A DNA stretch of 64,000 nt from Sphingomonas sanxanigenens DSM 19645 = NX02 (GTDB taxonomy: Bacteria; Pseudomonadota; Alphaproteobacteria; Sphingomonadales; Sphingomonadaceae): assembly GCF_000512205.2 (NCBI RefSeq), contig NZ_CP006644.1, positions 1,978,520-2,042,519 of the forward strand, read 5' to 3'. The translations under genes were made by a program, and so were the position numbers. The notes beneath the pieces were generated by a model, which was not told where the DNA came from, made no database searches, and saw only the letters and a list, made by a program, of their open reading frames with translations. Of this stretch, positions 1 to 64,000 are shown piece after piece. Each line of letters opens with the position of its first letter. Positions within the stretch are counted from its first letter, which is position 1.

Positions 1-2
1 AA

Positions 3-248
3 GGGCTCGACGGGATCATCTTCACTGCCGGTATCGGCGAGAACGACCCGATCATTCGGGCGGCGATCTGCGCCCGCCTGGCATGGGCCGGTGTTAGGCT
101 CGACGAGGGGGCGAATGTGTCGGGAGCGGACGTAATCAGCAGATCCGACAGCGACGTGACGGTCCGGGTCATCCCCACCGACGAGGAGCGCATGATTGCA
201 ATGCACACGTCAAATCTTCTTGAACATGAGCAGGGAACGGACTCGTGA
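3..248 (+). CDS. ackA: Acetate/propionate kinase, C-terminal end (partial)
   Basis: An open frame enters from the left edge and ends at 246-248. It carries the acetokinase signature FTAGIGENDPIIR followed by a cysteine-containing helix (ICARLAWAGVRLD), typical of the C-terminal domain of acetate kinases, which interconvert acetyl phosphate and acetate with ATP. Only about 81 residues are in the window. The stop overlaps the GTG start of the fabI gene, so the two are translationally coupled. The kinase followed by a FabI-like reductase is a familiar alphaproteobacterial arrangement, often preceded by a phosphotransacylase gene that would lie to the left. Confidence 0.85.
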   Translation, partial: GLDGIIFTAGIGENDPIIRAAICARLAWAGVRLDEGANVSGADVISRSDSDVTVRVIPTDEERMIAMHTSNLLEHEQGTDS

Positions 249-1018
249 AACCTCTCGTTGATCTTTCGGGCAAGCGCGGCCTCGTTATCGGAATCGCCAA
301 TGAGCATAGCATCGGGGCCGGCTGCGCTGAGGCGTTCGCGCATTGCGGGGCGAGATTGGCGGCGACTTATCTCAACGAGAAGGCAAAGCCTTTTGTGGAA
401 CCGGTAGCGACGCGGTTGGGGGGCGAGTGGCTGGCGCCGTGCGACGTCCGCGAGCCCGGGCAGTTGGAGGAACTCTTCACGCAAGTGCATGAGCGATGGG
501 GCGGTCTCGATTTCCTGCTGCATTCCATCGCGTTCGCCCCCAAGGAAGACTTGCACGGCCGGGTCGTGGATAGCTCTGCCGACGGATTTGCGCTCGCCAT
601 GGATGTCTCGTGCCACAGTTTCCTGCGCATGGCCCGACTGGCTGAGCCATTGATGACAGAAGGGGGCTGCCTGCTGTGCGTCACCTTCTATGGATCGGAG
701 CGAGTTGTCGAACATTACAACCTTATGGGACCAGTCAAGGCAGCACTTGAGAGCGCGACCCGTTATGTTGCCGCAGAGCTGGGGCCCATGGGGATCCGAG
801 CGCACGCCATCTCTCCAGGCCCCATCGCGACCCGTGCGGCCAGCGGGATCGGCCGGTTCGATGAGCTACTGGACCGTGCGGCCGCCACTGCGCCGCAAGG
901 AACGCTCGTTTCGATCGAGGATGTGGGCGCGGTGGCCGCCTTCCTTGCAAGCGATGCCGCCCGCCGCATCACCGGCACGATCATTCCGGTCGATGCCGGC
1001 CAGCATCTGATGGCTTGA
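245..1018 (+). CDS. fabI: Enoyl-[acyl-carrier-protein] reductase FabI-like
   Basis: A 257-residue short-chain dehydrogenase fold protein of the FabI type. The N-terminal nucleotide-binding stretch GIANEHSIGAG (residues 16-26) has the FabI spacing, and Y149, Y158 and K165 match the FabI Tyr-Tyr-x6-Lys active site (YNLMGPVK). The C-terminus has the usual DVG..AAFLASDAARRITGTIIPVDAG block. It should reduce enoyl-ACP, or enoyl-CoA in this acyl-phosphate context, with NAD(P)H. GTG is used as start, overlapping the ackA stop. Housekeeping FabI is normally encoded elsewhere, so this copy may serve the adjacent acyl-phosphate pathway (inference). Confidence 0.88.
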   Translation: MKPLVDLSGKRGLVIGIANEHSIGAGCAEAFAHCGARLAATYLNEKAKPFVEPVATRLGGEWLAPCDVREPGQLEELFTQVHERWGGLDFLLHSIAFAPKEDLHGRVVDSSADGFALAMDVSCHSFLRMARLAEPLMTEGGCLLCVTFYGSERVVEHYNLMGPVKAALESATRYVAAELGPMGIRAHAISPGPIATRAASGIGRFDELLDRAAATAPQGTLVSIEDVGAVAAFLASDAARRITGTIIPVDAGQHLMA

Positions 1019-1696
1019 ATGGCTCCGCGGATGGTCCAGCAGGTGCGTCGCGCATCGACCGGCAAGGGAGCTTACGCTCTTTCCGAAAAGCGCGAGACGA
1101 CACGGGCACAGAACAGGGAGAAGATCGAAGCTGCTGCCTGGACGATATTCTCGACCATAGGACTCGATGCCGCCTCGGTTCGTGACATTGTCGCCGAGAG
1201 CCAGGTCTCGCCGGGCAGTTTCTATAATTATTACGGCAGTAAAGAGGCGGTGTTTGACGAGATCGTGGACCGGCTTATCCGGCGAATCCGAGAGGAAACA
1301 GCTGCGGCAAGGGCAGGGGCCGGTGATTTCGAAGTGATGCTCTTCGAGGCCTATCTTGCTTTCATGAACCTAATCCTGCCAATGAAAGGAGGGGCCGCCT
1401 TCTTTGAACTGAACCAACACCACATCCGCTCGCGCTTGTTCGGCGCAACGCAGATCGAGGCAATGCTCTTAGACATTGAAACCGACGTGGGCGAACGGAT
1501 CGAGATCGACCGACTATCGCCGATAAAACGCCATATCCTCATATCGGTATTGTTCGCTAGCGGGACCGAAGCCATCTTCGCGGCCTTTCGGAGTGGCGTC
1601 TATGATGCAGGCGATCTCGCCGGTTTCCTGACCCGGCTATTTACGCATGGTATCGTTTCAGCAGTCCACCCCGACCTTGCAAAACTCCATGAGTGA
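1019..1696 (+). CDS. TetR/AcrR family transcriptional regulator
   Basis: 225 residues. The N-terminal TetR helix-turn-helix lies at about residues 30-75: REKIEAAAWTIFSTIGLDAASVRDI, then SPGSFYNYYGSKEAVFDEIV, the hallmark Y-x-F/Y-x-x-K-E region. The C-terminal ligand-binding domain is divergent. The ATG directly abuts the fabI stop, so the gene is probably co-transcribed with ackA-fabI and may regulate that operon. A later start near residue 22 is possible because the first 20 residues precede the conserved domain. Confidence 0.88.
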   Translation: MAPRMVQQVRRASTGKGAYALSEKRETTRAQNREKIEAAAWTIFSTIGLDAASVRDIVAESQVSPGSFYNYYGSKEAVFDEIVDRLIRRIREETAAARAGAGDFEVMLFEAYLAFMNLILPMKGGAAFFELNQHHIRSRLFGATQIEAMLLDIETDVGERIEIDRLSPIKRHILISVLFASGTEAIFAAFRSGVYDAGDLAGFLTRLFTHGIVSAVHPDLAKLHE

Positions 1697-1876
1697 GAGT
1701 CCGAGATAAAGGCTATCCGCCATTCGGATTCGTTTTGGATGTCTTGCGTCTCAAACTATTTGCAGACCTGCCGCAAATCCTTTGGCGAGCCATCCGTATT
1801 TCGACCGGTCATTTGATACCATTGCTCGAGAGTACTTGGCGCGCCGATTAGTCTCTCAATCGCTTCGCAAACTTTA

Positions 1877-2831
1877 GAGTCTGATTCAAAACTAACGGAC
1901 TGGGTTTTCTGTTTTTGCGATGCGTCGAACGTATAGCTGAACGGATGCGATGAAGAGCCATGCGGTTGCCGATGCTATGGTTTTCTCGAAGTCCTTGGCG
2001 AGGCGGCGGTTGCGATTGAGCCAGGCGAGTGTGCGCTCGACGACCCATCGCCGTGGCAGCACCGTGAAGCCCTTGGCGGTGTCGGAACGCTTGATGATCT
2101 CGATGGTCCATTTGCCCATTTTGCGTAGAGCATCCTTGAGTTTATCCCCGGCATAGCCGCCATCGGCGAACAGATGGCGCAGCCATGGAAAGCGACCGAT
2201 GATGCCGGTGAGCAGCAGGGGCGCGCCATCACGATCCTGAATATCCGCACCATGCACGAGGGCATGGACCAGATTGCCATTGGTGTCGGTCAGGATATGG
2301 CGCTTGCGTCCCTTGATCTTCTTGCCCGCGTCGTAGCCACAGGGACCGCCGCTTTCCGTCGTCTTCACGCTCTGACTGTCGATCACGCCGGCACTGGGCG
2401 AAGCCTCGCGCCCTTCCATTTCGCGGGTCATCATCAGCAGCGCGTGGTTGATCGACAGCCACAGGCCATTGTCGCGCCACAGATAGAACCAGCGCCGAAC
2501 CGTGGAAACGGGCGGAAAGCAGGGCGGCAGCATCCGCCATGGCAAGCCGCCGCGCAGCAGGAACAGCATGGCCTCTACAATGCGCCGCAACGGCCTTTTG
2601 CGCGGACGCCCCACAGCGCAGGCCGCGGGAAGAAGTGGCTCCAGCACCGCCCATTCCGCATCCGTCAAATCGCTTGGCAAAGCCAGCCCGCTTCGCGCAT
2701 GAAGGGCGCGAGTGGTATCGGTCCACATCGTTGAATCGACGGTAGTTTTTGGCGAAACCCATGAATCAGCGACAGGCCAGGCCGTCAAGCTAACCTGCTG
2801 ATACCACTCAACTTAATTTCGGATCAGGCTC
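1877..2831 (-). mobile_element. IS5-family insertion sequence (955 bp, IS1031-like target)
   Basis: The ends are imperfect terminal inverted repeats: GAGTCTGATTCAAAACTAA at 1877-1895 and the complement of GAGCCTGATCCGAAATTAA at 2813-2831 (15 of 19 identical). They are flanked by a 3-bp TTA duplication (1874-1876 and 2832-2834), the TNA-type target used by the IS1031 subgroup of IS5. The element carries a single transposase gene on the minus strand. The clean duplication and intact transposase suggest a recent, possibly active insertion. Confidence 0.88.
1892..2728 (-). CDS. IS5-family DDE transposase
   Basis: About 278 residues from the ATG at 2728 (MWTDTTRALHARSG); an in-frame extension upstream to 2788 lacks family similarity. 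It has the N-terminal IS5 domain (LTDAEWAVLEPLLP, GLPWRMLP, WRRWF-like) and the DDE catalytic core: VIDSQSVKTT (first Asp), FADGGYAGD (second Asp) and the VVERTLAWLNRNRRLAKDFE block (Glu). It catalyses cut-and-paste movement of the surrounding element. No frameshift is needed, which distinguishes it from two-frame IS5 relatives. Confidence 0.93.
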   Translation of the reverse strand: MWTDTTRALHARSGLALPSDLTDAEWAVLEPLLPAACAVGRPRKRPLRRIVEAMLFLLRGGLPWRMLPPCFPPVSTVRRWFYLWRDNGLWLSINHALLMMTREMEGREASPSAGVIDSQSVKTTESGGPCGYDAGKKIKGRKRHILTDTNGNLVHALVHGADIQDRDGAPLLLTGIIGRFPWLRHLFADGGYAGDKLKDALRKMGKWTIEIIKRSDTAKGFTVLPRRWVVERTLAWLNRNRRLAKDFEKTIASATAWLFIASVQLYVRRIAKTENPVR

Positions 2832-2944
2832 TTATAGGCTACCTGATGTTCTTCCTGCTCGTCGAGGAGCGCCAAGGCGCGGATGAGCAAATCTTTTGCG
2901 GTCACCAGTTCCCCGGTCAAAACTCGCTCCGTGAAATATACCAT

Positions 2945-3457
2945 ATCACACCTCTCGCCGGATCTTAGCACAGGTTAAACCGGTATTCATCCAGTGACGT
3001 GTTCAGATCGGGTGTTCTGCCATTCTGTCAAAGGCTATGCTCGGCACGGGGGGTGAAGCGGGTTCAGTGGACGCCCGTGGATAATCTTGGCGGACCTTTT
3101 GCCAGCTCCTTCCCTTTGCTGCGCGGGTGACCGCTATCGTTTTTCCCCCGAGAGGCTGATCAATGCAAGGTAGCCTGGTCCGATGCGAGTTGGCTGCCGG
3201 CATGCCTGAGAAATGGTCGACACCGCGTATAACAACAGCTGCGGTTGAGCACTGCCCGGTTAAGCCAAGTTCGGATCGGCTCCGGCGACAGAAACGCGAT
3301 CAGCATCCCGGGAATAAGGAGTCCCGCCGGAGCCAATATCAGCGCGAACCGGCGGGGCCACGCCGTTCTGCCAAGCAAAGGTGCCGAATACCAAGACCGC
3401 AGGTGATCCACAGATTGGCTTCTCCCTAGTTGTCTTCAGAGATGAATGGAAGATTGC
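2945..3457. other. Intergenic stretch with no supported gene
   Basis: About 510 bases between the disrupted small gene and the next TetR gene. Short open frames exist on both strands. One minus-strand frame (3160-3411) would contain a hydrophobic stretch (FALILAPAGLLIPGMLIAFL), but it has no ribosome site and atypical composition. I see no recognisable gene, RNA or repeat here; it may hold decayed coding sequence. Confidence 0.5.
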
Positions 3458-4126
3458 TCAGGAGGCAGGCGATTGGTCAGGCGCATAGTCTGGAGTCAGA
3501 TAGCGCGTCAGTAAGATCGTCGCCTCTTCCATCATCCTTTCGGCTCCCTCGGGCGGCAGGGCGCAAGCCTGGATCGCCAATGCGTGTGCCGCCTCAACTG
3601 CTGTGATTGCATGCCATTCGCGCCGTTCCGCTGCCACAGCTGAGGCGCGTAGCGCTAGGAGATGGTCAATGACCCCCTTGGCCGGGTCGAGCAGCAGGAT
3701 CGCCTGTTCGCCGCTTGAGCCGCGAACCGCCCGATAGACATGCTGGTAGGCGGGATGTTCGCGATGGAAATCCATTATGGCGTGCACGAGCCAGGTGACC
3801 GCATGGGCGATTGGCCAGTCAGCAATGCCCGCCTGCTCCTGACGGCTAAGAAGTTGTTCGATTTCCTCAATGTAGCGCAGCGCTAGCGCTTCGACGATCG
3901 CCTGCTTGTTGGGGAAGAACTTGTAGAGCACCCCGACCGATGTCTCCGCGCGCGCCGCCACGGCATTAGTGGTCGCATTATCGACGCCCGACTCGGCGAT
4001 CACTTGGGCGGCCGCGTCGAGCAATTGCTGCACCCGGCGGCGGCCCCGTTCCTGAACCGGAGCATGCCGCAAGAAGCCCTTTGTGTCCGGCGTGACCGCG
4101 GGGCCGGGTGAACTGTCTGCAGACAT
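3458..4126 (-). CDS. TetR/AcrR family transcriptional regulator
   Basis: About 222 residues from the ATG at 4126 (MSADSSPGP), preceded by an AAAGG ribosome site; an ATG six codons upstream is less likely. The TetR DNA-binding domain runs from RRRVQQLLDAAAQVIAESGVDNATTNAVAARAETSVGVLYKFFPNKQAIVEAL (about residues 30-80). The C-terminal domain resembles the TetR_C group with a helical ligand pocket. It is divergent from an aldehyde dehydrogenase remnant and an esterase gene, which it may once have controlled. Confidence 0.88.
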   Translation of the reverse strand: MSADSSPGPAVTPDTKGFLRHAPVQERGRRRVQQLLDAAAQVIAESGVDNATTNAVAARAETSVGVLYKFFPNKQAIVEALALRYIEEIEQLLSRQEQAGIADWPIAHAVTWLVHAIMDFHREHPAYQHVYRAVRGSSGEQAILLLDPAKGVIDHLLALRASAVAAERREWHAITAVEAAHALAIQACALPPEGAERMMEEATILLTRYLTPDYAPDQSPAS

Positions 4127-4239
4127 GTAACGACCTTTTCTCAATATATTGGAGATGTTCTGGACAGGGAAGGAGAAGCGCCTTGCTTGGCGACAATCAT
4201 CCCCTCTGTCTCCGTGTGACGAGCAGCAGGGCTATCACG

Positions 4240-4704
4240 GATACTCCGGAAGCCGGTGACAGGCTGATGCCGCCAACCCTGATTTTCGGTGCGACGGGCG
4301 AGATGACCGTGATGCAGGAGGAAATCTTCGGCCCCCTGTTGCCGGTGATCGCCTATCGCGACCTCGACGAGGCGATCGGCTATGTCAACGACAGGCCAAG
4401 GCCGCTGGCGCTTTATTATTTCGATGATGACCGGCGCCGGCAGGACCATGTGCTGGCTAGCACCCTGTCGGGCGGCGTGACGATCAATGACTGCATCTAC
4501 CATCTGGCTCAGCACAATCTGCCGTTCGGCGGGGTGGGGCCGAGCGGGATGGGTCAGTATCACGGCCTCGACGGGTTCGTCACATTCTCCAAGAAGCGCC
4601 CGGTGATGGTTCAGCGCGCTTTTGCCGGCACGGCGCTGCTGCGCGCGCCATGGGCGGGCCGCCAAAAGTTGTTGCGCGCCATGCTGCGGATCGCGTCGCG
4701 GTGA
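4240..4704 (+). pseudogene. Coniferyl-aldehyde-dehydrogenase-like gene, C-terminal remnant
   Basis: The frame encodes only the last third of an aldehyde dehydrogenase: MPPTLIFGATGEMTVMQEEIFGPLLPV, then the LALYYFD and SGGVTINDCIYHLAQHNLPFGGVGPSGMGQYHG blocks, which match the coniferyl-aldehyde dehydrogenase subgroup. The cofactor-binding half, the catalytic Cys and the general base Glu are absent (about 155 residues against roughly 470 for the family), so it cannot be active. The upstream junction lies near the start of the divergent TetR gene, pointing to a deletion or rearrangement there. Confidence 0.82.
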
Positions 4705-4736
4705 AGCGCATCTCTGGAATCGAAGGAGACGATGGA

Positions 4737-5660
4737 ATGACCGGTCCATCGCTTGCGATGAGCCTGACTGCCTGGGGCGCTGGTCTGCTCTTCCGTCAAC
4801 TCACGCAGTCGGTGGAACGGCAGCGCCGGCTTCTTCTCGCTAGGCGCGAGCCAGTTGCTCCAGAACCGACCGCCAGTTTGCGACGTCTGTGCACGATCAG
4901 CGCAGAGATCGGTCCCGACGGCTTCAGAACCATCCACCTGAACCGCCGTCGGGACGCTGGGGCAATACATGTGCTCTATCTCCACGGCGGGGCCTATGTC
5001 CTGCAGTTGCTGACCGCTCATTGGTGGATCGTCGAGCAGATCATTCGCCGTACCGGCGCCAGATTCACTGTCCCGATCTATCCGCTCGCGCCCGAGCACG
5101 ATCGACGGGCGGCTTTCGCGATGGTGGACAGGCTATACGATAATCTCGTCACGAGGGCTGGGGCCGCCAATGTCGTGCTCTGCGGCGACAGTGCCGGAGG
5201 CGGATTCGCTGTCTCGCTGGCGCAGCGCCTGGTGGCCGGCGGGCAGCCCCTGCCGGCCGCGCTGCTGCTGTTCGCGCCCTGGGTCGACGTCACCATGGCC
5301 GATCCTGAATGTGTGCGGGTGGAGCGTGACGATCCCATCCTTTCGGTCGCCAACCTGCGGATGAGCGGCGCGATGTGGGCCGGTGAAACCGATGTTAAAG
5401 ACCCCGCCATCAGCCCGTTCTACGGTCCCGTCGAAGACCTGCCTCCGATGACGATATTCCAGGGCGACAGGGATGTACTGATGCCGACGTCGCGTGATTT
5501 TGCGAGGAGGGCTATGCAGGCGGGAGTGAGGGTGGACTATCGCCAGTATAAAGGGGCATTTCACGTCTTCAATAGTGCGGTATTCCTGCCCGAATCGAAA
5601 CATGTCTATGCCAGGATCGATCAGATGTTTGACCGCTTGCAAAGTGAAGTTGTCCCATGA
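4737..5660 (+). CDS. Alpha/beta hydrolase, HSL-type esterase/lipase
   Basis: 307 residues from the ATG at 4737, which follows a GAAGGAGA ribosome site; a longer frame begins inside the upstream pseudogene. Hormone-sensitive-lipase family motifs are present: oxyanion-hole HGGAY (83-87), nucleophile elbow GDSAGG (Ser152), GDRDVL (Asp246) and FHVF (His276), giving a complete Ser-Asp-His triad. It probably hydrolyses short-chain or aryl esters in the cytoplasm. It lies 32 bp after the aldehyde dehydrogenase remnant and was probably in one operon with it. Confidence 0.88.
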   Translation: MTGPSLAMSLTAWGAGLLFRQLTQSVERQRRLLLARREPVAPEPTASLRRLCTISAEIGPDGFRTIHLNRRRDAGAIHVLYLHGGAYVLQLLTAHWWIVEQIIRRTGARFTVPIYPLAPEHDRRAAFAMVDRLYDNLVTRAGAANVVLCGDSAGGGFAVSLAQRLVAGGQPLPAALLLFAPWVDVTMADPECVRVERDDPILSVANLRMSGAMWAGETDVKDPAISPFYGPVEDLPPMTIFQGDRDVLMPTSRDFARRAMQAGVRVDYRQYKGAFHVFNSAVFLPESKHVYARIDQMFDRLQSEVVP

Positions 5661-5848
5661 GGCCGCATCGAGGTTCGTTGCTATCTCGGGGTGACCGACG
5701 ATGTGCTGGCATAAGAGTGCTATATAATTAGACTTGGATTCGGGCGCCGGTAGGCGCTGCCCAGAATAGTGGGATAAATCTGGCGACTTCTATTGGGTGT
5801 GTCGGGGATTATGGACTTGTAACGGTTTTGTGCCGGTCACCTATCTCA

Positions 5849-6706
5849 TTATGCCACCTTGGCTTCGAACGCGAGCGGGCTGATGCCGCCCAGATATGAA
5901 TGGCGACGACGGGTGTTGTAGAAGCCATTGATGTACTGGAAGATGGCGGCTTCTGCCTGACGCCGCGTCGGCCAGCTCTGCCGCCAGATGAGTTCGGCCT
6001 TCAGGGATTTGAAGAAGGTCTCGACGGACGCATTGTCGTAGCAATTTCCCTTGCCGCTCATCGATGGACGCAGGCCATAGGCCTGCAGCTTTTTTTGATA
6101 GTCGTAAGAACAATATTGGCTGCCACGATCCGAATGAAAAAAGCAGCCTTCCGGAGGCTGGCGCAGGCGCACCGCCATATCCAGCGCTCTGATCGCCAAG
6201 TCCTTCTTCATTCTGTCGCTGACTGCCCAGCCCACGACGCGACGGCTATGCAGGTCGAGAATGACGGCAAGGTAGAGCCAGCCTTCTGACGTCCAGATAT
6301 AGGTGATGTCGCCGGCCCATTTACGGTTGGGCGCATCGGCGGCAAAATCGCCGTCCAGCCAGTTCGCTGCGACCCCCAGTCGATGGTGGCTATCCGTCGT
6401 AACCTTGTGCTTGCGCGTGCGGACTGGCTTGATCCCGTTGATCTTCATCAGCCGCCCGACCCGGCGCTCGCCAACATCGAGCCCCACCTCCTTCAACTCC
6501 ATCGTCATGCGAGGACGGCCGTAGCTGCCAAGGCTCAGCCTGTACTGTTCTCGGATATGGGCCAGCACTTTCATATCTGTCCGCTCCCGCCTGCTAATCG
6601 GGCGCGAGCGCCAGGAACGATAGCCGCGTTCACTGACATCCATGACACGGCAGAGCAGTTCAACGGGCCAACGATGCCGCCAGCTATGCACAAAAGCGAA
6701 CTTCAC
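5849..6706 (-). CDS. IS3-family transposase OrfB (integrase-core)
   Basis: 285 residues with an HTH_21 region (YGRPRMTMELKEVGLDVGERRVGRLMKINGI) and the rve integrase core: WAGDITYIWT (first Asp), FHSDRGSQY (second Asp) and the NASVETFFKSLKAEL block (catalytic Glu), then the C-terminal YNTRRRHSYLGGISPLAFE typical of the family. The start overlaps the orfA stop. The active enzyme is normally the OrfAB fusion made by -1 frameshifting. Confidence 0.93.
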   Translation of the reverse strand: MKFAFVHSWRHRWPVELLCRVMDVSERGYRSWRSRPISRRERTDMKVLAHIREQYRLSLGSYGRPRMTMELKEVGLDVGERRVGRLMKINGIKPVRTRKHKVTTDSHHRLGVAANWLDGDFAADAPNRKWAGDITYIWTSEGWLYLAVILDLHSRRVVGWAVSDRMKKDLAIRALDMAVRLRQPPEGCFFHSDRGSQYCSYDYQKKLQAYGLRPSMSGKGNCYDNASVETFFKSLKAELIWRQSWPTRRQAEAAIFQYINGFYNTRRRHSYLGGISPLAFEAKVA

Positions 6707-6975
6707 GGCCTTTGGCTCGCGAAGAACTGCGTGGCCTTTTTTAGCACTTCCCTCTCCTCCCGCAGCACACGGTTCTCAAGACGAAGGCGTTCATTCTCAC
6801 GCGCCAGATCTGCCTGCGGCGCTGCCACCAGGTCAGATGGCCGATACTGTGACACCCATTTGCCCAGCGTCGACTTCCCTATCCCCAAATCCGATGCAAC
6901 CCTGTCGCGGGGTAACCCGCTGGTCAGTGCAATCCGCACCGCCTCCTGCTTGAACTCTTCTGTGTGCTTGATCAT
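6703..6975 (-). CDS. IS3-family transposase OrfA
   Basis: 90 residues: an N-terminal helix-turn-helix (EEFKQEAVRIALTSGLPRDRVASDLGIGKSTLGKWV) followed by a leucine-zipper-like helix (ENERLRLENRVLREEREVLKKA), the standard OrfA layout for binding the IS ends and dimerising. It is preceded by an AGGAG ribosome site. Its last codons overlap the first codons of orfB. Confidence 0.92.
   Translation of the reverse strand: MIKHTEEFKQEAVRIALTSGLPRDRVASDLGIGKSTLGKWVSQYRPSDLVAAPQADLARENERLRLENRVLREEREVLKKATQFFASQRP
6736..6742 (-). other. Programmed -1 frameshift slippery site
   Basis: On the minus strand the sequence reads A AAA AAG within the orfA codons for Leu-Lys-Lys. Slipping back one base joins orfA to the orfB frame (KKGHAVLREP...), giving the OrfAB transposase. 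This heptamer is the established frameshift signal of IS3-family elements; slippage here is inferred. Confidence 0.75.
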
Positions 6976-7049
6976 CTCGTCGGTCTCCTGTTGCGAGCTC
7001 TAATCGCTCAGGTGACCGGCGCAAATCCGTTACAAGTCCAATTATGGCA

Positions 7050-7670
7050 TTAATTCGCCGCGAGCGCTCGTGCCATCACCAACGTGCCAAAAAACTCGAG
7101 CAACTCTCCGCCGGCGATCTCGGTGGGCTCGAGCAAGCCTTGGAACATACCGCCTTCATGGACGGCTAAAAGCAGACGGGCCATACGGCTGAGCTTCCCA
7201 GGCCCAACAGGCTTTTTCTGTTCGCCTACGCGGGCGATCGCATGTTCGATAACAGTGAGAATACGCGCCTGACGCGCTGCATAATGAGAGGCGACGGCGG
7301 GATTTCTCAGCGCATGCAAGCGGAATTCGGCCTGAAGGAGATACCATTTTCGATCAAAGCTATAGTTTGACACAAACGCTTTGACGAAATTGTCTATCAC
7401 GGGGCCGCTCGCCAGCAGTGCCTCGGTCATTGACGCTTCTAGTCGCACCTGAAGCCGCTCGATAATCCGATCGTAAAGCGCGAAGAAAAGCTCCTCTTTC
7501 GATTGAAAGCTCGAATTATACGCGCCCCTGCTAAGCCCCACGCGTTCGCAAATATCTTCCTGGGACGCGCCTTGAAATCCGCGTTCCGCAAACGCGTCAA
7601 GCGCGCCGTCCATGATGCGTTCGCGGGTTTGGGCCCTGGTCGGCCGGGTGCGCGCGGGTCTGCGGCTCAT
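7050..7670 (-). CDS. TetR family repressor, divergent from the export operon
   Basis: 206 residues. The DNA-binding domain covers RERIMDGALDAFAERGFQGASQEDICERVGLSRGAYNSSFQSKEELFFAL (about residues 17-66); the rest is a helical ligand-binding domain. It is divergently placed 86 bp from a TolC/HlyD/ABC-2 export operon, the classic layout for a local drug-sensing repressor. A palindrome in the shared promoter region is a plausible operator. The IS3 element ends just after its stop. Confidence 0.9.
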   Translation of the reverse strand: MSRRPARTRPTRAQTRERIMDGALDAFAERGFQGASQEDICERVGLSRGAYNSSFQSKEELFFALYDRIIERLQVRLEASMTEALLASGPVIDNFVKAFVSNYSFDRKWYLLQAEFRLHALRNPAVASHYAARQARILTVIEHAIARVGEQKKPVGPGKLSRMARLLLAVHEGGMFQGLLEPTEIAGGELLEFFGTLVMARALAAN

Positions 7671-7693
7671 GATTGGTCTCGCGTGGACATTCG

Positions 7694-7707
7694 ATACAAA
7701 TATGTAT
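7694..7707. promoter_or_regulatory. Candidate TetR operator (ATACA-N4-TGTAT palindrome)
   Basis: A 5-bp-arm inverted repeat with a 4-bp spacer lies in the A/T-rich region between the divergent repressor and export genes, 24 bp before the repressor start codon. Its location suits a site that shuts off both directions. Assignment to this repressor is inference. Confidence 0.5.
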
Positions 7708-7756
7708 TGAGATATATTTCTGTCAACGTTAGGTTTCGCGTGATGGAGATACCCTC

Positions 7757-9127
7757 ATGGATTTGCGACGCCGGTTTTTGATTGCACTGCTCACGGCTAC
7801 GTCCTCGACGGCTGCATTCGCTCAATCGATCGGTTCCATTCCATTGGATTATCGTGAAGCGCAGGCAATACTGCTGGAAAAGTCGGACGCCATCCAAGGC
7901 TCCGATGCTGATGTCCGAAGCAAGGAGGCCCAGGCGGGATCGACGCGGACGCTGGGACGGCCGACCGTCGAGTTTGAAGGACAGATGGTCCGCTACCAGA
8001 AGTCGCTTTATCTTCCCCTCGGGCCTCTGGCGGATGTGGCGCAGGATTATGCCATCAGCGATCCGTTGCGGTTTGAGATAGAGCGTACCAGTACGAGACC
8101 CATCGTGACTGCCACGCTTCCGCTCTATTCGGGCGGCCAGATTTCGGCCGCGCAATCTGGTTCCGTCGCTCAGCTTGGCCAGTCTCGCGCGGAGCGGCAA
8201 ATCGTCATTGATAACGCCTTACTGCAGATGACCCAACTGTATTTCGGGCAGCAACTGCTCACCAGAGTAAGGGACGTTCGTCGCGATGTGCTCGGTGGGC
8301 TGGAGCGCCATGTCTCAGACGCGATCAAACTCGAACAGGCGGGTTTCATCAGCCGCGCGCAGCGCCTGCAGGCTGAGGTGGCCCGTGACGACGCGGCCAG
8401 GGAATTTGAAAAGGCCCAGGCCGATCTCGAAAGCGCCGATGCGACGCTGTCCGGTTTGCTTCGATCCTCTTCACCGGTCGTTCCTGCGACGCCGATTTTT
8501 GTAATCACCCGCCCGCTGGATCCTCTGGACGACTTTCTGGACGCGGCTCGCCGCGCGCATCCCCAACTGGAGCGCCTGGAGGCGATGGAACAGCTCGCGC
8601 AAGCGGGGGTGACGAACCAGCGCTCGAAACTTCGACCGACCGTCTACGGCTTTGCGCAGTATAATTTCGACCGACGCGACACCTTGCTGACCGATCCGGA
8701 CTGGACCGTTGGTGTAGGTCTTCGCTACACGATCTTTTCAGGCGCCGGTCGCTCCCAGGCCGTGCAGGCAGCCCGAGAGACGGTCTCGCAGGCTCAGGCT
8801 GGTCAGCGGGAGGCACGCACCCAGATCGAAATCGGCGTCACCCGCTCATGGAACGAGACAGAAGCTGCGCGTCGGCGCTTCCTGATGACGGATAGCGCTA
8901 TCGCTTCCGCGCAGGAGAATCTTCGCGTGCAGGCGGTGGGATATCAGCAGCAGCAGACGACCTCGCTTGACGTGATCGATGCGCAACTCGGCTTGGGCCG
9001 TGCCAGGGTCCAACGCGCCCAGGCAGCGCATGATTTTGTGATTGCCCTGGCCCAGCTCCTCCATGTCAGCGGAGAAATCGACAAGATGCCCGAATATATC
9101 GAACGGGGCGAAAGGATCGCGCCATGA
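7757..9127 (+). CDS. TolC-family outer membrane efflux protein
   Basis: 456 residues. A signal peptide spans about residues 1-22 (FLIALLTATSSTAAFAQ). Two OEP repeats follow, with long helical segments such as LIHRLQAEVARDDAAREFEKAQADL-like and LDVIDAQLGLGRARVQRAQAAHDFVIALAQLL, typical of TolC channels. It would form the outer-membrane exit duct of a tripartite exporter with the next three genes. Its stop overlaps the start of the membrane fusion gene. Confidence 0.9.
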   Translation: MDLRRRFLIALLTATSSTAAFAQSIGSIPLDYREAQAILLEKSDAIQGSDADVRSKEAQAGSTRTLGRPTVEFEGQMVRYQKSLYLPLGPLADVAQDYAISDPLRFEIERTSTRPIVTATLPLYSGGQISAAQSGSVAQLGQSRAERQIVIDNALLQMTQLYFGQQLLTRVRDVRRDVLGGLERHVSDAIKLEQAGFISRAQRLQAEVARDDAAREFEKAQADLESADATLSGLLRSSSPVVPATPIFVITRPLDPLDDFLDAARRAHPQLERLEAMEQLAQAGVTNQRSKLRPTVYGFAQYNFDRRDTLLTDPDWTVGVGLRYTIFSGAGRSQAVQAARETVSQAQAGQREARTQIEIGVTRSWNETEAARRRFLMTDSAIASAQENLRVQAVGYQQQQTTSLDVIDAQLGLGRARVQRAQAAHDFVIALAQLLHVSGEIDKMPEYIERGERIAP

Positions 9128-10161
9128 CAGCTGCCCAGGGGGAACCAGCTGCGACCAACGAGGCTGAGGAAATGCGCCCGCCTGTACTTGGTCGGAAGTG
9201 GCTGCCGGTCGTAGCGCTTCTCGTGATAGCCTTTCTCGCTCTGGGCTTGTGGCTCAGCTACCGCCCCGTGCCCGATCAACTCCAGGGCATGGTGGATGCC
9301 CGGGAACTGCGGGTAACCAGCAAGGTGACCGGCCGGATCGCCGCCTTCCATGTGGAAGAAGGGCAGAGGGTTCGGGCAGGACAATTGCTCTATACGCTCG
9401 ACAGCCCTGAAGTCGCCGCGCGCTCCGAGCAGGCCGGCGGTGCCTTGGCGGCGGCGCAAGCGACCGCTGACAAGGCCGACGAGGGCGCGCGACCAGAAGA
9501 CATCCAGGCAGCACAGGCCCAGTGGCGCCGCGCGCAAGCAGCCGCGGATCTCGCTCAAACCACCTATGCGCGCACGCAGCAGATGTTCGAGCAGGGCGTG
9601 ATCGCCGGCCAGAAGCGAGACGAGAGCCATGCGAACGCAGTTGCTTCAACCGAAGCAGCCCGCGCGGCGCGCGCACAATATGACCTCGCGCTCGCCGGCA
9701 CCCGACGGCAGGACCGACAGGCGGCCGGGGGCCAGGTGCAACAGGCGCGCGGCGCCGTTGCTGAGGTCGAGGCGGCAAAACGGGAAACACGCGTGAGTGC
9801 GCCGTCGGAAGGCGAAATCGGACGACGACTTGCCCAGGTTGGTGAGCTGGTTCCGCAGGGCTTTCCGGTCTTCGTCCTTACTGACATCCAGAACCCATGG
9901 GTCACTCTCACTTTGCGTGAAGATCAGTTCAACGCCATCCGGCGAGGTAAGACGTTGACCGGGCGGATACCCGCATTGGGTGACCGTACGGCGCAGTTCC
10001 GCATCTCCTTCATCGCGCCGGCAGGTGATTTTGCGACCTGGCGCGCGACCCGGCAATCAACCGGTTTCGATGTAAAGAGTTTCGAGGTGCGCGCCATCCC
10101 CGTCACTTCGATCGACGGACTGCGTCCGGGCATGACCATATTGTTCGACTGGCCACAATGA
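9124..10161 (+). CDS. HlyD/EmrA-type membrane fusion protein
   Basis: 345 residues. One N-terminal membrane segment (about 24-42, WLPVVALLVIAFLALGLWLSY) is followed by a biotinyl-lipoyl-like half (TSKVTGRIAAFHVEEGQRVRAGQLLYTLDS), an alanine-rich coiled-coil hairpin (about 95-215), and a second lipoyl half with beta-barrel (RVSAPSEGEIGRRLAQVGELV). It bridges the inner-membrane permeases to the TolC channel. It overlaps both neighbours by 4 bp. Confidence 0.9.
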   Translation: MTAAQGEPAATNEAEEMRPPVLGRKWLPVVALLVIAFLALGLWLSYRPVPDQLQGMVDARELRVTSKVTGRIAAFHVEEGQRVRAGQLLYTLDSPEVAARSEQAGGALAAAQATADKADEGARPEDIQAAQAQWRRAQAAADLAQTTYARTQQMFEQGVIAGQKRDESHANAVASTEAARAARAQYDLALAGTRRQDRQAAGGQVQQARGAVAEVEAAKRETRVSAPSEGEIGRRLAQVGELVPQGFPVFVLTDIQNPWVTLTLREDQFNAIRRGKTLTGRIPALGDRTAQFRISFIAPAGDFATWRATRQSTGFDVKSFEVRAIPVTSIDGLRPGMTILFDWPQ

Positions 10162-11321
10162 ACGCGGCCTTTCTGGTCAGCGCCCGCCGCGAACGTGCGT
10201 TTCTGCAAGGCAGCTTCTGGGACCTCGCCCTCATCAGCTGGCTACCGTTGGCGCTGCTGGCGGCGATCGCAATCCAGATCTCGTCGGGCGTGATGCGTGA
10301 CCTGCCTGTCGCCGTGGTCGACGAAGATGGAGGCGGCATTGCGCGTGAACTCGTCCGACGGCTGGAGGTGGCTCCGGGCTTGCGTGTCGCGGCGCGTCCG
10401 GTCTCGATGCTGGAAGCAGAGCATGTGGTACGTTCCAACGCCGCTTATGCGGTCATATTGATCCCGCAGGGACTCGAGCGCGCCGTGCTGCGCGGTGAAA
10501 CGGGCCAAGTGTCGGTATTCTACAACGCCAGCTATTCGACACCATCGGGGTCGATCCTGCGCGAGGTCAGCGCCGTCGTCCAGGGACAGGCTCGCGTGCT
10601 GGCAACACAGCAGACCGCTGCAATCATCGGCCCCGCCCGGGTACGCGCGGCGCCGATCGCTGTTCAAAGCCGGATCCTCTACAATCCACAAGCCAGTTAT
10701 GAACTCCAGCTTGTCGCCCTGATTCATCCCGCCTTGCTGCATCTGCTGTTCATGATCGCGGTCGTCAGTGCGCTGGGTCGCGAACTGCGCGACGGAACAA
10801 TCGGAACATGGCTGGCGGGATCCAGGCGAGAGGCTATCGCCGCGATCGCCGGCAAGCTGGTCCCCTATCTTGCAGTGTTCATGCTTTGGGCGGCGCTTGC
10901 CACCACCTACCTCGTGGGCTTACGCGGCTGGCCCGTTGCAGGGAGCGTCGTGATGCTCATGGCGGGCTACCTCGCCATGTATCTCGCTTATGCCGGCATG
11001 GCCGTTCTGATCGTCGGGCTGACTCTGTCCATGGGGCAGGCACTGTCCATGACCGCGCTCTATGCGGGCGCTTCCTTCGCGTTCGCCGGAGCGATTTTTC
11101 CGATCGAGTCCTCTTCTGCCTTCGCACGGCTATGGAGCGCGCTTCTGCCCTATACCACGTTCGCCCGCCTCGTTGCCGAACAATGGATGATCGGCGCGCC
11201 TGTCGCCATGTCCGCTAAATTGCTCGCCATCCTGTGCGGATTTCTCGCTTTCGGCCTGTGCATCGGTTTGCCGCGGCTTCTGGCAGCCTCCAGCAATCCT
11301 GCTGTCTGGGGGCGACGATGA
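10158..11321 (+). CDS. ABC-2 type export permease (first)
   Basis: 387 residues of the ABC-2 membrane family (YhhJ/YbhS-like). It has one N-terminal helix (LALISWLPLALLAAIAIQI), a large periplasmic domain with PVAVVDEDGGGIARELVRRLE, then a cluster of C-terminal helices from about residue 190. It is expected to move a substrate across the inner membrane together with the next permease. No nucleotide-binding protein is encoded in the operon. Confidence 0.87.
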   Translation: MNAAFLVSARRERAFLQGSFWDLALISWLPLALLAAIAIQISSGVMRDLPVAVVDEDGGGIARELVRRLEVAPGLRVAARPVSMLEAEHVVRSNAAYAVILIPQGLERAVLRGETGQVSVFYNASYSTPSGSILREVSAVVQGQARVLATQQTAAIIGPARVRAAPIAVQSRILYNPQASYELQLVALIHPALLHLLFMIAVVSALGRELRDGTIGTWLAGSRREAIAAIAGKLVPYLAVFMLWAALATTYLVGLRGWPVAGSVVMLMAGYLAMYLAYAGMAVLIVGLTLSMGQALSMTALYAGASFAFAGAIFPIESSSAFARLWSALLPYTTFARLVAEQWMIGAPVAMSAKLLAILCGFLAFGLCIGLPRLLAASSNPAVWGRR

Positions 11322-12466
11322 TCGGCCGCGCCTTCCTTGGAACCCTCCGCGCGGTTTTCACCGATCGTTCGGCCTTCATGCTGATCGTCGTCTCAACGAT
11401 CCTCTATTCCTTCTTCTACCCGTCAGCATATTCTGGGGAGGTCGCCACCCGTATTCCGGTAGCTGTTGTCGATCTCGACAACAGCGGTGCGAGCCGATCG
11501 CTGGTTCACAAGCTCTCCGCCCTTCAGCAGGTCGATCTTGCCGAACGATTGTCATCCCCAATGCAGGCACAGAGCTGGCTTCAGACTCGAGGCGCCGGCG
11601 CGATCGTCATCATTCCCGAGGGTTTCGAGCGTCGCATCCTCAATGGCGCGCAGGGTATCGTTTCCATTTATGGCAACGGCGCGTATCTGCTGCGCAGCAG
11701 CACCGCCCTTGCCGGGGTCGGTTCCGCGTTGGCAGCTATCGGTGGTGAAGCTGCGGTCGATCAAGCGATGGCGCAAGGCGTGCCCGCCAATCCCGCCCTT
11801 TCCCTGGTCCAGCGTCCGCTCTTCAACACCCGCGAGGGTTACGGAAGTACCGTTTTTCCCGGTGTCGGCTTCCTCATCATCTATCAGACCTTGCTGATGG
11901 GTCTGGCCATGCTTGCAGGTACGATGCGCGATGGCGGGGGCCGGCTTCATTTCTCGGCCCATAGCCTCGTCGGTGTCGCGCTCGCTTTCTTTGTTATCGG
12001 CTGGGCAGACATCGCCTATTACGCAGGCTTCGTCTTCTGGTTTCAGGATTACCCCAGAGCTGCAGCCTCGCCCGCTACGCTGCTGGCAGCAGGCAGCCTC
12101 TTTGTCGGGGCTACCGTCGCGGCCGCGCTCGCGCTGGCCAGTTTCTTCCGGACCCGAGAGCGCCCCTTGCAGTTGCTCATGGGGACCTCTCTGGTCATCT
12201 TCTTTCTGGCCGGGCTGTCCTGGCCGGCCGAAGAGACACCTACCTGGCTCGTAATGCTTGCCCGCCTGCTGCCGACGACGCCAGGAATCCATCTGATGGT
12301 GGGCGTAAACCAGATGGGCGCCAGCCTGATCGACCAGTGGGTGGAGGTCATCAACCTCGCCATGTTGGTAATTCTGTACGGGATAGTGGCCTGGTGGCGT
12401 CTCACAGGCTTGGACGTGAGGCGACAACGTATCTTTTCGGCGCCGGTGCCGTCGGGAAGCCAATGA
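11318..12466 (+). CDS. ABC-2 type export permease (second)
   Basis: 382 residues from the ATG at 11318, which overlaps the preceding stop (ATGA). It has the same topology as its neighbour: an N-terminal helix (AFMLIVVSTILYSFFYPSAY), a periplasmic domain beginning RIPVAVVDLDNSGASRSLVHKL, and five or so C-terminal helices. The pair probably forms a heterodimeric permease, as in YbhS/YbhR systems. This is the last gene of the four-gene export operon. Confidence 0.87.
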   Translation: MIGRAFLGTLRAVFTDRSAFMLIVVSTILYSFFYPSAYSGEVATRIPVAVVDLDNSGASRSLVHKLSALQQVDLAERLSSPMQAQSWLQTRGAGAIVIIPEGFERRILNGAQGIVSIYGNGAYLLRSSTALAGVGSALAAIGGEAAVDQAMAQGVPANPALSLVQRPLFNTREGYGSTVFPGVGFLIIYQTLLMGLAMLAGTMRDGGGRLHFSAHSLVGVALAFFVIGWADIAYYAGFVFWFQDYPRAAASPATLLAAGSLFVGATVAAALALASFFRTRERPLQLLMGTSLVIFFLAGLSWPAEETPTWLVMLARLLPTTPGIHLMVGVNQMGASLIDQWVEVINLAMLVILYGIVAWWRLTGLDVRRQRIFSAPVPSGSQ

Positions 12467-12605
12467 TAATCTGTTGACTGGTCACGGGCGAGATGCGCTC
12501 GACGTGTGCCCGCGCTGCGAACCAGAAGCGGCGAGGGACGGCTGTGACGCTCACAACACGTCCAAGACCGTCTTAGTGGCTGAAGATCTATGTGTGAGGT
12601 GGAAC

Positions 12606-13013
12606 ATGCACGGCCTAAAGCTTTCGAGCGCTCTGATATGCTTGTCAATGGCGACAGCGAGCGTCGGTGCCCCGCAGGATGGGGCGGGAGGCATATGGCG
12701 TAACCCTCAGAACAGCGTGCATGTCGAAGTGCGACCTTGCGCCAATCGGATGTGTGGCACTGTCATCTGGGCCAATGAAAAGGCGATCGCTGATGCTCGG
12801 CGTGGCGGTACGCCAAATCTGATCGGGCAGCAGCTGTTCCGCGACTTCACCAAGGATCGGAACGGAATCTGGCGCGGCCGTGTTTTCGTTCCTGACATCG
12901 CCAAGACTTTTTCAGGCACTATTGTGTCAATTGATGCGAAAACGCTTCGAGGCTCCGGCTGCCTTGTAGGCCGGATCGCGTGCAAGTCACAAGACTGGAC
13001 GCGCGTGCGGTGA
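12606..13013 (+). CDS. DUF2147 family secreted protein
   Basis: 135 residues from the ATG at 12606 behind a GAGGTGGA ribosome site. A signal peptide (SSALICLSMATASVGA) is followed by the DUF2147 pattern: GIWRNPQNSVHVEVRPCANRMCGTVIWAN and a C-terminal SGTIVSIDAKTLRGSGCLVGRIACKSQDWTRV. Family members are small periplasmic beta-rich proteins of unknown function. The four cysteines could form disulfides. It follows the export operon by 139 bp and is probably transcribed separately. Confidence 0.8.
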   Translation: MHGLKLSSALICLSMATASVGAPQDGAGGIWRNPQNSVHVEVRPCANRMCGTVIWANEKAIADARRGGTPNLIGQQLFRDFTKDRNGIWRGRVFVPDIAKTFSGTIVSIDAKTLRGSGCLVGRIACKSQDWTRVR

Positions 13014-13110
13014 GCCTATGTGGGTGGAGCGGTGGCGCAGGCGCGTCAGTTGTGCACGGCTACTGAACCAAATCGGTATTTCATCTCGCCTGGTCAGCAT
13101 CGAGATAGAT

Positions 13111-13422
13111 TCATGCCTCCAACTGACCTTCCGCCGTCAGCACATTGATCGGCGCGCGCTGATATTCTGAGCTTTCGAACTCGTCCAGGCGATCGCAATG
13201 AGCGAACGCCTTTGTCTGCTCGCGCGGAATTGACAGAAACTCCAGACTGGCGCGGTCGCCTGCAAAGTCGTTCACTCCCGCCACAGGATTGAACCCCCAT
13301 TGCATAAAGGTCGCTTACCACCACGCTATGACCGAATCTGGAAAGAATCTGGACAGCGCGGTGCTTCAGCGCCGCATTAAATGAGTGGGTTCGGGATGCG
13401 CGTAAACGATCAGTACGTTCAT
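13111..13422 (-). pseudogene. NAD(P)H quinone oxidoreductase (flavodoxin fold), frameshifted remnant
   Basis: The minus strand from ATG 13422 begins MNVLIVYAHPEPT, then needs a frame change to continue SFNAALKHRAVQILSRFGHSVVVSDLYAMG. A second frame change near 13305 gives GFNPVAGVNDFAGDRASLEFLSIPREQTKAFAHCD. Joined, these pieces match the N-terminal third of KefF/NQO-type quinone reductases (FMN-binding HPEPxSFN motif). Two frameshifts and loss of the C-terminal part make it non-functional. Confidence 0.75.
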
Positions 13423-13537
13423 GATCAGGCGAGTTCTCTTTTGAAGCTCAAATGCTTCCTTCGCACATCGTGCCGTCCCAGATGAGCGGGATCATCATAG
13501 GAGGGTTGCTCTCCCAGGCTTGGAAATTGCGCGACGA

Positions 13538-14923
13538 TCACACGCCGCTTGATCGCCAGCTTCCCCTCGATAACCAGGTCAACGCCGACAAGCTGGGCAT
13601 GAACAGATATTCGCCGCCCTTCATGACGTTGAACGTCTGCACGCCATCAATGCGCTTGCGGGCCGGCGCACGGGGAATCGTGAAAAGACTATCCTCCTCA
13701 TGCAGACCTACGACCGGATCGCGCTCTTCGCCGAGATCGACGAAGTTGCCACGATTGATCCATTCCTGCTGCATGAACTCGATCGTGTCATAGGCGCGCG
13801 CGCTGATGAAGATGAAGAAGATGCCGCGATCACCCTTGGCATCATCCTCGGGCGAGACGTCCTCGGAATAGACCGGGCCAAAGGTCGAAGATCGGCGGAT
13901 GATCCGATGGATGTTGACGTCGGTCAGCAGGGTGAGCTCGGAATCACGCGGATTGAGCCGACGCATATGGCAGCCGAGCGGCACGACGCGGCCCTTGGGG
14001 TCGTCCTTGAAATTGAAGTCGTTGTTGCGCTGCGGATCGGCGCCCAGTGCCGGATCGTCATGATCCGGCGACAAGGTCAGCGGTGCACCGGAGCGCCACC
14101 TGCCGAACATCTTGGCCGCCAGAAGCTCGCGTTCCTCGGACGTCTCGCCATGTGCCTTGAGGAAAGCGTTGAAGCAGCCGACCCGGCTCTGGAACTTGCG
14201 CAGGACGACGAAGGTGCCGTTCTTTCCGAGCGCAGCAGGCTCCGGCATGCCAAGTGGCTGACCGTTCTCGCTTTCATAACCCAGGATGAACTCGCCGGCC
14301 TTGATCGGACGCTCTTCGCCGGGGATGGGATCGACGCCGCTGCCTTCGACTGCAGGTTGAGAGATGGAGTCCCTGAAACCGAACGGGTTCTTGGCATCGC
14401 CCGGCGCGCCGAAACGATGCTCTCCCAGCAACGTCACGCCGGTGCTCCGGTCGAGCTCGGCGCGTGCTGCAATCAGTGCCTTGTCCAGCGCTGCATCGTC
14501 TACGGCGTAGATGGTCAGCGCCATGTGGCAGTTACCCGGCTTGAACACCTCTTCCCAATGCTCTGGCGCGTTCGGGCCGAAATCGCGCAACTGCTCGCGT
14601 CGTGCGGCCATGCCCTGCTGGAAGGGAAGGGGAAAGGTCTTGAGCTGGGCATCGGGGACGCCGAGCGCCTTGAGGCCCTCGAAGCTCAGCGCCGCGCCGA
14701 TCCAGAAATCGAGATCCTCACTCCAATTGTCGGCGGACGCGATATGCGGCGCCAGACGACCGAGCAGATCGCGCGCGCCCTCGGCCTCATCGAAGTGGAG
14801 CATCGCATGGAGGCCGACATAAGGCTCGGGTCGGCTGCGCAGGATCAGCGCCTGGATATCGTGGAGATCGAGCGTGACGCTGTCGCGACGGAAACGCTCT
14901 CTCAGCTTTTGAAGGATAGCCAT
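13538..14923 (-). CDS. DyP-type heme peroxidase
   Basis: 461 residues of the dye-decolourising peroxidase family. The characteristic GxxD motif appears as FGFRDSISQP (Asp185, with Ser in place of the usual Gly after Asp). The proximal heme ligand lies in LGCHMRRLNPRDSE (His319), and HRIIRRSSTFG supplies the distal-side arginine region. It has no signal peptide, so it is probably cytoplasmic, and it uses hydrogen peroxide to oxidise bulky substrates. It sits last in a leftward operon with a catalase-like protein, suggesting a peroxide-handling unit. Confidence 0.9.
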   Translation of the reverse strand: MAILQKLRERFRRDSVTLDLHDIQALILRSRPEPYVGLHAMLHFDEAEGARDLLGRLAPHIASADNWSEDLDFWIGAALSFEGLKALGVPDAQLKTFPLPFQQGMAARREQLRDFGPNAPEHWEEVFKPGNCHMALTIYAVDDAALDKALIAARAELDRSTGVTLLGEHRFGAPGDAKNPFGFRDSISQPAVEGSGVDPIPGEERPIKAGEFILGYESENGQPLGMPEPAALGKNGTFVVLRKFQSRVGCFNAFLKAHGETSEERELLAAKMFGRWRSGAPLTLSPDHDDPALGADPQRNNDFNFKDDPKGRVVPLGCHMRRLNPRDSELTLLTDVNIHRIIRRSSTFGPVYSEDVSPEDDAKGDRGIFFIFISARAYDTIEFMQQEWINRGNFVDLGEERDPVVGLHEEDSLFTIPRAPARKRIDGVQTFNVMKGGEYLFMPSLSALTWLSRGSWRSSGV

Positions 14924-14926
14924 TGG

Positions 14927-15538
14927 TCAGCCCACCTTGTCGAGGAATTCGTTGACGGCGTGCTCCATGCGCTGGAGCCGGCGCACATCGACGACGGTGA
15001 CCTGCGGATTGGCGACGAACCAGCCGGCCGCCGTGATCTGGTGGTCGGCGATGAAGTCCTTGACCTTGGGACTGGCGATGCCGGGCCAGCCCTCGACCGA
15101 GGCGAAGAGCAGGTCCATCAAATCCGGGATCTTGGTGGCGAAGTCGTTGATATAGGTGTCCCAGTCGCCATCATAGGCGGTCGCGAACAGAATGCGCGTG
15201 TCGTTGTCGAAGAACACGAAGCGCATATTGTGGAGCGTGCCCACTTTCTGGGCACCGTCGAAATTGCCGTTGACCAGGCCGAAAATGCGCCGCAGCCGAT
15301 CGGCGCCGCCAGGCTTCAGTTTGGCGATGGCTGTCAGTTCCGAGACATTGCCCGACTGCGCGCCGACCCGACCGGCGGAACCCGCCGTACCCTTGAGATC
15401 AGGATTATGTTTGGTGACCATCTGCTCGAGCGCCAGTTTGGCGAGTTGCGGCGCATCGCCGGCAACTTCCTCGATCCTGCGGCGGATGGCCTGCAGGCGG
15501 GTTTCATCGATCTGAGGTGCTTCTTCGGTATCGGCCAT
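14927..15538 (-). CDS. Conserved unknown protein between peroxidase and catalase genes
   Basis: 203 residues, no signal peptide or membrane segment. The middle (LHNMRFVFFDNDTRILFATAYDGDWDTYINDFATKIPDLMDLLFASVEGWPG) is acidic and aromatic and resembles the ferredoxin-like folds seen beside or fused to DyP peroxidases, so it may be an accessory subunit. It ends 3 bp before the peroxidase start. I do not recognise a named family. Confidence 0.75.
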   Translation of the reverse strand: MADTEEAPQIDETRLQAIRRRIEEVAGDAPQLAKLALEQMVTKHNPDLKGTAGSAGRVGAQSGNVSELTAIAKLKPGGADRLRRIFGLVNGNFDGAQKVGTLHNMRFVFFDNDTRILFATAYDGDWDTYINDFATKIPDLMDLLFASVEGWPGIASPKVKDFIADHQITAAGWFVANPQVTVVDVRRLQRMEHAVNEFLDKVG

Positions 15539-15579
15539 GACAGGCCTCCTTTCTCGAAATCTGGCAGGTTTGTGCAGGC

Positions 15580-16668
15580 TCAGTCTGGAATGGCGTCGAT
15601 GCTCGTCGGCTCAACCCGCGGCTGGGCGTTCATCTCGTGGCGGTAGCGGGTGGACCGCTCATATGCGGCGATCCGCACCCGCATGATCGAGCCGAGCGGC
15701 TGATGCTCGCGGATGCCGTGCCACGGGTTGAAGGAGAGGACATCGTCGCCATAGACGCGTCGTGCGGGCGAATAGGCGTCCTGCGGCGGAATGCGCAGCG
15801 TCGCGAGCGGCTGGTGCGGCGACAGGTCATCCGGCCAGAGCACGGCCGCGTCCTCGACCGGCATCTTGTCCAGATCGGCACAGAGTTGTGCCCGGAGCTG
15901 GTACTCGGCGCCTTGCTCGCGGAAATGCTCGACCACCAGGTCTCGCATCGTGGAATCCTCGACCGTGCCGACATCCTGGCCCGTGAGCGCCCGGACATTG
16001 TCGGACAGCGGCGCCGCGCTGATCTTGGCGATGTAATCGCCGAAGCGGATCGCCGCCATCGAGTGATAGGTCTCACCCAGGAGATGATCATTGTCCCGGG
16101 CGAGGCCGCGCAGTGTCGCGCCCGGTTCCACGCCGACGGCCTCGACCGCTGCCTCGACGCCTCGCGCGACCCCGGCCATCGCACGCTGGAGGAAGGCCGG
16201 ATTCTGTGCATTCTTTTCGAGGAGCCCGATGAGCTGGCGGTACTTGCCGATCGTGCCGAAGCTCAGGACTGGAATATTCACCAGTAGAAAATCCTGATTG
16301 CGTCCAGTGTCCCCGGGCAGCAGCCGTTCGCCCTCGACGCCGAGGACCTTGATGGCCATTCCGCGCGGGGCGGGAATGGTATCGGAGTGAATGTCACCCG
16401 GCGCCGAGGAAAGGCGGATCACCACCGGATAGGTCCCGGGTCGCGCAAACAGGCCTTGGCGCAGATGCTGCTGCAATTCGGGGACGATAAGTTCGGCCTT
16501 CAGGAACCCATGGCTCTTGGCATGGGCGTCCCGTACCGCGTGCCGGTGCCGCTCGAACGCCCTGCGATTGGTCGAAGCCATGATTTCGAGAATTTCGGCG
16601 GTGAGACGATCTTCGTCATCGCCAACCATCTCCACATCAGGGGAGTAGGAAATATAGGTGTCAGCCAA
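15580..16668 (-). CDS. Catalase-family (small catalase-related) heme protein
   Basis: About 362 residues from a TTG at 16668, chosen because AAAGGAG stands 5 bp upstream; an in-frame ATG further up lacks a ribosome site. Catalase-like elements are visible: PVVIRLSSAPGDIHSDTIPAPRGMAIKVLG (heme pocket beta-barrel), NQDFLLVNIPVLSF, and a C-terminal NPWHGIREHQPLGSIMRVR segment seen in the shorter catalase-related proteins. It lacks the large C-terminal domain of classical catalases. It probably acts on peroxides, possibly lipid peroxides given the neighbouring fatty-acid operon (inference). Confidence 0.85.
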   Translation of the reverse strand: MADTYISYSPDVEMVGDDEDRLTAEILEIMASTNRRAFERHRHAVRDAHAKSHGFLKAELIVPELQQHLRQGLFARPGTYPVVIRLSSAPGDIHSDTIPAPRGMAIKVLGVEGERLLPGDTGRNQDFLLVNIPVLSFGTIGKYRQLIGLLEKNAQNPAFLQRAMAGVARGVEAAVEAVGVEPGATLRGLARDNDHLLGETYHSMAAIRFGDYIAKISAAPLSDNVRALTGQDVGTVEDSTMRDLVVEHFREQGAEYQLRAQLCADLDKMPVEDAAVLWPDDLSPHQPLATLRIPPQDAYSPARRVYGDDVLSFNPWHGIREHQPLGSIMRVRIAAYERSTRYRHEMNAQPRVEPTSIDAIPD

Positions 16669-16736
16669 GGCCACTCCTTTGCGGCAGGATTTGACGGCGG
16701 ATGAGCAATTTAGCCTCGAAATTGTCATCCAATCGG

Positions 16737-16752
16737 GATATCAGGTGATATC
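16737..16752. promoter_or_regulatory. Candidate operator between peroxidase and oleate hydratase operons
   Basis: A perfect 7-bp inverted repeat with a 2-bp spacer (GATATCA-GG-TGATATC) lies between the divergent catalase-like and TetR-led operons. It is the most obvious palindrome in the shared promoter region and suits the downstream TetR protein. Binding is inferred, not shown. Confidence 0.6.
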
Positions 16753-16821
16753 TGGTTTTCCGGTCAACGCCGATCGATGGCAAAGGTTTCAAAGGCGTGG
16801 CTGTTTTTGAGGACGAACGTC

Positions 16822-17439
16822 ATGCGACCTACGCGCAAGGAAACACAGCGTCAGACCCGGGATCGATTGATCGCAGCGGCGCATGCCTCGATCGTAGAGG
16901 AAGGCGTGGCGGCAATGTCGATCCGCAACATCTGCAGCGCGGCGGGTCATTCGCAGGGCGCGTTCTATTCCAACTTCGCCAGCAAGGATGACCTGCTGGT
17001 CGACATACTGCAGAGCCACATACAGGACGAAGTCACGCTCTTGCGCGATATCGTTGCGCAGTGCGTCGGGGACGATATCGAGGCGACGCTCGAGGTGCTC
17101 GCCGACCGTCTCGCGAAGCTGGCCGAAGAACCTCAATGGTCGTTGCTTTCGATCGAACTGCAACTTCATGCACGACGGAATCCGGCCTTTGCCGAGCGAC
17201 ACCGGGAGGGCAAGGCGGCTTGCTATCGGATGTTCGGTGAGCTCGTGGCCGACCTCGTCAGGCGTTTCTCTCTGCGGCCGGCCTTGCCGGCAGAGCAGAC
17301 CGGCATCGGCCTTTATGCGCTTTGGATGGGGCTGGCCGTCCAGGGTGATGTCGAAGGGGCCATCTCGCGCGACGAGATGCTGGTCGGCTTTTTCCGCGCC
17401 ATGGCGGGGCTCGATGTGCTGGAGCCTGCCAAGCCATGA
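16822..17439 (+). CDS. TetR family regulator heading the fatty-acid operon
   Basis: About 205 residues from the ATG at 16822 (MRPTRKETQRQTRDRL), preceded by GAGGA; an earlier in-frame ATG at 16777 would add a non-conserved tail. The TetR domain includes AAAHASIVEEGVAAMSIRNICSAAGHSQGAFYSNFASKDDLLVDIL. Its stop overlaps the thioesterase start (ATGA), so it is the first gene of the operon it likely regulates, and it may also control the divergent catalase-like operon. Confidence 0.9.
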   Translation: MRPTRKETQRQTRDRLIAAAHASIVEEGVAAMSIRNICSAAGHSQGAFYSNFASKDDLLVDILQSHIQDEVTLLRDIVAQCVGDDIEATLEVLADRLAKLAEEPQWSLLSIELQLHARRNPAFAERHREGKAACYRMFGELVADLVRRFSLRPALPAEQTGIGLYALWMGLAVQGDVEGAISRDEMLVGFFRAMAGLDVLEPAKP

Positions 17440-17933
17440 ACTCGGACGGCCTCAAGCGCCGACGGATCGGTTGCGATGCTGCGGGCGACCCGCTGTCGGG
17501 CAAGATCGACGAACAATGTCGCTTCCACATCAGCTTCCGGGCCGAGGAACACGACATCGACGAACTTGATCATGTCAACAATGCGGTCTGGGTGACGTGG
17601 CTCCAGGATGCCTCGGTGGCGCACTGGTTCGCGGCGGCTCGCCCCGGCGATACCGACACCTATGTCGCGGTGGTCCTCAGGCATGAGGTCGATTATCGCG
17701 GCAATGTCCGGGCGGGAGAGGATGCAACCGCGGTCACCTGGGTTGAGGGACGACCACGCGGGGCGCGCTATTCGCGCCGCGTCGACTTCACCGACAACAA
17801 GGGCACGGTACTCGTGTCGGCCCTTTCCCAATGGGCGCTGATCGAAAAAGCGACTGGCAAGCTGGTCCGGGTGCCTGTTGAAGTCGCGGCGCCGTTTCTG
17901 CGCGATGCCACAGGGCAGGAGAGGAACGCATGA
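17436..17933 (+). CDS. Acyl-CoA thioesterase (4HBT hot-dog fold)
   Basis: 165 residues. The 4-hydroxybenzoyl-CoA thioesterase pattern is clear: RAEEHDIDELDHVNNAVWVTWLQDASVAHW (helix with catalytic Asp region), then VLRHEVDYRGNVRAGEDATAVTWVEG and RRVDFTDNKGTVLVSALSQWALID-like strands. It probably hydrolyses acyl-CoA thioesters. It overlaps both neighbours by 4 bp, so its product is tied to 3-hydroxyacyl-CoA metabolism and oleate hydration. Confidence 0.87.
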   Translation: MNSDGLKRRRIGCDAAGDPLSGKIDEQCRFHISFRAEEHDIDELDHVNNAVWVTWLQDASVAHWFAAARPGDTDTYVAVVLRHEVDYRGNVRAGEDATAVTWVEGRPRGARYSRRVDFTDNKGTVLVSALSQWALIEKATGKLVRVPVEVAAPFLRDATGQERNA

Positions 17934-18790
17934 CCGAAATCAGAAAAGTCGCAGTGCTTGGAACGGGCGTGCTGGGCAGCCAGATCGCATTCCAGTCGGC
18001 CTATACCGGCTTTGAAGTAGTCGCATACGACATCAATGACGAGAGCCTGCAGAAGGCGCGGCTGCGGCTCGCAGCTTTGGTCGAAACCTATCGCAAAGAG
18101 GTGACCGGCGCGGCGGGCCTGCAAGCCGACACAATGGGCAGGATTATACTGACAAGCGATCTGGCTGCAGCCGTTGCGGATGCCGATCTGGTTATCGAAG
18201 CCGTGCCAGAAGTGCTGGCGATCAAGCAGGCGCTTTATGAGAAGCTGGCAAGGTTGGCGCCATCGGACACGATCTTGGCCACCAACAGTTCGACGCTGCT
18301 GCCCAGCGATCTCAAGGATTTCACTGGCCGGCCAGATCGGTTCCTGGCGCTGCACTTCGCCAACAACATCTGGAAATTCAATACGGCCGAGGTGATGGGA
18401 ACGCCCGAGACAGATCCGGCGGTCATCGACACTATTCTCAAATTCGCTTCTGATATCGGCATGGTGCCCATCCCCATACGCAGGGAAAAGGCGGGCTATG
18501 TCCTCAATTCCCTGCTTGTGCCGCTGCTCAACGCCGCGGCCGAGCTCGCCGAAGGCGGTTATGCCAATCCGCATGACGTCGACAAGGTGTGGCGGATCGC
18601 AACGGGTGCGCCGATGGGGCCGTTCCAAATCTACGACATGATAGGACTTAATACGCCCTACAACATTCTTTCCCACAGCGATGAGCATGCCGGGTCGCTC
18701 GCCGCATGGCTGAAGGAAAACTACATCGACAAGGGCAAGCTGGGCATCGCCTCGGGCGAAGGCTTCTACAGCTATAAGCCCGCCGACTGA
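17930..18790 (+). CDS. 3-hydroxyacyl-CoA dehydrogenase family protein
   Basis: 286 residues. The N-terminal Rossmann fold has KVAVLGTGVLGSQIAFQSAYTGFEVVAYD (GxGxxG, about residues 6-34) and the family blocks DADLVIEAVPE and ILATNSSTLLPSDL. The C-terminal dimer domain has EKAGYVLNSLLVPLLNAAAEL. Single-domain members oxidise 3-hydroxyacyl-CoA with NAD+. Placed next to oleate hydratase, it may act on hydroxylated fatty-acyl chains (inference). Confidence 0.88.
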   Translation: MTEIRKVAVLGTGVLGSQIAFQSAYTGFEVVAYDINDESLQKARLRLAALVETYRKEVTGAAGLQADTMGRIILTSDLAAAVADADLVIEAVPEVLAIKQALYEKLARLAPSDTILATNSSTLLPSDLKDFTGRPDRFLALHFANNIWKFNTAEVMGTPETDPAVIDTILKFASDIGMVPIPIRREKAGYVLNSLLVPLLNAAAELAEGGYANPHDVDKVWRIATGAPMGPFQIYDMIGLNTPYNILSHSDEHAGSLAAWLKENYIDKGKLGIASGEGFYSYKPAD

Positions 18791-18819
18791 TCCGACCACA
18801 AGAACAAGAGGAGTTCGCC

Positions 18820-20589
18820 ATGCACTATAGCAGCGGAAACTATGAAGCGTTTGTCCGTCCCCGCAAGCCGGAAGGCGCTGACAGGAAGACGGCTTGGTTC
18901 GTCGGCTCGGGTCTCGCGGGGCTCGCCGGCGCGGCATTCCTCATCCGCGACGGCGGTATAGCCGGTGAGCGTATCACCATCCTCGAAGAGCTGGATATTC
19001 CCGGCGGCGCGCTCGATGGTCTCGATGTGCCGGACAAGGGTTTCGTCATCCGCGGCGGCCGCGAAATGGAAGAGCATTTCGAATGCCTGTGGGACCTGTA
19101 TCGCTCCATCCCCTCGCTGGAAATCGAGGACGCCAGCGTTCTCGATGAGTTCTATCGGCTCAACAAGGACGATCCCAATTTCTCACTTCAGCGCACGACC
19201 CAGAACCAGGGGCAGGACGTTCCAGACAAGCATTTGCTGACGCTGAACGACCGGGCGCAGAAGGACCTGATCTCGATCTTCCTCGCGACCCGCGAGGAAA
19301 TGGAGAACAAGCGGATCAACGAGGTCTTCAGCGAAGATTTTCTCAAGAGCAATTTCTGGCTCTACTGGCGCACCATGTTCGCCTTCGAGGAATGGCATTC
19401 GGCGCTGGAGATGAAGCTCTACATCCACCGCTTCATCCATCACATCGCACATCTGGCGGATTTCTCCTCGCTCAAGTTCAACCGCTACAACCAGTATGAA
19501 TCGATGGTCCTGCCGCTGGTGAAGTGGCTGACGGAACGGGGCGTGAAGTTCCGCTATGGCGTCGAGGTGACGGATGTCGATTTCGATATCCAGGAGGGCC
19601 GCAAGCAGGCGACCCGCATCCACTGGAAGGAGAAGGGCGAGGAAGGCGGGGTCGATCTCGGCCCCGATGACCTCGTTTTCATCACCATCGGGTCGCTGAC
19701 CGAGAATTCCGACAACGGCGACCACCACACGCCGGCGAAGCTGAACGAAGGCCCGGCACCGGCCTGGGACCTGTGGCGGCGCATCGCGGCGAAGGATACG
19801 GCTTTCGGGCGCCCGGATGTGTTCGGCGCCCATATCCCGGAAACAAAATGGGCGTCGGCGTCGATCACGGCCACCGATCCCCGCATTGCGGAGTATGTCG
19901 AAAAGATCACCAAGCGTAACCCGTTCACTGGCAAGATCGTCTCGGCCGGCATTGTCACGGTGAAGGATTCCGCATGGTTGTTGAGCTGGACGGTGCATCG
20001 CCAACCGCATTTCAAGAAACAGCCCAAGGACCAGATGATCGCCTGGTTCTATGCGCTCTTCGTGGACAAGCCCGGTGACTATGTGAAGAAGCCGATGCAG
20101 GAGTGCACTGGCGAGGAGATCACGCAGGAGTGGCTCTATCACCTCGGGGTGCCTGTCGAGGACATCCCGGAACTCGCCGCGAAGGGCGCCAGCACCGTGC
20201 CGACGATGATGCCGTACATCACCGCTTTCTTCATGCCGCGCCAGGCCGGCGACCGGCCAGACGTCGTGCCGGAAGGTGCGGTCAATTTCGCCTTCATCGG
20301 CCAGTTTGCGGAGTCGAAGCAGCGTGACTGCATCTTCACGACCGAATATTCGGTCCGGACACCAATGGAGGCCGTCTACACTCTCATGGATGTCGAGCGC
20401 GGGGTACCCGAAGTGTTCAATTCGACCTACGATATCCGCACGCTGCTTGCCGCCGTCACACCGCTTCGTGATGGAAAGGGGATCGACGTGCCGGGACCGG
20501 CCTTCCTGCGCAAGCTGCTGATGAAGAAGCTGGAAGGCACCGAGATCGCGAAACTGCTCGAGGAGTACGACCTGATCTCGAAAGAGTGA
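18820..20589 (+). CDS. ohyA: Oleate hydratase (myosin-cross-reactive antigen family)
   Basis: 589 residues, the usual length for FAD-dependent oleate hydratases. Near the N-terminus is the dinucleotide site TAWFVGSGLAGLAGAAFLIRDGG; conserved family blocks follow (GFVIRGGREMEEHFECLWDLYRSIPSLE, YWRTMFAFEEWHSALEMKLYIHRFIHH, PTMMPYITAFFMPRQAGDRPDVVPEG, VFNSTYDIRTLLAA). It adds water to the cis-9 double bond of unsaturated fatty acids to give 10-hydroxy fatty acids, detoxifying them at the membrane. It is the last clear gene of the TetR-thioesterase-dehydrogenase operon, 29 bp after the dehydrogenase. Confidence 0.95.
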   Translation: MHYSSGNYEAFVRPRKPEGADRKTAWFVGSGLAGLAGAAFLIRDGGIAGERITILEELDIPGGALDGLDVPDKGFVIRGGREMEEHFECLWDLYRSIPSLEIEDASVLDEFYRLNKDDPNFSLQRTTQNQGQDVPDKHLLTLNDRAQKDLISIFLATREEMENKRINEVFSEDFLKSNFWLYWRTMFAFEEWHSALEMKLYIHRFIHHIAHLADFSSLKFNRYNQYESMVLPLVKWLTERGVKFRYGVEVTDVDFDIQEGRKQATRIHWKEKGEEGGVDLGPDDLVFITIGSLTENSDNGDHHTPAKLNEGPAPAWDLWRRIAAKDTAFGRPDVFGAHIPETKWASASITATDPRIAEYVEKITKRNPFTGKIVSAGIVTVKDSAWLLSWTVHRQPHFKKQPKDQMIAWFYALFVDKPGDYVKKPMQECTGEEITQEWLYHLGVPVEDIPELAAKGASTVPTMMPYITAFFMPRQAGDRPDVVPEGAVNFAFIGQFAESKQRDCIFTTEYSVRTPMEAVYTLMDVERGVPEVFNSTYDIRTLLAAVTPLRDGKGIDVPGPAFLRKLLMKKLEGTEIAKLLEEYDLISKE

Positions 20590-20623
20590 GCGGTGGATCC
20601 GCAGGCGCAGTGGAAGGTGAAGG

Positions 20624-22651
20624 ATGGCCAACGATGACCCAGAGAGCGAGCCAGCGACTGAAGGCGGGCAGGGCCATGCTCTCCATGGCAATGAAGGGCG
20701 GGATGATGATACGGCCTCCCGCTCTACCACGCTCGATCCGGTGTGCGGAATGGTGGTCGATCCCGCTACCGCGGCCCATGAAGCGGAGTATGAGGGCGAG
20801 CGCTATGTCTTTTGCTCGGCGGGATGCAAGGCCAAGTTCGTGGCCGATCCACAGCGCTATCCCGCTTCGGCGGGGCGTGACGGCCAGAGCGAGGGCATTC
20901 CCTCGCAGGACGATGGTTCCCACCATGACCACGCCCATTCGCATGGGGGCCACGAGCACCACCATCTGACAGCGTCGGCGCCAAAAGGAGTTATATGGAC
21001 CTGTCCGATGCACCCGGAAATCCGGCGGGATGCGCCAGGCAGTTGTCCGATCTGCGGCATGGCTCTGGAACCGCTGGTCGCGGCGGCGGATTCAGGACCA
21101 GGTCCTGAACTTGCCGACATGACACGGCGGTTCTGGATCGGTCTGGTGCTGGCGCTTCCGGTTTTCCTGCTCGAGATGGGTGGTCACCTGATTCCGGCAC
21201 TGCATCACCTGGTCCCGATGCGCCTGTCGATCTGGGTTCAGTTCGCGCTGGCAACGCCGGTGGTCCTGTGGGCTGGGTGGCCATTCCTCGTGCGTGGCTG
21301 GGCCTCGCTTGTGAACCGCAGCCTTAACATGTTCACGCTGATCGCGATGGGAACGGGCGTCGCCTGGAGCTACAGTGTCGTCGCCGCGATTGCCCCGCAG
21401 ATATTTCCCTTGGCTTTCCATGCAGCCGACGGCACCGTCCCGGTCTACTTTGAGGCTGCCGCCGTGATCACGGTGTTGGTGTTGCTCGGACAGGTGATGG
21501 AACTGCGCGCGCGGGAGCAGACCTCCGGCGCAATTCGGGCCTTGCTCAGGCTCGCTCCCAAAACCGCCCGACGGATCGGGCGGGACGGCGTGGAAGAGGA
21601 TGTGGAAGTTGAAGCCGTCGTCATCGGCGACAGGCTCAGGATACGGCCCGGTGAAACCGTGCCGGTTGACGGTGTCGTGGAGGAAGGTCGCTCGTCGATC
21701 GATGAATCGATGGTGACCGGGGAATCCATGCCGGTGACGCGCGTAGTCGGCGAAGCGGTCGTAGGAGGTACGCTGAACCAGACCGGCGCGCTCGTTATCC
21801 GTGCCGACAAGGTCGGTCACGACACCATGCTGGCCCGGATCGTCCAGATGGTCGCCGATGCGCAGCGTTCACGAGCGCCTATTCAGCGCATGGCCGACAA
21901 AGTCTCCGGATGGTTCGTGCCCGTTGTCATTGCCATCGCGCTGCTGGCGTTCGCGGCATGGGGCATTTGGGGCCCCGAGCCTCGCTTGGCAGACGGCCTT
22001 ATCGCCGCCGTTTCCGTGCTGATCATCGCTTGCCCCTGTGCTCTTGGACTCGCGACGCCAATGTCGATCATGGTGGGCATCGGTAAGGGCGCGGCCAGCG
22101 GCGTCCTGATCAAGAATGCCGAGGCCCTGGAGCGGATGGAGAAGGTTGATACGCTGGTGGTCGACAAGACCGGCACACTGACCGAAGGCAAACCGGCCGT
22201 GACCCGGGTTGTTGCCGTTTCTGGTCTTAACGAGGAAACGGTCCTTCGCTTGGCCGCAGGCGTGGAAAAGGCATCAGAGCACCCGCTCGCACGGGCAATC
22301 GTCGCCGCCGCCGAGCACCGCAAGGTCGCGATCCCCGATGTCGTCGACTTTGCTTCCCCGACCGGCAAGGGCGCGTTTGGCATTGTCGAGGGACAGAGCG
22401 TCGTCCTTGGCAGCGCGGCTTTCCTCGCGGAGCATGGTATCGACACGGGTCCTCTCGCGAAGGAGGCAGACGCATTGCGCCGCGACGGCGCTACCGCCAT
22501 CTATATCGGGATCGGCAACTCGCTCGGCGGGATCTTCGCCATCGCCGATCCGATCAAGGAGACGACGCCGGAGGCCCTGAAGGCGTTGCATGTCGAAGGC
22601 ATCCGCATCGTCATGCTGACCGGGGACAATCGCACCACGGCGATTTCATGA
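20624..22651 (+). pseudogene. copA: Copper-type P1B ATPase, truncated after the TGD motif
   Basis: 675 residues in frame. Domains in order: YHS metal domain ([11 protein letters not shown] to KFVADPQRY, about 36-84), His-rich linker, zinc-ribbon metal-binding domain ([26 protein letters not shown]), transmembrane helices from about 170, actuator TGES, the CPC ion site ([11 protein letters not shown]), phosphorylation motif DKTGTLTEG and SEHPLA. The frame stops directly after [10 protein letters not shown]; the GDGxNDxP hinge and last two helices (roughly 120-150 residues) are missing, so it should be inactive. The 260 bases after the break hold no recognisable gene, indicating a rearrangement near 22645. 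Confidence 0.88.
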
Positions 22652-22915
22652 GCCTTTGTGAACGCATTCCTGCTGCTCTTTGTATCACGCAGAATGCGGT
22701 CAGCGCATCTACGCTAAGCGACTGGGGAACACGAGCACGACGTACGCAAATGAGGGACCGATCTTCCATCGCCATGCAGCCGCGGCAATGTGGAAGAAAA
22801 TAGCGGAGCTGGTCGAACCGGCACCCATAGCGGAAGCTGGGTGTGGAATTGTGGCTGTATATCACGAGGTTGGAGTAATCATGTGGGGCCGGGGTTGTAT
22901 CCACTCCGGGTATCC

Positions 22916-23479
22916 ATGACGGACAGTGAAGCGGCGCGTGAGCCTGTGTTGCCAATGGCTTCGGCCAATGATGTCGGGTCTTTGGCCCTACTGCATGCGG
23001 CATTCCTCAACGATTACGAATTGTTGAGAACACGTTTGGCCACATACACTGGCTCGCCCGAGCAAGCCGCTGACATCCTTCATGACGTCTATCTCAAGCT
23101 GAGGTCTAATCCGCAGATTACCGAAGTTCGTGAGCCGCGCGCCTACCTGTATCGAATGGCGCTCAACCTGGCCAAAAACCAACGGCGAAATGGAAGGCGC
23201 TTTGTTTCGGCCGACGAAGAGGCCCTTGCGGTCATTCCTGATGATGCCCCAGATCCGGAACGGGCTGCACTTGCTGCCGACGAGATGAGGCGGGCAATCG
23301 CACATCTCCATCAGGTGCCAGCCAGGCAGCGCGATATTTTTCTAGCCCGATGGCGGGATGAAAAAAGCCAAATCGAAATTGCGCTCAAATTCGGCATTCA
23401 CAAGCGCACCGTCCAAAAAGAGCTGGAACGCGCCGAACGGTACCTTTGCAAAAAACTTGGCCTGCCCAAACTGCGCTGA
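22916..23479 (+). CDS. ECF-type RNA polymerase sigma factor (FecI-like)
   Basis: 187 residues from the ATG at 22916; an upstream in-frame extension looks non-coding. Sigma region 2 is LRTRLATYTGSPEQAADILHDVYLKLRSN...REPRAYLYRMALNLAKNQRR. Region 4 is AIAHLHQVPARQRDIFLARWRDEKSQIEIALKFGIHKRTVQKELERAERYL. FecI-type factors usually work with a FecR sensor and a TonB-dependent receptor next door; neither is present here, so this one is orphaned. Confidence 0.87.
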   Translation: MTDSEAAREPVLPMASANDVGSLALLHAAFLNDYELLRTRLATYTGSPEQAADILHDVYLKLRSNPQITEVREPRAYLYRMALNLAKNQRRNGRRFVSADEEALAVIPDDAPDPERAALAADEMRRAIAHLHQVPARQRDIFLARWRDEKSQIEIALKFGIHKRTVQKELERAERYLCKKLGLPKLR

Positions 23480-23703
23480 GCGCAATTCCCCAATGCGCGG
23501 TACGGTCTAAAAGGCAAAAATGCAGGACTAGAAAAAACACGACCGCCTTTGGCGCCTTCGGTGTGTCCTACCTTTGGGACATTGCGGACCGCTTCCCTAT
23601 GGCGAGCGAGCATAAGCTCGTGTCTCCGGTCAGGTGGCGGTCGAGGAGGCATCGCGCCGAGGTTCCAGGTGCACGAGACTGCCTCACACCCAGGGGAGTC
23701 GCT

Positions 23704-24198
23704 ATGGCGACACGAAACGTGAGTGCCGTCACGACGGGAAACGACAGCGAATCGCCAATGCGGGCGGCAACCGATATAGCGGCGCGAGCACGAGAGCGCG
23801 CAGTCGGCCGGCAGGTGCTAGGGTATGCCGGGCCAACGTTGGCTCCATGGCAGGCCAAGCTGGCGGTGACCATCATGGGAAGCGATCCCAGCGTTACCAT
23901 ATCGATCTCGGAGATCGCTTATCTCTGCCGGCTTTCCGTCAGCCATTTTGTGCGGGCGTTTTCAAACACGATGGGCATTACGCCCTATGCCTGGTTTATG
24001 CGGCAAAGGATTGTTTTTGCGCAGCAAATTCTCGTGCAATCCGGGGCGCCCCTCGCACAGATCGCGCTCGAATGTGGATTTTCTGATCAGGCGCATTTTA
24101 CCAAGGCATTTGTCAAGGCAACAGGAATGACACCGGCTAAGTGGCGGCGAGGCACGATTGGTACGTTCGCAACAACTCCAGACCATGCAGGGGGATGA
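23704..24198 (+). CDS. AraC-family helix-turn-helix regulator (single domain)
   Basis: 164 residues from the ATG at 23704. The C-terminal AraC domain with two HTH motifs is complete: ISISEIAYLCRLSVSHFVRAFSNTMGITPYAWFMRQRIVFAQQIL, then APLAQIALECGFSDQAHFTKAFVKATGMTPAKWRR. The N-terminal 60 residues are short and lack a ligand domain, as in small MarA/SoxS-like regulators. It follows the sigma factor by 224 bp. The target is not evident. Confidence 0.87.
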   Translation: MATRNVSAVTTGNDSESPMRAATDIAARARERAVGRQVLGYAGPTLAPWQAKLAVTIMGSDPSVTISISEIAYLCRLSVSHFVRAFSNTMGITPYAWFMRQRIVFAQQILVQSGAPLAQIALECGFSDQAHFTKAFVKATGMTPAKWRRGTIGTFATTPDHAGG

Positions 24199-24226
24199 GG
24201 AACCGGACAACCTTGGGAGAGGCGCG

Positions 24227-24598
24227 TCAGCGCGCAACATCCCTCTCTTTTGCTCGCCGATGCGCCGTTTTCAGTAGTGCCTTGTCGTGTACAGGTCGGT
24301 TCCAGCGGGCTGCCGCTGGCAAGGAAATCAGCTCCTCCATGTGGCTGACAAATGTGTAGACCTTGTTGACGACTTCAATCATCAGATCCTTCATTTCCTT
24401 GTCGGAAATCCTTGAGACCTCGTTCCAGGGAATCTCTCCGAAAGGTGTCACTACTTTCACATCGCTGTAATCGCCGCAGTGCGTGTCGGGCACTTTCCCG
24501 GCGTGAAGATTTTCCAGCTGCGTGTTGCGGACGCATTGTTCGACAAGAACAAGGGCGATTCGTCTTGCTGCCGCATCAGGTATGGCGTCAACGCTCAT
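24227..24598 (-). CDS. Unknown small protein
   Basis: 123 residues, no membrane segment. Sequence features: VKVVTPFGEIPWNEVSRISDKEMKDLMIEVVNKVYTFVSHMEEL, a probable helical region, and a basic C-terminal tail (KTAHRRAKERD). It is codirectional with the defence-like genes to its right and may belong to that island. Not recognised. Confidence 0.55.
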   Translation of the reverse strand: MSVDAIPDAAARRIALVLVEQCVRNTQLENLHAGKVPDTHCGDYSDVKVVTPFGEIPWNEVSRISDKEMKDLMIEVVNKVYTFVSHMEELISLPAAARWNRPVHDKALLKTAHRRAKERDVAR

Positions 24599-24693
24599 TG
24601 CGACCTCCTCGTGACGACGTTCAACGGTTCACGTTATGGACATGACTGGTTGCGCCTCTTTCCGTTTGCGGCGGTCGAAGGCCTTCCCGAAGT

Positions 24694-26034
24694 TCAGCCA
24701 GTTGCCGACATGAAATCTTCTTCTGGCCAGTCCCGCTCTATTCGACCATGATTTTTGAGCAGCGTGTTCACGACCATTGGCGATACATGGAAATGCTCAG
24801 CCACGTCTTGTTGATTTTCCTCGGAATAATCTCCGCGCAGCATCTCCTCGACGGAGTCGAAGGGAGCCAAGAACTCGGCGGCAAACGATCGTTGAGCCTT
24901 CTGCCGATAGGTGTAGGCGTGGGTCGCGGGATGCAAGGCGCCCTGATGGTTCATCAGCCGGTCGCCGAGTACACGCGCAAGAGCGAAGCGTCGGCCGACC
25001 TCCCGTTTTCCGGGAAGTACAATAAGCGACCTGTCGCCAACGTCATCGTCGAGAGCATAGGGTAGCGCTGCCGGTCCACGAGGCTGCTCGGTCAAAGCGT
25101 CAGGACTTGTGCCGGAAAGTGTCGCTAGCAGGTGATCATCAATGACATGATCTCCGAGCCGTTCCTGTTGACGGAGAGCGTAGGCGACATCGGTCCCGAG
25201 CTTCCAGGCCGGCATTGCGGAGTCCCTGACGACGCGATGCTGGGCGTCGAGCGCAACCATGTCCCGGGCGCAAGCGTGATAGCCGACGGCCTGAGCGATC
25301 GCTTCAAGCCCGCGCGCGGTAAGCAGGTTCTCGTTCTCGTGCTGCATCCGTGCGCGCTCTGCAGCGACTTCCAGGACCGCAGCTTCCCCCAGCCGATCGG
25401 CATCGCCGATCAACCCCTCTACAGCGTCGTCGTCGATGGCGTCTGGATCGCGTCCCATAAGGGCTTCCAGGCGCCGCCGCTTGGCGATTTCGGGATCGGC
25501 GCGCTCCGCGATGACGTCCCGCCAGAGCCGGTCGAGATTGGTCTCGCCAACCCCTTGCTCGCGAAGGCGGCCGATGACTCTCGGAAGAAACTCGTCGAGG
25601 GCGGCCTCGAAAAGCGTCGAAGGGACGATCGTCGGGAATGAGCCCACATATCGGAATGGCTTGGCATCCGGCTCCGCAGACGCATTGGAGATCAGCATGG
25701 TACGCACGCCGTCCGACCAGATTTCGATGTTCGGCCAGAGATAGCCTTCGCCGATCGAGTTCATTCTGTGAGCAAGCGACCAGTCCGGCGACGCCGAGCG
25801 GGGTTCCCAGCGCAGGCGCCACCAGTTCCATGCGAGCCATTCGGCGACATGATAGCCAGAGACCAGCGGTCCCTGCCGGAAGCCGTTTAGAAATGAGTCG
25901 AAACCCTCGGTCAGCGACTGGCGGGCCGTGCGCACGGTGAACAGGCCAAAGGCGGCGCGCTCTTCGGGGCTGCCTTCGTCGAGGCGCTCAGGCGCAAGTC
26001 CAAATTCCAGTCCTATCGGCACCGCCGCTTCCAT
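24694..26034 (-). CDS. ImmA/IrrE-like protein with degenerate metal site
   Basis: About 446 residues from ATG 26034; the true N-terminus is uncertain. The C-terminal region (GRRFALARVLGDRLM ... KAQRSFAAEFLAPFDSVEEMLRGDYSEENQQDVAEHFHVSPMVVNTLLKNHGRI) matches the ImmA/IrrE peptidase layout, where FAAEFLAP and a second helix-turn-helix-like tail follow an HExxH helix. Here that helix reads ARVLGD, so both histidines and the glutamate are replaced. It lies 25 bp after the nucleotidyltransferase-HEPN gene. An ATG overlapping the nucleotidyltransferase stop opens a different frame of only 16 codons, so a frameshift at the N-terminus is possible. Confidence 0.65.
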   Translation of the reverse strand: MEAAVPIGLEFGLAPERLDEGSPEERAAFGLFTVRTARQSLTEGFDSFLNGFRQGPLVSGYHVAEWLAWNWWRLRWEPRSASPDWSLAHRMNSIGEGYLWPNIEIWSDGVRTMLISNASAEPDAKPFRYVGSFPTIVPSTLFEAALDEFLPRVIGRLREQGVGETNLDRLWRDVIAERADPEIAKRRRLEALMGRDPDAIDDDAVEGLIGDADRLGEAAVLEVAAERARMQHENENLLTARGLEAIAQAVGYHACARDMVALDAQHRVVRDSAMPAWKLGTDVAYALRQQERLGDHVIDDHLLATLSGTSPDALTEQPRGPAALPYALDDDVGDRSLIVLPGKREVGRRFALARVLGDRLMNHQGALHPATHAYTYRQKAQRSFAAEFLAPFDSVEEMLRGDYSEENQQDVAEHFHVSPMVVNTLLKNHGRIERDWPEEDFMSATG

Positions 26035-26059
26035 TCCTTTAAGATGTAAGCGCGGATGC

Positions 26060-26986
26060 TCATGGCTGCGTTCCCAACCCTGCTTGCAGTTCCGCCAGCT
26101 TCTCCTGGCACAGTTCGTTGACGATCGTGCCCAGGATCTCGACACGCTCGGAGAGATAGGCGAACTCTTCCTCGGTCATCCTGAAATGATCGGAATGCCG
26201 CGCCTTCACATAGGCGTCCTTGAGCTTGAGAAACCGGGCTTCGAGCTTGCGCGTGTCGCGCGGCCACGCCTCGACAAGGCGGGGCGACAGCCGTTCCGCC
26301 TGCTGCCGAAGGAATTTCAGATTATGGCTATAGGGTGTGTAGAAGGTGAAGACGAGCAGGATGCAATAATAGAGCCTCTCGGCGGCCTGCTGGAGATTGT
26401 AGGCCGCGTCGGGGAATTGCTTGTTCTTGTGGCAGAACTGATAGGTCATCCGTGAGGATACAGCCAGGCCGAACCACTGGTCGTAATAACCCTTGGCCAT
26501 GTCATAGGCCTGTTGCGGCGTCTTGGGCTTGGGCTTGTGCAACTCGCTGTCATCGGCCTGGTAGAGCGCGATGCCGTCACGGGCGATATCCATGAAGAAA
26601 TAGCGACCGTGCGCCAAACCGTCGTTCACTTCCTGCAACGTGTGAATGATGAAATTGACCGGCGTGCGCAACCTATTGAGAATCATGGTCTCAATGTTGA
26701 TGCGCTCTTCGGCCTTGTCCCAATATTCGAGCCGGTCCGTCAGTTCCTTCTGGTTGACGATGATGAGCAGGTCGAAATCCGAGCGATAACCGCGCTCGGT
26801 ATGCGGTTCATGCACCCAGCGGCCCGTCGCATAGGAGCCATAGAGGATGATCTTGAGGATGCGGCCGAGCTTGCGTGCGCCGGTCGGGTTGCCATGGGCA
26901 TCGTCAAACTCCTCGAACAGGATCTGGATGACCCGATCGAGCTCGCGTCGCTTGTTCGCAGGAAGGTGGTCGAGATCTGTATTCAT
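26060..26986 (-). CDS. Fused nucleotidyltransferase-HEPN protein
   Basis: 308 residues from ATG 26986 (MNTDLDHLP). The N-terminal MNT-type domain has ILYGSYATGRW (50-55) and the metal-binding D70-x-D72 in YRSDFDLLIIV. The C-terminal half is a helical HEPN domain (QAAERLYYCILLVFTFYTPYSHNLKFL). In two-gene MNT/HEPN systems the transferase silences a HEPN ribonuclease by adding nucleotides; here both are one polypeptide. It begins 10 bp after the vapC stop in the same direction. Confidence 0.85.
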   Translation of the reverse strand: MNTDLDHLPANKRRELDRVIQILFEEFDDAHGNPTGARKLGRILKIILYGSYATGRWVHEPHTERGYRSDFDLLIIVNQKELTDRLEYWDKAEERINIETMILNRLRTPVNFIIHTLQEVNDGLAHGRYFFMDIARDGIALYQADDSELHKPKPKTPQQAYDMAKGYYDQWFGLAVSSRMTYQFCHKNKQFPDAAYNLQQAAERLYYCILLVFTFYTPYSHNLKFLRQQAERLSPRLVEAWPRDTRKLEARFLKLKDAYVKARHSDHFRMTEEEFAYLSERVEILGTIVNELCQEKLAELQAGLGTQP

Positions 26987-26996
26987 GGTCTCATCG

Positions 26997-27404
26997 TCAT
27001 TGGGGCCGGGCGCGGGGAAGGGCGCTCTCGACGTCGGTCTGGCTGAAGTCATTACCCTTGAAGAGGAGCGGCTCATTGTAAGCCTTGGCCAAGGCGTAGG
27101 GAAAGCAATCGCCATAGTTAAGCGCCGCCGGATGGCGCCCCTTGCCGAAGTCGAAGAAAGCCTGCCTAGCGATCAATCCCTGTTCGACGGTTACTGGCTC
27201 GATCTGGATGCCCGCGCGTCGCACGAAACTCTCGGCGTGCCGCGTTCCTTCCGTACCGAGCTGCTTTTCGATGACGAGGGTTAATTCGAGATAGGTGGCC
27301 ACGCTCATGCGGCAGATATCGGCACGCTGAATGGTCTCGGCGAAACTTTCGGCCTCTTCTTCACGGTAGAGTATGGCGACCAGCGCCGAGGTGTCGACGA
27401 TCAT
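26997..27404 (-). CDS. vapC: VapC-type PIN-domain toxin
   Basis: 135 residues. PIN-domain acidic residues are in place: MIVDTSAL (Asp4), YLELTLVIE and ALNYGDCFPYALAK, plus LLFKGNDFSQTD at the C-terminus. VapC proteins are Mg-dependent ribonucleases that cut specific RNAs. The start overlaps the antitoxin stop by 4 bp, typical of a coupled vapBC pair. Confidence 0.93.
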   Translation of the reverse strand: MIVDTSALVAILYREEEAESFAETIQRADICRMSVATYLELTLVIEKQLGTEGTRHAESFVRRAGIQIEPVTVEQGLIARQAFFDFGKGRHPAALNYGDCFPYALAKAYNEPLLFKGNDFSQTDVESALPRARPQ

Positions 27405-27655
27405 TTCGGCAGCCCATTCTCGTCGTAAAGTTCGTCGCCGTGCTGGGCATAGGGCTTGGTCACCATGCGAGCGGCACGATCGGCAATGGCGAGAAGTTCG
27501 GACACGCTGGCGCGTTCACGCCGGCGCTCGATCCGGGACAAGCGGTCGCGGAGTGCCTCGACAACGACCCGTGTCATGGGTTCACCCGTTTCCTGCGCGA
27601 TGGCCTGCGCCAGACGATGGGCCTCGGGATCCTTGATATTGAGCGTTGCGCCCAT
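27401..27655 (-). CDS. vapB: VapB-type antitoxin (Rv0623-like)
   Basis: 84 residues from ATG 27655. The N-terminal MGATLNIKDPEAHRLAQAIAQETGEPMTRVVVEALRDRL is the PSK-operon ribbon-helix-helix pattern, and the C-terminal half (ADRAARMVTKPYAQHGDELYDENGLP) is the toxin-binding tail. It should bind its own promoter and neutralise the adjacent VapC. Confidence 0.92.
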   Translation of the reverse strand: MGATLNIKDPEAHRLAQAIAQETGEPMTRVVVEALRDRLSRIERRRERASVSELLAIADRAARMVTKPYAQHGDELYDENGLPK

Positions 27656-27816
27656 GGTTCTACCTATCAGTCCAATGTTCTTCCATTCTGCCACACCGAG
27701 GAGGGATGTTCCAGAACAATCTCGGACAATCTGACGCGATCTCCCGACGCGCATGGGTAAATAGTGTCGGACCCTTCAGCGTTCAATCCGCCGCACCTGT
27801 CTGCTAACATGTCGCC

Positions 27817-28038
27817 ATGAAAAGGCATGCGGATTCGAACCAGCGAGATCTGTTTGATGAGGCTGACTTGAAGCGGCCCGTCCTGGCTTCAACTTCGACG
27901 CCACCTTCAGCGCTTCATGACTATCTCGGTGGCGAGGTGATCTCTTCACCGCAGGATTTTCGAGTTCGATTACGCCGCGACGCGAATGGCGCAGGCCGAC
28001 TGCGGGCTTGGTGGCGCAAGCTGCTGCGCCGGTCATAA
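27817..28038 (+). CDS. Possible small unknown protein
   Basis: 73 residues, basic C-terminus (RLRAWWRKLLRRS). No clear ribosome site and no recognised family. It lies between two toxin-antitoxin pairs. It could be a remnant or a chance frame, so support is weak. Confidence 0.35.
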   Translation: MKRHADSNQRDLFDEADLKRPVLASTSTPPSALHDYLGGEVISSPQDFRVRLRRDANGAGRLRAWWRKLLRRS

Positions 28039-28125
28039 ATTGGCGGTTCCACCTCAAGAAACTTGATTTGGACCAATAAATGGTCCAAATTATGCGGAGG
28101 TGGAATTCGAACTTGAGGATATGCC

Positions 28126-28383
28126 GTGCAGGTTTCCGTAAGCGATGCCAAGGGGCAGTTGACCGAGTTGGTGAGGCGCGCCGAAACGGGCGAGGAGATC
28201 ATTCTTACGCGCCATGGAGCGGCGGCGGTGAGGTTGGTGCCGGTCCGGGCCGTGACCGATGGCGCGACCCGCAGGAAGCTTTTGGAAGCGGCCCGGAAGG
28301 CGGGGAGCGCCAAGGCAGGGAGCGGGCCAGATGCGGCGCGCAGCCAGGACTTCCTCTACGGCGAAGACGGCGTGCCCGCATGA
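28126..28383 (+). CDS. Phd/YefM-family antitoxin
   Basis: 85 residues starting at a GTG. The N-terminal MQVSVSDAKGQLTELVRRAETGEEIILTRHGAAAVRLVP is the Phd/YefM DNA-binding fold; the C-terminal part (SQDFLYGEDGVPA) matches tails that dock into PIN toxins. It overlaps the next gene by 4 bp and would repress its own operon. Confidence 0.9.
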   Translation: MQVSVSDAKGQLTELVRRAETGEEIILTRHGAAAVRLVPVRAVTDGATRRKLLEAARKAGSAKAGSGPDAARSQDFLYGEDGVPA

Positions 28384-28763
28384 TCGCGCTCGATACGTCC
28401 GCGCTGATGGCGATCGTTCTCGATGAACCACAAGCGGCGGCGTGCATCTCGGCGATCGAGGCGGAGGATGAGTTGGTCATTTCCGCGGGGACCGTCGCCG
28501 AAGCACTGATCGTGTCGGCGCGGCGGAATGTCGGGGAAGAAGTTGCAAGTCTCCTCGACGGGCTTGGCGTGGAGGTTGTGAGCGTCAGTGCCGCTGCTGC
28601 CAGACGCATTTCGGTTGCCTATTCGAAGTGGGGCAAGGGGGTGCATCCTGCGGGCCTGAACTTCGGAGACTGTTTTGCCTATGAGGTTGCCAAGGAACGC
28701 GGATGCCGTCTCCTCTTTGTCGGGGACGACTTTTCCAGGACGGACATAAAGAGCGCAATCTAG
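28380..28763 (+). CDS. vapC: VapC-type PIN-domain toxin (second)
   Basis: 127 residues from the ATG overlapping the antitoxin stop. Acidic catalytic positions appear as MIALDTSALMAI (Asp5), TVAEALIV and LNFGDCFAYEVAKE, followed by LLFVGDDFSRTDI. It is paired with a Phd-type rather than a VapB-type antitoxin, a combination known in alphaproteobacteria. Confidence 0.92.
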   Translation: MIALDTSALMAIVLDEPQAAACISAIEAEDELVISAGTVAEALIVSARRNVGEEVASLLDGLGVEVVSVSAAAARRISVAYSKWGKGVHPAGLNFGDCFAYEVAKERGCRLLFVGDDFSRTDIKSAI

Positions 28764-28837
28764 CCGGATATGAGGGCCTGCCGGCCTTGATCTTGTCCTG
28801 CGGATAGGAAGCAAAAACTGGATATCGTTCAGATTTG

Positions 28838-29350
28838 ATGCTATTGTTTTGGGGAAGGGATTTCCCAGTGGAAGCAACTCTCGGAAGTCAGGAACATGAA
28901 GGCCGCGCGGAACTTCCGCGACCGTCTGCATGGCTTTGGAGACCTTGGTACGCCAAGCTCTGGTGGTCTGCCATTCCCGTCTGGTGGGCGGGAATGGCGG
29001 TATCAACGCGCGTCGATTTCCTGGAGGCCTTCTACAGGGGAGGGTTCGCGGGCTACCTGAACATCCTGTTCTTTCCGATGACCGCGCTCATGGTGCTGGG
29101 TGTCGGTTACGCACAGGAATGGCTGTCGACTGTTCATTCGGTTAGGGGCGGGTCGCCCTTGTCTGGTGCGGCGGTTGATGCAATCGCTGCAGACATGTGG
29201 GATCGGCATGAGCGAGCCATGGACGAGGTTGGTGCTACCACCGATATGTTCGATCCGAGGTCAGGAGCGCTTTGGATCGGCAATCCATTGAATCCGCAGA
29301 ATGCGGGATATATCGATCCACACACGGGCGTCACATTTAACGACGCTTGA
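28838..29350 (+). CDS. Unknown membrane protein beside traG
   Basis: About 170 residues from ATG 28838; a GTG near residue 11 with a stronger ribosome site is an alternative. Two hydrophobic stretches (WYAKLWWSAIPVWWAGMAVS and FAGYLNILFFPMTALMVLGVGY) suggest a two-helix inner-membrane protein with a soluble C-terminal domain ending IGNPLNPQNAGYIDPHTG. It converges on traG, and the two 3' ends overlap by 14 bp. Possibly an accessory of the transfer system; not recognised. Confidence 0.6.
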   Translation: MLLFWGRDFPVEATLGSQEHEGRAELPRPSAWLWRPWYAKLWWSAIPVWWAGMAVSTRVDFLEAFYRGGFAGYLNILFFPMTALMVLGVGYAQEWLSTVHSVRGGSPLSGAAVDAIAADMWDRHERAMDEVGATTDMFDPRSGALWIGNPLNPQNAGYIDPHTGVTFNDA

Positions 29351-32300
29351 AGCTGCTATCTCCGTCTCCGGGGCTTCCCTGAATATCCGTCGAGAAGCTC
29401 CCCTTCGATAGCACTGAGCTTTGTTCGAGTGAGGTTAGCGGCCCAGTGATGTCGAAGGTGCCCCGCCCGTTGTCCGCATCTTGCAAGTAGCGGTTGCGCA
29501 TTCCTTCGCTGCCGAGAACCCGATTTGACAACTCTTTCGAGAAAGTCGCCGCAGGATCACTTGAGCGCGCGGCGGCGCGCTCGGCCGCAGCGATGGAATC
29601 GCGCACATCGAAGTTTGTGATGTCCAAGGTGGATTGGGCAGTCTCCGAGGTGCTTCCAGTGTCACGGCTGCTGAACCCTACGCCAGCCCTTGCATGTCCC
29701 GCAGTTGATTGCGTCTTCTGTGGCGTTTGGCCGCGTCTGCCTTGCTGTCTCTTGCCCGGCGCTTGGTTACCTCCGCCAAGATCATCAGTCTCAGACACGC
29801 CAACTGAGCGACCCACCTCGAGGTTCACGGTCGTTCCCATCGTCGTTTGATCCTGTGCCGACCGAGACAGCGTTCGCTGCCATCCCGTCTGGGTCATGAT
29901 CGCCTGGACATCGCGCTGGAGCGTGTCGGCGACCTGAGGTTTCAGACGCCACTCGCCTTTGCGATCCATCTCGAACCCGCCGCGCAGCCAGTTGGCAAGC
30001 ATGGCCTGTCCCTCGGCGCCGCCGCCCATGAAATGCTCGATCGTATCGGGCCCAGCCTGCTTGCCTGCCTCGAACCGCGTGCTGGTGTCGCTGCGCGCCG
30101 AGCGGCTGAAATCCGTGCCGCTGGAAACGAGGAGGTCGTTGTGCGCGAAGCTGAACCGCGCATGCCCACCATTGGCAATCGCGCCGAGCTGGCTCTGGTT
30201 GATGAGCCCCGCCTTCCACATGGCGGCTGCGGTCTCGGAAGTGAGGTTGAGACCGAGATCGCCATTCTGGTCCATGGCGATCTGGCGCTTGGTCAGGTTG
30301 ACGCCATGCTCGGCGAGCAGACCCTGCATGCGGGTGAGGCGCTCCCGGTCGACGATCGAGGTCAGCCGTTCGTTACGCGCACGATCGGCGATGCCCGGCG
30401 CGCCGCCTTCGGCCATGTCGACCTGGTTGCCCGCGGTGCGGCCAAGCGCCTGGATGAAGCTGTCGAGGCGGGCGGCCTCGCGCGTCGAGGCGCCGGCCGC
30501 AGCCGCGCCCTCCGCGAACCCGAAATTCTCGGACTGTCGGCGCTGCTCGCCGATCCGCGCCGCGCCGCGCGTGCCGGTGGTCCCCACCTCACGCTGCGCT
30601 TCGAGCCTGCCCGAGCGTTCAGCGAAATCAAAGCCCGCCGCTTCGCGGGTCCGACCATAGACGCTGGTGCCTTCACGGCCCGCCTCGGCGGTCGCGCCAT
30701 CGGCGGTGCCGAGCTGCGTCGCGGCGCTATAACGTTCGAGCGCGGCGACCACCTGCGCCTCGTTCCTTCCCGTGGCGCGGGAAAGTTGGGAGATGGCCGT
30801 GCTGCGCGCCTCGCCGGAGAGGGCGTTGATGAACCCGACCCGCCGCGCGGTCTCGTCGACCGAGAGACCGAGCATTGAAGCCGCTTCGCGCTGCCCTTGG
30901 TTGCTGCCGCTGCGCCAGCCTTGCTCGGTCGCGACATTGGCGCGCTCGACGCCAGCGACATTGTCGCCGGCATAGTCGCGCCGACCTTCCATCGCGCCGA
31001 CCTGGACCTGCGCCGAGGTGAGGTCGTTGCGCAGCATCTGTTCCTGATCATAGGTGTTAGCGATCAGCTTGGCGAAGGTCGGATCGGCCTGGGCCTCGCC
31101 GATCATGCCCGACGCCTTGAGCTGGGCGTCAGCGGGCGAATATCCGGCGCGCTCGAAATGTCGCGCCGCGCCCAGCATCATCATGCCGTAAGCTCGGCTA
31201 TCGCCGAAGGCGCGCCACTGGACGAGATTCTGGCTGAAGGCCGCAAACGCCTTCTCGCCGGCTTCGCCTTGTCCGAAATAGCCCGTGCCCAGGTTCCGCA
31301 ACGCATCCTTCTCGGCGAACTGATGGATGGCCGTCGTGGCCGCATTGGCCTGAACGGCGCGCGCGACCGCTGGATCGGCAAGGTCGCGCCCACCCAGCGC
31401 GGGCGCGAGGCTCCCCAACTGACGCGAGCCCTCGATCCCGCCGAGCGCGAAGGCGGTGCCACCCGGCGTTCCGGGGCGCTCGCCCAGGATATGTCCGGCC
31501 TCGCCATAGGTCCGGTTGGCGTTGAAGGTGGAGCGCTCCCCGAAATCCCCGAAGCTCGAAGCGGCCGCGGCGCGGGAGCGCGTGCCCATGGCGGAAGCCT
31601 GTGCCTCCAGAGCCGAGGCTTGCCCCTCCGCCGTGCCCATCGGTGCGGCTGCCGCCGTGCCCTGGCTGGCGACGCCCAGCGATCCCGATGTGAAGGAGGT
31701 GAACACATTGCCGCTGAAGCGGAAGACCGTGAAGACAAACGCGCCGGCGAGCCCGGCGGCGGCGGTGCGGAAGCTGCCGAAGATCGCCAGCGCCTTCATG
31801 GCGGCGGAAGGGGCGAGCAGCCATGCATTGGCAGCCAGAGCGTTCGAACGGAGCTCGGCGAGCGTTGCGGTCGCGCGGCCGAGGGTGAGTTGGTAGATGC
31901 CCGCATCGATCACGCCCCAGAGCGCCACGAACACGAACATGCCGAGCGCGAAGCTCGCCACGCGCAGGTTGATCGGCGTCAGGATGAACAGGAGCGCGAT
32001 CGGGATCATGAAGAGCATGATCCCGAACACAGTGGCACGGATCGTCGGCATCCATTCATTCGCCACCGACATGGTGGCAAGTCCGTTGGAGATCACCGCG
32101 CGGTTGGCCATCACCCTGGCGGCGCTCGCCGGTGAATCCTCGAACAGGACGTCACCCACCGTATTGCCGAGCAGGATGTGCGTGAGGAAAGCTTGGGCGC
32201 TCAGCGGGCGGCCAAGCATCATCTGCCCCATCTCGCCAAGCTGCTGGCGGCAGCGGGTCATCTGCTGGGCATTGCCCGTGTCATAGCCCGTCCGTGCGCA

Positions 32301-33104
32301 AATCTGATTGGTGTAGCTGTCGAACAGGACCGGGTCGGACAGACGATTTGAGATATGCGTCCAGGCATCGCTGCAGCTCAACGTCGTGCCGCCCTTGTCG
32401 GCCGCGGTGTAGACGGTCGAGAAGGTGGCGGGACCGGCCATGGCCGCGAATGAGGCGGGTAGATCGGTCGAGGTCCGGAAGAGCTGATCGTCATCGACGC
32501 CATAGGCGGTCGATACGCGGGCCACCGGATAGCATTGGCGCACATAATCCTTGATGGTCGCATCGAGGAAAACATCGGTCATCGGACCGCGTGGGGAAAC
32601 GGCGTTGAGGAACAGGTCGAAGCTATGGCCACCCGCGCCGAACTCGATCTTGGCGTTGGGATCGAGCGTGTTGTCGTCGATCGTCTCGACCATCGCGCGC
32701 TCGATCATATTGGTCGCGCCGGCGACAAGCACCAGCAAATTGGGGACGCCGCCGACCGGCTGATAGGCGTTGCGCACCCGATCATAGACATGGACCGTGC
32801 CGGTCGTGGCGATCAGCCCGACGAACAGGCCGACGCCGATCAGGATCTGGAAGCCGAAGGCGACGAGGCCCATGCCCGTGCCGCGCACGCTGGCGATGAT
32901 CGCGCCGAGACCGATACCGACCGTCGCGACGATCATCACCAGTGTCTCGTAACGCGGATCGCTGAAGATCATTGAGACCAGGCGGAAGGCGTCGACCGTC
33001 TCGGCAAAGCCGTCATAGGTGTGGAAGCTCGTATCGACCGCCAGCGCGGGCGAGGCGAGGAGCAGGGCGGGAAGGGCGGCAAACAGCCTCAGGAGCCGGC
33101 GCAT
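29337..33104 (-). CDS. traG: TraG, mating-pair stabilisation / entry exclusion protein
   Basis: 1255 residues, longer than F-plasmid TraG (about 940). A signal-like N-terminus (LLRLFAALPALLLASPALA) is followed by inner-membrane helices at about 40-110 and 340-480 (TraG_N domain), then a very long periplasmic region rich in Ala, Gly, Arg and Glu that is probably helical. TraG takes part in pilus assembly, mating-pair stabilisation and exclusion. It is the last gene of the leftward tra operon, 12 bp after traH. Confidence 0.88.
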   Translation of the reverse strand: MRRLLRLFAALPALLLASPALAVDTSFHTYDGFAETVDAFRLVSMIFSDPRYETLVMIVATVGIGLGAIIASVRGTGMGLVAFGFQILIGVGLFVGLIATTGTVHVYDRVRNAYQPVGGVPNLLVLVAGATNMIERAMVETIDDNTLDPNAKIEFGAGGHSFDLFLNAVSPRGPMTDVFLDATIKDYVRQCYPVARVSTAYGVDDDQLFRTSTDLPASFAAMAGPATFSTVYTAADKGGTTLSCSDAWTHISNRLSDPVLFDSYTNQICARTGYDTGNAQQMTRCRQQLGEMGQMMLGRPLSAQAFLTHILLGNTVGDVLFEDSPASAARVMANRAVISNGLATMSVANEWMPTIRATVFGIMLFMIPIALLFILTPINLRVASFALGMFVFVALWGVIDAGIYQLTLGRATATLAELRSNALAANAWLLAPSAAMKALAIFGSFRTAAAGLAGAFVFTVFRFSGNVFTSFTSGSLGVASQGTAAAAPMGTAEGQASALEAQASAMGTRSRAAAASSFGDFGERSTFNANRTYGEAGHILGERPGTPGGTAFALGGIEGSRQLGSLAPALGGRDLADPAVARAVQANAATTAIHQFAEKDALRNLGTGYFGQGEAGEKAFAAFSQNLVQWRAFGDSRAYGMMMLGAARHFERAGYSPADAQLKASGMIGEAQADPTFAKLIANTYDQEQMLRNDLTSAQVQVGAMEGRRDYAGDNVAGVERANVATEQGWRSGSNQGQREAASMLGLSVDETARRVGFINALSGEARSTAISQLSRATGRNEAQVVAALERYSAATQLGTADGATAEAGREGTSVYGRTREAAGFDFAERSGRLEAQREVGTTGTRGAARIGEQRRQSENFGFAEGAAAAGASTREAARLDSFIQALGRTAGNQVDMAEGGAPGIADRARNERLTSIVDRERLTRMQGLLAEHGVNLTKRQIAMDQNGDLGLNLTSETAAAMWKAGLINQSQLGAIANGGHARFSFAHNDLLVSSGTDFSRSARSDTSTRFEAGKQAGPDTIEHFMGGGAEGQAMLANWLRGGFEMDRKGEWRLKPQVADTLQRDVQAIMTQTGWQRTLSRSAQDQTTMGTTVNLEVGRSVGVSETDDLGGGNQAPGKRQQGRRGQTPQKTQSTAGHARAGVGFSSRDTGSTSETAQSTLDITNFDVRDSIAAAERAAARSSDPAATFSKELSNRVLGSEGMRNRYLQDADNGRGTFDITGPLTSLEQSSVLSKGSFSTDIQGSPGDGDSSFKRR

Positions 33105-33116
33105 GGCGGTTCGATC

Positions 33117-34541
33117 CTATTGATTGCGGGCAGCGGCGCCGGCGGCATCGCGGGCATCGCGATCGCGCTCCCGCAGGAGACCGGCATAGTTGGTGGAGAG
33201 GTTGGCCTGATTGAGAGCCGCCATGTAGCTCTGGCGCATTTGCGCGCGCTGGCGCAGCACTTCGTCCCGGAGGTCACGGAGTTGCTCGATGCCCTTGGAC
33301 AGGATGCGGGTCTGGCAGACATTCTTGTTGTTGCTATCGGCCGACCCCGCGACGGTCGCGCCCCGCTCGGCATTGGTCACCGTGAAGTCGATCGTGCGTG
33401 TGAGGTCGTTCAGCATCTGATAGGCCAGGGTGAGGGCCACCAGTTCGTCGGTGTCACCGATCACGGAATCGACCACCCCCTGGCGCACGCCCCATTCGAG
33501 CATGCGATAGACCGGCAGCGTGCGGACATTGGCGACGAACTGCCGTTCCTCGGCCGAGAGCGCAGCGCGCGTGCGGATCTTGGTCGCGATCGACTGCATG
33601 CGCTCGCGGGCGAGGACGAGCGCGCCGCGTCCAGAGCCGTCCTGCGCGCAGTCGGCGCCGGTCGGCGGGAAGTTGAGCGTCCGGCGTTGCACCCGCCCGG
33701 TCAGGAAATCCTGGGCGCTTTCCGTGTCCTGCGCGGGGCATTGGGGAATGGCTGTGAACAGTGGCACGCGGTCGCCATCGTCCCAGCGCATGTAGACGTC
33801 GCCCACGCGGGCCCGCATCACGCTCGCCCAGTCGCCTGCGCCGACGCGCGAAGCGGCATGGGCGAGGAGCGAGCCGGTGCGGAAGATGTCGGTGACCTCG
33901 GCCGGGCAGTTGGCGAGCGCGTCCTTCAGATCCTCGGTCGGATTGTTGTTGTTCGCCTCGATCTTCTCCCGGCTCTGCTGGTAGCTCTTGGCGAAGCCCT
34001 GCTTGACCGAGCGGTAGCCGGTCATCTCCTCGATGATGCCCGACATATTGTCGTCGCCCTTCGCGATCTGGACCATGCGATTGGCGAGGCGGCAGTCGTT
34101 GACCTGGATCGAGTTCAGGAAATTGGTGGCCGCCTCCATCTTCGAGATGATGTTCCCCATCTTCTCGTCGAGCGTCTCGAGCAGATACTGGAAGGCGACC
34201 GCGGGCGCCGCCTGAAGGATGCTCTCCAGCTTCTGGACCAGATAGTCGGGGTCGAGGAACGACATGCCGCCCAGGAACATGTCGATGCCGCCGCAGCCCG
34301 CCCTGACCTTGGGCATGCTCACCGACATGAGATAGTCGTTATGGACGTCGATCCGGCCCGACATGCCGCCCGCGCTCACATAGCCTCGGGTCTGATCCTT
34401 GAAGCTGCCGGGCGAGGAGTAGGTGACATTGTCGAACCAGCTCTCCGCCCAGCTTTGCGCATGGGCAGGCGCCACGGAGACGAGCGTGGCGACGAAGAAG
34501 GCGATCAGCGCGCGAGCGGCTGCAAGAGGCCAGGCGAACAT
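33117..34541 (-). CDS. traH: TraH, pilus assembly protein
   Basis: 474 residues from ATG 34541. Signal peptide (ALIAFFVATLVSVAPAHAQ), then TraH family blocks: GYVSAGGMSGRIDVHNDYLMSVSMPKVRAGCGGIDMFLGGMSFL and a cysteine-containing central region with VNDCRLANRM. TraH is a periplasmic/outer-membrane-associated part of F-type secretion machines needed for pilus extension. The frame extends further upstream, but the signal peptide fixes the start. Confidence 0.92.
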   Translation of the reverse strand: MFAWPLAAARALIAFFVATLVSVAPAHAQSWAESWFDNVTYSSPGSFKDQTRGYVSAGGMSGRIDVHNDYLMSVSMPKVRAGCGGIDMFLGGMSFLDPDYLVQKLESILQAAPAVAFQYLLETLDEKMGNIISKMEAATNFLNSIQVNDCRLANRMVQIAKGDDNMSGIIEEMTGYRSVKQGFAKSYQQSREKIEANNNNPTEDLKDALANCPAEVTDIFRTGSLLAHAASRVGAGDWASVMRARVGDVYMRWDDGDRVPLFTAIPQCPAQDTESAQDFLTGRVQRRTLNFPPTGADCAQDGSGRGALVLARERMQSIATKIRTRAALSAEERQFVANVRTLPVYRMLEWGVRQGVVDSVIGDTDELVALTLAYQMLNDLTRTIDFTVTNAERGATVAGSADSNNKNVCQTRILSKGIEQLRDLRDEVLRQRAQMRQSYMAALNQANLSTNYAGLLRERDRDARDAAGAAARNQ

Positions 34542-34594
34542 GGCGGACTCCGGACAATCTGGGGTGAGGGAGGAAGGACTGAGGCCGCCATCGC

Positions 34595-35173
34595 TCAGTG
34601 CCTTCCGGTTCGGGTCGCCGGCAGCCCCACGATGCCGGTGAACTTGGACATGGCCCGGACACCGACGGCGGGTCTCACGCCCGTCAGCATCTTCGCGGCC
34701 AGATAGAGATTGCGCGCGAGGTTGGGCGCGTGGTCGGTGCCGATCGCCACCGGCACGACGCGGATATCGTCCGAGACGGGCCGAACCCACGCGACCGGAT
34801 GCCCGACCCAGGGGAGGCCGAGGCGTCCCGACCGGATCATCGCCTCCTGGGCGCCGATCGTGCGGACCTGCCAGCCATAGCGCGCGCCGAGCGCCGTCAG
34901 CTTGGTCCAGAGATCGCCGCAGGGCACGCAGCCGGGCGTTGTCGTCATTTCGATGACGAAGGCCGCGCCATGGCCTCGGAGCGTCGTCGTGAAATCATCG
35001 GGGAATTCCCGGGTGACCGGAACCCGCGAAAGCCAGGCCTGCATCGTCTTCGCGTCGCTGACCGGATGGATCGCGGCCCGCATCGCGTCCTCTCGGTTGA
35101 CGGTCTGGGCCGCCGCCGAGCCCATGCCGATCACCAGGCCCGGGATGCCAAGGAGGATGAGCGCCCGCATCAC
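34595..35173 (-). CDS. Thioredoxin-like periplasmic protein (TrbB-like)
   Basis: 192 residues. Signal peptide (LILLGIPGLVIGMGSAAAQ) and a thioredoxin-type CxxC (Cys82-Val-Pro-Cys85 in TTTPGCVPCGDLW). It occupies the place where F plasmids carry trbB, a disulfide isomerase for the cysteine-rich Tra proteins. It overlaps traF by 4 bp. The match to TrbB is by position and motif rather than strong sequence likeness. Confidence 0.7.
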   Translation of the reverse strand: MMRALILLGIPGLVIGMGSAAAQTVNREDAMRAAIHPVSDAKTMQAWLSRVPVTREFPDDFTTTLRGHGAAFVIEMTTTPGCVPCGDLWTKLTALGARYGWQVRTIGAQEAMIRSGRLGLPWVGHPVAWVRPVSDDIRVVPVAIGTDHAPNLARNLYLAAKMLTGVRPAVGVRAMSKFTGIVGLPATRTGRH

Positions 35174-36087
35174 GGCTTCGGTCCTGTGGAGGCGTCGATG
35201 AGATCGCCGCCGAGGGCGCGGGGATCGGTCGCGGACACCGGGCCATTGCCCAGTGCGTCGAAGAAGCCGGCATCCTCGCCCGGCCCCGTCATGAACTGTT
35301 CGGGCCGGATATCGCCGCGCAGCAGCCGCACCGCCTGATAGGCCATCTGGGCGAGATTGGGATAGGCCTCGACGCCGGACGCGATGATCATGCGCTGCTG
35401 GCTGCCGCGCCGGATGAGCATCGTCGTGGGGGTGATCTCGACTCCGAACCGCGCGCTGAGGTCAGGGTGCTTGTCGAGGTCGAGGAGCGTGACTTGCCAG
35501 CCCATTTCTTCCTGGAAACGCTGGATGATCGGCCACTGGACCTGGCAATAGCCGCAGGTCGAGCGCGAGAACATGACGAGCGCGAACTCGCTCGCCTGTG
35601 CGCGCAGATAGGAGCGACGGATCGCGTCCTTCTGCGCGGTGAGCTCGGAGCGGGCATCGCCGACCATCGGATTGGCGGATTTGGAGTTGAGTTCGGGATA
35701 TTGCAGCATCGCGATCTGCGTCACGCCGGCGAAAGCTCGCGCCTTGCGCCGCGCGAAGTCCTGAAGTCGCCAGAAATCGGCGACCGCATCGACCGTCAGC
35801 ACGGTCGCGGCATAGTCGCGCTGCGCCTCGATGAGCTTGCGGATCTTCGGCGGGGTCCAGGTTGCCAGTTCCGCCATGGGCGGGATGACCGGCTTCACCA
35901 GAGCGTCCGGCTCGGCCTTGTCTTCGGTTTTTGGCTTCGGTGCCTCGTACCACCAATAGCCTTGCCTGGAGGGAACCGCCGCCGGAGCCCCTTGCGCGAT
36001 AGCGGCTGTCGGAAGCGCGAAGAGCGCCGCGAGGGAGAAGCTGGCGACAGGGAGCCGATGGCGCGGTCTGCCAATTTGTATTGACAT
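35170..36087 (-). CDS. traF: TraF, thioredoxin-fold pilus assembly protein
   Basis: 305 residues from ATG 36087. Signal peptide (FSLAALFALPTAAIAQ), the TraF-specific GYWWYEAPK segment, and a thioredoxin domain whose CGYC (Cys178-Cys181, FSRSTCGYCQVQWPIIQRF) is retained, unlike in F-plasmid TraF where the cysteines are lost. The start codon overlaps the -35 hexamer of the divergent tacA promoter and lacks a good ribosome site. This suggests that the toxin-antitoxin pair arrived at this exact spot. Confidence 0.9.
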   Translation of the reverse strand: MSIQIGRPRHRLPVASFSLAALFALPTAAIAQGAPAAVPSRQGYWWYEAPKPKTEDKAEPDALVKPVIPPMAELATWTPPKIRKLIEAQRDYAATVLTVDAVADFWRLQDFARRKARAFAGVTQIAMLQYPELNSKSANPMVGDARSELTAQKDAIRRSYLRAQASEFALVMFSRSTCGYCQVQWPIIQRFQEEMGWQVTLLDLDKHPDLSARFGVEITPTTMLIRRGSQQRMIIASGVEAYPNLAQMAYQAVRLLRGDIRPEQFMTGPGEDAGFFDALGNGPVSATDPRALGGDLIDASTGPKP

Positions 36088-36112
36088 TGTCGTGGCAAAT
36101 TGCCAGACATAG
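36081..36112 (+). promoter_or_regulatory. tacA promoter with internal operator palindrome
   Basis: A consensus TTGACA (36081-36086) is followed by the palindrome TGGCAA-A-TTGCCA at 36093-36105, between the -35 hexamer and a weak -10 region (about 36105-36111). Such a position fits autorepression by the ribbon-helix-helix antitoxin encoded at 36130. The -35 box overlaps the traF start codon on the other strand. Confidence 0.6.
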
Positions 36113-36129
36113 CCAAGGAGTTTAGCGAC

Positions 36130-36432
36130 ATGGCACAGCACGCCCGTACTGATCGAAGCGCCCCGGCGCGCAAGGACGACGTCATCCAGATCAGAGCCGC
36201 GGCCGAGCTCAAGGCGATGCTCAGCCGCGCCGCTTCCTTGCGCGGGCAGAAGCTGTCCGAGTTCATGCTCGCGAGCGCGCGGCGGGAAGCCGAGGCCGCG
36301 ATCCTCGATCAGCGCACCTTCTTCCTGGATGCCGAGAGCCATGAGCAATTCCTCAGCCTGCTCGACGCGCAGCCCGCGCCGTCGCCAGCCCTTGAAAAGC
36401 TGATGAAGCGCGAGCCGCTCTGGAATCGTTGA
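36130..36432 (+). CDS. tacA: TacA-type antitoxin (DUF1778, ribbon-helix-helix)
   Basis: 100 residues from ATG 36130, which follows AAGGAG. The N-terminal ribbon-helix-helix (DDVIQIRAAAELKAMLSRAASLRGQKLSEFMLASARREAEAAI) is the DUF1778 pattern, followed by the conserved RTFFLDAESHEQFLSLLD toxin-binding tail. It lies on the strand opposite to the surrounding tra operon. Confidence 0.92.
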   Translation: MAQHARTDRSAPARKDDVIQIRAAAELKAMLSRAASLRGQKLSEFMLASARREAEAAILDQRTFFLDAESHEQFLSLLDAQPAPSPALEKLMKREPLWNR

Positions 36433-36453
36433 CCGGACGCCGCGCTCGTTTCC

Positions 36454-36969
36454 ATGTCCACGCGCCGTGTTACGCCGCCCGAACGCCTGAACGCCGATCA
36501 CGAGGTCGCCGCGTTCGACAATGGGCGTCACGCCTCGCTCAACGACTGGCTCGCTGAGCGCGCGCTTGCCAGCGAAGGCGCTTCGGCCCGCACTTATGTG
36601 GTGTGCGATGCCGAGCGGCCCCGTGAGGTCGTCGGCTATTATACGATTACGACCGCCATGGAGGAGCGCGCGGCCTTGCCCACCGCAAGGTTGCGCAAGG
36701 GCATGCCGAACAAGGTGCCCCTGCTCTTGATCGCGAGGCTGGCCGTCACCTCCCGCTTCCAGGGGCTCGGCCTTGGCGCCGATCTGCTGGCCGATGCACT
36801 GCGCCGCTGTGCGGCCGCCTCGGAGATCGCCGGGGTTCGCGCGGTCCTCGTGCATGCGATCGACGATGATGCGGTCGGCTTCTACGCGCGGCATGGCTTC
36901 ATCGTCTCGCCGCTCGGGGAGCGCGTCCTGCTCATGCCCATCGAAGCGGTTCGGTCCTTGCAAGGCTAG
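36454..36969 (+). CDS. tacT: TacT-type GNAT acetyltransferase toxin
   Basis: 171 residues. GNAT fold with acetyl-CoA-binding RFQGLGLGADLL and catalytic-region DDDAVGFYARHGF, plus the family N-terminus FDNGRHASLNDWLAERAL. TacT toxins acetylate the amino group of charged tRNAs and block translation. It follows tacA by 21 bp. The two genes together form a complete cassette set between the S26 peptidase gene and traF. Confidence 0.92.
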   Translation: MSTRRVTPPERLNADHEVAAFDNGRHASLNDWLAERALASEGASARTYVVCDAERPREVVGYYTITTAMEERAALPTARLRKGMPNKVPLLLIARLAVTSRFQGLGLGADLLADALRRCAAASEIAGVRAVLVHAIDDDAVGFYARHGFIVSPLGERVLLMPIEAVRSLQG

Positions 36970-37049
36970 CCACATTCTGCATCGGGTGCAGCGTAGTGGG
37001 GCCGTCCGTTCCAGGGGCTGGCGGGTGAGCCTTTGCTGATCGTGCGCGC

Positions 37050-37655
37050 TCACAGGATGCGCTCCATGCGGACGAGGCTGGTGATCGGCAGCAGCCCGAA
37101 ATAGCGGCTGTCGAACCCACGCGGATGCGTCGAGCCGACATAGGCCATCCCGGCGGGAATGATGCCGCTCCATTGCAGATGGGTGAGCTTCAGACCGTTA
37201 TGGGCCTGGGGCAGGCTGACGCCGAGCAACTGGCCGTTGCAGTAATAATGGCCGTCGCGACTGTTCGGCATGAGCGGCGAGGGCGTCTCGAACATGGTCA
37301 GCCGGTCACCGGGCAGACACAGGGCATGTTTGGTGACGGAGACCGGCTTGGGCCCGGCGATCGGGTGATGCAGGGTGAACATCACATAGTCGCCGCGCAG
37401 GATCGGTCCCGGGCTCTTGCGCACGGCATAGGCCTCGATCGACGGGGTCATGACGAGAGTCACTTGCGGCATCACCAGCGCCGCGAACAGGGCCAGCGGC
37501 AGGACCACCAGCATGGCGCGCCAGAGACGATCGGGCCGCGCCGGCTGATCGGGACCGGGCGCACCGAGCGCGACGGCGGCCTTGCGGGGAAGGCGGCGCA
37601 GACGCGGCCACAGCGCGGCGATCCACCTAGCGAGCAACCAGAAGAGCCTGAGCAT
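37050..37655 (-). CDS. S26-family signal peptidase (TrhF/RP4-TraF type)
   Basis: 201 residues from ATG 37655 (MLRLFWLLARW). One membrane helix (MLVVLPLALFAALVMPQVTLV) precedes the S26 serine in TPSIEAYAV; the lysine lies in SVTKHALCLPGDRL, and the C-terminus has AYVGSTHPRGFDSRYFG, like conjugative pilin peptidases of the LepB fold. It may process or cyclise the TraA pilin. It overlaps trbC by about 29 bp. Confidence 0.85.
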   Translation of the reverse strand: MLRLFWLLARWIAALWPRLRRLPRKAAVALGAPGPDQPARPDRLWRAMLVVLPLALFAALVMPQVTLVMTPSIEAYAVRKSPGPILRGDYVMFTLHHPIAGPKPVSVTKHALCLPGDRLTMFETPSPLMPNSRDGHYYCNGQLLGVSLPQAHNGLKLTHLQWSGIIPAGMAYVGSTHPRGFDSRYFGLLPITSLVRMERIL

Positions 37656-38508
37656 GGCTGACCTCCTCTTTCCCGCCGAGGTGGGCATATTCTTCGACCA
37701 TTCCGGAAAGCGCGCTGTCGCCGAACACGACATGGGCGGCGCGGGGGCTGTCGTCGTCGCGCTCGCAATAGGCCTGGGTCGGATCGCCCGGGATCAGGCC
37801 AAGCGCGGGGACCTGGGCGATACCGTGCTGCCGGAACACGATCGGATCGATGATCAACTGGACGTCGCGCATCACGCAGTTCGGACCTTCGCAGCCCGGA
37901 TCAAGCCTAAGGATCTGCGCCGTCAGCTTCGCCATCGGCCCCATCTTCCTGAGACCGCCGGGCACGCCACGAAATGCCATGACGCCGCGGACCTTCTCGA
38001 GCTGGGCCGCGTAGGCGCGCAATGTCGCGATCGGCATGGACGAGGAGACGAACAGCACCGGCACCCAGCCCTTGGCGGCAACGGCCGGAGCGGCTTTGGC
38101 GAGCGCCTGTTCCTCGGCCGGCTCGAGCCCCAGCGCCTGGCGGAGCGCCTTGGCCTGTCGCTCTCGCTCGGCGGCAAGGCTCGCTTCGCCGCGTGCCTGC
38201 GCGGCGCGAGCGCGCGCTTCCATCTCCGGCATGGGGGTGCGGTTCCGCAGGCCTTCGAAGGCGCGTCGGCGGTCCGCAGGGTTGTCGATGCGCGGCAGTC
38301 TCGGATCGGGTGCGTGTCCCGCAGCCTCCTTGCCGCGCGCGACCGCGCTTTCGAGCCGCTCCATGCTGGCCTGCCCCTGGTCCGCAGCGGACTGCCTGGC
38401 ACCGCTGCCAGAAGCGTCGCGGGGCACATCCTGCGCAAGCGCGGCGGTTGCTGCCCCAATAGCCAGGAGGAGCGCGGCGTTACGGATTGATGGCTTTGAG
38501 ATACGCAC
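37627..38508 (-). CDS. trbC: TrbC, F-type pilus assembly protein
   Basis: 293 residues. Signal peptide (AALLLAIGAATAALAQ), a charged helical linker, and the TrbC_Ftype domain (PVLFVSSSMPIATLRAYAAQLEKVRGVMAFRGVPGGLRKMGP ... DVQLIIDPIVFRQHGIAQVPAL). It is a periplasmic thioredoxin-fold protein that works with TraW in pilus assembly. In F the trbC function is often fused to traW; here they are separate genes. Confidence 0.9.
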   Translation of the reverse strand: MRISKPSIRNAALLLAIGAATAALAQDVPRDASGSGARQSAADQGQASMERLESAVARGKEAAGHAPDPRLPRIDNPADRRRAFEGLRNRTPMPEMEARARAAQARGEASLAAERERQAKALRQALGLEPAEEQALAKAAPAVAAKGWVPVLFVSSSMPIATLRAYAAQLEKVRGVMAFRGVPGGLRKMGPMAKLTAQILRLDPGCEGPNCVMRDVQLIIDPIVFRQHGIAQVPALGLIPGDPTQAYCERDDDSPRAAHVVFGDSALSGMVEEYAHLGGKEEVSHAQALLVAR

Positions 38509-39604
38509 TGACGCGCTCCCCCATGTCTATCTGGATGTCGGATTGGGCGCGGGCCTCGATGTCCGCATAATATTCCGAGAGGTCGATCTTGCTGAAATCG
38601 AGCGCCTGGAATTCCTCCGGCGTGAACCCCCGGCACATCGGTTTCTTGGCCGTGCCCCAGAGATTGCTGTTGAAGGCTTTCAACTGGGGACGGCCCTGCT
38701 CCTGGATGATGCGTCCGAGCTTCGTGTTGAAGCAGCAAGCCCCAAGGGCCTTCTGCAGGCAGAGCCCGAGGAAGCTCGAGGTGCAGTAGCTGCCGATCTC
38801 ATGGCACATGCCCGACGAGCGCAGCATCGCGGTTTCCATGTCTTGGCTGTCACAGCCGGCGAACAGGAACTCCATCATGAAATTGATCGCAAGGCTGACC
38901 GCGAGCGAGGTCGGGTCGAGGCCGATGATCAGCGCATTGGCGCCGGCACTCGCCGCCTGGCTTGCCGTGGCGCCAGCCTTGAAGGCGACATAGGCGGCCT
39001 TCATGCCGGTGAACACACCCTTGGCGACCGCGATCTTGGTGCCGATCGAACCGATCGAGGAGCCCATGCCGTCCTTGACGATCTTCCCCTTGTCCTTGCA
39101 GCAATTGGAGAAGGTGGTCGAAAGCCCGGCGGGGCGGCAGCGCACGCCGCGCCCCGAGAAGATTTCAATGGTCCCCAGACAATTGCCGTCGGCATCGATC
39201 CCGCCATCGGGCGCAGTGCCCGGATCCTCGATCGGCGGCTCCTCGACGATGGGGTTGGTCGCGAGGTCGGCGCACTGATTGGGGGAGCAGGCGGGCGGCC
39301 CGCCGGAGCTCTTGACCATGCAGGCATATTGCGGGCCAACCGGGCAGCTATATTGCCCTGCTTCGTCCGCCACGCAGTCGACCTGCTGGATCGGGCAGAG
39401 CCAGGCGCCGCTGGTGGTGGCAAGGCAGCTTGCCTGCTCGCCCTCGTCGGCGGCATCGCCATTGGCGTTGAGATCGGCCGCGCAGATCTGCTGCGCGCTC
39501 GCGGTGCCTGGGCAGGCGAGGGAAAGGCCCAGGCCGAGCACCAGCGCGAGCGCGGCACCGCGCGGATCGAAGCGCCTGCGCCGGGTGGTGGTCGAGCCGA
39601 TCAT
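38480..39604 (-). CDS. traN: TraN-like cysteine-rich protein (second TraN gene)
   Basis: 374 residues with a signal peptide (ALVLGLGLSLACPGTASAQ). The conserved TraN C-terminal block is here: FSNCCKDKGKIVKD and SSFLGLCLQKALGACCFNTKLGRIIQEQGRPQL, with more than 20 cysteines. The start overlaps the stop of the preceding long TraN-like gene (ATGA), so the function of single-chain TraN appears divided between two coupled genes. Confidence 0.8.
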   Translation of the reverse strand: MIGSTTTRRRRFDPRGAALALVLGLGLSLACPGTASAQQICAADLNANGDAADEGEQASCLATTSGAWLCPIQQVDCVADEAGQYSCPVGPQYACMVKSSGGPPACSPNQCADLATNPIVEEPPIEDPGTAPDGGIDADGNCLGTIEIFSGRGVRCRPAGLSTTFSNCCKDKGKIVKDGMGSSIGSIGTKIAVAKGVFTGMKAAYVAFKAGATASQAASAGANALIIGLDPTSLAVSLAINFMMEFLFAGCDSQDMETAMLRSSGMCHEIGSYCTSSFLGLCLQKALGACCFNTKLGRIIQEQGRPQLKAFNSNLWGTAKKPMCRGFTPEEFQALDFSKIDLSEYYADIEARAQSDIQIDMGERVSAYLKAINP

Positions 39605-41727
39605 TGCAAGCTCCCCGTGCAGACCATGTCCGCGGCGGCGAGCCGGACCGTCTGCATCATCACGACCGCTTCAGGAAAATCGTCGAGGCATCCGCAGGCG
39701 GACACCACTTCCTCGCCGGGGCCTGCCGGGCATTGATTGTCGGCGGTGCAGGCGTGGAAGAAGCTGTCGTAGCCGGTCGGCACATTCTGTTTCGCGCCGA
39801 CCACGCCATCGGGCGCGGCCTCGCTGTTGGCCTTGGGCGCCCGCGTCTTGCACACCGGCTCGCACGCCGGCACGGAGCCGGGATCGGGAAGGCTGAACGC
39901 GCGCGTCGAGCTGGCAAAGCTGCCGTCGCTCTGCCGCGTCCGGTCGGCCAGCATCGTCTCGGTCGAATGGTCGATGATATAGGCGCCGCGGCTCGTATCC
40001 GGTTTGGCGACGTCATCGACCGAGCAGCGATAGGTGCGATCCTTCAGGAAGAAGTCGCGGGTGAGATCGGTGGGGCAGGCCGGACCACCCAGGATCCGGG
40101 TCTGGGGCAGGGGCTTGAGGCCCGTCGCGACGCCATTGATCCAGGTCTGGACGCCATCGACCAGCTCGCTGTCGAGCTTGCATTGCGGGTCTGCCGCGAT
40201 CGCGGAGCATCCGTCGACCAGTTGCTCGAGCGTCTTGCAGCTATTGTCGACATCGACATGGACCTGCGCGAAGCCCTCGCCGCCCTCGGCAACCGCGACG
40301 CGCAGCCAGATCTCGTGATCGCCGGCCGTCAGGAAGGGCTTCAGGTCGAGATTGGGATAGGCATAGAAGGTCTTCTTGAGTTCGCATTTGGAGGGCGGCA
40401 GGCCGAGCGTCGTCCAGGCGGAAGGGCCGGAGCCGACAAGCTGCCCGTCGATGCGCACCTGCGCCCAGTCATCGGCGAAGAATTGGGTCAGGCGCGCATC
40501 GACGATCCGGTCGGGCTCGCTGATATGCAGTGTCATCCGGAAGTCGATGAGCGTGCAGCTTCCGCCGCCCAGGCTGTTGTCGGCCGGCGATCCCATCAGG
40601 AAATCGAAGGAGGATCCGTTCTGGCCAAATCCGGTCTGAATCGTCGAATAGCCGCCCGAGGTCCGGCTGATGATGTCCTCGGCACCGGGCTTGAGCACCG
40701 TCACGCGCCGCTCGATCGTGCAATGCCGATATTGCAGCGACGTGCCGGTTCCGATCGCCGATCCCTTGAGGGCCTGGAACACGCTGTTGCCCGTGGAGGC
40801 AGCATAAGCGTCGGAGGCAATGGTCGCGGGATTGGACCGGTAGGCGGTCTGGGGCAGCTCGGGATTGGATGAGCAGGCGGTCGATTGCGCGCCCACATAG
40901 CGGATGGCGGGTCCATCGATGACCGCCTCCGCCACGCCGTAGCGCGGGTCGGCGGTCGTGAGCGCGCCGATCATCCCGCCGCCCAGGTCGCGCAGCACCG
41001 AGGCCATATTGCCCCAGGCGAGATTGGTGCCGCAGCTATTGTTGATGCAGTAGCAGCCGGCGAGCTTGGGCATGTCGACGGCGCTCAGCTTGAGTGCCTT
41101 GGCGGCATCGACATCCCAGCGGAAGAAGCTGCAATTGTTCCAGCTTCCGGGCTGGCAGGAGACCACCCCGTTGGCGCAGATGCCCGAGACCGGCATTGGC
41201 AGGTTGGACGTGCTGTCGACGGTCCCGTCGAGATCGGTGTCGCGCGCGATCGTGACGGTGCCCAGATCGCCGGTGCCCGAAGGCTGGGCCAGGACCTCGA
41301 GCATCGTCGCGGTCTTGCTGCAGGCGATATTGGGCGCGAAGGTGCGGCTGTTGTCGACGGTCGAGATCGATTGGCCGGAAAGTCCCGGCGTCACATAATT
41401 GCGCTGGAGGGCGTCGCTGTCGCTGGTCTTGGCGCGCGACGCGTCGGCCGCCGCGCGGGCACGTTCCTCCATCGTCTGGGCCGAGGCGGGCGGGGCGAAG
41501 GAAAGGGCCAGCGCGACCGAGACGAGGGAGCAGGCGGAGAGGATGCGCCGGTTCCATCGAGGGGGCATTGCGGCCGCGCTGGCCGGGGGTGGAGCGACGC
41601 CGCCAGGGGGGCTTGGCAGCGCCGCTCCGGTCCCGCGCAGCAGCCCTCGGCCGTAGGGGCCTTGGCGAACAGACCTCCGGAATGAAGGGCTGTCGTGCGC
41701 GGGAACGGGGGAAGGTGTCTCCGTCAT
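39601..41727 (-). CDS. traN: TraN-like mating-pair stabilisation protein (long, cysteine-rich)
   Basis: 708 residues from ATG 41727, which overlaps the traU stop; a second ATG at 41568 would place a normal signal peptide (SACSLVSVALALSFAPPASAQ) at the very N-terminus. It is rich in cysteines, with SFFRWDVDAAKALKLSAVDMPKLAGCYCINNSCG and a beta-rich middle (FAQVHVDVDNSCKTLEQLVDGC). TraN in F is an outer-membrane adhesin that selects recipients. The proline-rich first 50 residues are unusual and may not be translated. Confidence 0.78.
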   Translation of the reverse strand: MTETPSPVPAHDSPSFRRSVRQGPYGRGLLRGTGAALPSPPGGVAPPPASAAAMPPRWNRRILSACSLVSVALALSFAPPASAQTMEERARAAADASRAKTSDSDALQRNYVTPGLSGQSISTVDNSRTFAPNIACSKTATMLEVLAQPSGTGDLGTVTIARDTDLDGTVDSTSNLPMPVSGICANGVVSCQPGSWNNCSFFRWDVDAAKALKLSAVDMPKLAGCYCINNSCGTNLAWGNMASVLRDLGGGMIGALTTADPRYGVAEAVIDGPAIRYVGAQSTACSSNPELPQTAYRSNPATIASDAYAASTGNSVFQALKGSAIGTGTSLQYRHCTIERRVTVLKPGAEDIISRTSGGYSTIQTGFGQNGSSFDFLMGSPADNSLGGGSCTLIDFRMTLHISEPDRIVDARLTQFFADDWAQVRIDGQLVGSGPSAWTTLGLPPSKCELKKTFYAYPNLDLKPFLTAGDHEIWLRVAVAEGGEGFAQVHVDVDNSCKTLEQLVDGCSAIAADPQCKLDSELVDGVQTWINGVATGLKPLPQTRILGGPACPTDLTRDFFLKDRTYRCSVDDVAKPDTSRGAYIIDHSTETMLADRTRQSDGSFASSTRAFSLPDPGSVPACEPVCKTRAPKANSEAAPDGVVGAKQNVPTGYDSFFHACTADNQCPAGPGEEVVSACGCLDDFPEAVVMMQTVRLAAADMVCTGSLQ

Positions 41728-42740
41728 GGCACCGGTATCCCGGCGCAGCAGATCACCTTTTCGAAGAGCATGAACTGGGCGTTGTCCTTGCCCGGCGCGT
41801 GCTTGGCGGAGGACCAGAGTGCGCCCGGTCGGCCGATATTGACGCACTTGCCGCCCTTCACGGGCTCCATGATCTGGAGCTTGTAGCGGCTCTTGGTCCA
41901 CACGGGCTGCGGCACGAACGAACAGCCGTCGGCCGAGCTGATGGTGAGCGCGCCAAGCCGCCCCATCATGAAGACCCCGCGCGCGGCAAGCCCCGCCCAG
42001 GCCTCGACGCTGTCGTCGAAATGGATGTCGCCGGCGATCGGATAGGTCGCGCCCCACGACCCCATGCACCAGAAGAGCGGATCGATGACCTTGCCGGCGG
42101 CCGCGGCCGCGCTGTCGCCCATGCAGGCAAGGCCGGCAGCGGGATTGCCGAACAAGATGCCCTCGGGCTGGATGATCGCGCCGAGCGTCCCCGACTGCCA
42201 GGTCGGCAGCACCTCGGTCATCATGGCGACGTCGAAGCCGTCATTTTCGAGGCAGGGCAGGTCGGTGAACATGTCGAGCATCGCCCAGACCGGCGAGATG
42301 TAATAGTGCATCTGCGCGAACATCTTACGGGTGTTCGTGCCGTCCGCGATGCTTGACTGGCTGCCCTGGAGCTTGCCGCCGGTGGGCATGAGATCGGCGC
42401 CCAGCGCCATCATGCAGCCCGGTTCGGTGACGACATCGACCATCCGGTTGGGCGACCAGTAGGAGACCTTCACCCCGAACCAGAACTGGATGCCCTTGCG
42501 GCAGGCGCATAAGGGTTTGGAGGCGGATTGCGCATCGAGCGCCTTGTCGAGCTTGTCGAAGCTGCCGACCCGAATACCCCCGACCGTGATCGGGAAGATG
42601 CAGGTCCAGCGCACCTTGGTGATGGGATTGAAGACGGTGCCCGCCTCGCATTTGGAGGCCTGGGCCTGGCCCGGCCAGGCGAGCGTCATCGCAAGCCCGA
42701 TGAAGAGGCCGGTGACGAAGAAAGGGAGGCGCCCGATCAT
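41724..42740 (-). CDS. traU: TraU, pilus assembly protein
   Basis: 338 residues. Signal peptide (FIGLAMTLAWPGQAQA), then the TraU signature: VRWTCIFPITVGGI, LCACRKGIQFWFGVKVSYWSPNRMVDVVTEPGCMMALG, HYYISPVWAMLDMFTDLPCL and PLFWCMGSWGATYPIAG, with conserved cysteines. A periplasmic protein essential for DNA transfer and pilus function in F-type systems. It overlaps traW by 4 bp and traN by 4 bp. Confidence 0.95.
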   Translation of the reverse strand: MIGRLPFFVTGLFIGLAMTLAWPGQAQASKCEAGTVFNPITKVRWTCIFPITVGGIRVGSFDKLDKALDAQSASKPLCACRKGIQFWFGVKVSYWSPNRMVDVVTEPGCMMALGADLMPTGGKLQGSQSSIADGTNTRKMFAQMHYYISPVWAMLDMFTDLPCLENDGFDVAMMTEVLPTWQSGTLGAIIQPEGILFGNPAAGLACMGDSAAAAAGKVIDPLFWCMGSWGATYPIAGDIHFDDSVEAWAGLAARGVFMMGRLGALTISSADGCSFVPQPVWTKSRYKLQIMEPVKGGKCVNIGRPGALWSSAKHAPGKDNAQFMLFEKVICCAGIPVP

Positions 42741-43429
42741 CGCATCGCTCCTTTCGCTGCGGTGGCTGCCGCGCGGCTCTTCGGGCCATATTCGGTGAGC
42801 ATGAGGCGCGTGCCCGACTGCTCGACGATGACCGGCGCGACGGTGAGGCCGAGCCGTTGCTTGACCCGCTCCTCCAGGATGTAGATCGGCCGCCCGGTCT
42901 TTTCGGAGAGATCGATCGCGTCGCCATTCTGGCTGCCCAGCGCCGAGAGCAGGATGAAATCGCTGGCCCGGGCATTACGCAGCGCCCAGCCAAGGTCGCG
43001 GGGATGCACGACGACGAGGCGCTGCGGCAGCTTCACATAGGTCAGCGGATTGAAGGTGAAGCCCTTGGGATAGAGCGTCTTCCCATCGGGCAGCGTGATA
43101 TCGAAATCGAGCGTGTAGAAGGGCACGACGCTGTGGGTCCGGTCGGCGCCCGCCACCCCGAGCGGCGCGGCCTTGAGCGCGGTCCATGTGTTGCGTGGGC
43201 CGAAGGCCTTGCTCATGTCGCTGGGCAGCGTCGCGACCTTGGCTTCGATCTCGGCGAGCGCATCGGGTTCCGCGATCGGCCAGACACGCCCGATCGTGCT
43301 GCGAGAGCTGATCGGGCCGGGCGCCGGGCCGGCCAGAGCCACCGCGCTCGCGGCTGCCAGCATGTTACCGATGACGAGGGCAGCAAGGATCGGGCCGCGG
43401 CGGTACCGGCCGAGCAGTCTATCGCGCAT
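42737..43429 (-). CDS. traW: TraW, pilus assembly protein
   Basis: 230 residues with a signal peptide (ILAALVIGNMLAAASAVALAG). TraW features: IGRVWPIAEPDALAEIEAK near the N-terminus, FNPLTYVKLPQRLVVVHPRDLGWALR in the middle, and a C-terminal TGRPIYILEERVKQRLGLTVAPVIVEQSG. Periplasmic, partner of TrbC. It overlaps the small membrane protein gene upstream by 11 bp. Confidence 0.93.
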   Translation of the reverse strand: MRDRLLGRYRRGPILAALVIGNMLAAASAVALAGPAPGPISSRSTIGRVWPIAEPDALAEIEAKVATLPSDMSKAFGPRNTWTALKAAPLGVAGADRTHSVVPFYTLDFDITLPDGKTLYPKGFTFNPLTYVKLPQRLVVVHPRDLGWALRNARASDFILLSALGSQNGDAIDLSEKTGRPIYILEERVKQRLGLTVAPVIVEQSGTRLMLTEYGPKSRAAATAAKGAMR

Positions 43430-43652
43430 GACGCTGCCTCCAATGATGTTCCGGCGGCTCGGGGATGCCGATCAGGGCGGCGACGAAGGCCGAGACAGCG
43501 AGCGGCGTCAGGATCCAGATCAGCGTGCCGCAAGCATGGTCGAGCGAGGGCGACATCAGCAGCATCACGCTCTGGATCTGCATCAGCAGGAAGCCGCTGA
43601 CCGTCAGCCGGATCGCCGCCTGCGAGGGCGTGGAAGAGGTGAGGCCGTTCAT
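43419..43652 (-). CDS. Small two-helix membrane protein in the tra operon
   Basis: 77 residues from ATG 43652. Two hydrophobic segments (AAIRLTVSGFLLMQIQSVMLLMS and GTLIWILTPLAVSAFVAALIG). It overlaps the upstream small gene by 4 bp and traW by 11 bp, so it is translated with the transfer genes. It lies where F plasmids carry trbI, but there is no sequence likeness that I can see. Confidence 0.7.
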   Translation of the reverse strand: MNGLTSSTPSQAAIRLTVSGFLLMQIQSVMLLMSPSLDHACGTLIWILTPLAVSAFVAALIGIPEPPEHHWRQRHAR

Positions 43653-43975
43653 TTGCCGCGCCTCGCGCGCAGGCGGCGCATCAGCTTCGCGGTGCCCGCC
43701 GACAGGCAGAGCAGAAGCAGGCCGGTCGCAAGGCAGGAGGCAGCAATCAGCAGCGAGGCGCGCAGCACCATCATGGTCGGCTGCTTGAGCAGAAGCCCGG
43801 CGACGAGCACCAGCAGGCCCATCATCACCGTCTCGATCATCACCAGCCGGAAGCGCCACTGGAAGGATTCCGCCTCGAAGCGCTCGGCGAGGCGCTGTTC
43901 GACGATCAACTCGATGGCCTCATTGTCGGAGCAGTTGAGCGGAAGCTGATCGGGGTGCGGGGTGTAGCAGGACAT
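43649..43975 (-). CDS. Small membrane protein downstream of traC
   Basis: 108 residues. An acidic N-terminal half (CSDNEAIELIVEQRLAERFEAESF) precedes two membrane segments (MIETVMMGLLVLVAGLLL and VLRASLLIAASCLATGLLLLCLS) and a basic tail (KLMRRLRARRGK). It sits 5 bp after traC. Function unknown; probably a transfer-system accessory specific to this lineage. Confidence 0.7.
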   Translation of the reverse strand: MSCYTPHPDQLPLNCSDNEAIELIVEQRLAERFEAESFQWRFRLVMIETVMMGLLVLVAGLLLKQPTMMVLRASLLIAASCLATGLLLLCLSAGTAKLMRRLRARRGK

Positions 43976-43980
43976 GGCGA

Positions 43981-46479
43981 TCAGGCTCCCGCCGGGCCGG
44001 ACGCGGCCGGCGCGCCCAGGATCTGCGAGGGCTCGACGCCGGCCAGCCGGCAGATCGCTTCGAGCGGCGAGAGGCCCTGGCGCATGAGCGCCTCGAAAGC
44101 CGCCACCTCATCGGGCGCGGAGGTGTTGATCCAGTAGGAGAAGGGATCGACGACCAGCCGCGCGATGCCGAGGCCCAGCGGCGAGTCGATGAAGACCTCG
44201 CTATAGTTGGGCTTGGAGTTGCGAACCGACTTCAGCAGATCGAGGACGAACCCAGAATAATCGAGGATCTTGTTGTCGACGGCCCGGTCATAGGTCGAGC
44301 CCTGCAGCAGGAAGCGGGTCGCGGCATTTTCAAGGATGACCTGGCCCGTGCCGCCGAACAACATGAGGTCGTTCATCGACTGCAGCACGATGCCGAACGA
44401 GCCGCGATATTTGCGGGCGCGGCGATAGCCCTGGCCGAAGGCTTCGGCGAGGCGCGAGAGGTCCTGCCCATCGGTGCGGGTCATGAACTGCGCGGCTTCG
44501 TCGCAGAGCACGAAGCGGGGCTTGTCGCGCGCGGAGAGATAGAGCTCCTGCGTGACCGCGTTCACCACCACCATGACGATGACGTTGAACAGGTCGGGCA
44601 TCGACTTCAGCCGCTCTAGTTCGACCACGACGAATTCGTCATGGCGGATATCGAGCGTCGAGGGGCCGTTGAAATAATGGCCATAGGCGCCGCCCGATCC
44701 GAAATCGCGCAGGTTGAAGGCGAGCTCGCGCGCGACGGGGACGAGATGGTCGACACTGTCGAGCGCGGTCTCGACCTGCGAGGGATAGGTGCCGAGCCAT
44801 TCGCGGACCGCATCGATGCCATGATCGGCACGCCCCGTGTCGATTGTCCACTGGACCGCGGACTTGAGGAGGTTCCATTCCGAGGTGGTGACGCCTTTGC
44901 GGGTCGACGCATTCGCCATCTCGGCGACGATCGCCACCGCCATGGTGATGGCCGACTGCTTGTCGTCGCCGTCGAGCGCCAACCCCATGTCGAAGGGATT
45001 GAGGACCAGATGCTCCTCGCCGATATCGATGTAACGGCCCGAGCAAAGCGTGCAGAGCTTGCGATAGCTGCCGCCGATATCGATGATGCGGATCAGCGCG
45101 CCTTGCGCATAATATTGCTGGCACAGATTGTTGAGCAGGAAGCTCTTGCCCGCGCCGCTCTCGGCCGAGACGATGAAATTATAATTGTTGATCCGGGGAT
45201 CGAACACGTCGAGCGTGACGAGCTGGCCCTTGCGCCCGGTGTAGAGCAGGGCGGGGCGTCCGCCGCCGCGGAAATCGGTCTGGATCGGCGCCATCAGCAC
45301 CGCGGCTTTCACCGGCATGCGGAAGTCGCGCTCGAGCAGGCGCAGGGTGGTGCGGTCGGGATAGAGGCCGAAGGGGAGGCTCATCACCAGCAGCGTGGGA
45401 TTGAGGTAGCTCTCCTCCTGCATCGAGAAGGGCAGGGGCTCGCCCTCCCACAGCCGCTTGGCGCGCGCGGCAAGGTCGCGGGCATGGGCACGGTCGCGCC
45501 CGAACACCCATATCGTCGGGATCACGCGGACGAACTTGCTGTTGCCCGCCTCGTCGAGGATCCAGCCGATCTCCTCGATCTGCTTGCCGACCTCGACGGC
45601 AAAGCTTCCCGCCGCCTTCTGCGCCGAGAGGATCTGCGCGCGCTTGTGGATCTCGAACTGCGAATGATCGAACAGGATGTTGAGCGTGTAGAGGAACGGC
45701 CCGCCGATCTGGTCGCTGTCCTCCGACGCGCCGCGCATCCCGCCCATGAAGCGGTTGGCGCGTTCGGCGGTGATCCGCCGCGCCGGAGCCTTGGGCGTCA
45801 GGCAGCGCGCGACCTGGTTGCCGAGGAACACCTCCGCGCCCTCGAACACGAGATCGGGGCCCGCATCGATGATCTGCTTGGCGATCGGCGGCGCGCCGAC
45901 GGTGGTGCCGTCGGCGAACACGCCGGGCGCAGGGTTCGCCACGCCGTTGAACACGCGCCGGTAGAAGGCGACCATCTCCTCGGGCGGAAGGCGGCGGATG
46001 CCGAGCTTGGACAATTGCTCTTCGACCTGCCGGCGCAGATCCTCGCCCAGCGGCCGCCTTGTCTTGATCGAGAGCAGTGTCCGGAAGTTACGGACCGGGA
46101 TGCCGTGCAGGGCTTTGAGGCCATGACGTCCCTCGCTCAGATAGGCGTGAGTATGGCGTGCCGATGCCTGGATCAGCGGATCGTCGCGGGTCTTGAGATC
46201 GAGGAAGGCGTCGAGCGCGCCGTCGATCAGCGGGTCCGCGAAGGTGTGAAGCTGGAGGACCGTCCCATCGGGGAAATGAATGTTGAGCAGGCCTTGGAGC
46301 GCGCCCTGGACATGGGCGAACATATAGGCGGTCGGCACCAGTTCCCAGGCATGACCCCAGGTGTCGTCGATGCACAGGAAGGCTTGCGTATCCTCGTCCC
46401 AGGCGACGAGCGGGAGGTGATCGGAAAAGCTGTCGCGCCGGACGGCGCTGCGCAGCCGGGCATAGCTGAGCGCGCTCAT
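43981..46479 (-). CDS. traC: TraC, type IV secretion ATPase (VirB4 family)
   Basis: 832 residues. The N-terminal TraC_F_IV domain is followed by a RecA-like ATPase with Walker A SAESGAGKSFLLNN (about residues 433-446) and a Walker B region near FVLCDEAAQFMTR. It powers pilus assembly at the inner membrane face. It overlaps traV by 4 bp. Confidence 0.95.
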   Translation of the reverse strand: MSALSYARLRSAVRRDSFSDHLPLVAWDEDTQAFLCIDDTWGHAWELVPTAYMFAHVQGALQGLLNIHFPDGTVLQLHTFADPLIDGALDAFLDLKTRDDPLIQASARHTHAYLSEGRHGLKALHGIPVRNFRTLLSIKTRRPLGEDLRRQVEEQLSKLGIRRLPPEEMVAFYRRVFNGVANPAPGVFADGTTVGAPPIAKQIIDAGPDLVFEGAEVFLGNQVARCLTPKAPARRITAERANRFMGGMRGASEDSDQIGGPFLYTLNILFDHSQFEIHKRAQILSAQKAAGSFAVEVGKQIEEIGWILDEAGNSKFVRVIPTIWVFGRDRAHARDLAARAKRLWEGEPLPFSMQEESYLNPTLLVMSLPFGLYPDRTTLRLLERDFRMPVKAAVLMAPIQTDFRGGGRPALLYTGRKGQLVTLDVFDPRINNYNFIVSAESGAGKSFLLNNLCQQYYAQGALIRIIDIGGSYRKLCTLCSGRYIDIGEEHLVLNPFDMGLALDGDDKQSAITMAVAIVAEMANASTRKGVTTSEWNLLKSAVQWTIDTGRADHGIDAVREWLGTYPSQVETALDSVDHLVPVARELAFNLRDFGSGGAYGHYFNGPSTLDIRHDEFVVVELERLKSMPDLFNVIVMVVVNAVTQELYLSARDKPRFVLCDEAAQFMTRTDGQDLSRLAEAFGQGYRRARKYRGSFGIVLQSMNDLMLFGGTGQVILENAATRFLLQGSTYDRAVDNKILDYSGFVLDLLKSVRNSKPNYSEVFIDSPLGLGIARLVVDPFSYWINTSAPDEVAAFEALMRQGLSPLEAICRLAGVEPSQILGAPAASGPAGA

Positions 46480-47138
46480 GGCTTTGGCTCCGGTGCGGGC
46501 GGGGCGATCGTCTGGGAGACCGGCGCCGGAGCAGAAGGAGCGATGACGGACTCCTGAGCCGGCGCGGGCTCGCCGTCCGGCGCGGTCGTCTCGCGGACCT
46601 GGCCGAGGATCGGGGCCTGGGACGCGCGATCGGGCGCGGCGACGAGCGCGCCGCCAACGACCCAGACCGGCTTGTCGATCACCGAATAGACATAGCGCGG
46701 CATATAGAGGCGGTCGGGCCGCTGGCGATCAGCATAGGGCAGGATCAGCGTGCGCACCGTGCGCGCGGGCTTCAGCATCGGTGTGACCGGCGCCTCGATC
46801 AGCCCCTTGAGTTCCTGGTAGACGCTGTCGCGGTAGCTGCCATAGGCGGTGCCGGCAGCCTCGATTCGTGACCGCATGCCCGCGTGGCCCGCATCCTGGC
46901 CGCGCAACATCGCCCGGTCGTTGGTGACCTTGGGATCGGACTTTGACGCGACGCCGGCGACGGCATCGGCATAAGCGCGATCAGGATGGATGCACTGGCC
47001 GTGATCGCTGTTCTTGCAGTCGAACTTCTCCGAATAGGGCGACATCATCGAGCCGACCGTGGCGCAGCCGCTCAAGACGACGAGCAGGCTGAGCGAGAGC
47101 AGCGAGCGATGGAGAGACTGATGGGAAGCCAAGGGCAT
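46476..47138 (-). CDS. traV: TraV, outer-membrane core lipoprotein
   Basis: 220 residues from ATG 47138 (MPLASHQSLH). Lipobox LSGC (Cys25), then the TraV motif MSPYSEKFDCKNSDHGQCIHPDRAYADAVAG, with the two extra cysteines, and a proline-rich C-terminus. It corresponds to VirB7 and anchors the TraK/TraB core complex in the outer membrane. It begins 35 bp after the traB stop. Confidence 0.92.
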   Translation of the reverse strand: MPLASHQSLHRSLLSLSLLVVLSGCATVGSMMSPYSEKFDCKNSDHGQCIHPDRAYADAVAGVASKSDPKVTNDRAMLRGQDAGHAGMRSRIEAAGTAYGSYRDSVYQELKGLIEAPVTPMLKPARTVRTLILPYADRQRPDRLYMPRYVYSVIDKPVWVVGGALVAAPDRASQAPILGQVRETTAPDGEPAPAQESVIAPSAPAPVSQTIAPPAPEPKP

Positions 47139-47173
47139 GGCGGTGACTCCTTTGGGGTGGGGCGCGCGGAGCA

Positions 47174-48478
47174 TCAGAATTTGCCCCCGACCGACGGCTT
47201 GATCTCGAGGGCAAGACCCTCCTGGATGACGACCACCACATCCTTGGCGGCGCCGACTTCGACGACCGGCCCGGCCTGGCGAGCGAGGTCGAGATAGAAA
47301 TCGGTGAGCTTGTCCGAGGACTTGGAGAGGCCGCCGGCGACGCCCGACTTGATCGCGTCGCCGGCGTCGAGGCTGCGCACATTGCCCAGCGCCGAGGTCG
47401 ACAGGCTGCCGAACGATCCTTCGACGCTCTGCGAGATGCCGGCGATCGTGCCGGCGATGAAAGAGCGGGCGAGCGTCGCGCCGGCGCGGGTCACGACCTT
47501 GCCCGACAGGCCCTTCTTGCCGTCGGCGTCGACGAAGAAGCCCTTGATCGCCTGGTCGACCACCGCATGGCTCTCGAAGTCCACGCAGGAGATCGATACG
47601 AGCTGGATCTCGACCCGTTCCTTGGCGAGGCTGCCGGTCGCATTGCCGATGACGAAGCAGCCGGCGAGGTTGGCCTTCACCTCATTGGGAAGGACGGCGG
47701 GCGCCTGGACCCGGGCGATGATGGGCTCGGGGTTACTGGTCGCGTCCCGGCTCGCCAGCGCGTCGATGCCGGTCAGCAGCCGCGCCTTCATGAAACCAGG
47801 TGGCAAATAGATCGTCCTCTTCCCTTTTTTTGGCGAGGACGAGCTGCCGGCACCTCCTTCCGAAGTCTGGGTGGCCGTGGCCGCGCCGATCGCGCCGACC
47901 TGCCGCTCCGTTGGCGGAGCCGGAGGCGCGGAGGGTGCTGCAGGCGCGCTCGGCGGCGCGGGGATTTCGTCCGCCGCGGCCTTTGCCCCGCTCGGTGCCG
48001 GCGGATAGGCGGGGGCGTCGCCCGGGATGGCAGGCGGGAGATCGCCGCCGTCGCCGGCAGCCGGACCGTGGGAGCCGGCACCGGCGCCGGGAACGACCTT
48101 GCCTTCCTCGATCGCGGTGACCCGGTCACCGAGCAATGTCTGCCCGTCGAGGATCTTCTGGAGATCGCCGCGCAGCTTCACCTCGAGGCTGTCACCGCGA
48201 AGCCCGGCGCCCATGTCGAGATTGCTCGCCTGGGGCGCCTTGGGCGCTTCCTTCTTTCCGCTGGAACTGGCGGTGTAGAGACCGAGGCCGAGCAGCGCGA
48301 TCGTCGAAACTACGCCCAACTGCTTGGCGCGCAGCTTCTGATCCGAGGTCAGCTTCGACCACTGCGCGCGCAGGTCGAGCAAGGCGGGGCGAGGCGACGC
48401 ATCGATGGTGGTTTCGTCGGTATGGGCACGGGGCGCCGCAGCCGGAGATGCTTGCGGGGTATCCTCTGGCGTCGTCAT
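47174..48478 (-). CDS. traB: TraB, core-complex scaffold (VirB10 family)
   Basis: 434 residues. One membrane segment near residues 52-68 (LGVVSTIALLGLGLYTA), a coiled-coil/proline-rich periplasmic linker (about 75-200), and the C-terminal TrbI/VirB10-like domain (RTIYLPPGFMKARLLTGIDAL ... SFIAGTIAGISQSVEG). It spans the envelope and links the ATPase base to the outer-membrane ring. It overlaps traK by 4 bp. Confidence 0.94.
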   Translation of the reverse strand: MTTPEDTPQASPAAAPRAHTDETTIDASPRPALLDLRAQWSKLTSDQKLRAKQLGVVSTIALLGLGLYTASSSGKKEAPKAPQASNLDMGAGLRGDSLEVKLRGDLQKILDGQTLLGDRVTAIEEGKVVPGAGAGSHGPAAGDGGDLPPAIPGDAPAYPPAPSGAKAAADEIPAPPSAPAAPSAPPAPPTERQVGAIGAATATQTSEGGAGSSSSPKKGKRTIYLPPGFMKARLLTGIDALASRDATSNPEPIIARVQAPAVLPNEVKANLAGCFVIGNATGSLAKERVEIQLVSISCVDFESHAVVDQAIKGFFVDADGKKGLSGKVVTRAGATLARSFIAGTIAGISQSVEGSFGSLSTSALGNVRSLDAGDAIKSGVAGGLSKSSDKLTDFYLDLARQAGPVVEVGAAKDVVVVIQEGLALEIKPSVGGKF

Positions 48479-49269
48479 GGCTGAACGCTCCTGCGGACGA
48501 CGATCAGCCGCGCGGTTTCACCCGGGCCCAGCGTCAGGCGATCGATCGTGATGGCGAAAATGTCGGCTCCAAGCGCGGTATCGAGGAAGGTGCGCTCATC
48601 GAGCGTGGTGGCGACGCTCGCTCGGACGAGATATTCGCTGACCGACAGGCCCGCGCCCTCGACTTCGAGGCGCCGGCGTTCCGTGAGCGATGCGGTGGGA
48701 AGATCGGCGAGGATCAGTCGATCGCGCGACGGCGCCACTTCGGAGAAGGAGGCCGGTACGCGGTCCTGCAGGATCGCGAGCGCGATCCCGACCGCCCGCT
48801 CTTCCTCGACCAGCGGTCCCAGCAGCGCGTCATTGGCGCGGGCGCGTTGCGCGCCGCCCGGCATCAGCGTCACCGTCTGCGCCGGAATATCGGCGGGCTC
48901 GGCATAGAGCGGGTAGATCGCGCCGTTGCACGAGACGAAGAATTCCGAAGGCGTCGTCACATAGGTGCGGGTCTTGGCGCCCATATCGTCGGTCTCGAGC
49001 ACGAGAAACTTGACCCAGGCATCCGCGCCGCCCCGCTCGACGGCGAGGCCCTTCTCCGCGGAGAATTTGACGTCCTCGATGTCCCCGCCCACGCAGACGA
49101 TATGATTGACGTCGCGATTGGAGAGCCGGATGCGGCTCGTCTGGTCGGGCAGCGCCGCGATCGACTGGGCGAAGGCGGGTGGGGCGAAGGGCAGGGACGC
49201 CGCCAATATGACAAGGGCGTGCGCCCCGGCGAGGCAGGAAAGCCTCGCCCGATTACCGGATATCGGCAC
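48475..49269 (-). CDS. traK: TraK, core-complex protein (VirB9-like)
   Basis: 264 residues. Signal peptide (VILAASLPFAPPAFAQ), then the TraK domain with ISLSNRDVNHIVC-like repeat (RIRLSNRDVNHIVCVGGDIEDVKF) and a C-terminal RLIVVRRSVQP strand. A secretin-like periplasmic/outer-membrane ring component that binds TraV and TraB. It overlaps traE by 17 bp. Confidence 0.93.
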   Translation of the reverse strand: MPISGNRARLSCLAGAHALVILAASLPFAPPAFAQSIAALPDQTSRIRLSNRDVNHIVCVGGDIEDVKFSAEKGLAVERGGADAWVKFLVLETDDMGAKTRTYVTTPSEFFVSCNGAIYPLYAEPADIPAQTVTLMPGGAQRARANDALLGPLVEEERAVGIALAILQDRVPASFSEVAPSRDRLILADLPTASLTERRRLEVEGAGLSVSEYLVRASVATTLDERTFLDTALGADIFAITIDRLTLGPGETARLIVVRRSVQP

Positions 49270-49888
49270 TGAAATTCTCCTCCTGGAGGGCGGTCAGCCA
49301 GAAGCGGCCATTCTCGAGCGCGTAGCGAATGCGCAGATTGCCCCGGAACTTGCGGATCACGCCGCCGATCACACGGACCTTCTCGACCGGAACGAGGATC
49401 TCGCTGCCCGTCCAGGTGACGGGCTGATCGCCCCGGATATAGGTCGCGATCGAGAGCGTCGGATTGTTGCCGAGCTCGTCGAGCAGACGGTTCAGGCTGT
49501 CGCGCAGGCCGTTATAGGCGCTGGGATGCGCGATGCGCAGCAGCTCCTGGAACTGCCGGTCGGCCGAATAGGCGGAATAGGTGCCGACCAGGCCGACGAT
49601 GTTGAAGGTGATCGCGCGCAGATAGGCCTCAGAAGGCTTGTTGCCCGTCACATAAAGGTCGCCGTCCGCGCCGAAGGGCACGATCACGGTGCGCGTGTTC
49701 TGGTTCGAGGTGTAGATGACCGTGCCCAGCACCGCGGTGATGCCGAAGAGGCCCGCGATCGCCACCTTGAGCAGCCGGTTCTCCTCGAAGAGGTTCGCCG
49801 ATCCCTGCAGATAGCGATGCAGGTGCCAACTCGGCCGCGTGTCGCCGATCATGCCGGCCTGGGACTTGCGCCTGAAGGGATGAGCCAT
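49253..49888 (-). CDS. traE: TraE, inner-membrane pilus assembly protein (VirB5/TraE family)
   Basis: 211 residues from ATG 49888. One N-terminal membrane segment (LLKVAIAGLFGITAVLGTVIYTS), then the TraE domain with VTGNKPSEAYLRAITFNIVGLVGTYSA and a C-terminal GGVIRKFRGNLRIRYALENGRFWLTAL. It lies 5 bp after traL. Confidence 0.92.
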   Translation of the reverse strand: MAHPFRRKSQAGMIGDTRPSWHLHRYLQGSANLFEENRLLKVAIAGLFGITAVLGTVIYTSNQNTRTVIVPFGADGDLYVTGNKPSEAYLRAITFNIVGLVGTYSAYSADRQFQELLRIAHPSAYNGLRDSLNRLLDELGNNPTLSIATYIRGDQPVTWTGSEILVPVEKVRVIGGVIRKFRGNLRIRYALENGRFWLTALQEENFSADIR

Positions 49889-49893
49889 CTCGC

Positions 49894-50160
49894 CTACTCG
49901 AAGAAGCGGGTCTGGGTCGGACCCGGATAGTTGCGGAAGCGGGCAAGGCCCCAGCGCCAGGCAAGGTGCGGGATGAACCCGCGCGGCTTGGTCCGCTTCC
50001 AGGGAATGAAGAGGAGAAGGGCGCCGATGAGCAGCCACCCGATGATCCCGCCGACGATGACCGCGACGAAGATCGTGGACATCACGACGATGAACTCCTG
50101 GCTGTCGAACCAGAGGATCTGGGTCGGCTTATGCAGGAACTGCGGCAGACGTTCGTCCAC
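49894..50160 (-). CDS. traL: TraL, pilus assembly protein (VirB3-like)
   Basis: 88 residues. TraL family: MDERLPQFLHKPTQILWFDSQEF, then one or two membrane helices (VVMSTIFVAVIVGGIIGWLLIGALLLFIPW), then a basic aromatic tail. It follows the pilin gene by 108 bp, the only sizeable gap within this part of the operon. Confidence 0.93.
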   Translation of the reverse strand: MDERLPQFLHKPTQILWFDSQEFIVVMSTIFVAVIVGGIIGWLLIGALLLFIPWKRTKPRGFIPHLAWRWGLARFRNYPGPTQTRFFE

Positions 50161-50268
50161 GCCCTTCTCCCTTGCTTCACCACGCCGCTGGGCGTGGGGT
50201 CCGGAAGGCGACCATCGCCTCCCGTCTCGTGAGGGCGGCCGACCCGGCCGGCGCGCCCGGTCCTGGTC

Positions 50269-50586
50269 TCAGATCAGCATGCCGAAGGTCTGGAGGATCG
50301 AATCCGCCTTGATGAGGCAGACCGCCGCCACGATCGTCGGGATGCCGATCATGATGTTCGAGAAGAGCCGCGAGACGCCGAACAGGAAGGCGGCAACGCC
50401 GCCCACGAAGCCGAGCGGGCCCTTCACGCCCTGGTTCACGACGATGTCGTAGATGTCGTAACCAAGGTCGCCGGCGGCCGGCGCCTGGAAGGCGTAAGCG
50501 ACGCTCGTCCCGGCGATCGCGGCCAGGAGGAAAAGGACCGCCGCGTCGATCGTGCGGAACGTCCTTCCCCGAAGCGAAGTCAACAT
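50269..50586 (-). CDS. traA: TraA, conjugative pilin (VirB2-like)
   Basis: 105 residues from ATG 50586, preceded by AAGGAG. It has a long leader with a hydrophobic core (AAVLFLLAAIAGTSVAYAF), then the mature pilin with two membrane helices joined by a short basic loop (GPLGFVGGVAAFLFGVSRLFSN and IGIPTIVAAVCLIKADSI). It forms the sex pilus filament. It ends with a gap to traL that may hold a processing or attenuation site for high pilin expression. Confidence 0.87.
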   Translation of the reverse strand: MLTSLRGRTFRTIDAAVLFLLAAIAGTSVAYAFQAPAAGDLGYDIYDIVVNQGVKGPLGFVGGVAAFLFGVSRLFSNIMIGIPTIVAAVCLIKADSILQTFGMLI

Positions 50587-50763
50587 AGTCAGTCTCCTTG
50601 TGCGTGAGGCCGTCCAGGACATGCTTGCCGGTACCGATCGGTTGTCGTGTCCGGCCGGCGGCTGCGTTGGACGGCCCCTGGAGGCGCGCTTCCGCCGGCA
50701 TCCCGGTCCCGGCGGCGCGGTGGACGCGCGCGCGAGGTCCGCCAAAATCGTCAATTGTTGCCG

Positions 50764-51528
50764 TCAGGGGCTGGGCTTGGGATTGCGGCTCTGGGTATCG
50801 AGGAAGGCCTCGAGTTCTGCCTGCTGGAACCCTGACACGAGTTTTCCATCGACGAAGAGCGTCGGCGTGCCCGACACGCCCATCTTGCGGACCGTGTCCG
50901 CGTCGCGAGCGACCTTCTCGGCGCCCGCCCGGCATTTGTGCAGCGAGATGGGCTGCGCGCCTGCATAGACCGCCTTGAATGTCGCCTGCGGGTCGGGCGA
51001 GCAAAGGATGTGCTCGGCCTTGGCGGCCGCCTGCGGATGGATGCCGCTCACGAAATAGACGAGGCGCTGGACCGGCTTGCCTTCGGCTTCCTTCACCAGC
51101 CAGAAGCGTTCGAGCGCCTGGCAATAGGGGCAGTCGGGATCGGTGAACTCGATGACCTTCGGGGCGCCTGCGGGGCCCACCACCAGCGCATCGGCGGGGG
51201 TGATGGCGCCGAGGCGCTTCCTCGCGCTCGCGTCCTGGGCAAGTGCCGTCAGATTGACGCCGTTCTTGTCGTAGATCGCGGCGAAGAGAAGATGCTGGCT
51301 GTCCGGCGCGTAATAGATGACTCGTCCACCGGCGATGGCCTGATATATTGGCCCCCTGACAGGCGCCGGACCGAAGTCCTCGAACGTCAGATTGGTGAAG
51401 GTCTGGCGCAACTGACGCTGAGCTTCCGCGGCCGCTGCCGTGAGAGGCTCGGTGCCGCTGTCCTGGGCGTAGGCCGGCGCTGTCGCGCAGAGCAGCGCTG
51501 TCACGATCAGCTTAACGCTGCGGGACAT
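50764..51528 (-). CDS. dsbC: DsbC-type thiol:disulfide isomerase
   Basis: 254 residues from ATG 51528 (MSRSVKLIV). Signal peptide (LIVTALLCATAPAYAQ), DsbC N-terminal dimer domain, and a thioredoxin fold with CPYC (Cys133-Cys136 in FTDPDCPYCQALE) and the cis-Pro loop SGTPTLFVDGK. It probably reshuffles disulfides in the cysteine-rich TraU, TraN and TraH proteins. It lies upstream of traA in the same direction. Confidence 0.93.
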   Translation of the reverse strand: MSRSVKLIVTALLCATAPAYAQDSGTEPLTAAAAEAQRQLRQTFTNLTFEDFGPAPVRGPIYQAIAGGRVIYYAPDSQHLLFAAIYDKNGVNLTALAQDASARKRLGAITPADALVVGPAGAPKVIEFTDPDCPYCQALERFWLVKEAEGKPVQRLVYFVSGIHPQAAAKAEHILCSPDPQATFKAVYAGAQPISLHKCRAGAEKVARDADTVRKMGVSGTPTLFVDGKLVSGFQQAELEAFLDTQSRNPKPSP

Positions 51529-51811
51529 GGGCAGTCTCCGGGCGAATGAGGGAGGTGCGTGCGAAAAGTCGGCTGTCGAGGGTGAGCGAGTTGCCGATCT
51601 TGATCGCGGTGGGAACGACGGGCGGCGCGGGGAGGTCAGCCTTCTTGCGGATCGAAAAGCCGAGATCGCTCTGCACGATGGCGAGCTGGGCGCCGCGGGT
51701 GCAAGGGTAAGCTTCGGCGTCGGGCCGATAGGTCTGGGGGCCGGCAGGCATGGCGCCGGCGCAGACGAGCAGGGCTCCGGCAAGCGTCGGCAACGAGCAT
51801 GGAAAGTCCAT
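51512..51811 (-). CDS. Unknown exported protein at the head of the tra operon
   Basis: 99 residues from ATG 51811. A signal-like N-terminus (LPTLAGALLVCAGAMPAG) is followed by YRPDAEAYPCTRGAQLAIVQSDLGFSIRKKADLP. It overlaps dsbC by 17 bp, so it is the first coupled gene of the leftward transcript. Family not recognised. Confidence 0.65.
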   Translation of the reverse strand: MDFPCSLPTLAGALLVCAGAMPAGPQTYRPDAEAYPCTRGAQLAIVQSDLGFSIRKKADLPAPPVVPTAIKIGNSLTLDSRLFARTSLIRPETAHVPQR

Positions 51812-52155
51812 GGCACATGTCTCCTCGTGGCGCCGCGAGGCGCTCGGGTTTGGGGTTTGGATAGGCCGGGCAGGAAGGCCGGGACCTGGGTCCGTGGTGG
51901 CCGCCGATCCGGTGCGTCCCAAGGCATGACGATCAGGAATGACCGCCGCAATAGGCAGGGCACTGAACTGCCGAAGCGGTGAAACAAAGCAGCGCTAGGA
52001 CGAAAGTGACCGAATGATCTCGCAAAGCGTTGAAAGATCAGGTTTGGGCAAAAGCGGCACTATAATGCCGCTTTTGCTTCCATTCGTCGTGGAAATGCAC
52101 CCGTTCGGGTTCGCCGCCGGGTGACACGTCAGTAGTTCAGGCAGGAGAAGGAGTG
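51812..52155. promoter_or_regulatory. Divergent control region between tra operon and HTH genes
   Basis: A 344-bp non-coding region between the leftward transfer operon and the rightward regulatory genes, so it should contain the promoters for both. Its only strong structure is a perfect 12-bp inverted repeat, listed separately. The region may also contain transfer-control sites, but no oriT/nic consensus is evident. Confidence 0.55.
52048..52077. repeat. Perfect 12-bp inverted repeat with TATAAT in the loop
   Basis: The arms GCAAAAGCGGCA (52048-52059) and TGCCGCTTTTGC (52066-52077) pair perfectly around the 6-base loop CTATAA; reading across the loop gives a consensus TATAAT at 52061-52066. 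It could be an operator placed over a -10 box, controlling the tra operon or the rightward HTH gene. A simple terminator is less likely because no T-run follows the stem. Confidence 0.6.
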
Positions 52156-52605
52156 ATGGCCCGACCCAGACGCAGCTTCAAGCTCCGGCTTTCGCCGGCA
52201 GGTCTCGACGTCCTCATCGACTCGCATTGTCACCTGATTCGGGTCACGCGTTCGCTGATCGCCTGGGGCACGACCCTGCATGTGGCGGTCGAGCATCTCA
52301 GCACCTTGTCGACCGGCGAGATCATCGAGCAGATGAAGGTGCACGAACTCGACGGCCTGGGCGGCGCAGAGGAGCATCATGTCGGAGCGTCCAATCGACT
52401 CTGGGATATCGCGACAAGCATTACCGAAAGGGTCCAGGAGACGTCACCCAATGGTCGCCAGCCCAATCTGGGAACCATTTATCTCCTGGCGCTGATGCAG
52501 ATCCCCAAAGCGGGCCAATCGGACCTGATGAGCGCCTATGGTCGCGCCTTGCAATCGGGCGCACGAACGCCGGCCTACCGCGAGGTCAATGATCTTGCTG
52601 GGTAA
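52156..52605 (+). CDS. Unknown protein upstream of the regulators
   Basis: 149 residues from ATG 52156, behind AGGAGAAGGAG. A basic N-terminus (MARPRRSFKLRLSPAG) is followed by a helical body; there is no membrane segment. It is divergent from the tra operon, a place often taken by transfer regulators, but I see no known DNA-binding motif. Not recognised. Confidence 0.6.
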   Translation: MARPRRSFKLRLSPAGLDVLIDSHCHLIRVTRSLIAWGTTLHVAVEHLSTLSTGEIIEQMKVHELDGLGGAEEHHVGASNRLWDIATSITERVQETSPNGRQPNLGTIYLLALMQIPKAGQSDLMSAYGRALQSGARTPAYREVNDLAG

Positions 52606-52715
52606 ATCGCGACAAGTTGGCCGAGGTTGTGTTTGACAGTGGTGGTAAGTACACCTTAGCGTTCGACTTACGGAATTGCCTTGGCGGGCGGACTCTCCCG
52701 TAAGGAGACGCGGAT

Positions 52716-53135
52716 ATGTCGCACGATTTAGCGACTTCCGTTGCTGAAAGTCCGATCCTGTACGTCAAAGTACAGTCAGGACGACAAATTGAAGAGGCAC
52801 GGAAGAAGAGGCGCTTGACGCAACGCGATCTGGCGCGCGAGCTTGGTATGGGCGTTCGCTGGCTTCGGGAGATCGAAGGCGGCAATCCCCGCGCGCGGCT
52901 CGACGATCATCTTGTCTGCGCCTACCGGCTCGGACTGTCGACGGGGCATATCCTGATACCGCTGCTGTTCGCAGGACAGAAGATGTGTTTTCCGCACCAA
53001 CTGGCGACGGGTGACCTCAGCGATCTTGAACGGATGTGCATTGAGCTCATCGCGCAGCGTAACCTCGATCATCTCACGCGCGCCTTGACGCCAGCATGGC
53101 CCTCCGCATGTGTTCCAGCCGGCGCCGGCCTATGA
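52716..53135 (+). CDS. XRE-like helix-turn-helix regulator
   Basis: 139 residues. The HTH is GRQIEEARKKRRLTQRDLARELGMGVRWLREIEGGNPRARLDDHLVCAYRLGL (about residues 28-80). The C-terminal part is short, with a few aliphatic stretches. Its stop overlaps the GntR start (ATGA), so the two regulators are made together. Confidence 0.85.
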   Translation: MSHDLATSVAESPILYVKVQSGRQIEEARKKRRLTQRDLARELGMGVRWLREIEGGNPRARLDDHLVCAYRLGLSTGHILIPLLFAGQKMCFPHQLATGDLSDLERMCIELIAQRNLDHLTRALTPAWPSACVPAGAGL

Positions 53136-53764
53136 TGTCGGCGATGGATCCGCCGCTGCATGAGCGCGTGTACGAGGGGATCAAGGAGGATTACCTCGCG
53201 GGCCATTTCGTGCCGGGCAAACGGATCGATATTCAGGACCTCGCGACCCGCCATCGGTCGAGCAAGACACCTGTTCGTGAGGCAGCGTTTATTCTGGTGG
53301 GGGAAGGACTTCTCACACACCACTCGGACGGCGGATTCCTTGTGCCGATTTTCGAACCGGCCGAGTTGATCGAACTTCTTGCCTTGCATATGCAGATGAT
53401 GGCGACGACGCTGTCGAGCCTACGGGAAAGCGCCATTCGCGGCGTCTTGCTACAGACCCCAACTCTCGGACCCCGGCCTTCGGCGGTCGCCGTCGCAAAC
53501 CAAGCAACGGGCATATTCGCGTCATTGGCGGAGGCCACCAGAAATCATCAGGCGTCGCTACTGATTAGAGGCCTTAATGAGAGACTTCACTACGCGAGAA
53601 TCGCGGAGGCGGTGGAACCGGCGATGGCGGAAAAGGAACTCGCCACCATCGTGGATACCAATGTCGCGAGCTTGTCAAAGGCAATGCGAAGACGAATTGA
53701 AGCATACCATATGCGGAAAATTGCTCACCAACAGAAAATTATCCAAAAGCAGTCTTCTTCATAA
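53132..53764 (+). CDS. GntR-family regulator
   Basis: 210 residues from ATG 53132. The N-terminal winged helix is MDPPLHERVYEGIKEDYLAGHFVPGKRIDIQDLATRHRSSKTPVREAAFILVGEGLLTHHSDGGFLVPIF, the FadR-subgroup pattern; the C-terminal domain is helical. GntR-type genes accompany lasso peptide clusters in several sphingomonads and caulobacters, so this protein may control the cluster that starts 180 bp downstream (inference). Confidence 0.87.
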   Translation: MMSAMDPPLHERVYEGIKEDYLAGHFVPGKRIDIQDLATRHRSSKTPVREAAFILVGEGLLTHHSDGGFLVPIFEPAELIELLALHMQMMATTLSSLRESAIRGVLLQTPTLGPRPSAVAVANQATGIFASLAEATRNHQASLLIRGLNERLHYARIAEAVEPAMAEKELATIVDTNVASLSKAMRRRIEAYHMRKIAHQQKIIQKQSSS

Positions 53765-53845
53765 AATAGTATATTTATCAAAGCAATGGGGCGTAAAATT
53801 GACCCCGTTGCCATCAACACGTCATTCTAAAAGGGCACCTGACGG

Positions 53846-53870
53846 ATATCGCGCCAATCTGTCGCGATAT
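53846..53870. promoter_or_regulatory. Candidate operator upstream of the lasso precursor
   Basis: A perfect 8-bp inverted repeat (ATATCGCG at 53846-53853, CGCGATAT at 53863-53870) with a 9-bp spacer, about 75 bp before the precursor gene. It is the clearest palindrome in the cluster promoter region. Binding by the adjacent GntR or XRE-like protein is inferred. A weaker inverted repeat (53784-53810) lies just after the GntR stop. Confidence 0.5.
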
Positions 53871-53946
53871 ATCCGCGCCAGCAGATATTCAACTGCTCTA
53901 CCTTTGAACTGCCGCTCACTTGGGGCGGTTGACGAGGAGCATGGAA

Positions 53947-54087
53947 ATGGAACGCAAAGACGAACACAACTCCGACGAGCTGATCGACCTCGGCTCCGTC
54001 TCCCAGGAAACCAAGGGCAACTCGGGTGGGCTGGGCGACACGGTCATCCAGCGACAGCTGACGGGAATCGGTCTCGAGGACGACTGA
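53947..54087 (+). CDS. Lasso peptide precursor
   Basis: 46 residues from ATG 53947, chosen because GAGGAG stands 7 bp before it; an ATG two codons earlier is only 1 bp from that site. The leader (23 residues) has the proteobacterial pattern DELIDLGSVSQETK with Thr at -2. The core (23 residues, from 54016) starts Gly and has Asp at position 8, giving the ring segment GNSGGLGD, and the tail ends GLEDD like other sphingomonad lasso peptides. The leader and core should be cut between Lys and Gly and the ring closed between Gly1 and Asp8. This short gene is easily missed by gene finders. Confidence 0.92.
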   Translation: MERKDEHNSDELIDLGSVSQETKGNSGGLGDTVIQRQLTGIGLEDD

Positions 54088-54095
54088 AACTCCTT

Positions 54096-54123
54096 TGGCG
54101 CGCGTCCCACCCGGCGCGCGCCA
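54096..54123. terminator. Hairpin between lasso precursor and B gene (possible attenuator)
   Basis: A 9-bp stem (TGGCGCGCG at 54096-54104, CGCGCGCCA at 54115-54123) with a 10-base loop lies just after the precursor stop. There is no T-run, so it is probably a partial terminator or a transcript-stabilising hairpin, which would raise precursor over enzyme expression. Such intergenic hairpins are common in RiPP operons; activity is inferred. Confidence 0.55.
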
Positions 54124-54143
54124 CTGTTCAGGGGGCCAGGTTG

Positions 54144-54818
54144 ATGTACTATCGACTGAGAGACGGGCTCTATCACTGCATGGCAGGCCGCCGCGTGATA
54201 TTCCTCGATCTGATCCAGGACCGATATTTTGCTTTGCCCCAGGCATGTGGAGCCGCCTTCCAGAAACTTGTCAGCCGACGCGGCGAGGGTTTCGATGGTG
54301 CCCGCGAAGAGCTTTCTCTACTGATAGGAAGAGGCAATCTGATCGAAACTCTGGCTCCGGACGGCTCACTATCCAATACTGTCATCCACTCCGTGAGAAC
54401 TGACCACCCGGCGCGCAAACTGCCGACGATCCACATACCCACTCTGGTGCTCGCGCTATATTGGGAGTTGAACATCTCGATCCAGCTGCGAAGCCGGGCG
54501 CTATCAGCGGCGATTAGACGCGCGGCGGAAATTCCTACCCGATCGCGGCTTGACTCTGCGCTGAGGGGATCCCGGATGTCCAGGATGGTGTCTGCGTTCG
54601 AATATACCGCATTCGTCTTTGGCCGGACAAACCGATGTCTGGCACGATCGTTGGCGATGTTTTCCTTATGTCGTGCGCATGGGATCCCTGTCCATTTCGT
54701 CGTCGGAGTGCGGTCAGATCCATTTGCGGCGCATGCATGGGTACAAAAAGGCGACGTCGTGCTCAACGACACCGCCGAACAGGTCAATCTTTACACGCCG
54801 ATCCTGGTCCTCGAATGA
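54144..54818 (+). CDS. Lasso peptide B protein (leader-binding + transglutaminase-like peptidase)
   Basis: 224 residues from ATG 54144. The N-terminal 80 residues form the PqqD-like RRE that binds the leader (VIFLDLIQDRYFALP...). The C-terminal half is the transglutaminase-like cysteine protease with Cys165 (RTNRCLARSL), His197 (AAHAWVQ) and Asp209 (VVLNDTAEQV), a complete triad. It removes the leader so that the core can be cyclised. Full length for proteobacterial fused B proteins. Its stop overlaps the cyclase start. Confidence 0.92.
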   Translation: MYYRLRDGLYHCMAGRRVIFLDLIQDRYFALPQACGAAFQKLVSRRGEGFDGAREELSLLIGRGNLIETLAPDGSLSNTVIHSVRTDHPARKLPTIHIPTLVLALYWELNISIQLRSRALSAAIRRAAEIPTRSRLDSALRGSRMSRMVSAFEYTAFVFGRTNRCLARSLAMFSLCRAHGIPVHFVVGVRSDPFAAHAWVQKGDVVLNDTAEQVNLYTPILVLE

Positions 54819-56017
54819 GCGTCCAGTTTATCGCGCGGATAGCCAGGCAAGGTCTGGTCTACGATGCGGACAGTGTCCCTCCTACGATATCTTCCCTTTT
54901 CAGGCAGGATATCGTGCCGGGGCTCTGCCTGGACATCAGCGATCCCCGCGCGTTGATCGCCTTGCCAGCGCAAAAGGGGTTCATCATCGGCACGCTGTTC
55001 CATCGCTATGGACCACCGGAACGTGTTGAACAACTTGAGCCGAAAGAGATCGAGGCGATCTGCAGATCAAAAGGCGAGCACCTACTCCGGAGGTATTGGG
55101 GCCGATATGTTGCCGTAATCCGATCGGAAAACGCGCTTTCCGTTATACGCGACCCTTCTGGCGCCATGCCGTGCTATCACACAAGCCATAGACGTGAACT
55201 TGTCCTAGCGTCCGCGCCGTCGCTGTTCAGCGCTGCCGGATTGCCAAGCCTATCGGTCGACACAGCGGGAGTTGCCAGAGCGCTTTTGATCGCTGGTATG
55301 CCAGAAATCACGACTGCGCTCATCGGCGTCGGTCAACTCCTTCCGGGTACTTCTCTGGAAATCGCAGGATCACGTACCACAACGGCTATCCGATGGGACC
55401 CTTGGGAGTTCGTCAGTTCCCTGGATGATCGATCGCCGGACGAGCTTGCAACAGATCTTCGGCGAACCGTTCAATCCTGCGTTTCCGGCTGGGGAAGGCT
55501 CTACAACAAAGGGCTTCTGACGGTCTCAGGAGGCCTCGACTCATCTATCGTTGCGGCATGCCTTCGCAATGTCGGACATGATCTGTCACTCTTAACGCTC
55601 ACAACGGACGATCCACTCGGTGACGAAAGAGCATTCGCACGAACCATGGCGTCATACCTGGGCAGGCCCGTGTTTGAAGAGCGCTATTCTTTGACCCACA
55701 TCGATCTCAACAAATCCTCTGTAAGCCATCTTCCTACCCCGGGCGGGCGTGTGGACGCCCAATCCTTTGACGCGACTGCGTTGAAGGTCGCCACTGACGT
55801 CGGCGCAAACGCCATTTTTACAGGCAATGGGGGCGATAACGTCTTTTACATGAGCCGGTCTGCACGGTCTCTTGCCGACCGCTACTCAGTGAATGGCCTT
55901 TCAGCAGGCCTGCTAGGAACACTGCGGGACATTCGCAGTTTGACTGGAGCAACCGCCCTGCAAGCAAGTTCGCAAGGGATTGCGGCTTGGCGCAAAGCCG
56001 CGAAGGGATATGTGTAG
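54815..56017 (+). pseudogene. Lasso peptide cyclase (asparagine-synthetase-like), truncated by IS21
   Basis: 400 codons from ATG 54815. An N-terminal glutamine-amidotransferase-like domain without the Cys2 nucleophile precedes the ATP-pyrophosphatase domain with SGGLDSS (238-244) and TGNGGDNVFYM. The frame ends 6 bases into the IS21 element, so the last native residue is about 398; full-length cyclases are roughly 500-600 residues. The missing part is the C-terminal end of the synthetase domain, so the enzyme is probably inactive. Confidence 0.88.
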
Positions 56018-56115
56018 GGCGGTGACAAACCCGGCCACGGGAGCGCCGGCATAGGTGCCGGTGCGGCGGAGAGAAATCCTGCCAGTGGTAAGCTGCTCGT
56101 TTTGGGGCGGCGGGG

Positions 56116-57603
56116 ATGTTTGCCTTGGAGAGTTACGCGGCCGTTCGGCGTTTTGTGTTCGTGGAAGGTCACAGCCGCCGGGAGGCGGCGAAGGCGTTCG
56201 GTCTGAGCCGGGACACGGTGGCGAAGATGTGCGCGTTCTCGCTGCCGCCGGGCTACCGGCGCACGAAGCCGCCGGAGAAGCCGAAGCTAGGTCCGCTGTT
56301 GCCGGTCATCGACGCTATCCTGCGCGAGGATCGCCTGTCGCCGGCCAAGCAGCAGCACACCGCCAAGCGGATCTTCGAGCGGCTGCGCGACGAGCATGGC
56401 TATGGCGGCGGCTACACGGTGGTGAAGGACTATGTCCGGCAGAGCCGCGCACGCAGCCGCGAGACGTTCGTGCCGCTGGCACACCCGCCGGGCCATGCCC
56501 AGGTCGACTTCGGCGAGGCGTGGGCAGAGATCGGCGGCATGCGGCAGAAGGTCCATTATTTCTGCATGGACCTGCCGCACTCAGATGCGTGTTTCGTGAA
56601 GGCCTATCCGCGCGAGACGACCGAGGCGTTCCTCGACGGTCATGTTTCGGCCTTCGCCTTTTTCGGCGGCGTGCCGCTGTCCATCCTCTACGACAATCTG
56701 AAGATCGCGGTGGCGAGGATCTGCGGCGACGGCAAGCGCGAGCGCACGCGGGCCTTCACCGAGCTGGTCAGCCACTATTTGTTTGCCGACCGCTTCGGTC
56801 GTCCCGGCAAGGGCAACGACAAGGGGAAGGTCGAAGCGCTGGTGAAGCACGCCCGCGCGATGTTCATGGTGCCCATTCCGGTAGCGCGCAGCTTCGACGA
56901 GTTGAACGAGCGCCTGGCGAAGGATTGCCTGGCTCGACAGAACGGGCATGCCGGGCGCCATGCCGACACCATCGCCGAGCGCCTCGTCGCCGACCGGCAG
57001 GCCTTCCGGGCCTTGCCGGCGGTGCCGTTGGAGCCGTGCGAGAAGCGGTCGGCGCGCGTATCGTCGACCGCGCTGGTGCGCTATCGGACCAACGACTATT
57101 CGGTGCCAACCGTCTATGGCTTCCGCGACGTCCTGGTGAAGGGGTTCGTCGACGAGGTGGTCATCAGCATCGCCGGCGAGGAGATCGCCCGGCATCCGCG
57201 CAGCTATGGCGAGGGCGCATTCGTCGCCAACCCGCTGCATTATCTCGCGCTCATCGAGCAGAAGCCCGGCGCGCTCGACCAGGCGGCCGCCTTGCAGGGC
57301 TGGGATCTGCCCGAGATCTTCCAGCATCTGCGCCACCTTCTGGAAGCTCGTATGGGCACCAAGGGGAAGCGCGAGTTCATCCAGGTGCTGCGGCTGCTCG
57401 AAGCCCTGCCGCTCGCCGTCGTCACCGACGCGGTGACGCAGGCCGTGCAGCTCGGCGCCATCGGCTTCGACGCGGTGAAGCTCATCGCGCTGGCGCGTAT
57501 CGAACGGCGACCGCCCCGTCTCGATCTGGCCGCCTATCCGCACCTGCCCCGGACGGACGTGAAGACGACACGGGCGGCGGACTATGGGGTGCTGGCGGCA
57601 TGA
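56116..57603 (+). CDS. istA: IstA transposase of IS21 family
   Basis: 495 residues. The N-terminal HTH (FVFVEGHSRREAAKAFGLSRDTVAKM) is followed by the integrase core with HAQVDFGEAW (Asp), LSILYDNLKIAV (Asp) and GNDKGKVEALVKHAR (Glu), then a C-terminal beta-barrel region (STALVRYRTNDYSVPTVYGFRDV). It carries out strand transfer with IstB. Its stop overlaps the istB start (ATGA). Confidence 0.94.
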   Translation: MFALESYAAVRRFVFVEGHSRREAAKAFGLSRDTVAKMCAFSLPPGYRRTKPPEKPKLGPLLPVIDAILREDRLSPAKQQHTAKRIFERLRDEHGYGGGYTVVKDYVRQSRARSRETFVPLAHPPGHAQVDFGEAWAEIGGMRQKVHYFCMDLPHSDACFVKAYPRETTEAFLDGHVSAFAFFGGVPLSILYDNLKIAVARICGDGKRERTRAFTELVSHYLFADRFGRPGKGNDKGKVEALVKHARAMFMVPIPVARSFDELNERLAKDCLARQNGHAGRHADTIAERLVADRQAFRALPAVPLEPCEKRSARVSSTALVRYRTNDYSVPTVYGFRDVLVKGFVDEVVISIAGEEIARHPRSYGEGAFVANPLHYLALIEQKPGALDQAAALQGWDLPEIFQHLRHLLEARMGTKGKREFIQVLRLLEALPLAVVTDAVTQAVQLGAIGFDAVKLIALARIERRPPRLDLAAYPHLPRTDVKTTRAADYGVLAA

Positions 57604-58451
57604 CCGGCGACAAGATGCCGACCGGCACGACCGGCGGGACACCCCAGGTGCTGCTCGCCCACCACCTCAAGCAGCTCAAGCTGCCGACCGTGCTGCGCGA
57701 ATATGAGAAGGTCGCGCGCGAATGCGCTCGCGACGGTGTCGACCACCCACGCTACCTGCTGCGCCTCATCGAGCTTGAGCTCATCGACAGGGAGCGGCGC
57801 ACGGTCGAGCGGCGGATCCGCGCCGCCCGCTTCCCGGCGGTGAAGAGTCTCGACACCTTCGACTTCACAGCCATCCCCAGCCTCAACAAGATGCTGGTGC
57901 TCGAGCTCGCTCGCTCGGAGTATATCCTTCGGCGGGAGAACGTCATTGCGCTGGGCAACAGCGGCACGGGCAAGACGCACGTCGCTCTCGCGCTCGGCCT
58001 GGCTGCTTGCCAGAAGGGATTCACCGTCGCCTTCGCGACCGCCGCTTCGCTGGTCAACCAGCTGATGGAGGCGCGCGACGAGCGGCGCCTGCTCAAGCTC
58101 CAGCGGGAACTGGCGGCCGTGAAGCTGCTCATCGTCGACGAGCTCGGCTATGTGCCGCTGTCGGCGACTGGCGCCGAACTTCTCTTCGAGGTGCTGTCGC
58201 AGCGCTACGAGCGCGGCTCGACCATCATCACGTCGAACTTGCCGTTCGAGGACTGGACCCAGGTCCTCGCCTCAGAACGGCTTACCGGCGCGCTGCTCGA
58301 CCGGCTCACCCACCACGTCTCCATCCTCACCATGAACGGCGACAGCTACCGCCTCAAACAGTCCGCCGGCCGGCGATCAGCCAGAAGGGCGGAGCAAAAC
58401 CAGGCCACCGTGTCGGCCGACCCGAACACCGGCGAGATCCCGTCGCCATAG
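57600..58451 (+). CDS. istB: IstB transposition helper ATPase
   Basis: 283 residues from ATG 57600. AAA+ ATPase with Walker A NVIALGNSGTGKTHVAL and Walker B VKLLIVDELGYVPLS, and sensor region STIITSNLPFEDW. It assembles on target DNA and directs IstA. The frame stays open far upstream through istA, but that is a shadow of the istA gene. Confidence 0.94.
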   Translation: MTGDKMPTGTTGGTPQVLLAHHLKQLKLPTVLREYEKVARECARDGVDHPRYLLRLIELELIDRERRTVERRIRAARFPAVKSLDTFDFTAIPSLNKMLVLELARSEYILRRENVIALGNSGTGKTHVALALGLAACQKGFTVAFATAASLVNQLMEARDERRLLKLQRELAAVKLLIVDELGYVPLSATGAELLFEVLSQRYERGSTIITSNLPFEDWTQVLASERLTGALLDRLTHHVSILTMNGDSYRLKQSAGRRSARRAEQNQATVSADPNTGEIPSP

Positions 58452-58469
58452 CCGGGAGAAAACGGTCGC

Positions 58470-58513
58470 GACGATATGGAAAGGGCCCCGATCGGGGCCC
58501 TTTCCATATCGTC
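58470..58513. terminator. 44-bp perfect palindrome after istB
   Basis: Two uninterrupted 22-bp arms, starting GACGATATGGAAAGG on the left, meet with no spacer between 58491 and 58492. It follows the istB stop by 18 bp inside the IS. Such a structure would act as a strong hairpin terminator in either direction, insulating neighbouring genes, and may also matter for IS DNA structure. Confidence 0.7.
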
Positions 58514-58580
58514 ATCACGCCTCGACCGCTGGCCTGCTTTTACTCCGCCCCGCTGGCCGGGTTTTGCTCCGCCGTTGACA

Positions 58581-58955
58581 ACCGCGCTCTCGCATCTGAA
58601 GGGACTCGAACATCGGATCGCGTCGACAGATAGCCAGGCTTATGGCCAGACAGCGAGGCATGATGCACTCGCCCGCGGCATCGCGAAGACAGATCGCCTG
58701 GTCGCGCGGCACATGCAGGCTTGGACTACACGCCAATTTGCCCGGCTTCATGCGCCTGACGGCGCGCGCCAATCCGAACTCCCTCTGCTCCGCGTTGACC
58801 CGTGCCCCATCGACCCCTGGGAGCGCGCGATCGCATAGGCTCGCGCCGAAATCCGCAGCCTCGTGGAGGATGGCGATATCGGCCACGAAGACGTGACCGC
58901 GCTGTGGATCGAGCAGTGGGCGGCCGACATCTATCGCGACGCTCTCGCCGCCTGA
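58581..58955 (+). pseudogene. Broken unknown gene after IS21 (5' end lost, internal amber)
   Basis: The frame directly to the right of the IS (codons from 58581: TALSHLKGLEHRIAS...) runs to an amber at 58836-58838, then continues in the same frame (ARAEIRSLVEDGDIGHEDVTALWIEQWAADIYRDALAA) to a TGA at 58953-58955. The post-amber part looks like a normal coding tail, so the gene seems to have lost its 5' end and acquired a nonsense mutation. Family unknown. Confidence 0.6.
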
Positions 58956-59052
58956 CCGATGGGGCAGGCGCTCCAACACGTGGAGGGGAGTGGGTGGGGA
59001 AGGGGTGGCCGGTCCGAGGTGGATCAGGCCTTTCCATCCAGGAGATTTCCCC

Positions 59053-60249
59053 ATGGCTACGCTTGCCCAGCATATCGACGCGCCCCAGGCTTCCGGCGCT
59101 TACAAGGTCGACATCTCCCGCGGCCGCAACATCGGGCGGGTTTCGTCCGAATGGTTTTCGCGTCCGGACGACGAGAAGTTCCTCTCGCTCGACGAGCTTT
59201 ATGGCAGTGTCCGCCACCGCGCCGATCGCGCCCGCACGCGCATCGTCGAAAGCCGTGATGTCCGCGTCGAGGCGAGCATGGACAATGCCGAGCGTCTCAG
59301 CCTGATCGTGCCCGGTGAAGCGGAGCCGATCGCACCCACCAACTGGTCGTTCGGCCAGCTCTCTAGCCTGGTCGGCGCACCGGCCGCCTATCTTCGGGGC
59401 CTGCCCGCCGCTCTTGCAGGCATCAATCTCCAGCACGGCCTGCTCAGTCATCGCGGCGAGCAGGTGAAATTGCTCAAGACCCATGAGGGCCGCTCCGAAC
59501 TGCGCGCCGTCACCGGCCCCGACTATGGCCGCATCTGGGACCATGAATTGGTCGCCGCCGTCATGAAGTTCGCCGGCAATGGCGTGTCCGATACCCGCTG
59601 GAAGGTGCCGGGCGTGCTCGACTGGCGGTCGATGCACTATAACCCCTATGTGGATGTCACCCGCGAGACGACGACGCTCTATGCCTCGGATCGCGATGTT
59701 TTCCTGTTCCTGGTCGATGACACCCATCCGATCGAGGCGGGCAAACTGCCCAATGGCGAGCCCGATCTCTTCTTCCGCGGCTTCTATTGCTGGAACTCGG
59801 AAGTTGGCTCCAAATCATTGGGAATAGCGACTTTTTATCTGCGCGCCGTGTGTATGAATCGCAACCTCTGGGGCGTTGAAAATTTCGAGGAAATCTCGAT
59901 CCGGCATTCCAAATTCGCCGCCAACCGCTTCGCCCATGAAGCCGCGCCCGCCCTCGAAAACTTCGCCGACTCCTCGGCGATGAGCTTCATCGAGGGCATC
60001 AAGACCGCGCGCGGACGGATCGTCGCACGCACCGACGAGGATCGCGAAAGCTTCCTGCGCAAGAGCGGTTTCTCGAAGACCGATACCGCGAAGATCATCC
60101 AATCGGTGATCGCCGAGGAAGGCCATCCGCCCGCCAGTCTGTTCGACTTCGTGCAGGGCATCACCGCCCATGCGCGCGCAAAGTCCAACCAGGACACCCG
60201 TCTCGAGATCGAAGGCAAGGCGCGCAAGCTCTTCGCCAAAGCGCATTGA
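59053..60249 (+). CDS. DUF932 family protein
   Basis: 398 residues from ATG 59053, behind GGAGA. The DUF932 domain is seen from about residue 90 (NWSFGQLSSLVGAPAAYLRGLP, then LRAVTGPDYGRIWDHELVAAV and FFRGFYCWNSEVGSKSLGIATFYLRAVCMNRNLWG). DUF932 proteins are plasmid- and phage-borne; their role is unsettled. It opens a series of rightward genes typical of sphingomonad conjugative plasmids. Confidence 0.87.
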   Translation: MATLAQHIDAPQASGAYKVDISRGRNIGRVSSEWFSRPDDEKFLSLDELYGSVRHRADRARTRIVESRDVRVEASMDNAERLSLIVPGEAEPIAPTNWSFGQLSSLVGAPAAYLRGLPAALAGINLQHGLLSHRGEQVKLLKTHEGRSELRAVTGPDYGRIWDHELVAAVMKFAGNGVSDTRWKVPGVLDWRSMHYNPYVDVTRETTTLYASDRDVFLFLVDDTHPIEAGKLPNGEPDLFFRGFYCWNSEVGSKSLGIATFYLRAVCMNRNLWGVENFEEISIRHSKFAANRFAHEAAPALENFADSSAMSFIEGIKTARGRIVARTDEDRESFLRKSGFSKTDTAKIIQSVIAEEGHPPASLFDFVQGITAHARAKSNQDTRLEIEGKARKLFAKAH

Positions 60250-60259
60250 GGAGGGCACC

Positions 60260-60883
60260 ATGCCGAGTTTCACGATCGAAAGCACCTATCGGCTGCCCGT
60301 CTTCCGTCAACGGACCTATGAGGCCCCGACGATCGACGACGCTTGCCGCCTTGCCATCAAGGACAGCGACTGGACCGGGCAGAACGAGGACCATGAAAGC
60401 TGCGGTCCCACCTATGTGACCGGCATCTGGCCCGGGGTCGATACGGCCTATATGGTCACGGCCTGTTCGGTCCCCACGGGTTTTGGCGAAGGTGAAACAC
60501 CGCCCGAGCCAAAAGGCGCCGCCCATCCGGTGGCGCCATCGGACGCCTCTACGGTCATGCCGCGTTGCCGTCATTGCGGAAGCGCCGACATCTCTCGGGA
60601 CGCCAATGCGTGCTGGGACGATACGGCGCAGGCCTGGTCGCTGCTCGCGACCTATGACAGCCAGACCTGCCAGCGCTGCGGCGCGGACAGCAATAACCTG
60701 TCGCTCTGGGTTTCCGTGGTCGAGCCCGGCTCGACCGCGGCGTTACGCTGGGACGTGATCCAGGTGCTCGAAGACACCTCACTTGCCGGCAACGCTGCGT
60801 TCCAGCGCTTCTGCGATGAGCGTCATGGCCGGGTGCCTGCCGACGGCGTCGCGACCCACTGGCTGAAACAGCCGGCCACCTGA
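60260..60883 (+). CDS. Zinc-ribbon unknown protein
   Basis: 207 residues, 10 bp after the DUF932 gene. The centre carries a four-cysteine arrangement, PRCRHCGSADISRDANACWD and TCQRCGADS, consistent with a zinc ribbon. The N-terminal part (YRLPVFRQRTYEAPTIDDACRLAI) resembles short plasmid-encoded domains. Function unknown, possibly nucleic-acid binding. Confidence 0.7.
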   Translation: MPSFTIESTYRLPVFRQRTYEAPTIDDACRLAIKDSDWTGQNEDHESCGPTYVTGIWPGVDTAYMVTACSVPTGFGEGETPPEPKGAAHPVAPSDASTVMPRCRHCGSADISRDANACWDDTAQAWSLLATYDSQTCQRCGADSNNLSLWVSVVEPGSTAALRWDVIQVLEDTSLAGNAAFQRFCDERHGRVPADGVATHWLKQPAT

Positions 60884-60928
60884 CCGGCGCGGCGCCGGCC
60901 CGCTTCCTTCTCTCACCCACCACCCAAT

Positions 60929-60961
60929 GGCGGCTTCGACCCAGGTCGGAGCCGCCCTTTT
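60929..60961 (+). terminator. Rho-independent terminator-like hairpin
   Basis: A 13-bp stem with one T-G wobble (GGCGGCTTCGACC at 60929-60941, GGTCGGAGCCGCC at 60944-60956), a 2-base spacer (effectively a tight 4-base loop) and a following CTTTT. It comes 46 bp after the zinc-ribbon gene and 21 bp before the next gene, so it may end the DUF932 transcript or attenuate read-through. Confidence 0.65.
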
Positions 60962-60981
60962 CGTATCGAAAGGATCCGATC

Positions 60982-61188
60982 ATGCACGCTTCTTCTCACA
61001 TCGACCTGCGCACCTTCACCGTCGACGTCGAATTCTCCAGCGGCGGCGAACCCTATGCGACCCAGACCTACAGGATCGAGGCCGCCGACTGGTACCGCGC
61101 CCAGCGCGACGCGCTCGAGATGTCGGTCTCCAGTCCGTACGACAATGCCCGCATCCCGGACCTGACCCGCCGGATCGTCGCGCAATAG
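60982..61188 (+). CDS. Small unknown protein (68 aa)
   Basis: 68 residues behind AAAGGATC. Sequence: IDLRTFTVDVEFSSGGEPYA, then a short helix-rich tail (DWYRAQRDALEMSVSSPYDNARIPDL). It probably has a beta-beta-alpha fold. Plasmid-type gene neighbourhood; not recognised. Confidence 0.65.
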   Translation: MHASSHIDLRTFTVDVEFSSGGEPYATQTYRIEAADWYRAQRDALEMSVSSPYDNARIPDLTRRIVAQ

Positions 61189-61201
61189 GCCGGCAGCCTG
61201 T

Positions 61202-61230
61202 CTCCCGCCGGTCATTGCGAACGGCGGGAG
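61202..61230. repeat. Hairpin in the leader of the Mom-like gene
   Basis: A perfect 9-bp stem (CTCCCGCCG at 61202-61210, CGGCGGGAG at 61222-61230) with an 11-base loop containing TCATTGCGAAC. Part of this sequence recurs before the gene at 62756 (CTCCCGC at 62722 and TCATTACGAAC at 62733). It lies 31 bp before the Mom-like start codon and could act in transcript control. Confidence 0.5.
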
Positions 61231-61260
61231 CAACTGCAATCCCAGCCGGAGTTGCCGCTC

Positions 61261-62133
61261 ATGATCACCACCAGAAGCCAGCGCTGGCGCGACCGGCGCT
61301 GCCGCTGGGTGCCTGGCGCCAGCGAAATCGATCCCCGCCGCTTTTCCGTCGACGTGATCGATACCGTCAAGCAGGCCGCCCCCTTCGTGCGCCAGCATCA
61401 CTATGCGGCCTCAATACCGGTCACGCGTCTTTCGGTCGGCCTCTTCCGCAACGGCGCGGGTGGCCGGTCCGAACTGGCCGGGGTCTGCGTCTTCGCGCAC
61501 CCCGTCAACAATGCGAGCGTGCCCAAATCGGCCGGGCTTGCCGACCCGCGCAGTGCCTGCGACCTGGGGCGTCTGGTGCTGCTCGACGACACCGGCGGAA
61601 ATGCCGAGACCTGGATGCTCTCACGCGCCTTTAGGCTGTTGCGCCGCGAGAAGCCCGAGATCGTCTCGGTCATCTCATATGCCGATCCGATCCGCCGGAC
61701 CGATGAGCGGGGCCAGGTCTTCATGCCGGGCCATGTCGGCACGCTCTATGCGGTGATGGGCAGCCGCTATACTGGCCGCTCCTCGCCGCGCACCGATCTC
61801 ATCATGCCGGGCGGCCAGCCGATCTCGAGCCGCGCGATCTCGAAAATCCGCAATGACGAATGCGGCCAGCGTTATGCCGCCGATCAGCTTGTCACCGCAG
61901 GCGCGCGTGCCCGTCGCATCGGTGAGGACGGCGCAAGCTGGCTCGCGGATCTCGAACGCATCGGCTTCCTGAGGCGTCAACGCCATCCCGGCAACCACGT
62001 CTATCTGTTCCCACTGACGAGGGCCGCCCGCATCGCCGCGCGCGGCGTGCCAAGCCTTCCCTATCCCATGCTCGATCGCTCCGCGCCCGCCGTCGACGTG
62101 ACGGCGCTGCCGCTGCTCGCCCGGGCCGCCTGA
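61261..62133 (+). CDS. Mom-like GNAT-fold protein (putative DNA modification)
   Basis: 290 residues. The order of motifs resembles phage Mu Mom and relatives: VKQAAPFVRQHHYAAS, GVCVFAHPVNNAS, CDLGRLVLLDDTGGNAETWMLSRAFRLLR, IVSVISYADP and GHVGTLYAVMGSRYTGRSSPRT. Mom proteins modify adenine in DNA and protect mobile DNA from restriction. A C-terminal extension (about 195-290) looks like a winged helix (DGASWLADLERIGFLRRQRHPGNHVYLF). The family call rests on motif pattern only. Confidence 0.6.
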   Translation: MITTRSQRWRDRRCRWVPGASEIDPRRFSVDVIDTVKQAAPFVRQHHYAASIPVTRLSVGLFRNGAGGRSELAGVCVFAHPVNNASVPKSAGLADPRSACDLGRLVLLDDTGGNAETWMLSRAFRLLRREKPEIVSVISYADPIRRTDERGQVFMPGHVGTLYAVMGSRYTGRSSPRTDLIMPGGQPISSRAISKIRNDECGQRYAADQLVTAGARARRIGEDGASWLADLERIGFLRRQRHPGNHVYLFPLTRAARIAARGVPSLPYPMLDRSAPAVDVTALPLLARAA

Positions 62134-62211
62134 CATGGATGCGCCCGTGCGGAGGGAAAGGGGGCGGGGAGATGGTGCCGGTTCGGAGCCGGCGCAACGG
62201 AGTTATTCGTC

Positions 62212-62706
62212 ATGTCCGACCATGATGCCCGCGCCCTCCTTGTCGAGGCGCTCGATTTCTTCAACGATCATCCGCGCTTCAGCCTGAGGCGCGACCGGCG
62301 CCGCGACAGCTATGCGCTCGCATCGCGGATCGATGCCTTCCTCGCTCGGGACAAGCCGGTCCTGCCTGTCGTTGCCGCTGCCCGCGACCGCTGGGAAACG
62401 GCCAACGTCCTGCGCATCGACCCGAACGAGCAGGCGGTCGAGCGCGATGACGATGGCTATTGGGTGCGGGCCTGGGTGCGTATGAGCCCGGCCAGCATCG
62501 GCGACAACGGTGCCGGACTGGCGGAGCGCTACGCCCGCGCGCTTGCCGCGCTGCCCGAGATCACGCGCGAGGTACTCCTCGCCCATCAGCGGGGCGAACA
62601 GGATTTCAGAACGATCGCCGCCCGCTTCGGCATCACCACCCGCGAGGTCGAGCAGCATATCGCCGACGCGCTTCTCGCCATCGGCCAGGCGCTCGATCGG
62701 GCCTGA
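62212..62706 (+). CDS. Sigma-region-4-like HTH protein
   Basis: 164 residues. The C-terminal part (AERYARALAALPEITREVLLAHQRGEQDFRTIAARFGITTREVEQHIADALLAIGQAL) matches sigma-70 region 4 / ECF-type HTH, but there is no region 2, so it is unlikely to be a working sigma factor. The N-terminal half is charged. It may be a plasmid regulator derived from a sigma factor. Confidence 0.7.
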   Translation: MSDHDARALLVEALDFFNDHPRFSLRRDRRRDSYALASRIDAFLARDKPVLPVVAAARDRWETANVLRIDPNEQAVERDDDGYWVRAWVRMSPASIGDNGAGLAERYARALAALPEITREVLLAHQRGEQDFRTIAARFGITTREVEQHIADALLAIGQALDRA

Positions 62707-62755
62707 TCCGGCCCCGGCCTCCTCCCGCACGCTCATTACGAACATGGAGACGATG

Positions 62756-63442
62756 ATGTCCCAGATGACCCGTCACGACTTCGCGCGCCTGCTTGCGCGT
62801 GCCCGCGCCGCAATTGTCGCAACAGATACAGCCGACCGCGACCTCTGCGACGAGCTGGTCCAGGCCGAACGCCTCGTTGAAAACCATGCCGTGCCCTGGG
62901 CGGCCGAAATCCACGCCGCCTTCATCGATCATCGGGAAGGCGGTAGCCTCTATGGCGCTTTCACGCGCGAGGCGCTGATCGCCGAGGTCGCCGAATTCTG
63001 CCGCGCATGGTGGCCGGAAATCCGCGACAAGCGCGATCCGCAGGCGCTTTCCGACGAGCAGGCGGTCGAGATCTATTTCGAGGGCCACGACAATGAATAT
63101 CTCTGGTCCGAGCGCATCTCCATCGACGGGCCGGCGATCGGTTCTCCAAGCGAACTTCGCGTCGGCCGCCATCTGGTGATCAGCACCAGCCATATCCGGC
63201 CCGCGACCGGCGACCTGCTCGACCAATGGGCGCCGATGATCCCGGAGACCCGTCCCCTCGGTGTTGCGGAAGCCAGCTATGGCTGGTTCGTCCTCACCGA
63301 TCCGCTTTATGGCACCGAACGCGAGATGATCCCCGGCGAGCTTTGGGCCGCCATCACCTTCGCGCGGACGCAGGGTTGTCGCTGGCTCCTCCTTGATCGC
63401 GACGCCGACATTGTCGCCGATCTCGAGACGTTCGACTGGTGA
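62756..63442 (+). CDS. Unknown protein of the accessory block
   Basis: 228 residues from ATG 62756 (GGAGA 5 bp upstream; in-frame ATGs at 62744 and 62753 are alternatives). Acidic, no membrane segment. Segments such as FEGHDNEYLWSERISIDGPAIGSPSELRVGRHLVIST and YGWFVLTDPLYGTEREMIPGELW give no recognised family. Confidence 0.65.
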   Translation: MSQMTRHDFARLLARARAAIVATDTADRDLCDELVQAERLVENHAVPWAAEIHAAFIDHREGGSLYGAFTREALIAEVAEFCRAWWPEIRDKRDPQALSDEQAVEIYFEGHDNEYLWSERISIDGPAIGSPSELRVGRHLVISTSHIRPATGDLLDQWAPMIPETRPLGVAEASYGWFVLTDPLYGTEREMIPGELWAAITFARTQGCRWLLLDRDADIVADLETFDW

Positions 63443-63452
63443 GGGGATAGTC

Positions 63453-63965
63453 ATGACCCGCCGCTCCAATCGCGCCGAGGTTCGCAACCCGATCCTCGCG
63501 CTTCCCGCCGCGCGCCTGCTCCAGGCCATGCCCGCCGACACGAGAACGCTTCTCGCGGTGCTGCTGGCCGACTTCGCTGCGGACGCGCGCCGTCGTTCGC
63601 GCAGCAGTTGGGACAGCCGCAAGGCTTTCGTCGCCGCCTATTGGGCAACCGTCGCGGTCTATGCCGGTCATATCGCCCGTATCCTGTACCGCGGTGGCCG
63701 CCGGTCTGCGACCCGCAAGCCGTTCTTGGTCACCCAGAAAGGCTATCCCGACCTCGTGGCGGCGGATTGGGTCGAGGCGTCGCGTCTCTATTGCGAGCGG
63801 CGTGATCAGCTTGGGCTGGGCGCTAGCCTCTATCCCGAGGCGCTGATCCTGGTTGGCGGAACCCCGGTGGGTCGGATCAGCTACAATGGGCGGATCTGGA
63901 TGCCCGGCCCATGGGAAGCCTGCGACGAGCCGCTGTTCGACAATCGCCGTGCGGATGTGGGCTGA
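63453..63965 (+). CDS. Unknown protein at the right edge
   Basis: 170 residues, starting 10 bp after the preceding gene. Helical N-terminal half (LPAARLLQAMPADTRTLLAVLLADFAADARRRS) and a C-terminal WMPGPWEACDEPLFDNRR. It is complete within the window. Not recognised; part of the same rightward block. Confidence 0.62.
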   Translation: MTRRSNRAEVRNPILALPAARLLQAMPADTRTLLAVLLADFAADARRRSRSSWDSRKAFVAAYWATVAVYAGHIARILYRGGRRSATRKPFLVTQKGYPDLVAADWVEASRLYCERRDQLGLGASLYPEALILVGGTPVGRISYNGRIWMPGPWEACDEPLFDNRRADVG

Positions 63966-64000
63966 AAGCAGCCGCCCACCTCGATCCATCATCTTTCAGG

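What the first reader, a model, noticed from the sequence alone, without database searches (positions are those of the whole stretch)
53132..56017. Uncatalogued lasso peptide with a broken biosynthetic cluster
The sequence shows a 46-residue precursor with a Gly1/Asp8 ring segment (GNSGGLGD), a tail ending GLEDD, an intact fused B protein with a full Cys-His-Asp triad, and a cyclase cut off by IS21. From established knowledge, such clusters also carry an isopeptidase, a TonB-type receptor or an exporter; none is present. The core does not match any lasso peptide I can recall, so it may be a new member whose host has lost production.
Basis: partly seen in the sequence, partly recalled or inferred. 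Interest (0 to 1): 0.85.

Follow-up and report, generated by a model that had tools for sequence, protein, structure and literature searches.

The report
Broken lasso-peptide cluster on conjugative island
This is an ordinary sphingomonad lasso-peptide gene cluster, carried among conjugation genes, that an IS21 insertion and a roughly 20-kb deletion have disabled; intact sister clusters exist in relatives, and the same genome keeps a second, apparently complete lasso cluster.

Summary
Window 53947-54087 encodes a 46-aa lasso precursor (23-aa leader, 23-aa core GNSGGLGDTVIQRQLTGIGLEDD) that scores far above the Pfam 'Subterisin' and NCBIfam 'benenodin family lasso peptide' cut-offs. An intact B protein and a truncated cyclase (about 400 of about 590 aa) follow. 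The cyclase ends exactly at an IS21 element (56011-58580) that has seven identical copies in the genome. The 'missing' genes were deleted, not never there: four relatives carry the isopeptidase, TonB receptor, FecR and sigma factor next to the cyclase. Against the best-matching relative (G349), about 20.5 kb is replaced by the IS plus 319 bp. The IS has no target-site duplication, as expected of an IS-associated deletion. This peptide almost certainly cannot be made, but the genome has a second, apparently complete isopeptidase-type cluster at about 4.12 Mb with another core. The precursor belongs to a catalogued family, found in 66 of 398 Sphingomonadaceae genomes, and a relative's core differs by one residue. 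New member of a known kind, degraded. One mild extra: lasso genes and the C-terminal part of GntR are far more divergent than the backbone beside them.

The parts
52153..52605 (+). 150-aa protein of unknown function, conserved with the element upstream of the cluster
   Evidence: 88-89% aa identity to L023/L024, 68% to G349; no Pfam or NCBIfam match
52716..53135 (+). Xre/HTH_31 regulator next to the cluster
   Evidence: HTH_31; homologues of 86-93% identity in G226, G393 and G349 each lie beside a lasso precursor, as do those of L023/L024
53135..53764 (+). GntR-type regulator preceding the precursor gene
   Evidence: PF00392 42 bits; residues 1-70 are 90-96% identical to three relatives, residues 71 to end 42-59%
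53947..54087 (+). lasso precursor A: leader 53947-54015, core 54016-54084
   Evidence: PF24178 57.4 bits, NF033522 48.4 bits; alignment with relatives
54144..54818 (+). B protein, conserved N-terminal region plus leader protease, intact
   Evidence: NF033537 / PF13471; Cys165, His197, Asp209 invariant; 41 of 44 residues invariant among four relatives retained
54815..56010 (+). lasso cyclase C, truncated pseudogene, about 400 of 582-589 aa
   Evidence: 47 residues invariant among four intact cyclases lie in the lost end
56011..58580 (+). IS21-family element (istA 56116-57603, istB 57600-58451), no target-site duplication here
   Evidence: NF033546 281 bits; six further full-length 100% copies in the genome; flanks compared
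58581..58899 (.). right-flank DNA with no significant match in the G349 stretch; the element backbone resumes at 58900
   Evidence: parts have weak matches elsewhere in relatives' genomes

Best explanation
It is the left half of an isopeptidase-type (benenodin/subterisin-family) lasso-peptide cluster carried among the conjugation genes of a chromosomal element in a sphingomonad. In the intact form, GntR controls the precursor, B binds and cuts the leader before Gly1, and the ATP-dependent cyclase C joins Gly1 to Asp8. The convergently encoded isopeptidase, TonB receptor, FecR and sigma factor would take up, sense and linearise the peptide (family knowledge, not shown here). In this genome an IS21 copy, with an adjacent deletion or recombination with another copy, removed the cyclase's last ~190 residues and the whole isopeptidase-receptor-sigma arm, so at most a linear core could be made from this locus. 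The loss looks recent, because the remaining frames are open and nearly all conserved residues are kept.
For: Family matches. Intact clusters with the same order plus the missing genes in L023, L024 and G349, and the same arm after C in L025 (no upstream part held). DNA collinear with G349 from window 28599 to 53406 and again from 58900, with about 20.5 kb of G349 absent from the window. The break in C coincides to the base with the IS end; seven identical IS copies and no target-site duplication. Missing cyclase end and isopeptidase have no close copy elsewhere in the genome. Recent loss: 83 of 87 residues invariant in four intact cyclases are retained, and C dN 0.29 against dS 1.53 versus G349. 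The architecture equals that described for isopeptidase clusters: GntR before the precursor, TonB transporter and sigma/anti-sigma after the isopeptidase (PMC9266682).
Against: The exact deletion event cannot be seen. The 319 bp right of the IS match nothing in the G349 stretch, and the corresponding interval differs among relatives (about 20.5 kb in G349, 21.6 kb in L023, about 39 kb in L024), so the deleted length is an estimate. An assembly error at the repeated IS was not tested against reads. Recent loss is inferred from one pairwise comparison and a residue count.
Confidence: 0.92

Rival explanations
1. The second cluster's cyclase (37% identical) acts on the product of this A and B, so the peptide is still made.
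For: An intact 585-aa cyclase with a full Asn_synthase match is present in the same genome; the two precursors share LG, ET and G motifs and Asp8.
Against: B and C of the two clusters are only 31-37% identical and leaders and cores differ; the isopeptidases of this class act only on cognate peptides (PMC9266682). Not tested for cyclases here.
Confidence: 0.05
2. The cluster never had the downstream arm: a minimal A-B-C cluster simply hit by the IS.
For: The arm is absent from this element.
Against: G349, L023, L024 and L025 all carry the arm right after C, and G349, L023 and L024 match the window's DNA upstream; the IS lacks a target-site duplication, which a simple insertion should leave; the window's backbone resumes about 20 kb further on in G349.
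Confidence: 0.04
3. The truncated cyclase, or B and A alone, keep a function, for example a linear peptide signal.
For: Frames remain open; dN/dS about 0.19 for C codons 1-398 versus G349.
Against: That ratio mostly reflects history before the truncation; 47 invariant residues are lost, including the RR-KG-P-GF stretch.
Confidence: 0.04

Closest known systems
Benenodin / subterisin family of isopeptidase-type lasso peptides (NF033522, PF24178)
   Same: Precursor above both curated cut-offs; GntR-A-B-C with convergent isopeptidase, TonB receptor, FecR and sigma factor in the intact relatives.
   Different: Here the cyclase is truncated and the isopeptidase arm is deleted; the core is 23 residues ending GIGLEDD.
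Sphingocin (SpgA) of Sphingomonas BPH (PMC11006600)
   Same: Nearly the same leader (DELIDLGSV..ETKG) and 47% identity over the precursor; operon A-B-C with isopeptidase and TonB receptor, no ABC exporter.
   Different: Different core (GPGFINNDGVGGKLPFAGLSDD); intact there.
Lasso clusters of G349, Novosphingobium sp. SG919 (L023), Sphingobium arseniciresistens (L024), G393 and G226
   Same: Same Xre next to a lasso precursor of the same type; conjugation backbone shown for G349, L023 and L024; cores GNSGGLGDTVIQRQLMGIGLEDD, GGANSGDD(T/S)FLQRQP(N/T)GIGLEDD, GAAQGDGDTFNSLRQGGLGLEDD.
   Different: G349, L023 and L024 are intact; G393 and G226 were not read beyond the precursor region.

Membership tests
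Benenodin/subterisin-family lasso precursor | Precursor scores above the curated cut-off | tested here: met
   57.4 bits vs 27 (PF24178); 48.4 vs 33 (NF033522)
Lasso peptide cluster (any class) | Gly1 and an Asp/Glu at core position 7-9, Thr at -2 of the leader | tested here: met
   Gly1, Asp8, Thr at -2; the Asp column is invariant in all 7 precursors aligned
Lasso peptide cluster (any class) | B protein with Cys-His-Asp protease triad | tested here: met
   Cys165, His197, Asp209 invariant
Lasso peptide cluster (any class) | Full-length Asn-synthetase-like cyclase | tested here: not met
   Profile 24-133 of 354 in the window, against 24-353 in G349
Isopeptidase-type lasso cluster | GntR-like regulator preceding the precursor gene | tested here: met
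   PF00392, 53135-53764
Isopeptidase-type lasso cluster | Isopeptidase, TonB receptor and sigma/anti-sigma pair downstream | tested here: not met
   Absent in the window but present in L023, L024 and G349 at the corresponding place
Lasso peptide | Threaded, dehydrated product | not testable with these tools
   Needs mass spectrometry; expected 2296.13 Da for this core, 2326.12 Da for the G349 core
Integrative and conjugative element | Conjugation apparatus on the chromosomal contig | tested here: met
   TraG_N, TraC, TrbI-like, TraK, TraU, DsbC-type proteins, on the 6.2-Mb contig C1
Integrative and conjugative element | Integrase and attachment ends | not tested
   Ends of the element were not mapped

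The most novel reading that the evidence does not exclude
Conjugative elements of sphingomonads carry a swappable lasso 'specificity cassette' (GntR sensing domain, precursor, B, C, isopeptidase, receptor) behind a constant regulator region, giving each element its own private peptide-signalling or uptake system with a GntR that senses its cognate peptide or its linearised form. The window would be an element that has lost that system.
Probability: 0.15. Interest if true: 0.55.

Novelty: new member of a known kind. Interest (0 to 1): 0.25.

Why it matters
The broken cluster itself mainly documents how IS elements disable lasso pathways. Its intact relatives show isopeptidase-type lasso clusters sitting among conjugation genes, with peptide genes far more diverged than the backbone. 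That gives a way to ask what these non-antibiotic lasso peptides are for (their function is described as enigmatic in PMC9266682), and whether the GntR recognises the cognate peptide.

Tried and rejected
Looked for the lost cyclase end and isopeptidase elsewhere in the genome: only the paralogous second cluster and one remote S9 peptidase. Looked for a second IS copy carrying the partner flank of the window's junction: none of the other six has it. Searched plasmids for the cluster by DNA: no match. A first BLAST of relatives failed because of an empty file and was repeated. Literature searches for lasso clusters on integrative elements returned no paper whose title or abstract describes this association. 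MIBiG, antiSMASH and RODEO are not available here, so 'core not described' is not proven.

Full report
What is there. Window 53947-54087 encodes a 46-aa precursor, MERKDEHNSDELIDLGSVSQETK-GNSGGLGDTVIQRQLTGIGLEDD. It matches Pfam PF24178 (Subterisin) with 57.4 bits (cut-off 27) and NCBIfam NF033522 (benenodin family lasso peptide) with 48.4 bits (cut-off 33). Thr at -2, Gly1 and Asp8 are as the family requires, and the Asp column is invariant in an alignment of seven precursors. The B protein at 54144-54818 is full length with Cys165, His197 and Asp209 conserved. The cyclase starts at 54815 and matches only positions 24-133 of the 354-position Asn_synthase profile; the G349 relative matches 24-353.

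How it was broken. The cyclase frame ends where an IS21 element begins. Other copies in the genome match this one from base 3 to 2572 of the query 56009-58581, which places the element at 56011-58580; there are seven identical copies. Its flanks here, GAAGGGATA and ACCGCGCTC, show no target-site duplication, whereas the copy in L031 has a clear CCCTAT duplication. In relative G349 the element is collinear with the window up to the break (window 28599-53406 at 82%, 54584-56010 at 67%) and again from window 58900, but about 20.5 kb of G349 between the two points has no counterpart. That stretch holds the rest of C, an S9 peptidase of the isopeptidase kind, a TonB-dependent receptor, FecR and an ECF-type sigma factor, then a ParB-like gene and others. 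L023 and L024 have the same arrangement; L025 starts inside C and has the arm. So the simplest account is an IS-associated deletion or recombination between two copies, not plain insertion. Neither the cyclase end nor the isopeptidase survives elsewhere as a close copy. Of 87 residues invariant in four intact cyclases within the retained part, the window keeps 83; 47 invariant residues lie in the lost part. This points to a recent loss (inference).

The genome still has a lasso pathway. A second cluster lies at C1 about 4.12 Mb: precursor MERNDDVIELGTASVETMGPGGQPADEFLGQDQTGLTDD, B, a full 585-aa cyclase, a 713-aa isopeptidase, a TonB receptor, a FecR-like frame and GntR. Its cyclase is 37% identical to the broken one. 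Whether it could act on the broken cluster's core is untested; I think it unlikely.

How common. PF24178 precursors occur in 66 of 398 sampled genomes of the family (28 of 96 genera) and in none of 14 control genomes. The nearest core is in G349 and differs at one residue. Sphingocin of Sphingomonas BPH has a very similar leader and the same kind of operon (PMC11006600). The constant architecture of isopeptidase clusters is described in PMC9266682. Hence a new, degraded member of a known kind.

A side pattern. The upstream neighbours are conjugation genes (TraG_N, TraC, TrbI-like, TraK, TraU, DsbC-type) on the 6.2-Mb contig. Backbone genes differ little among the four elements (TraB-like 88-92% aa, dS 0.5-0.9). 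The lasso genes differ much more (B 46-58% aa, C 62% against G349, isopeptidase 53-58%; dS high or saturated). The switch falls inside GntR: residues 1-70 are 87-96% identical across all pairs, the rest 42-59%. Homologues of the neighbouring Xre protein at 86-93% identity in G349, G393 and G226 also sit beside a lasso precursor. This could reflect cassette exchange, or just faster evolution of cargo; HTH domains are generally better conserved than effector domains, the elevated synonymous divergence is partly saturated, and only a few elements were compared, so I hold it as a lead.

Mechanism, shown and inferred. Shown: gene content, truncation, IS copies, absence of the arm, intact relatives, second cluster. 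From family knowledge: leader cleavage by B, Gly1-Asp8 isopeptide bond by C, linearisation by the isopeptidase. Inferred: this locus makes no lasso peptide; the loss is recent; the deletion was IS-associated.

Noticed in passing
G000:C1:4079176-4081745 (+) and C1:4251107-4253676 (-); loci L030, L029: Two IS21 copies in opposite orientation have swapped flanking repeats (CTCAAGCT and CCTGCC), the mark of an inversion of about 170 kb between them; the second lasso cluster lies inside the inverted segment.
   Followed up: partly
window 53135-53764 and L023, L024, L089: GntR regulator with a near-constant DNA-binding part (87-96% identity) and a strongly divergent remainder (42-59%), the change coinciding with the start of the divergent lasso genes.
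   Followed up: partly
window 61252-62133: Protein matching the Pfam Mom family (77 bits; phage Mu Mom-like DNA modification) on the element, right of the deletion.
   Followed up: no
window 58581-58899: Short stretch right of the IS with no match in the G349 region, with weak matches elsewhere in relatives' genomes; its origin is unexplained.
   Followed up: partly
L024 contig (G150:C40), between the lasso arm and the DUF932-like gene: The interval between cyclase and DUF932-like gene is about 39 kb here against about 21 kb in G349 and L023, so this part of the element holds variable cargo.
   Followed up: no
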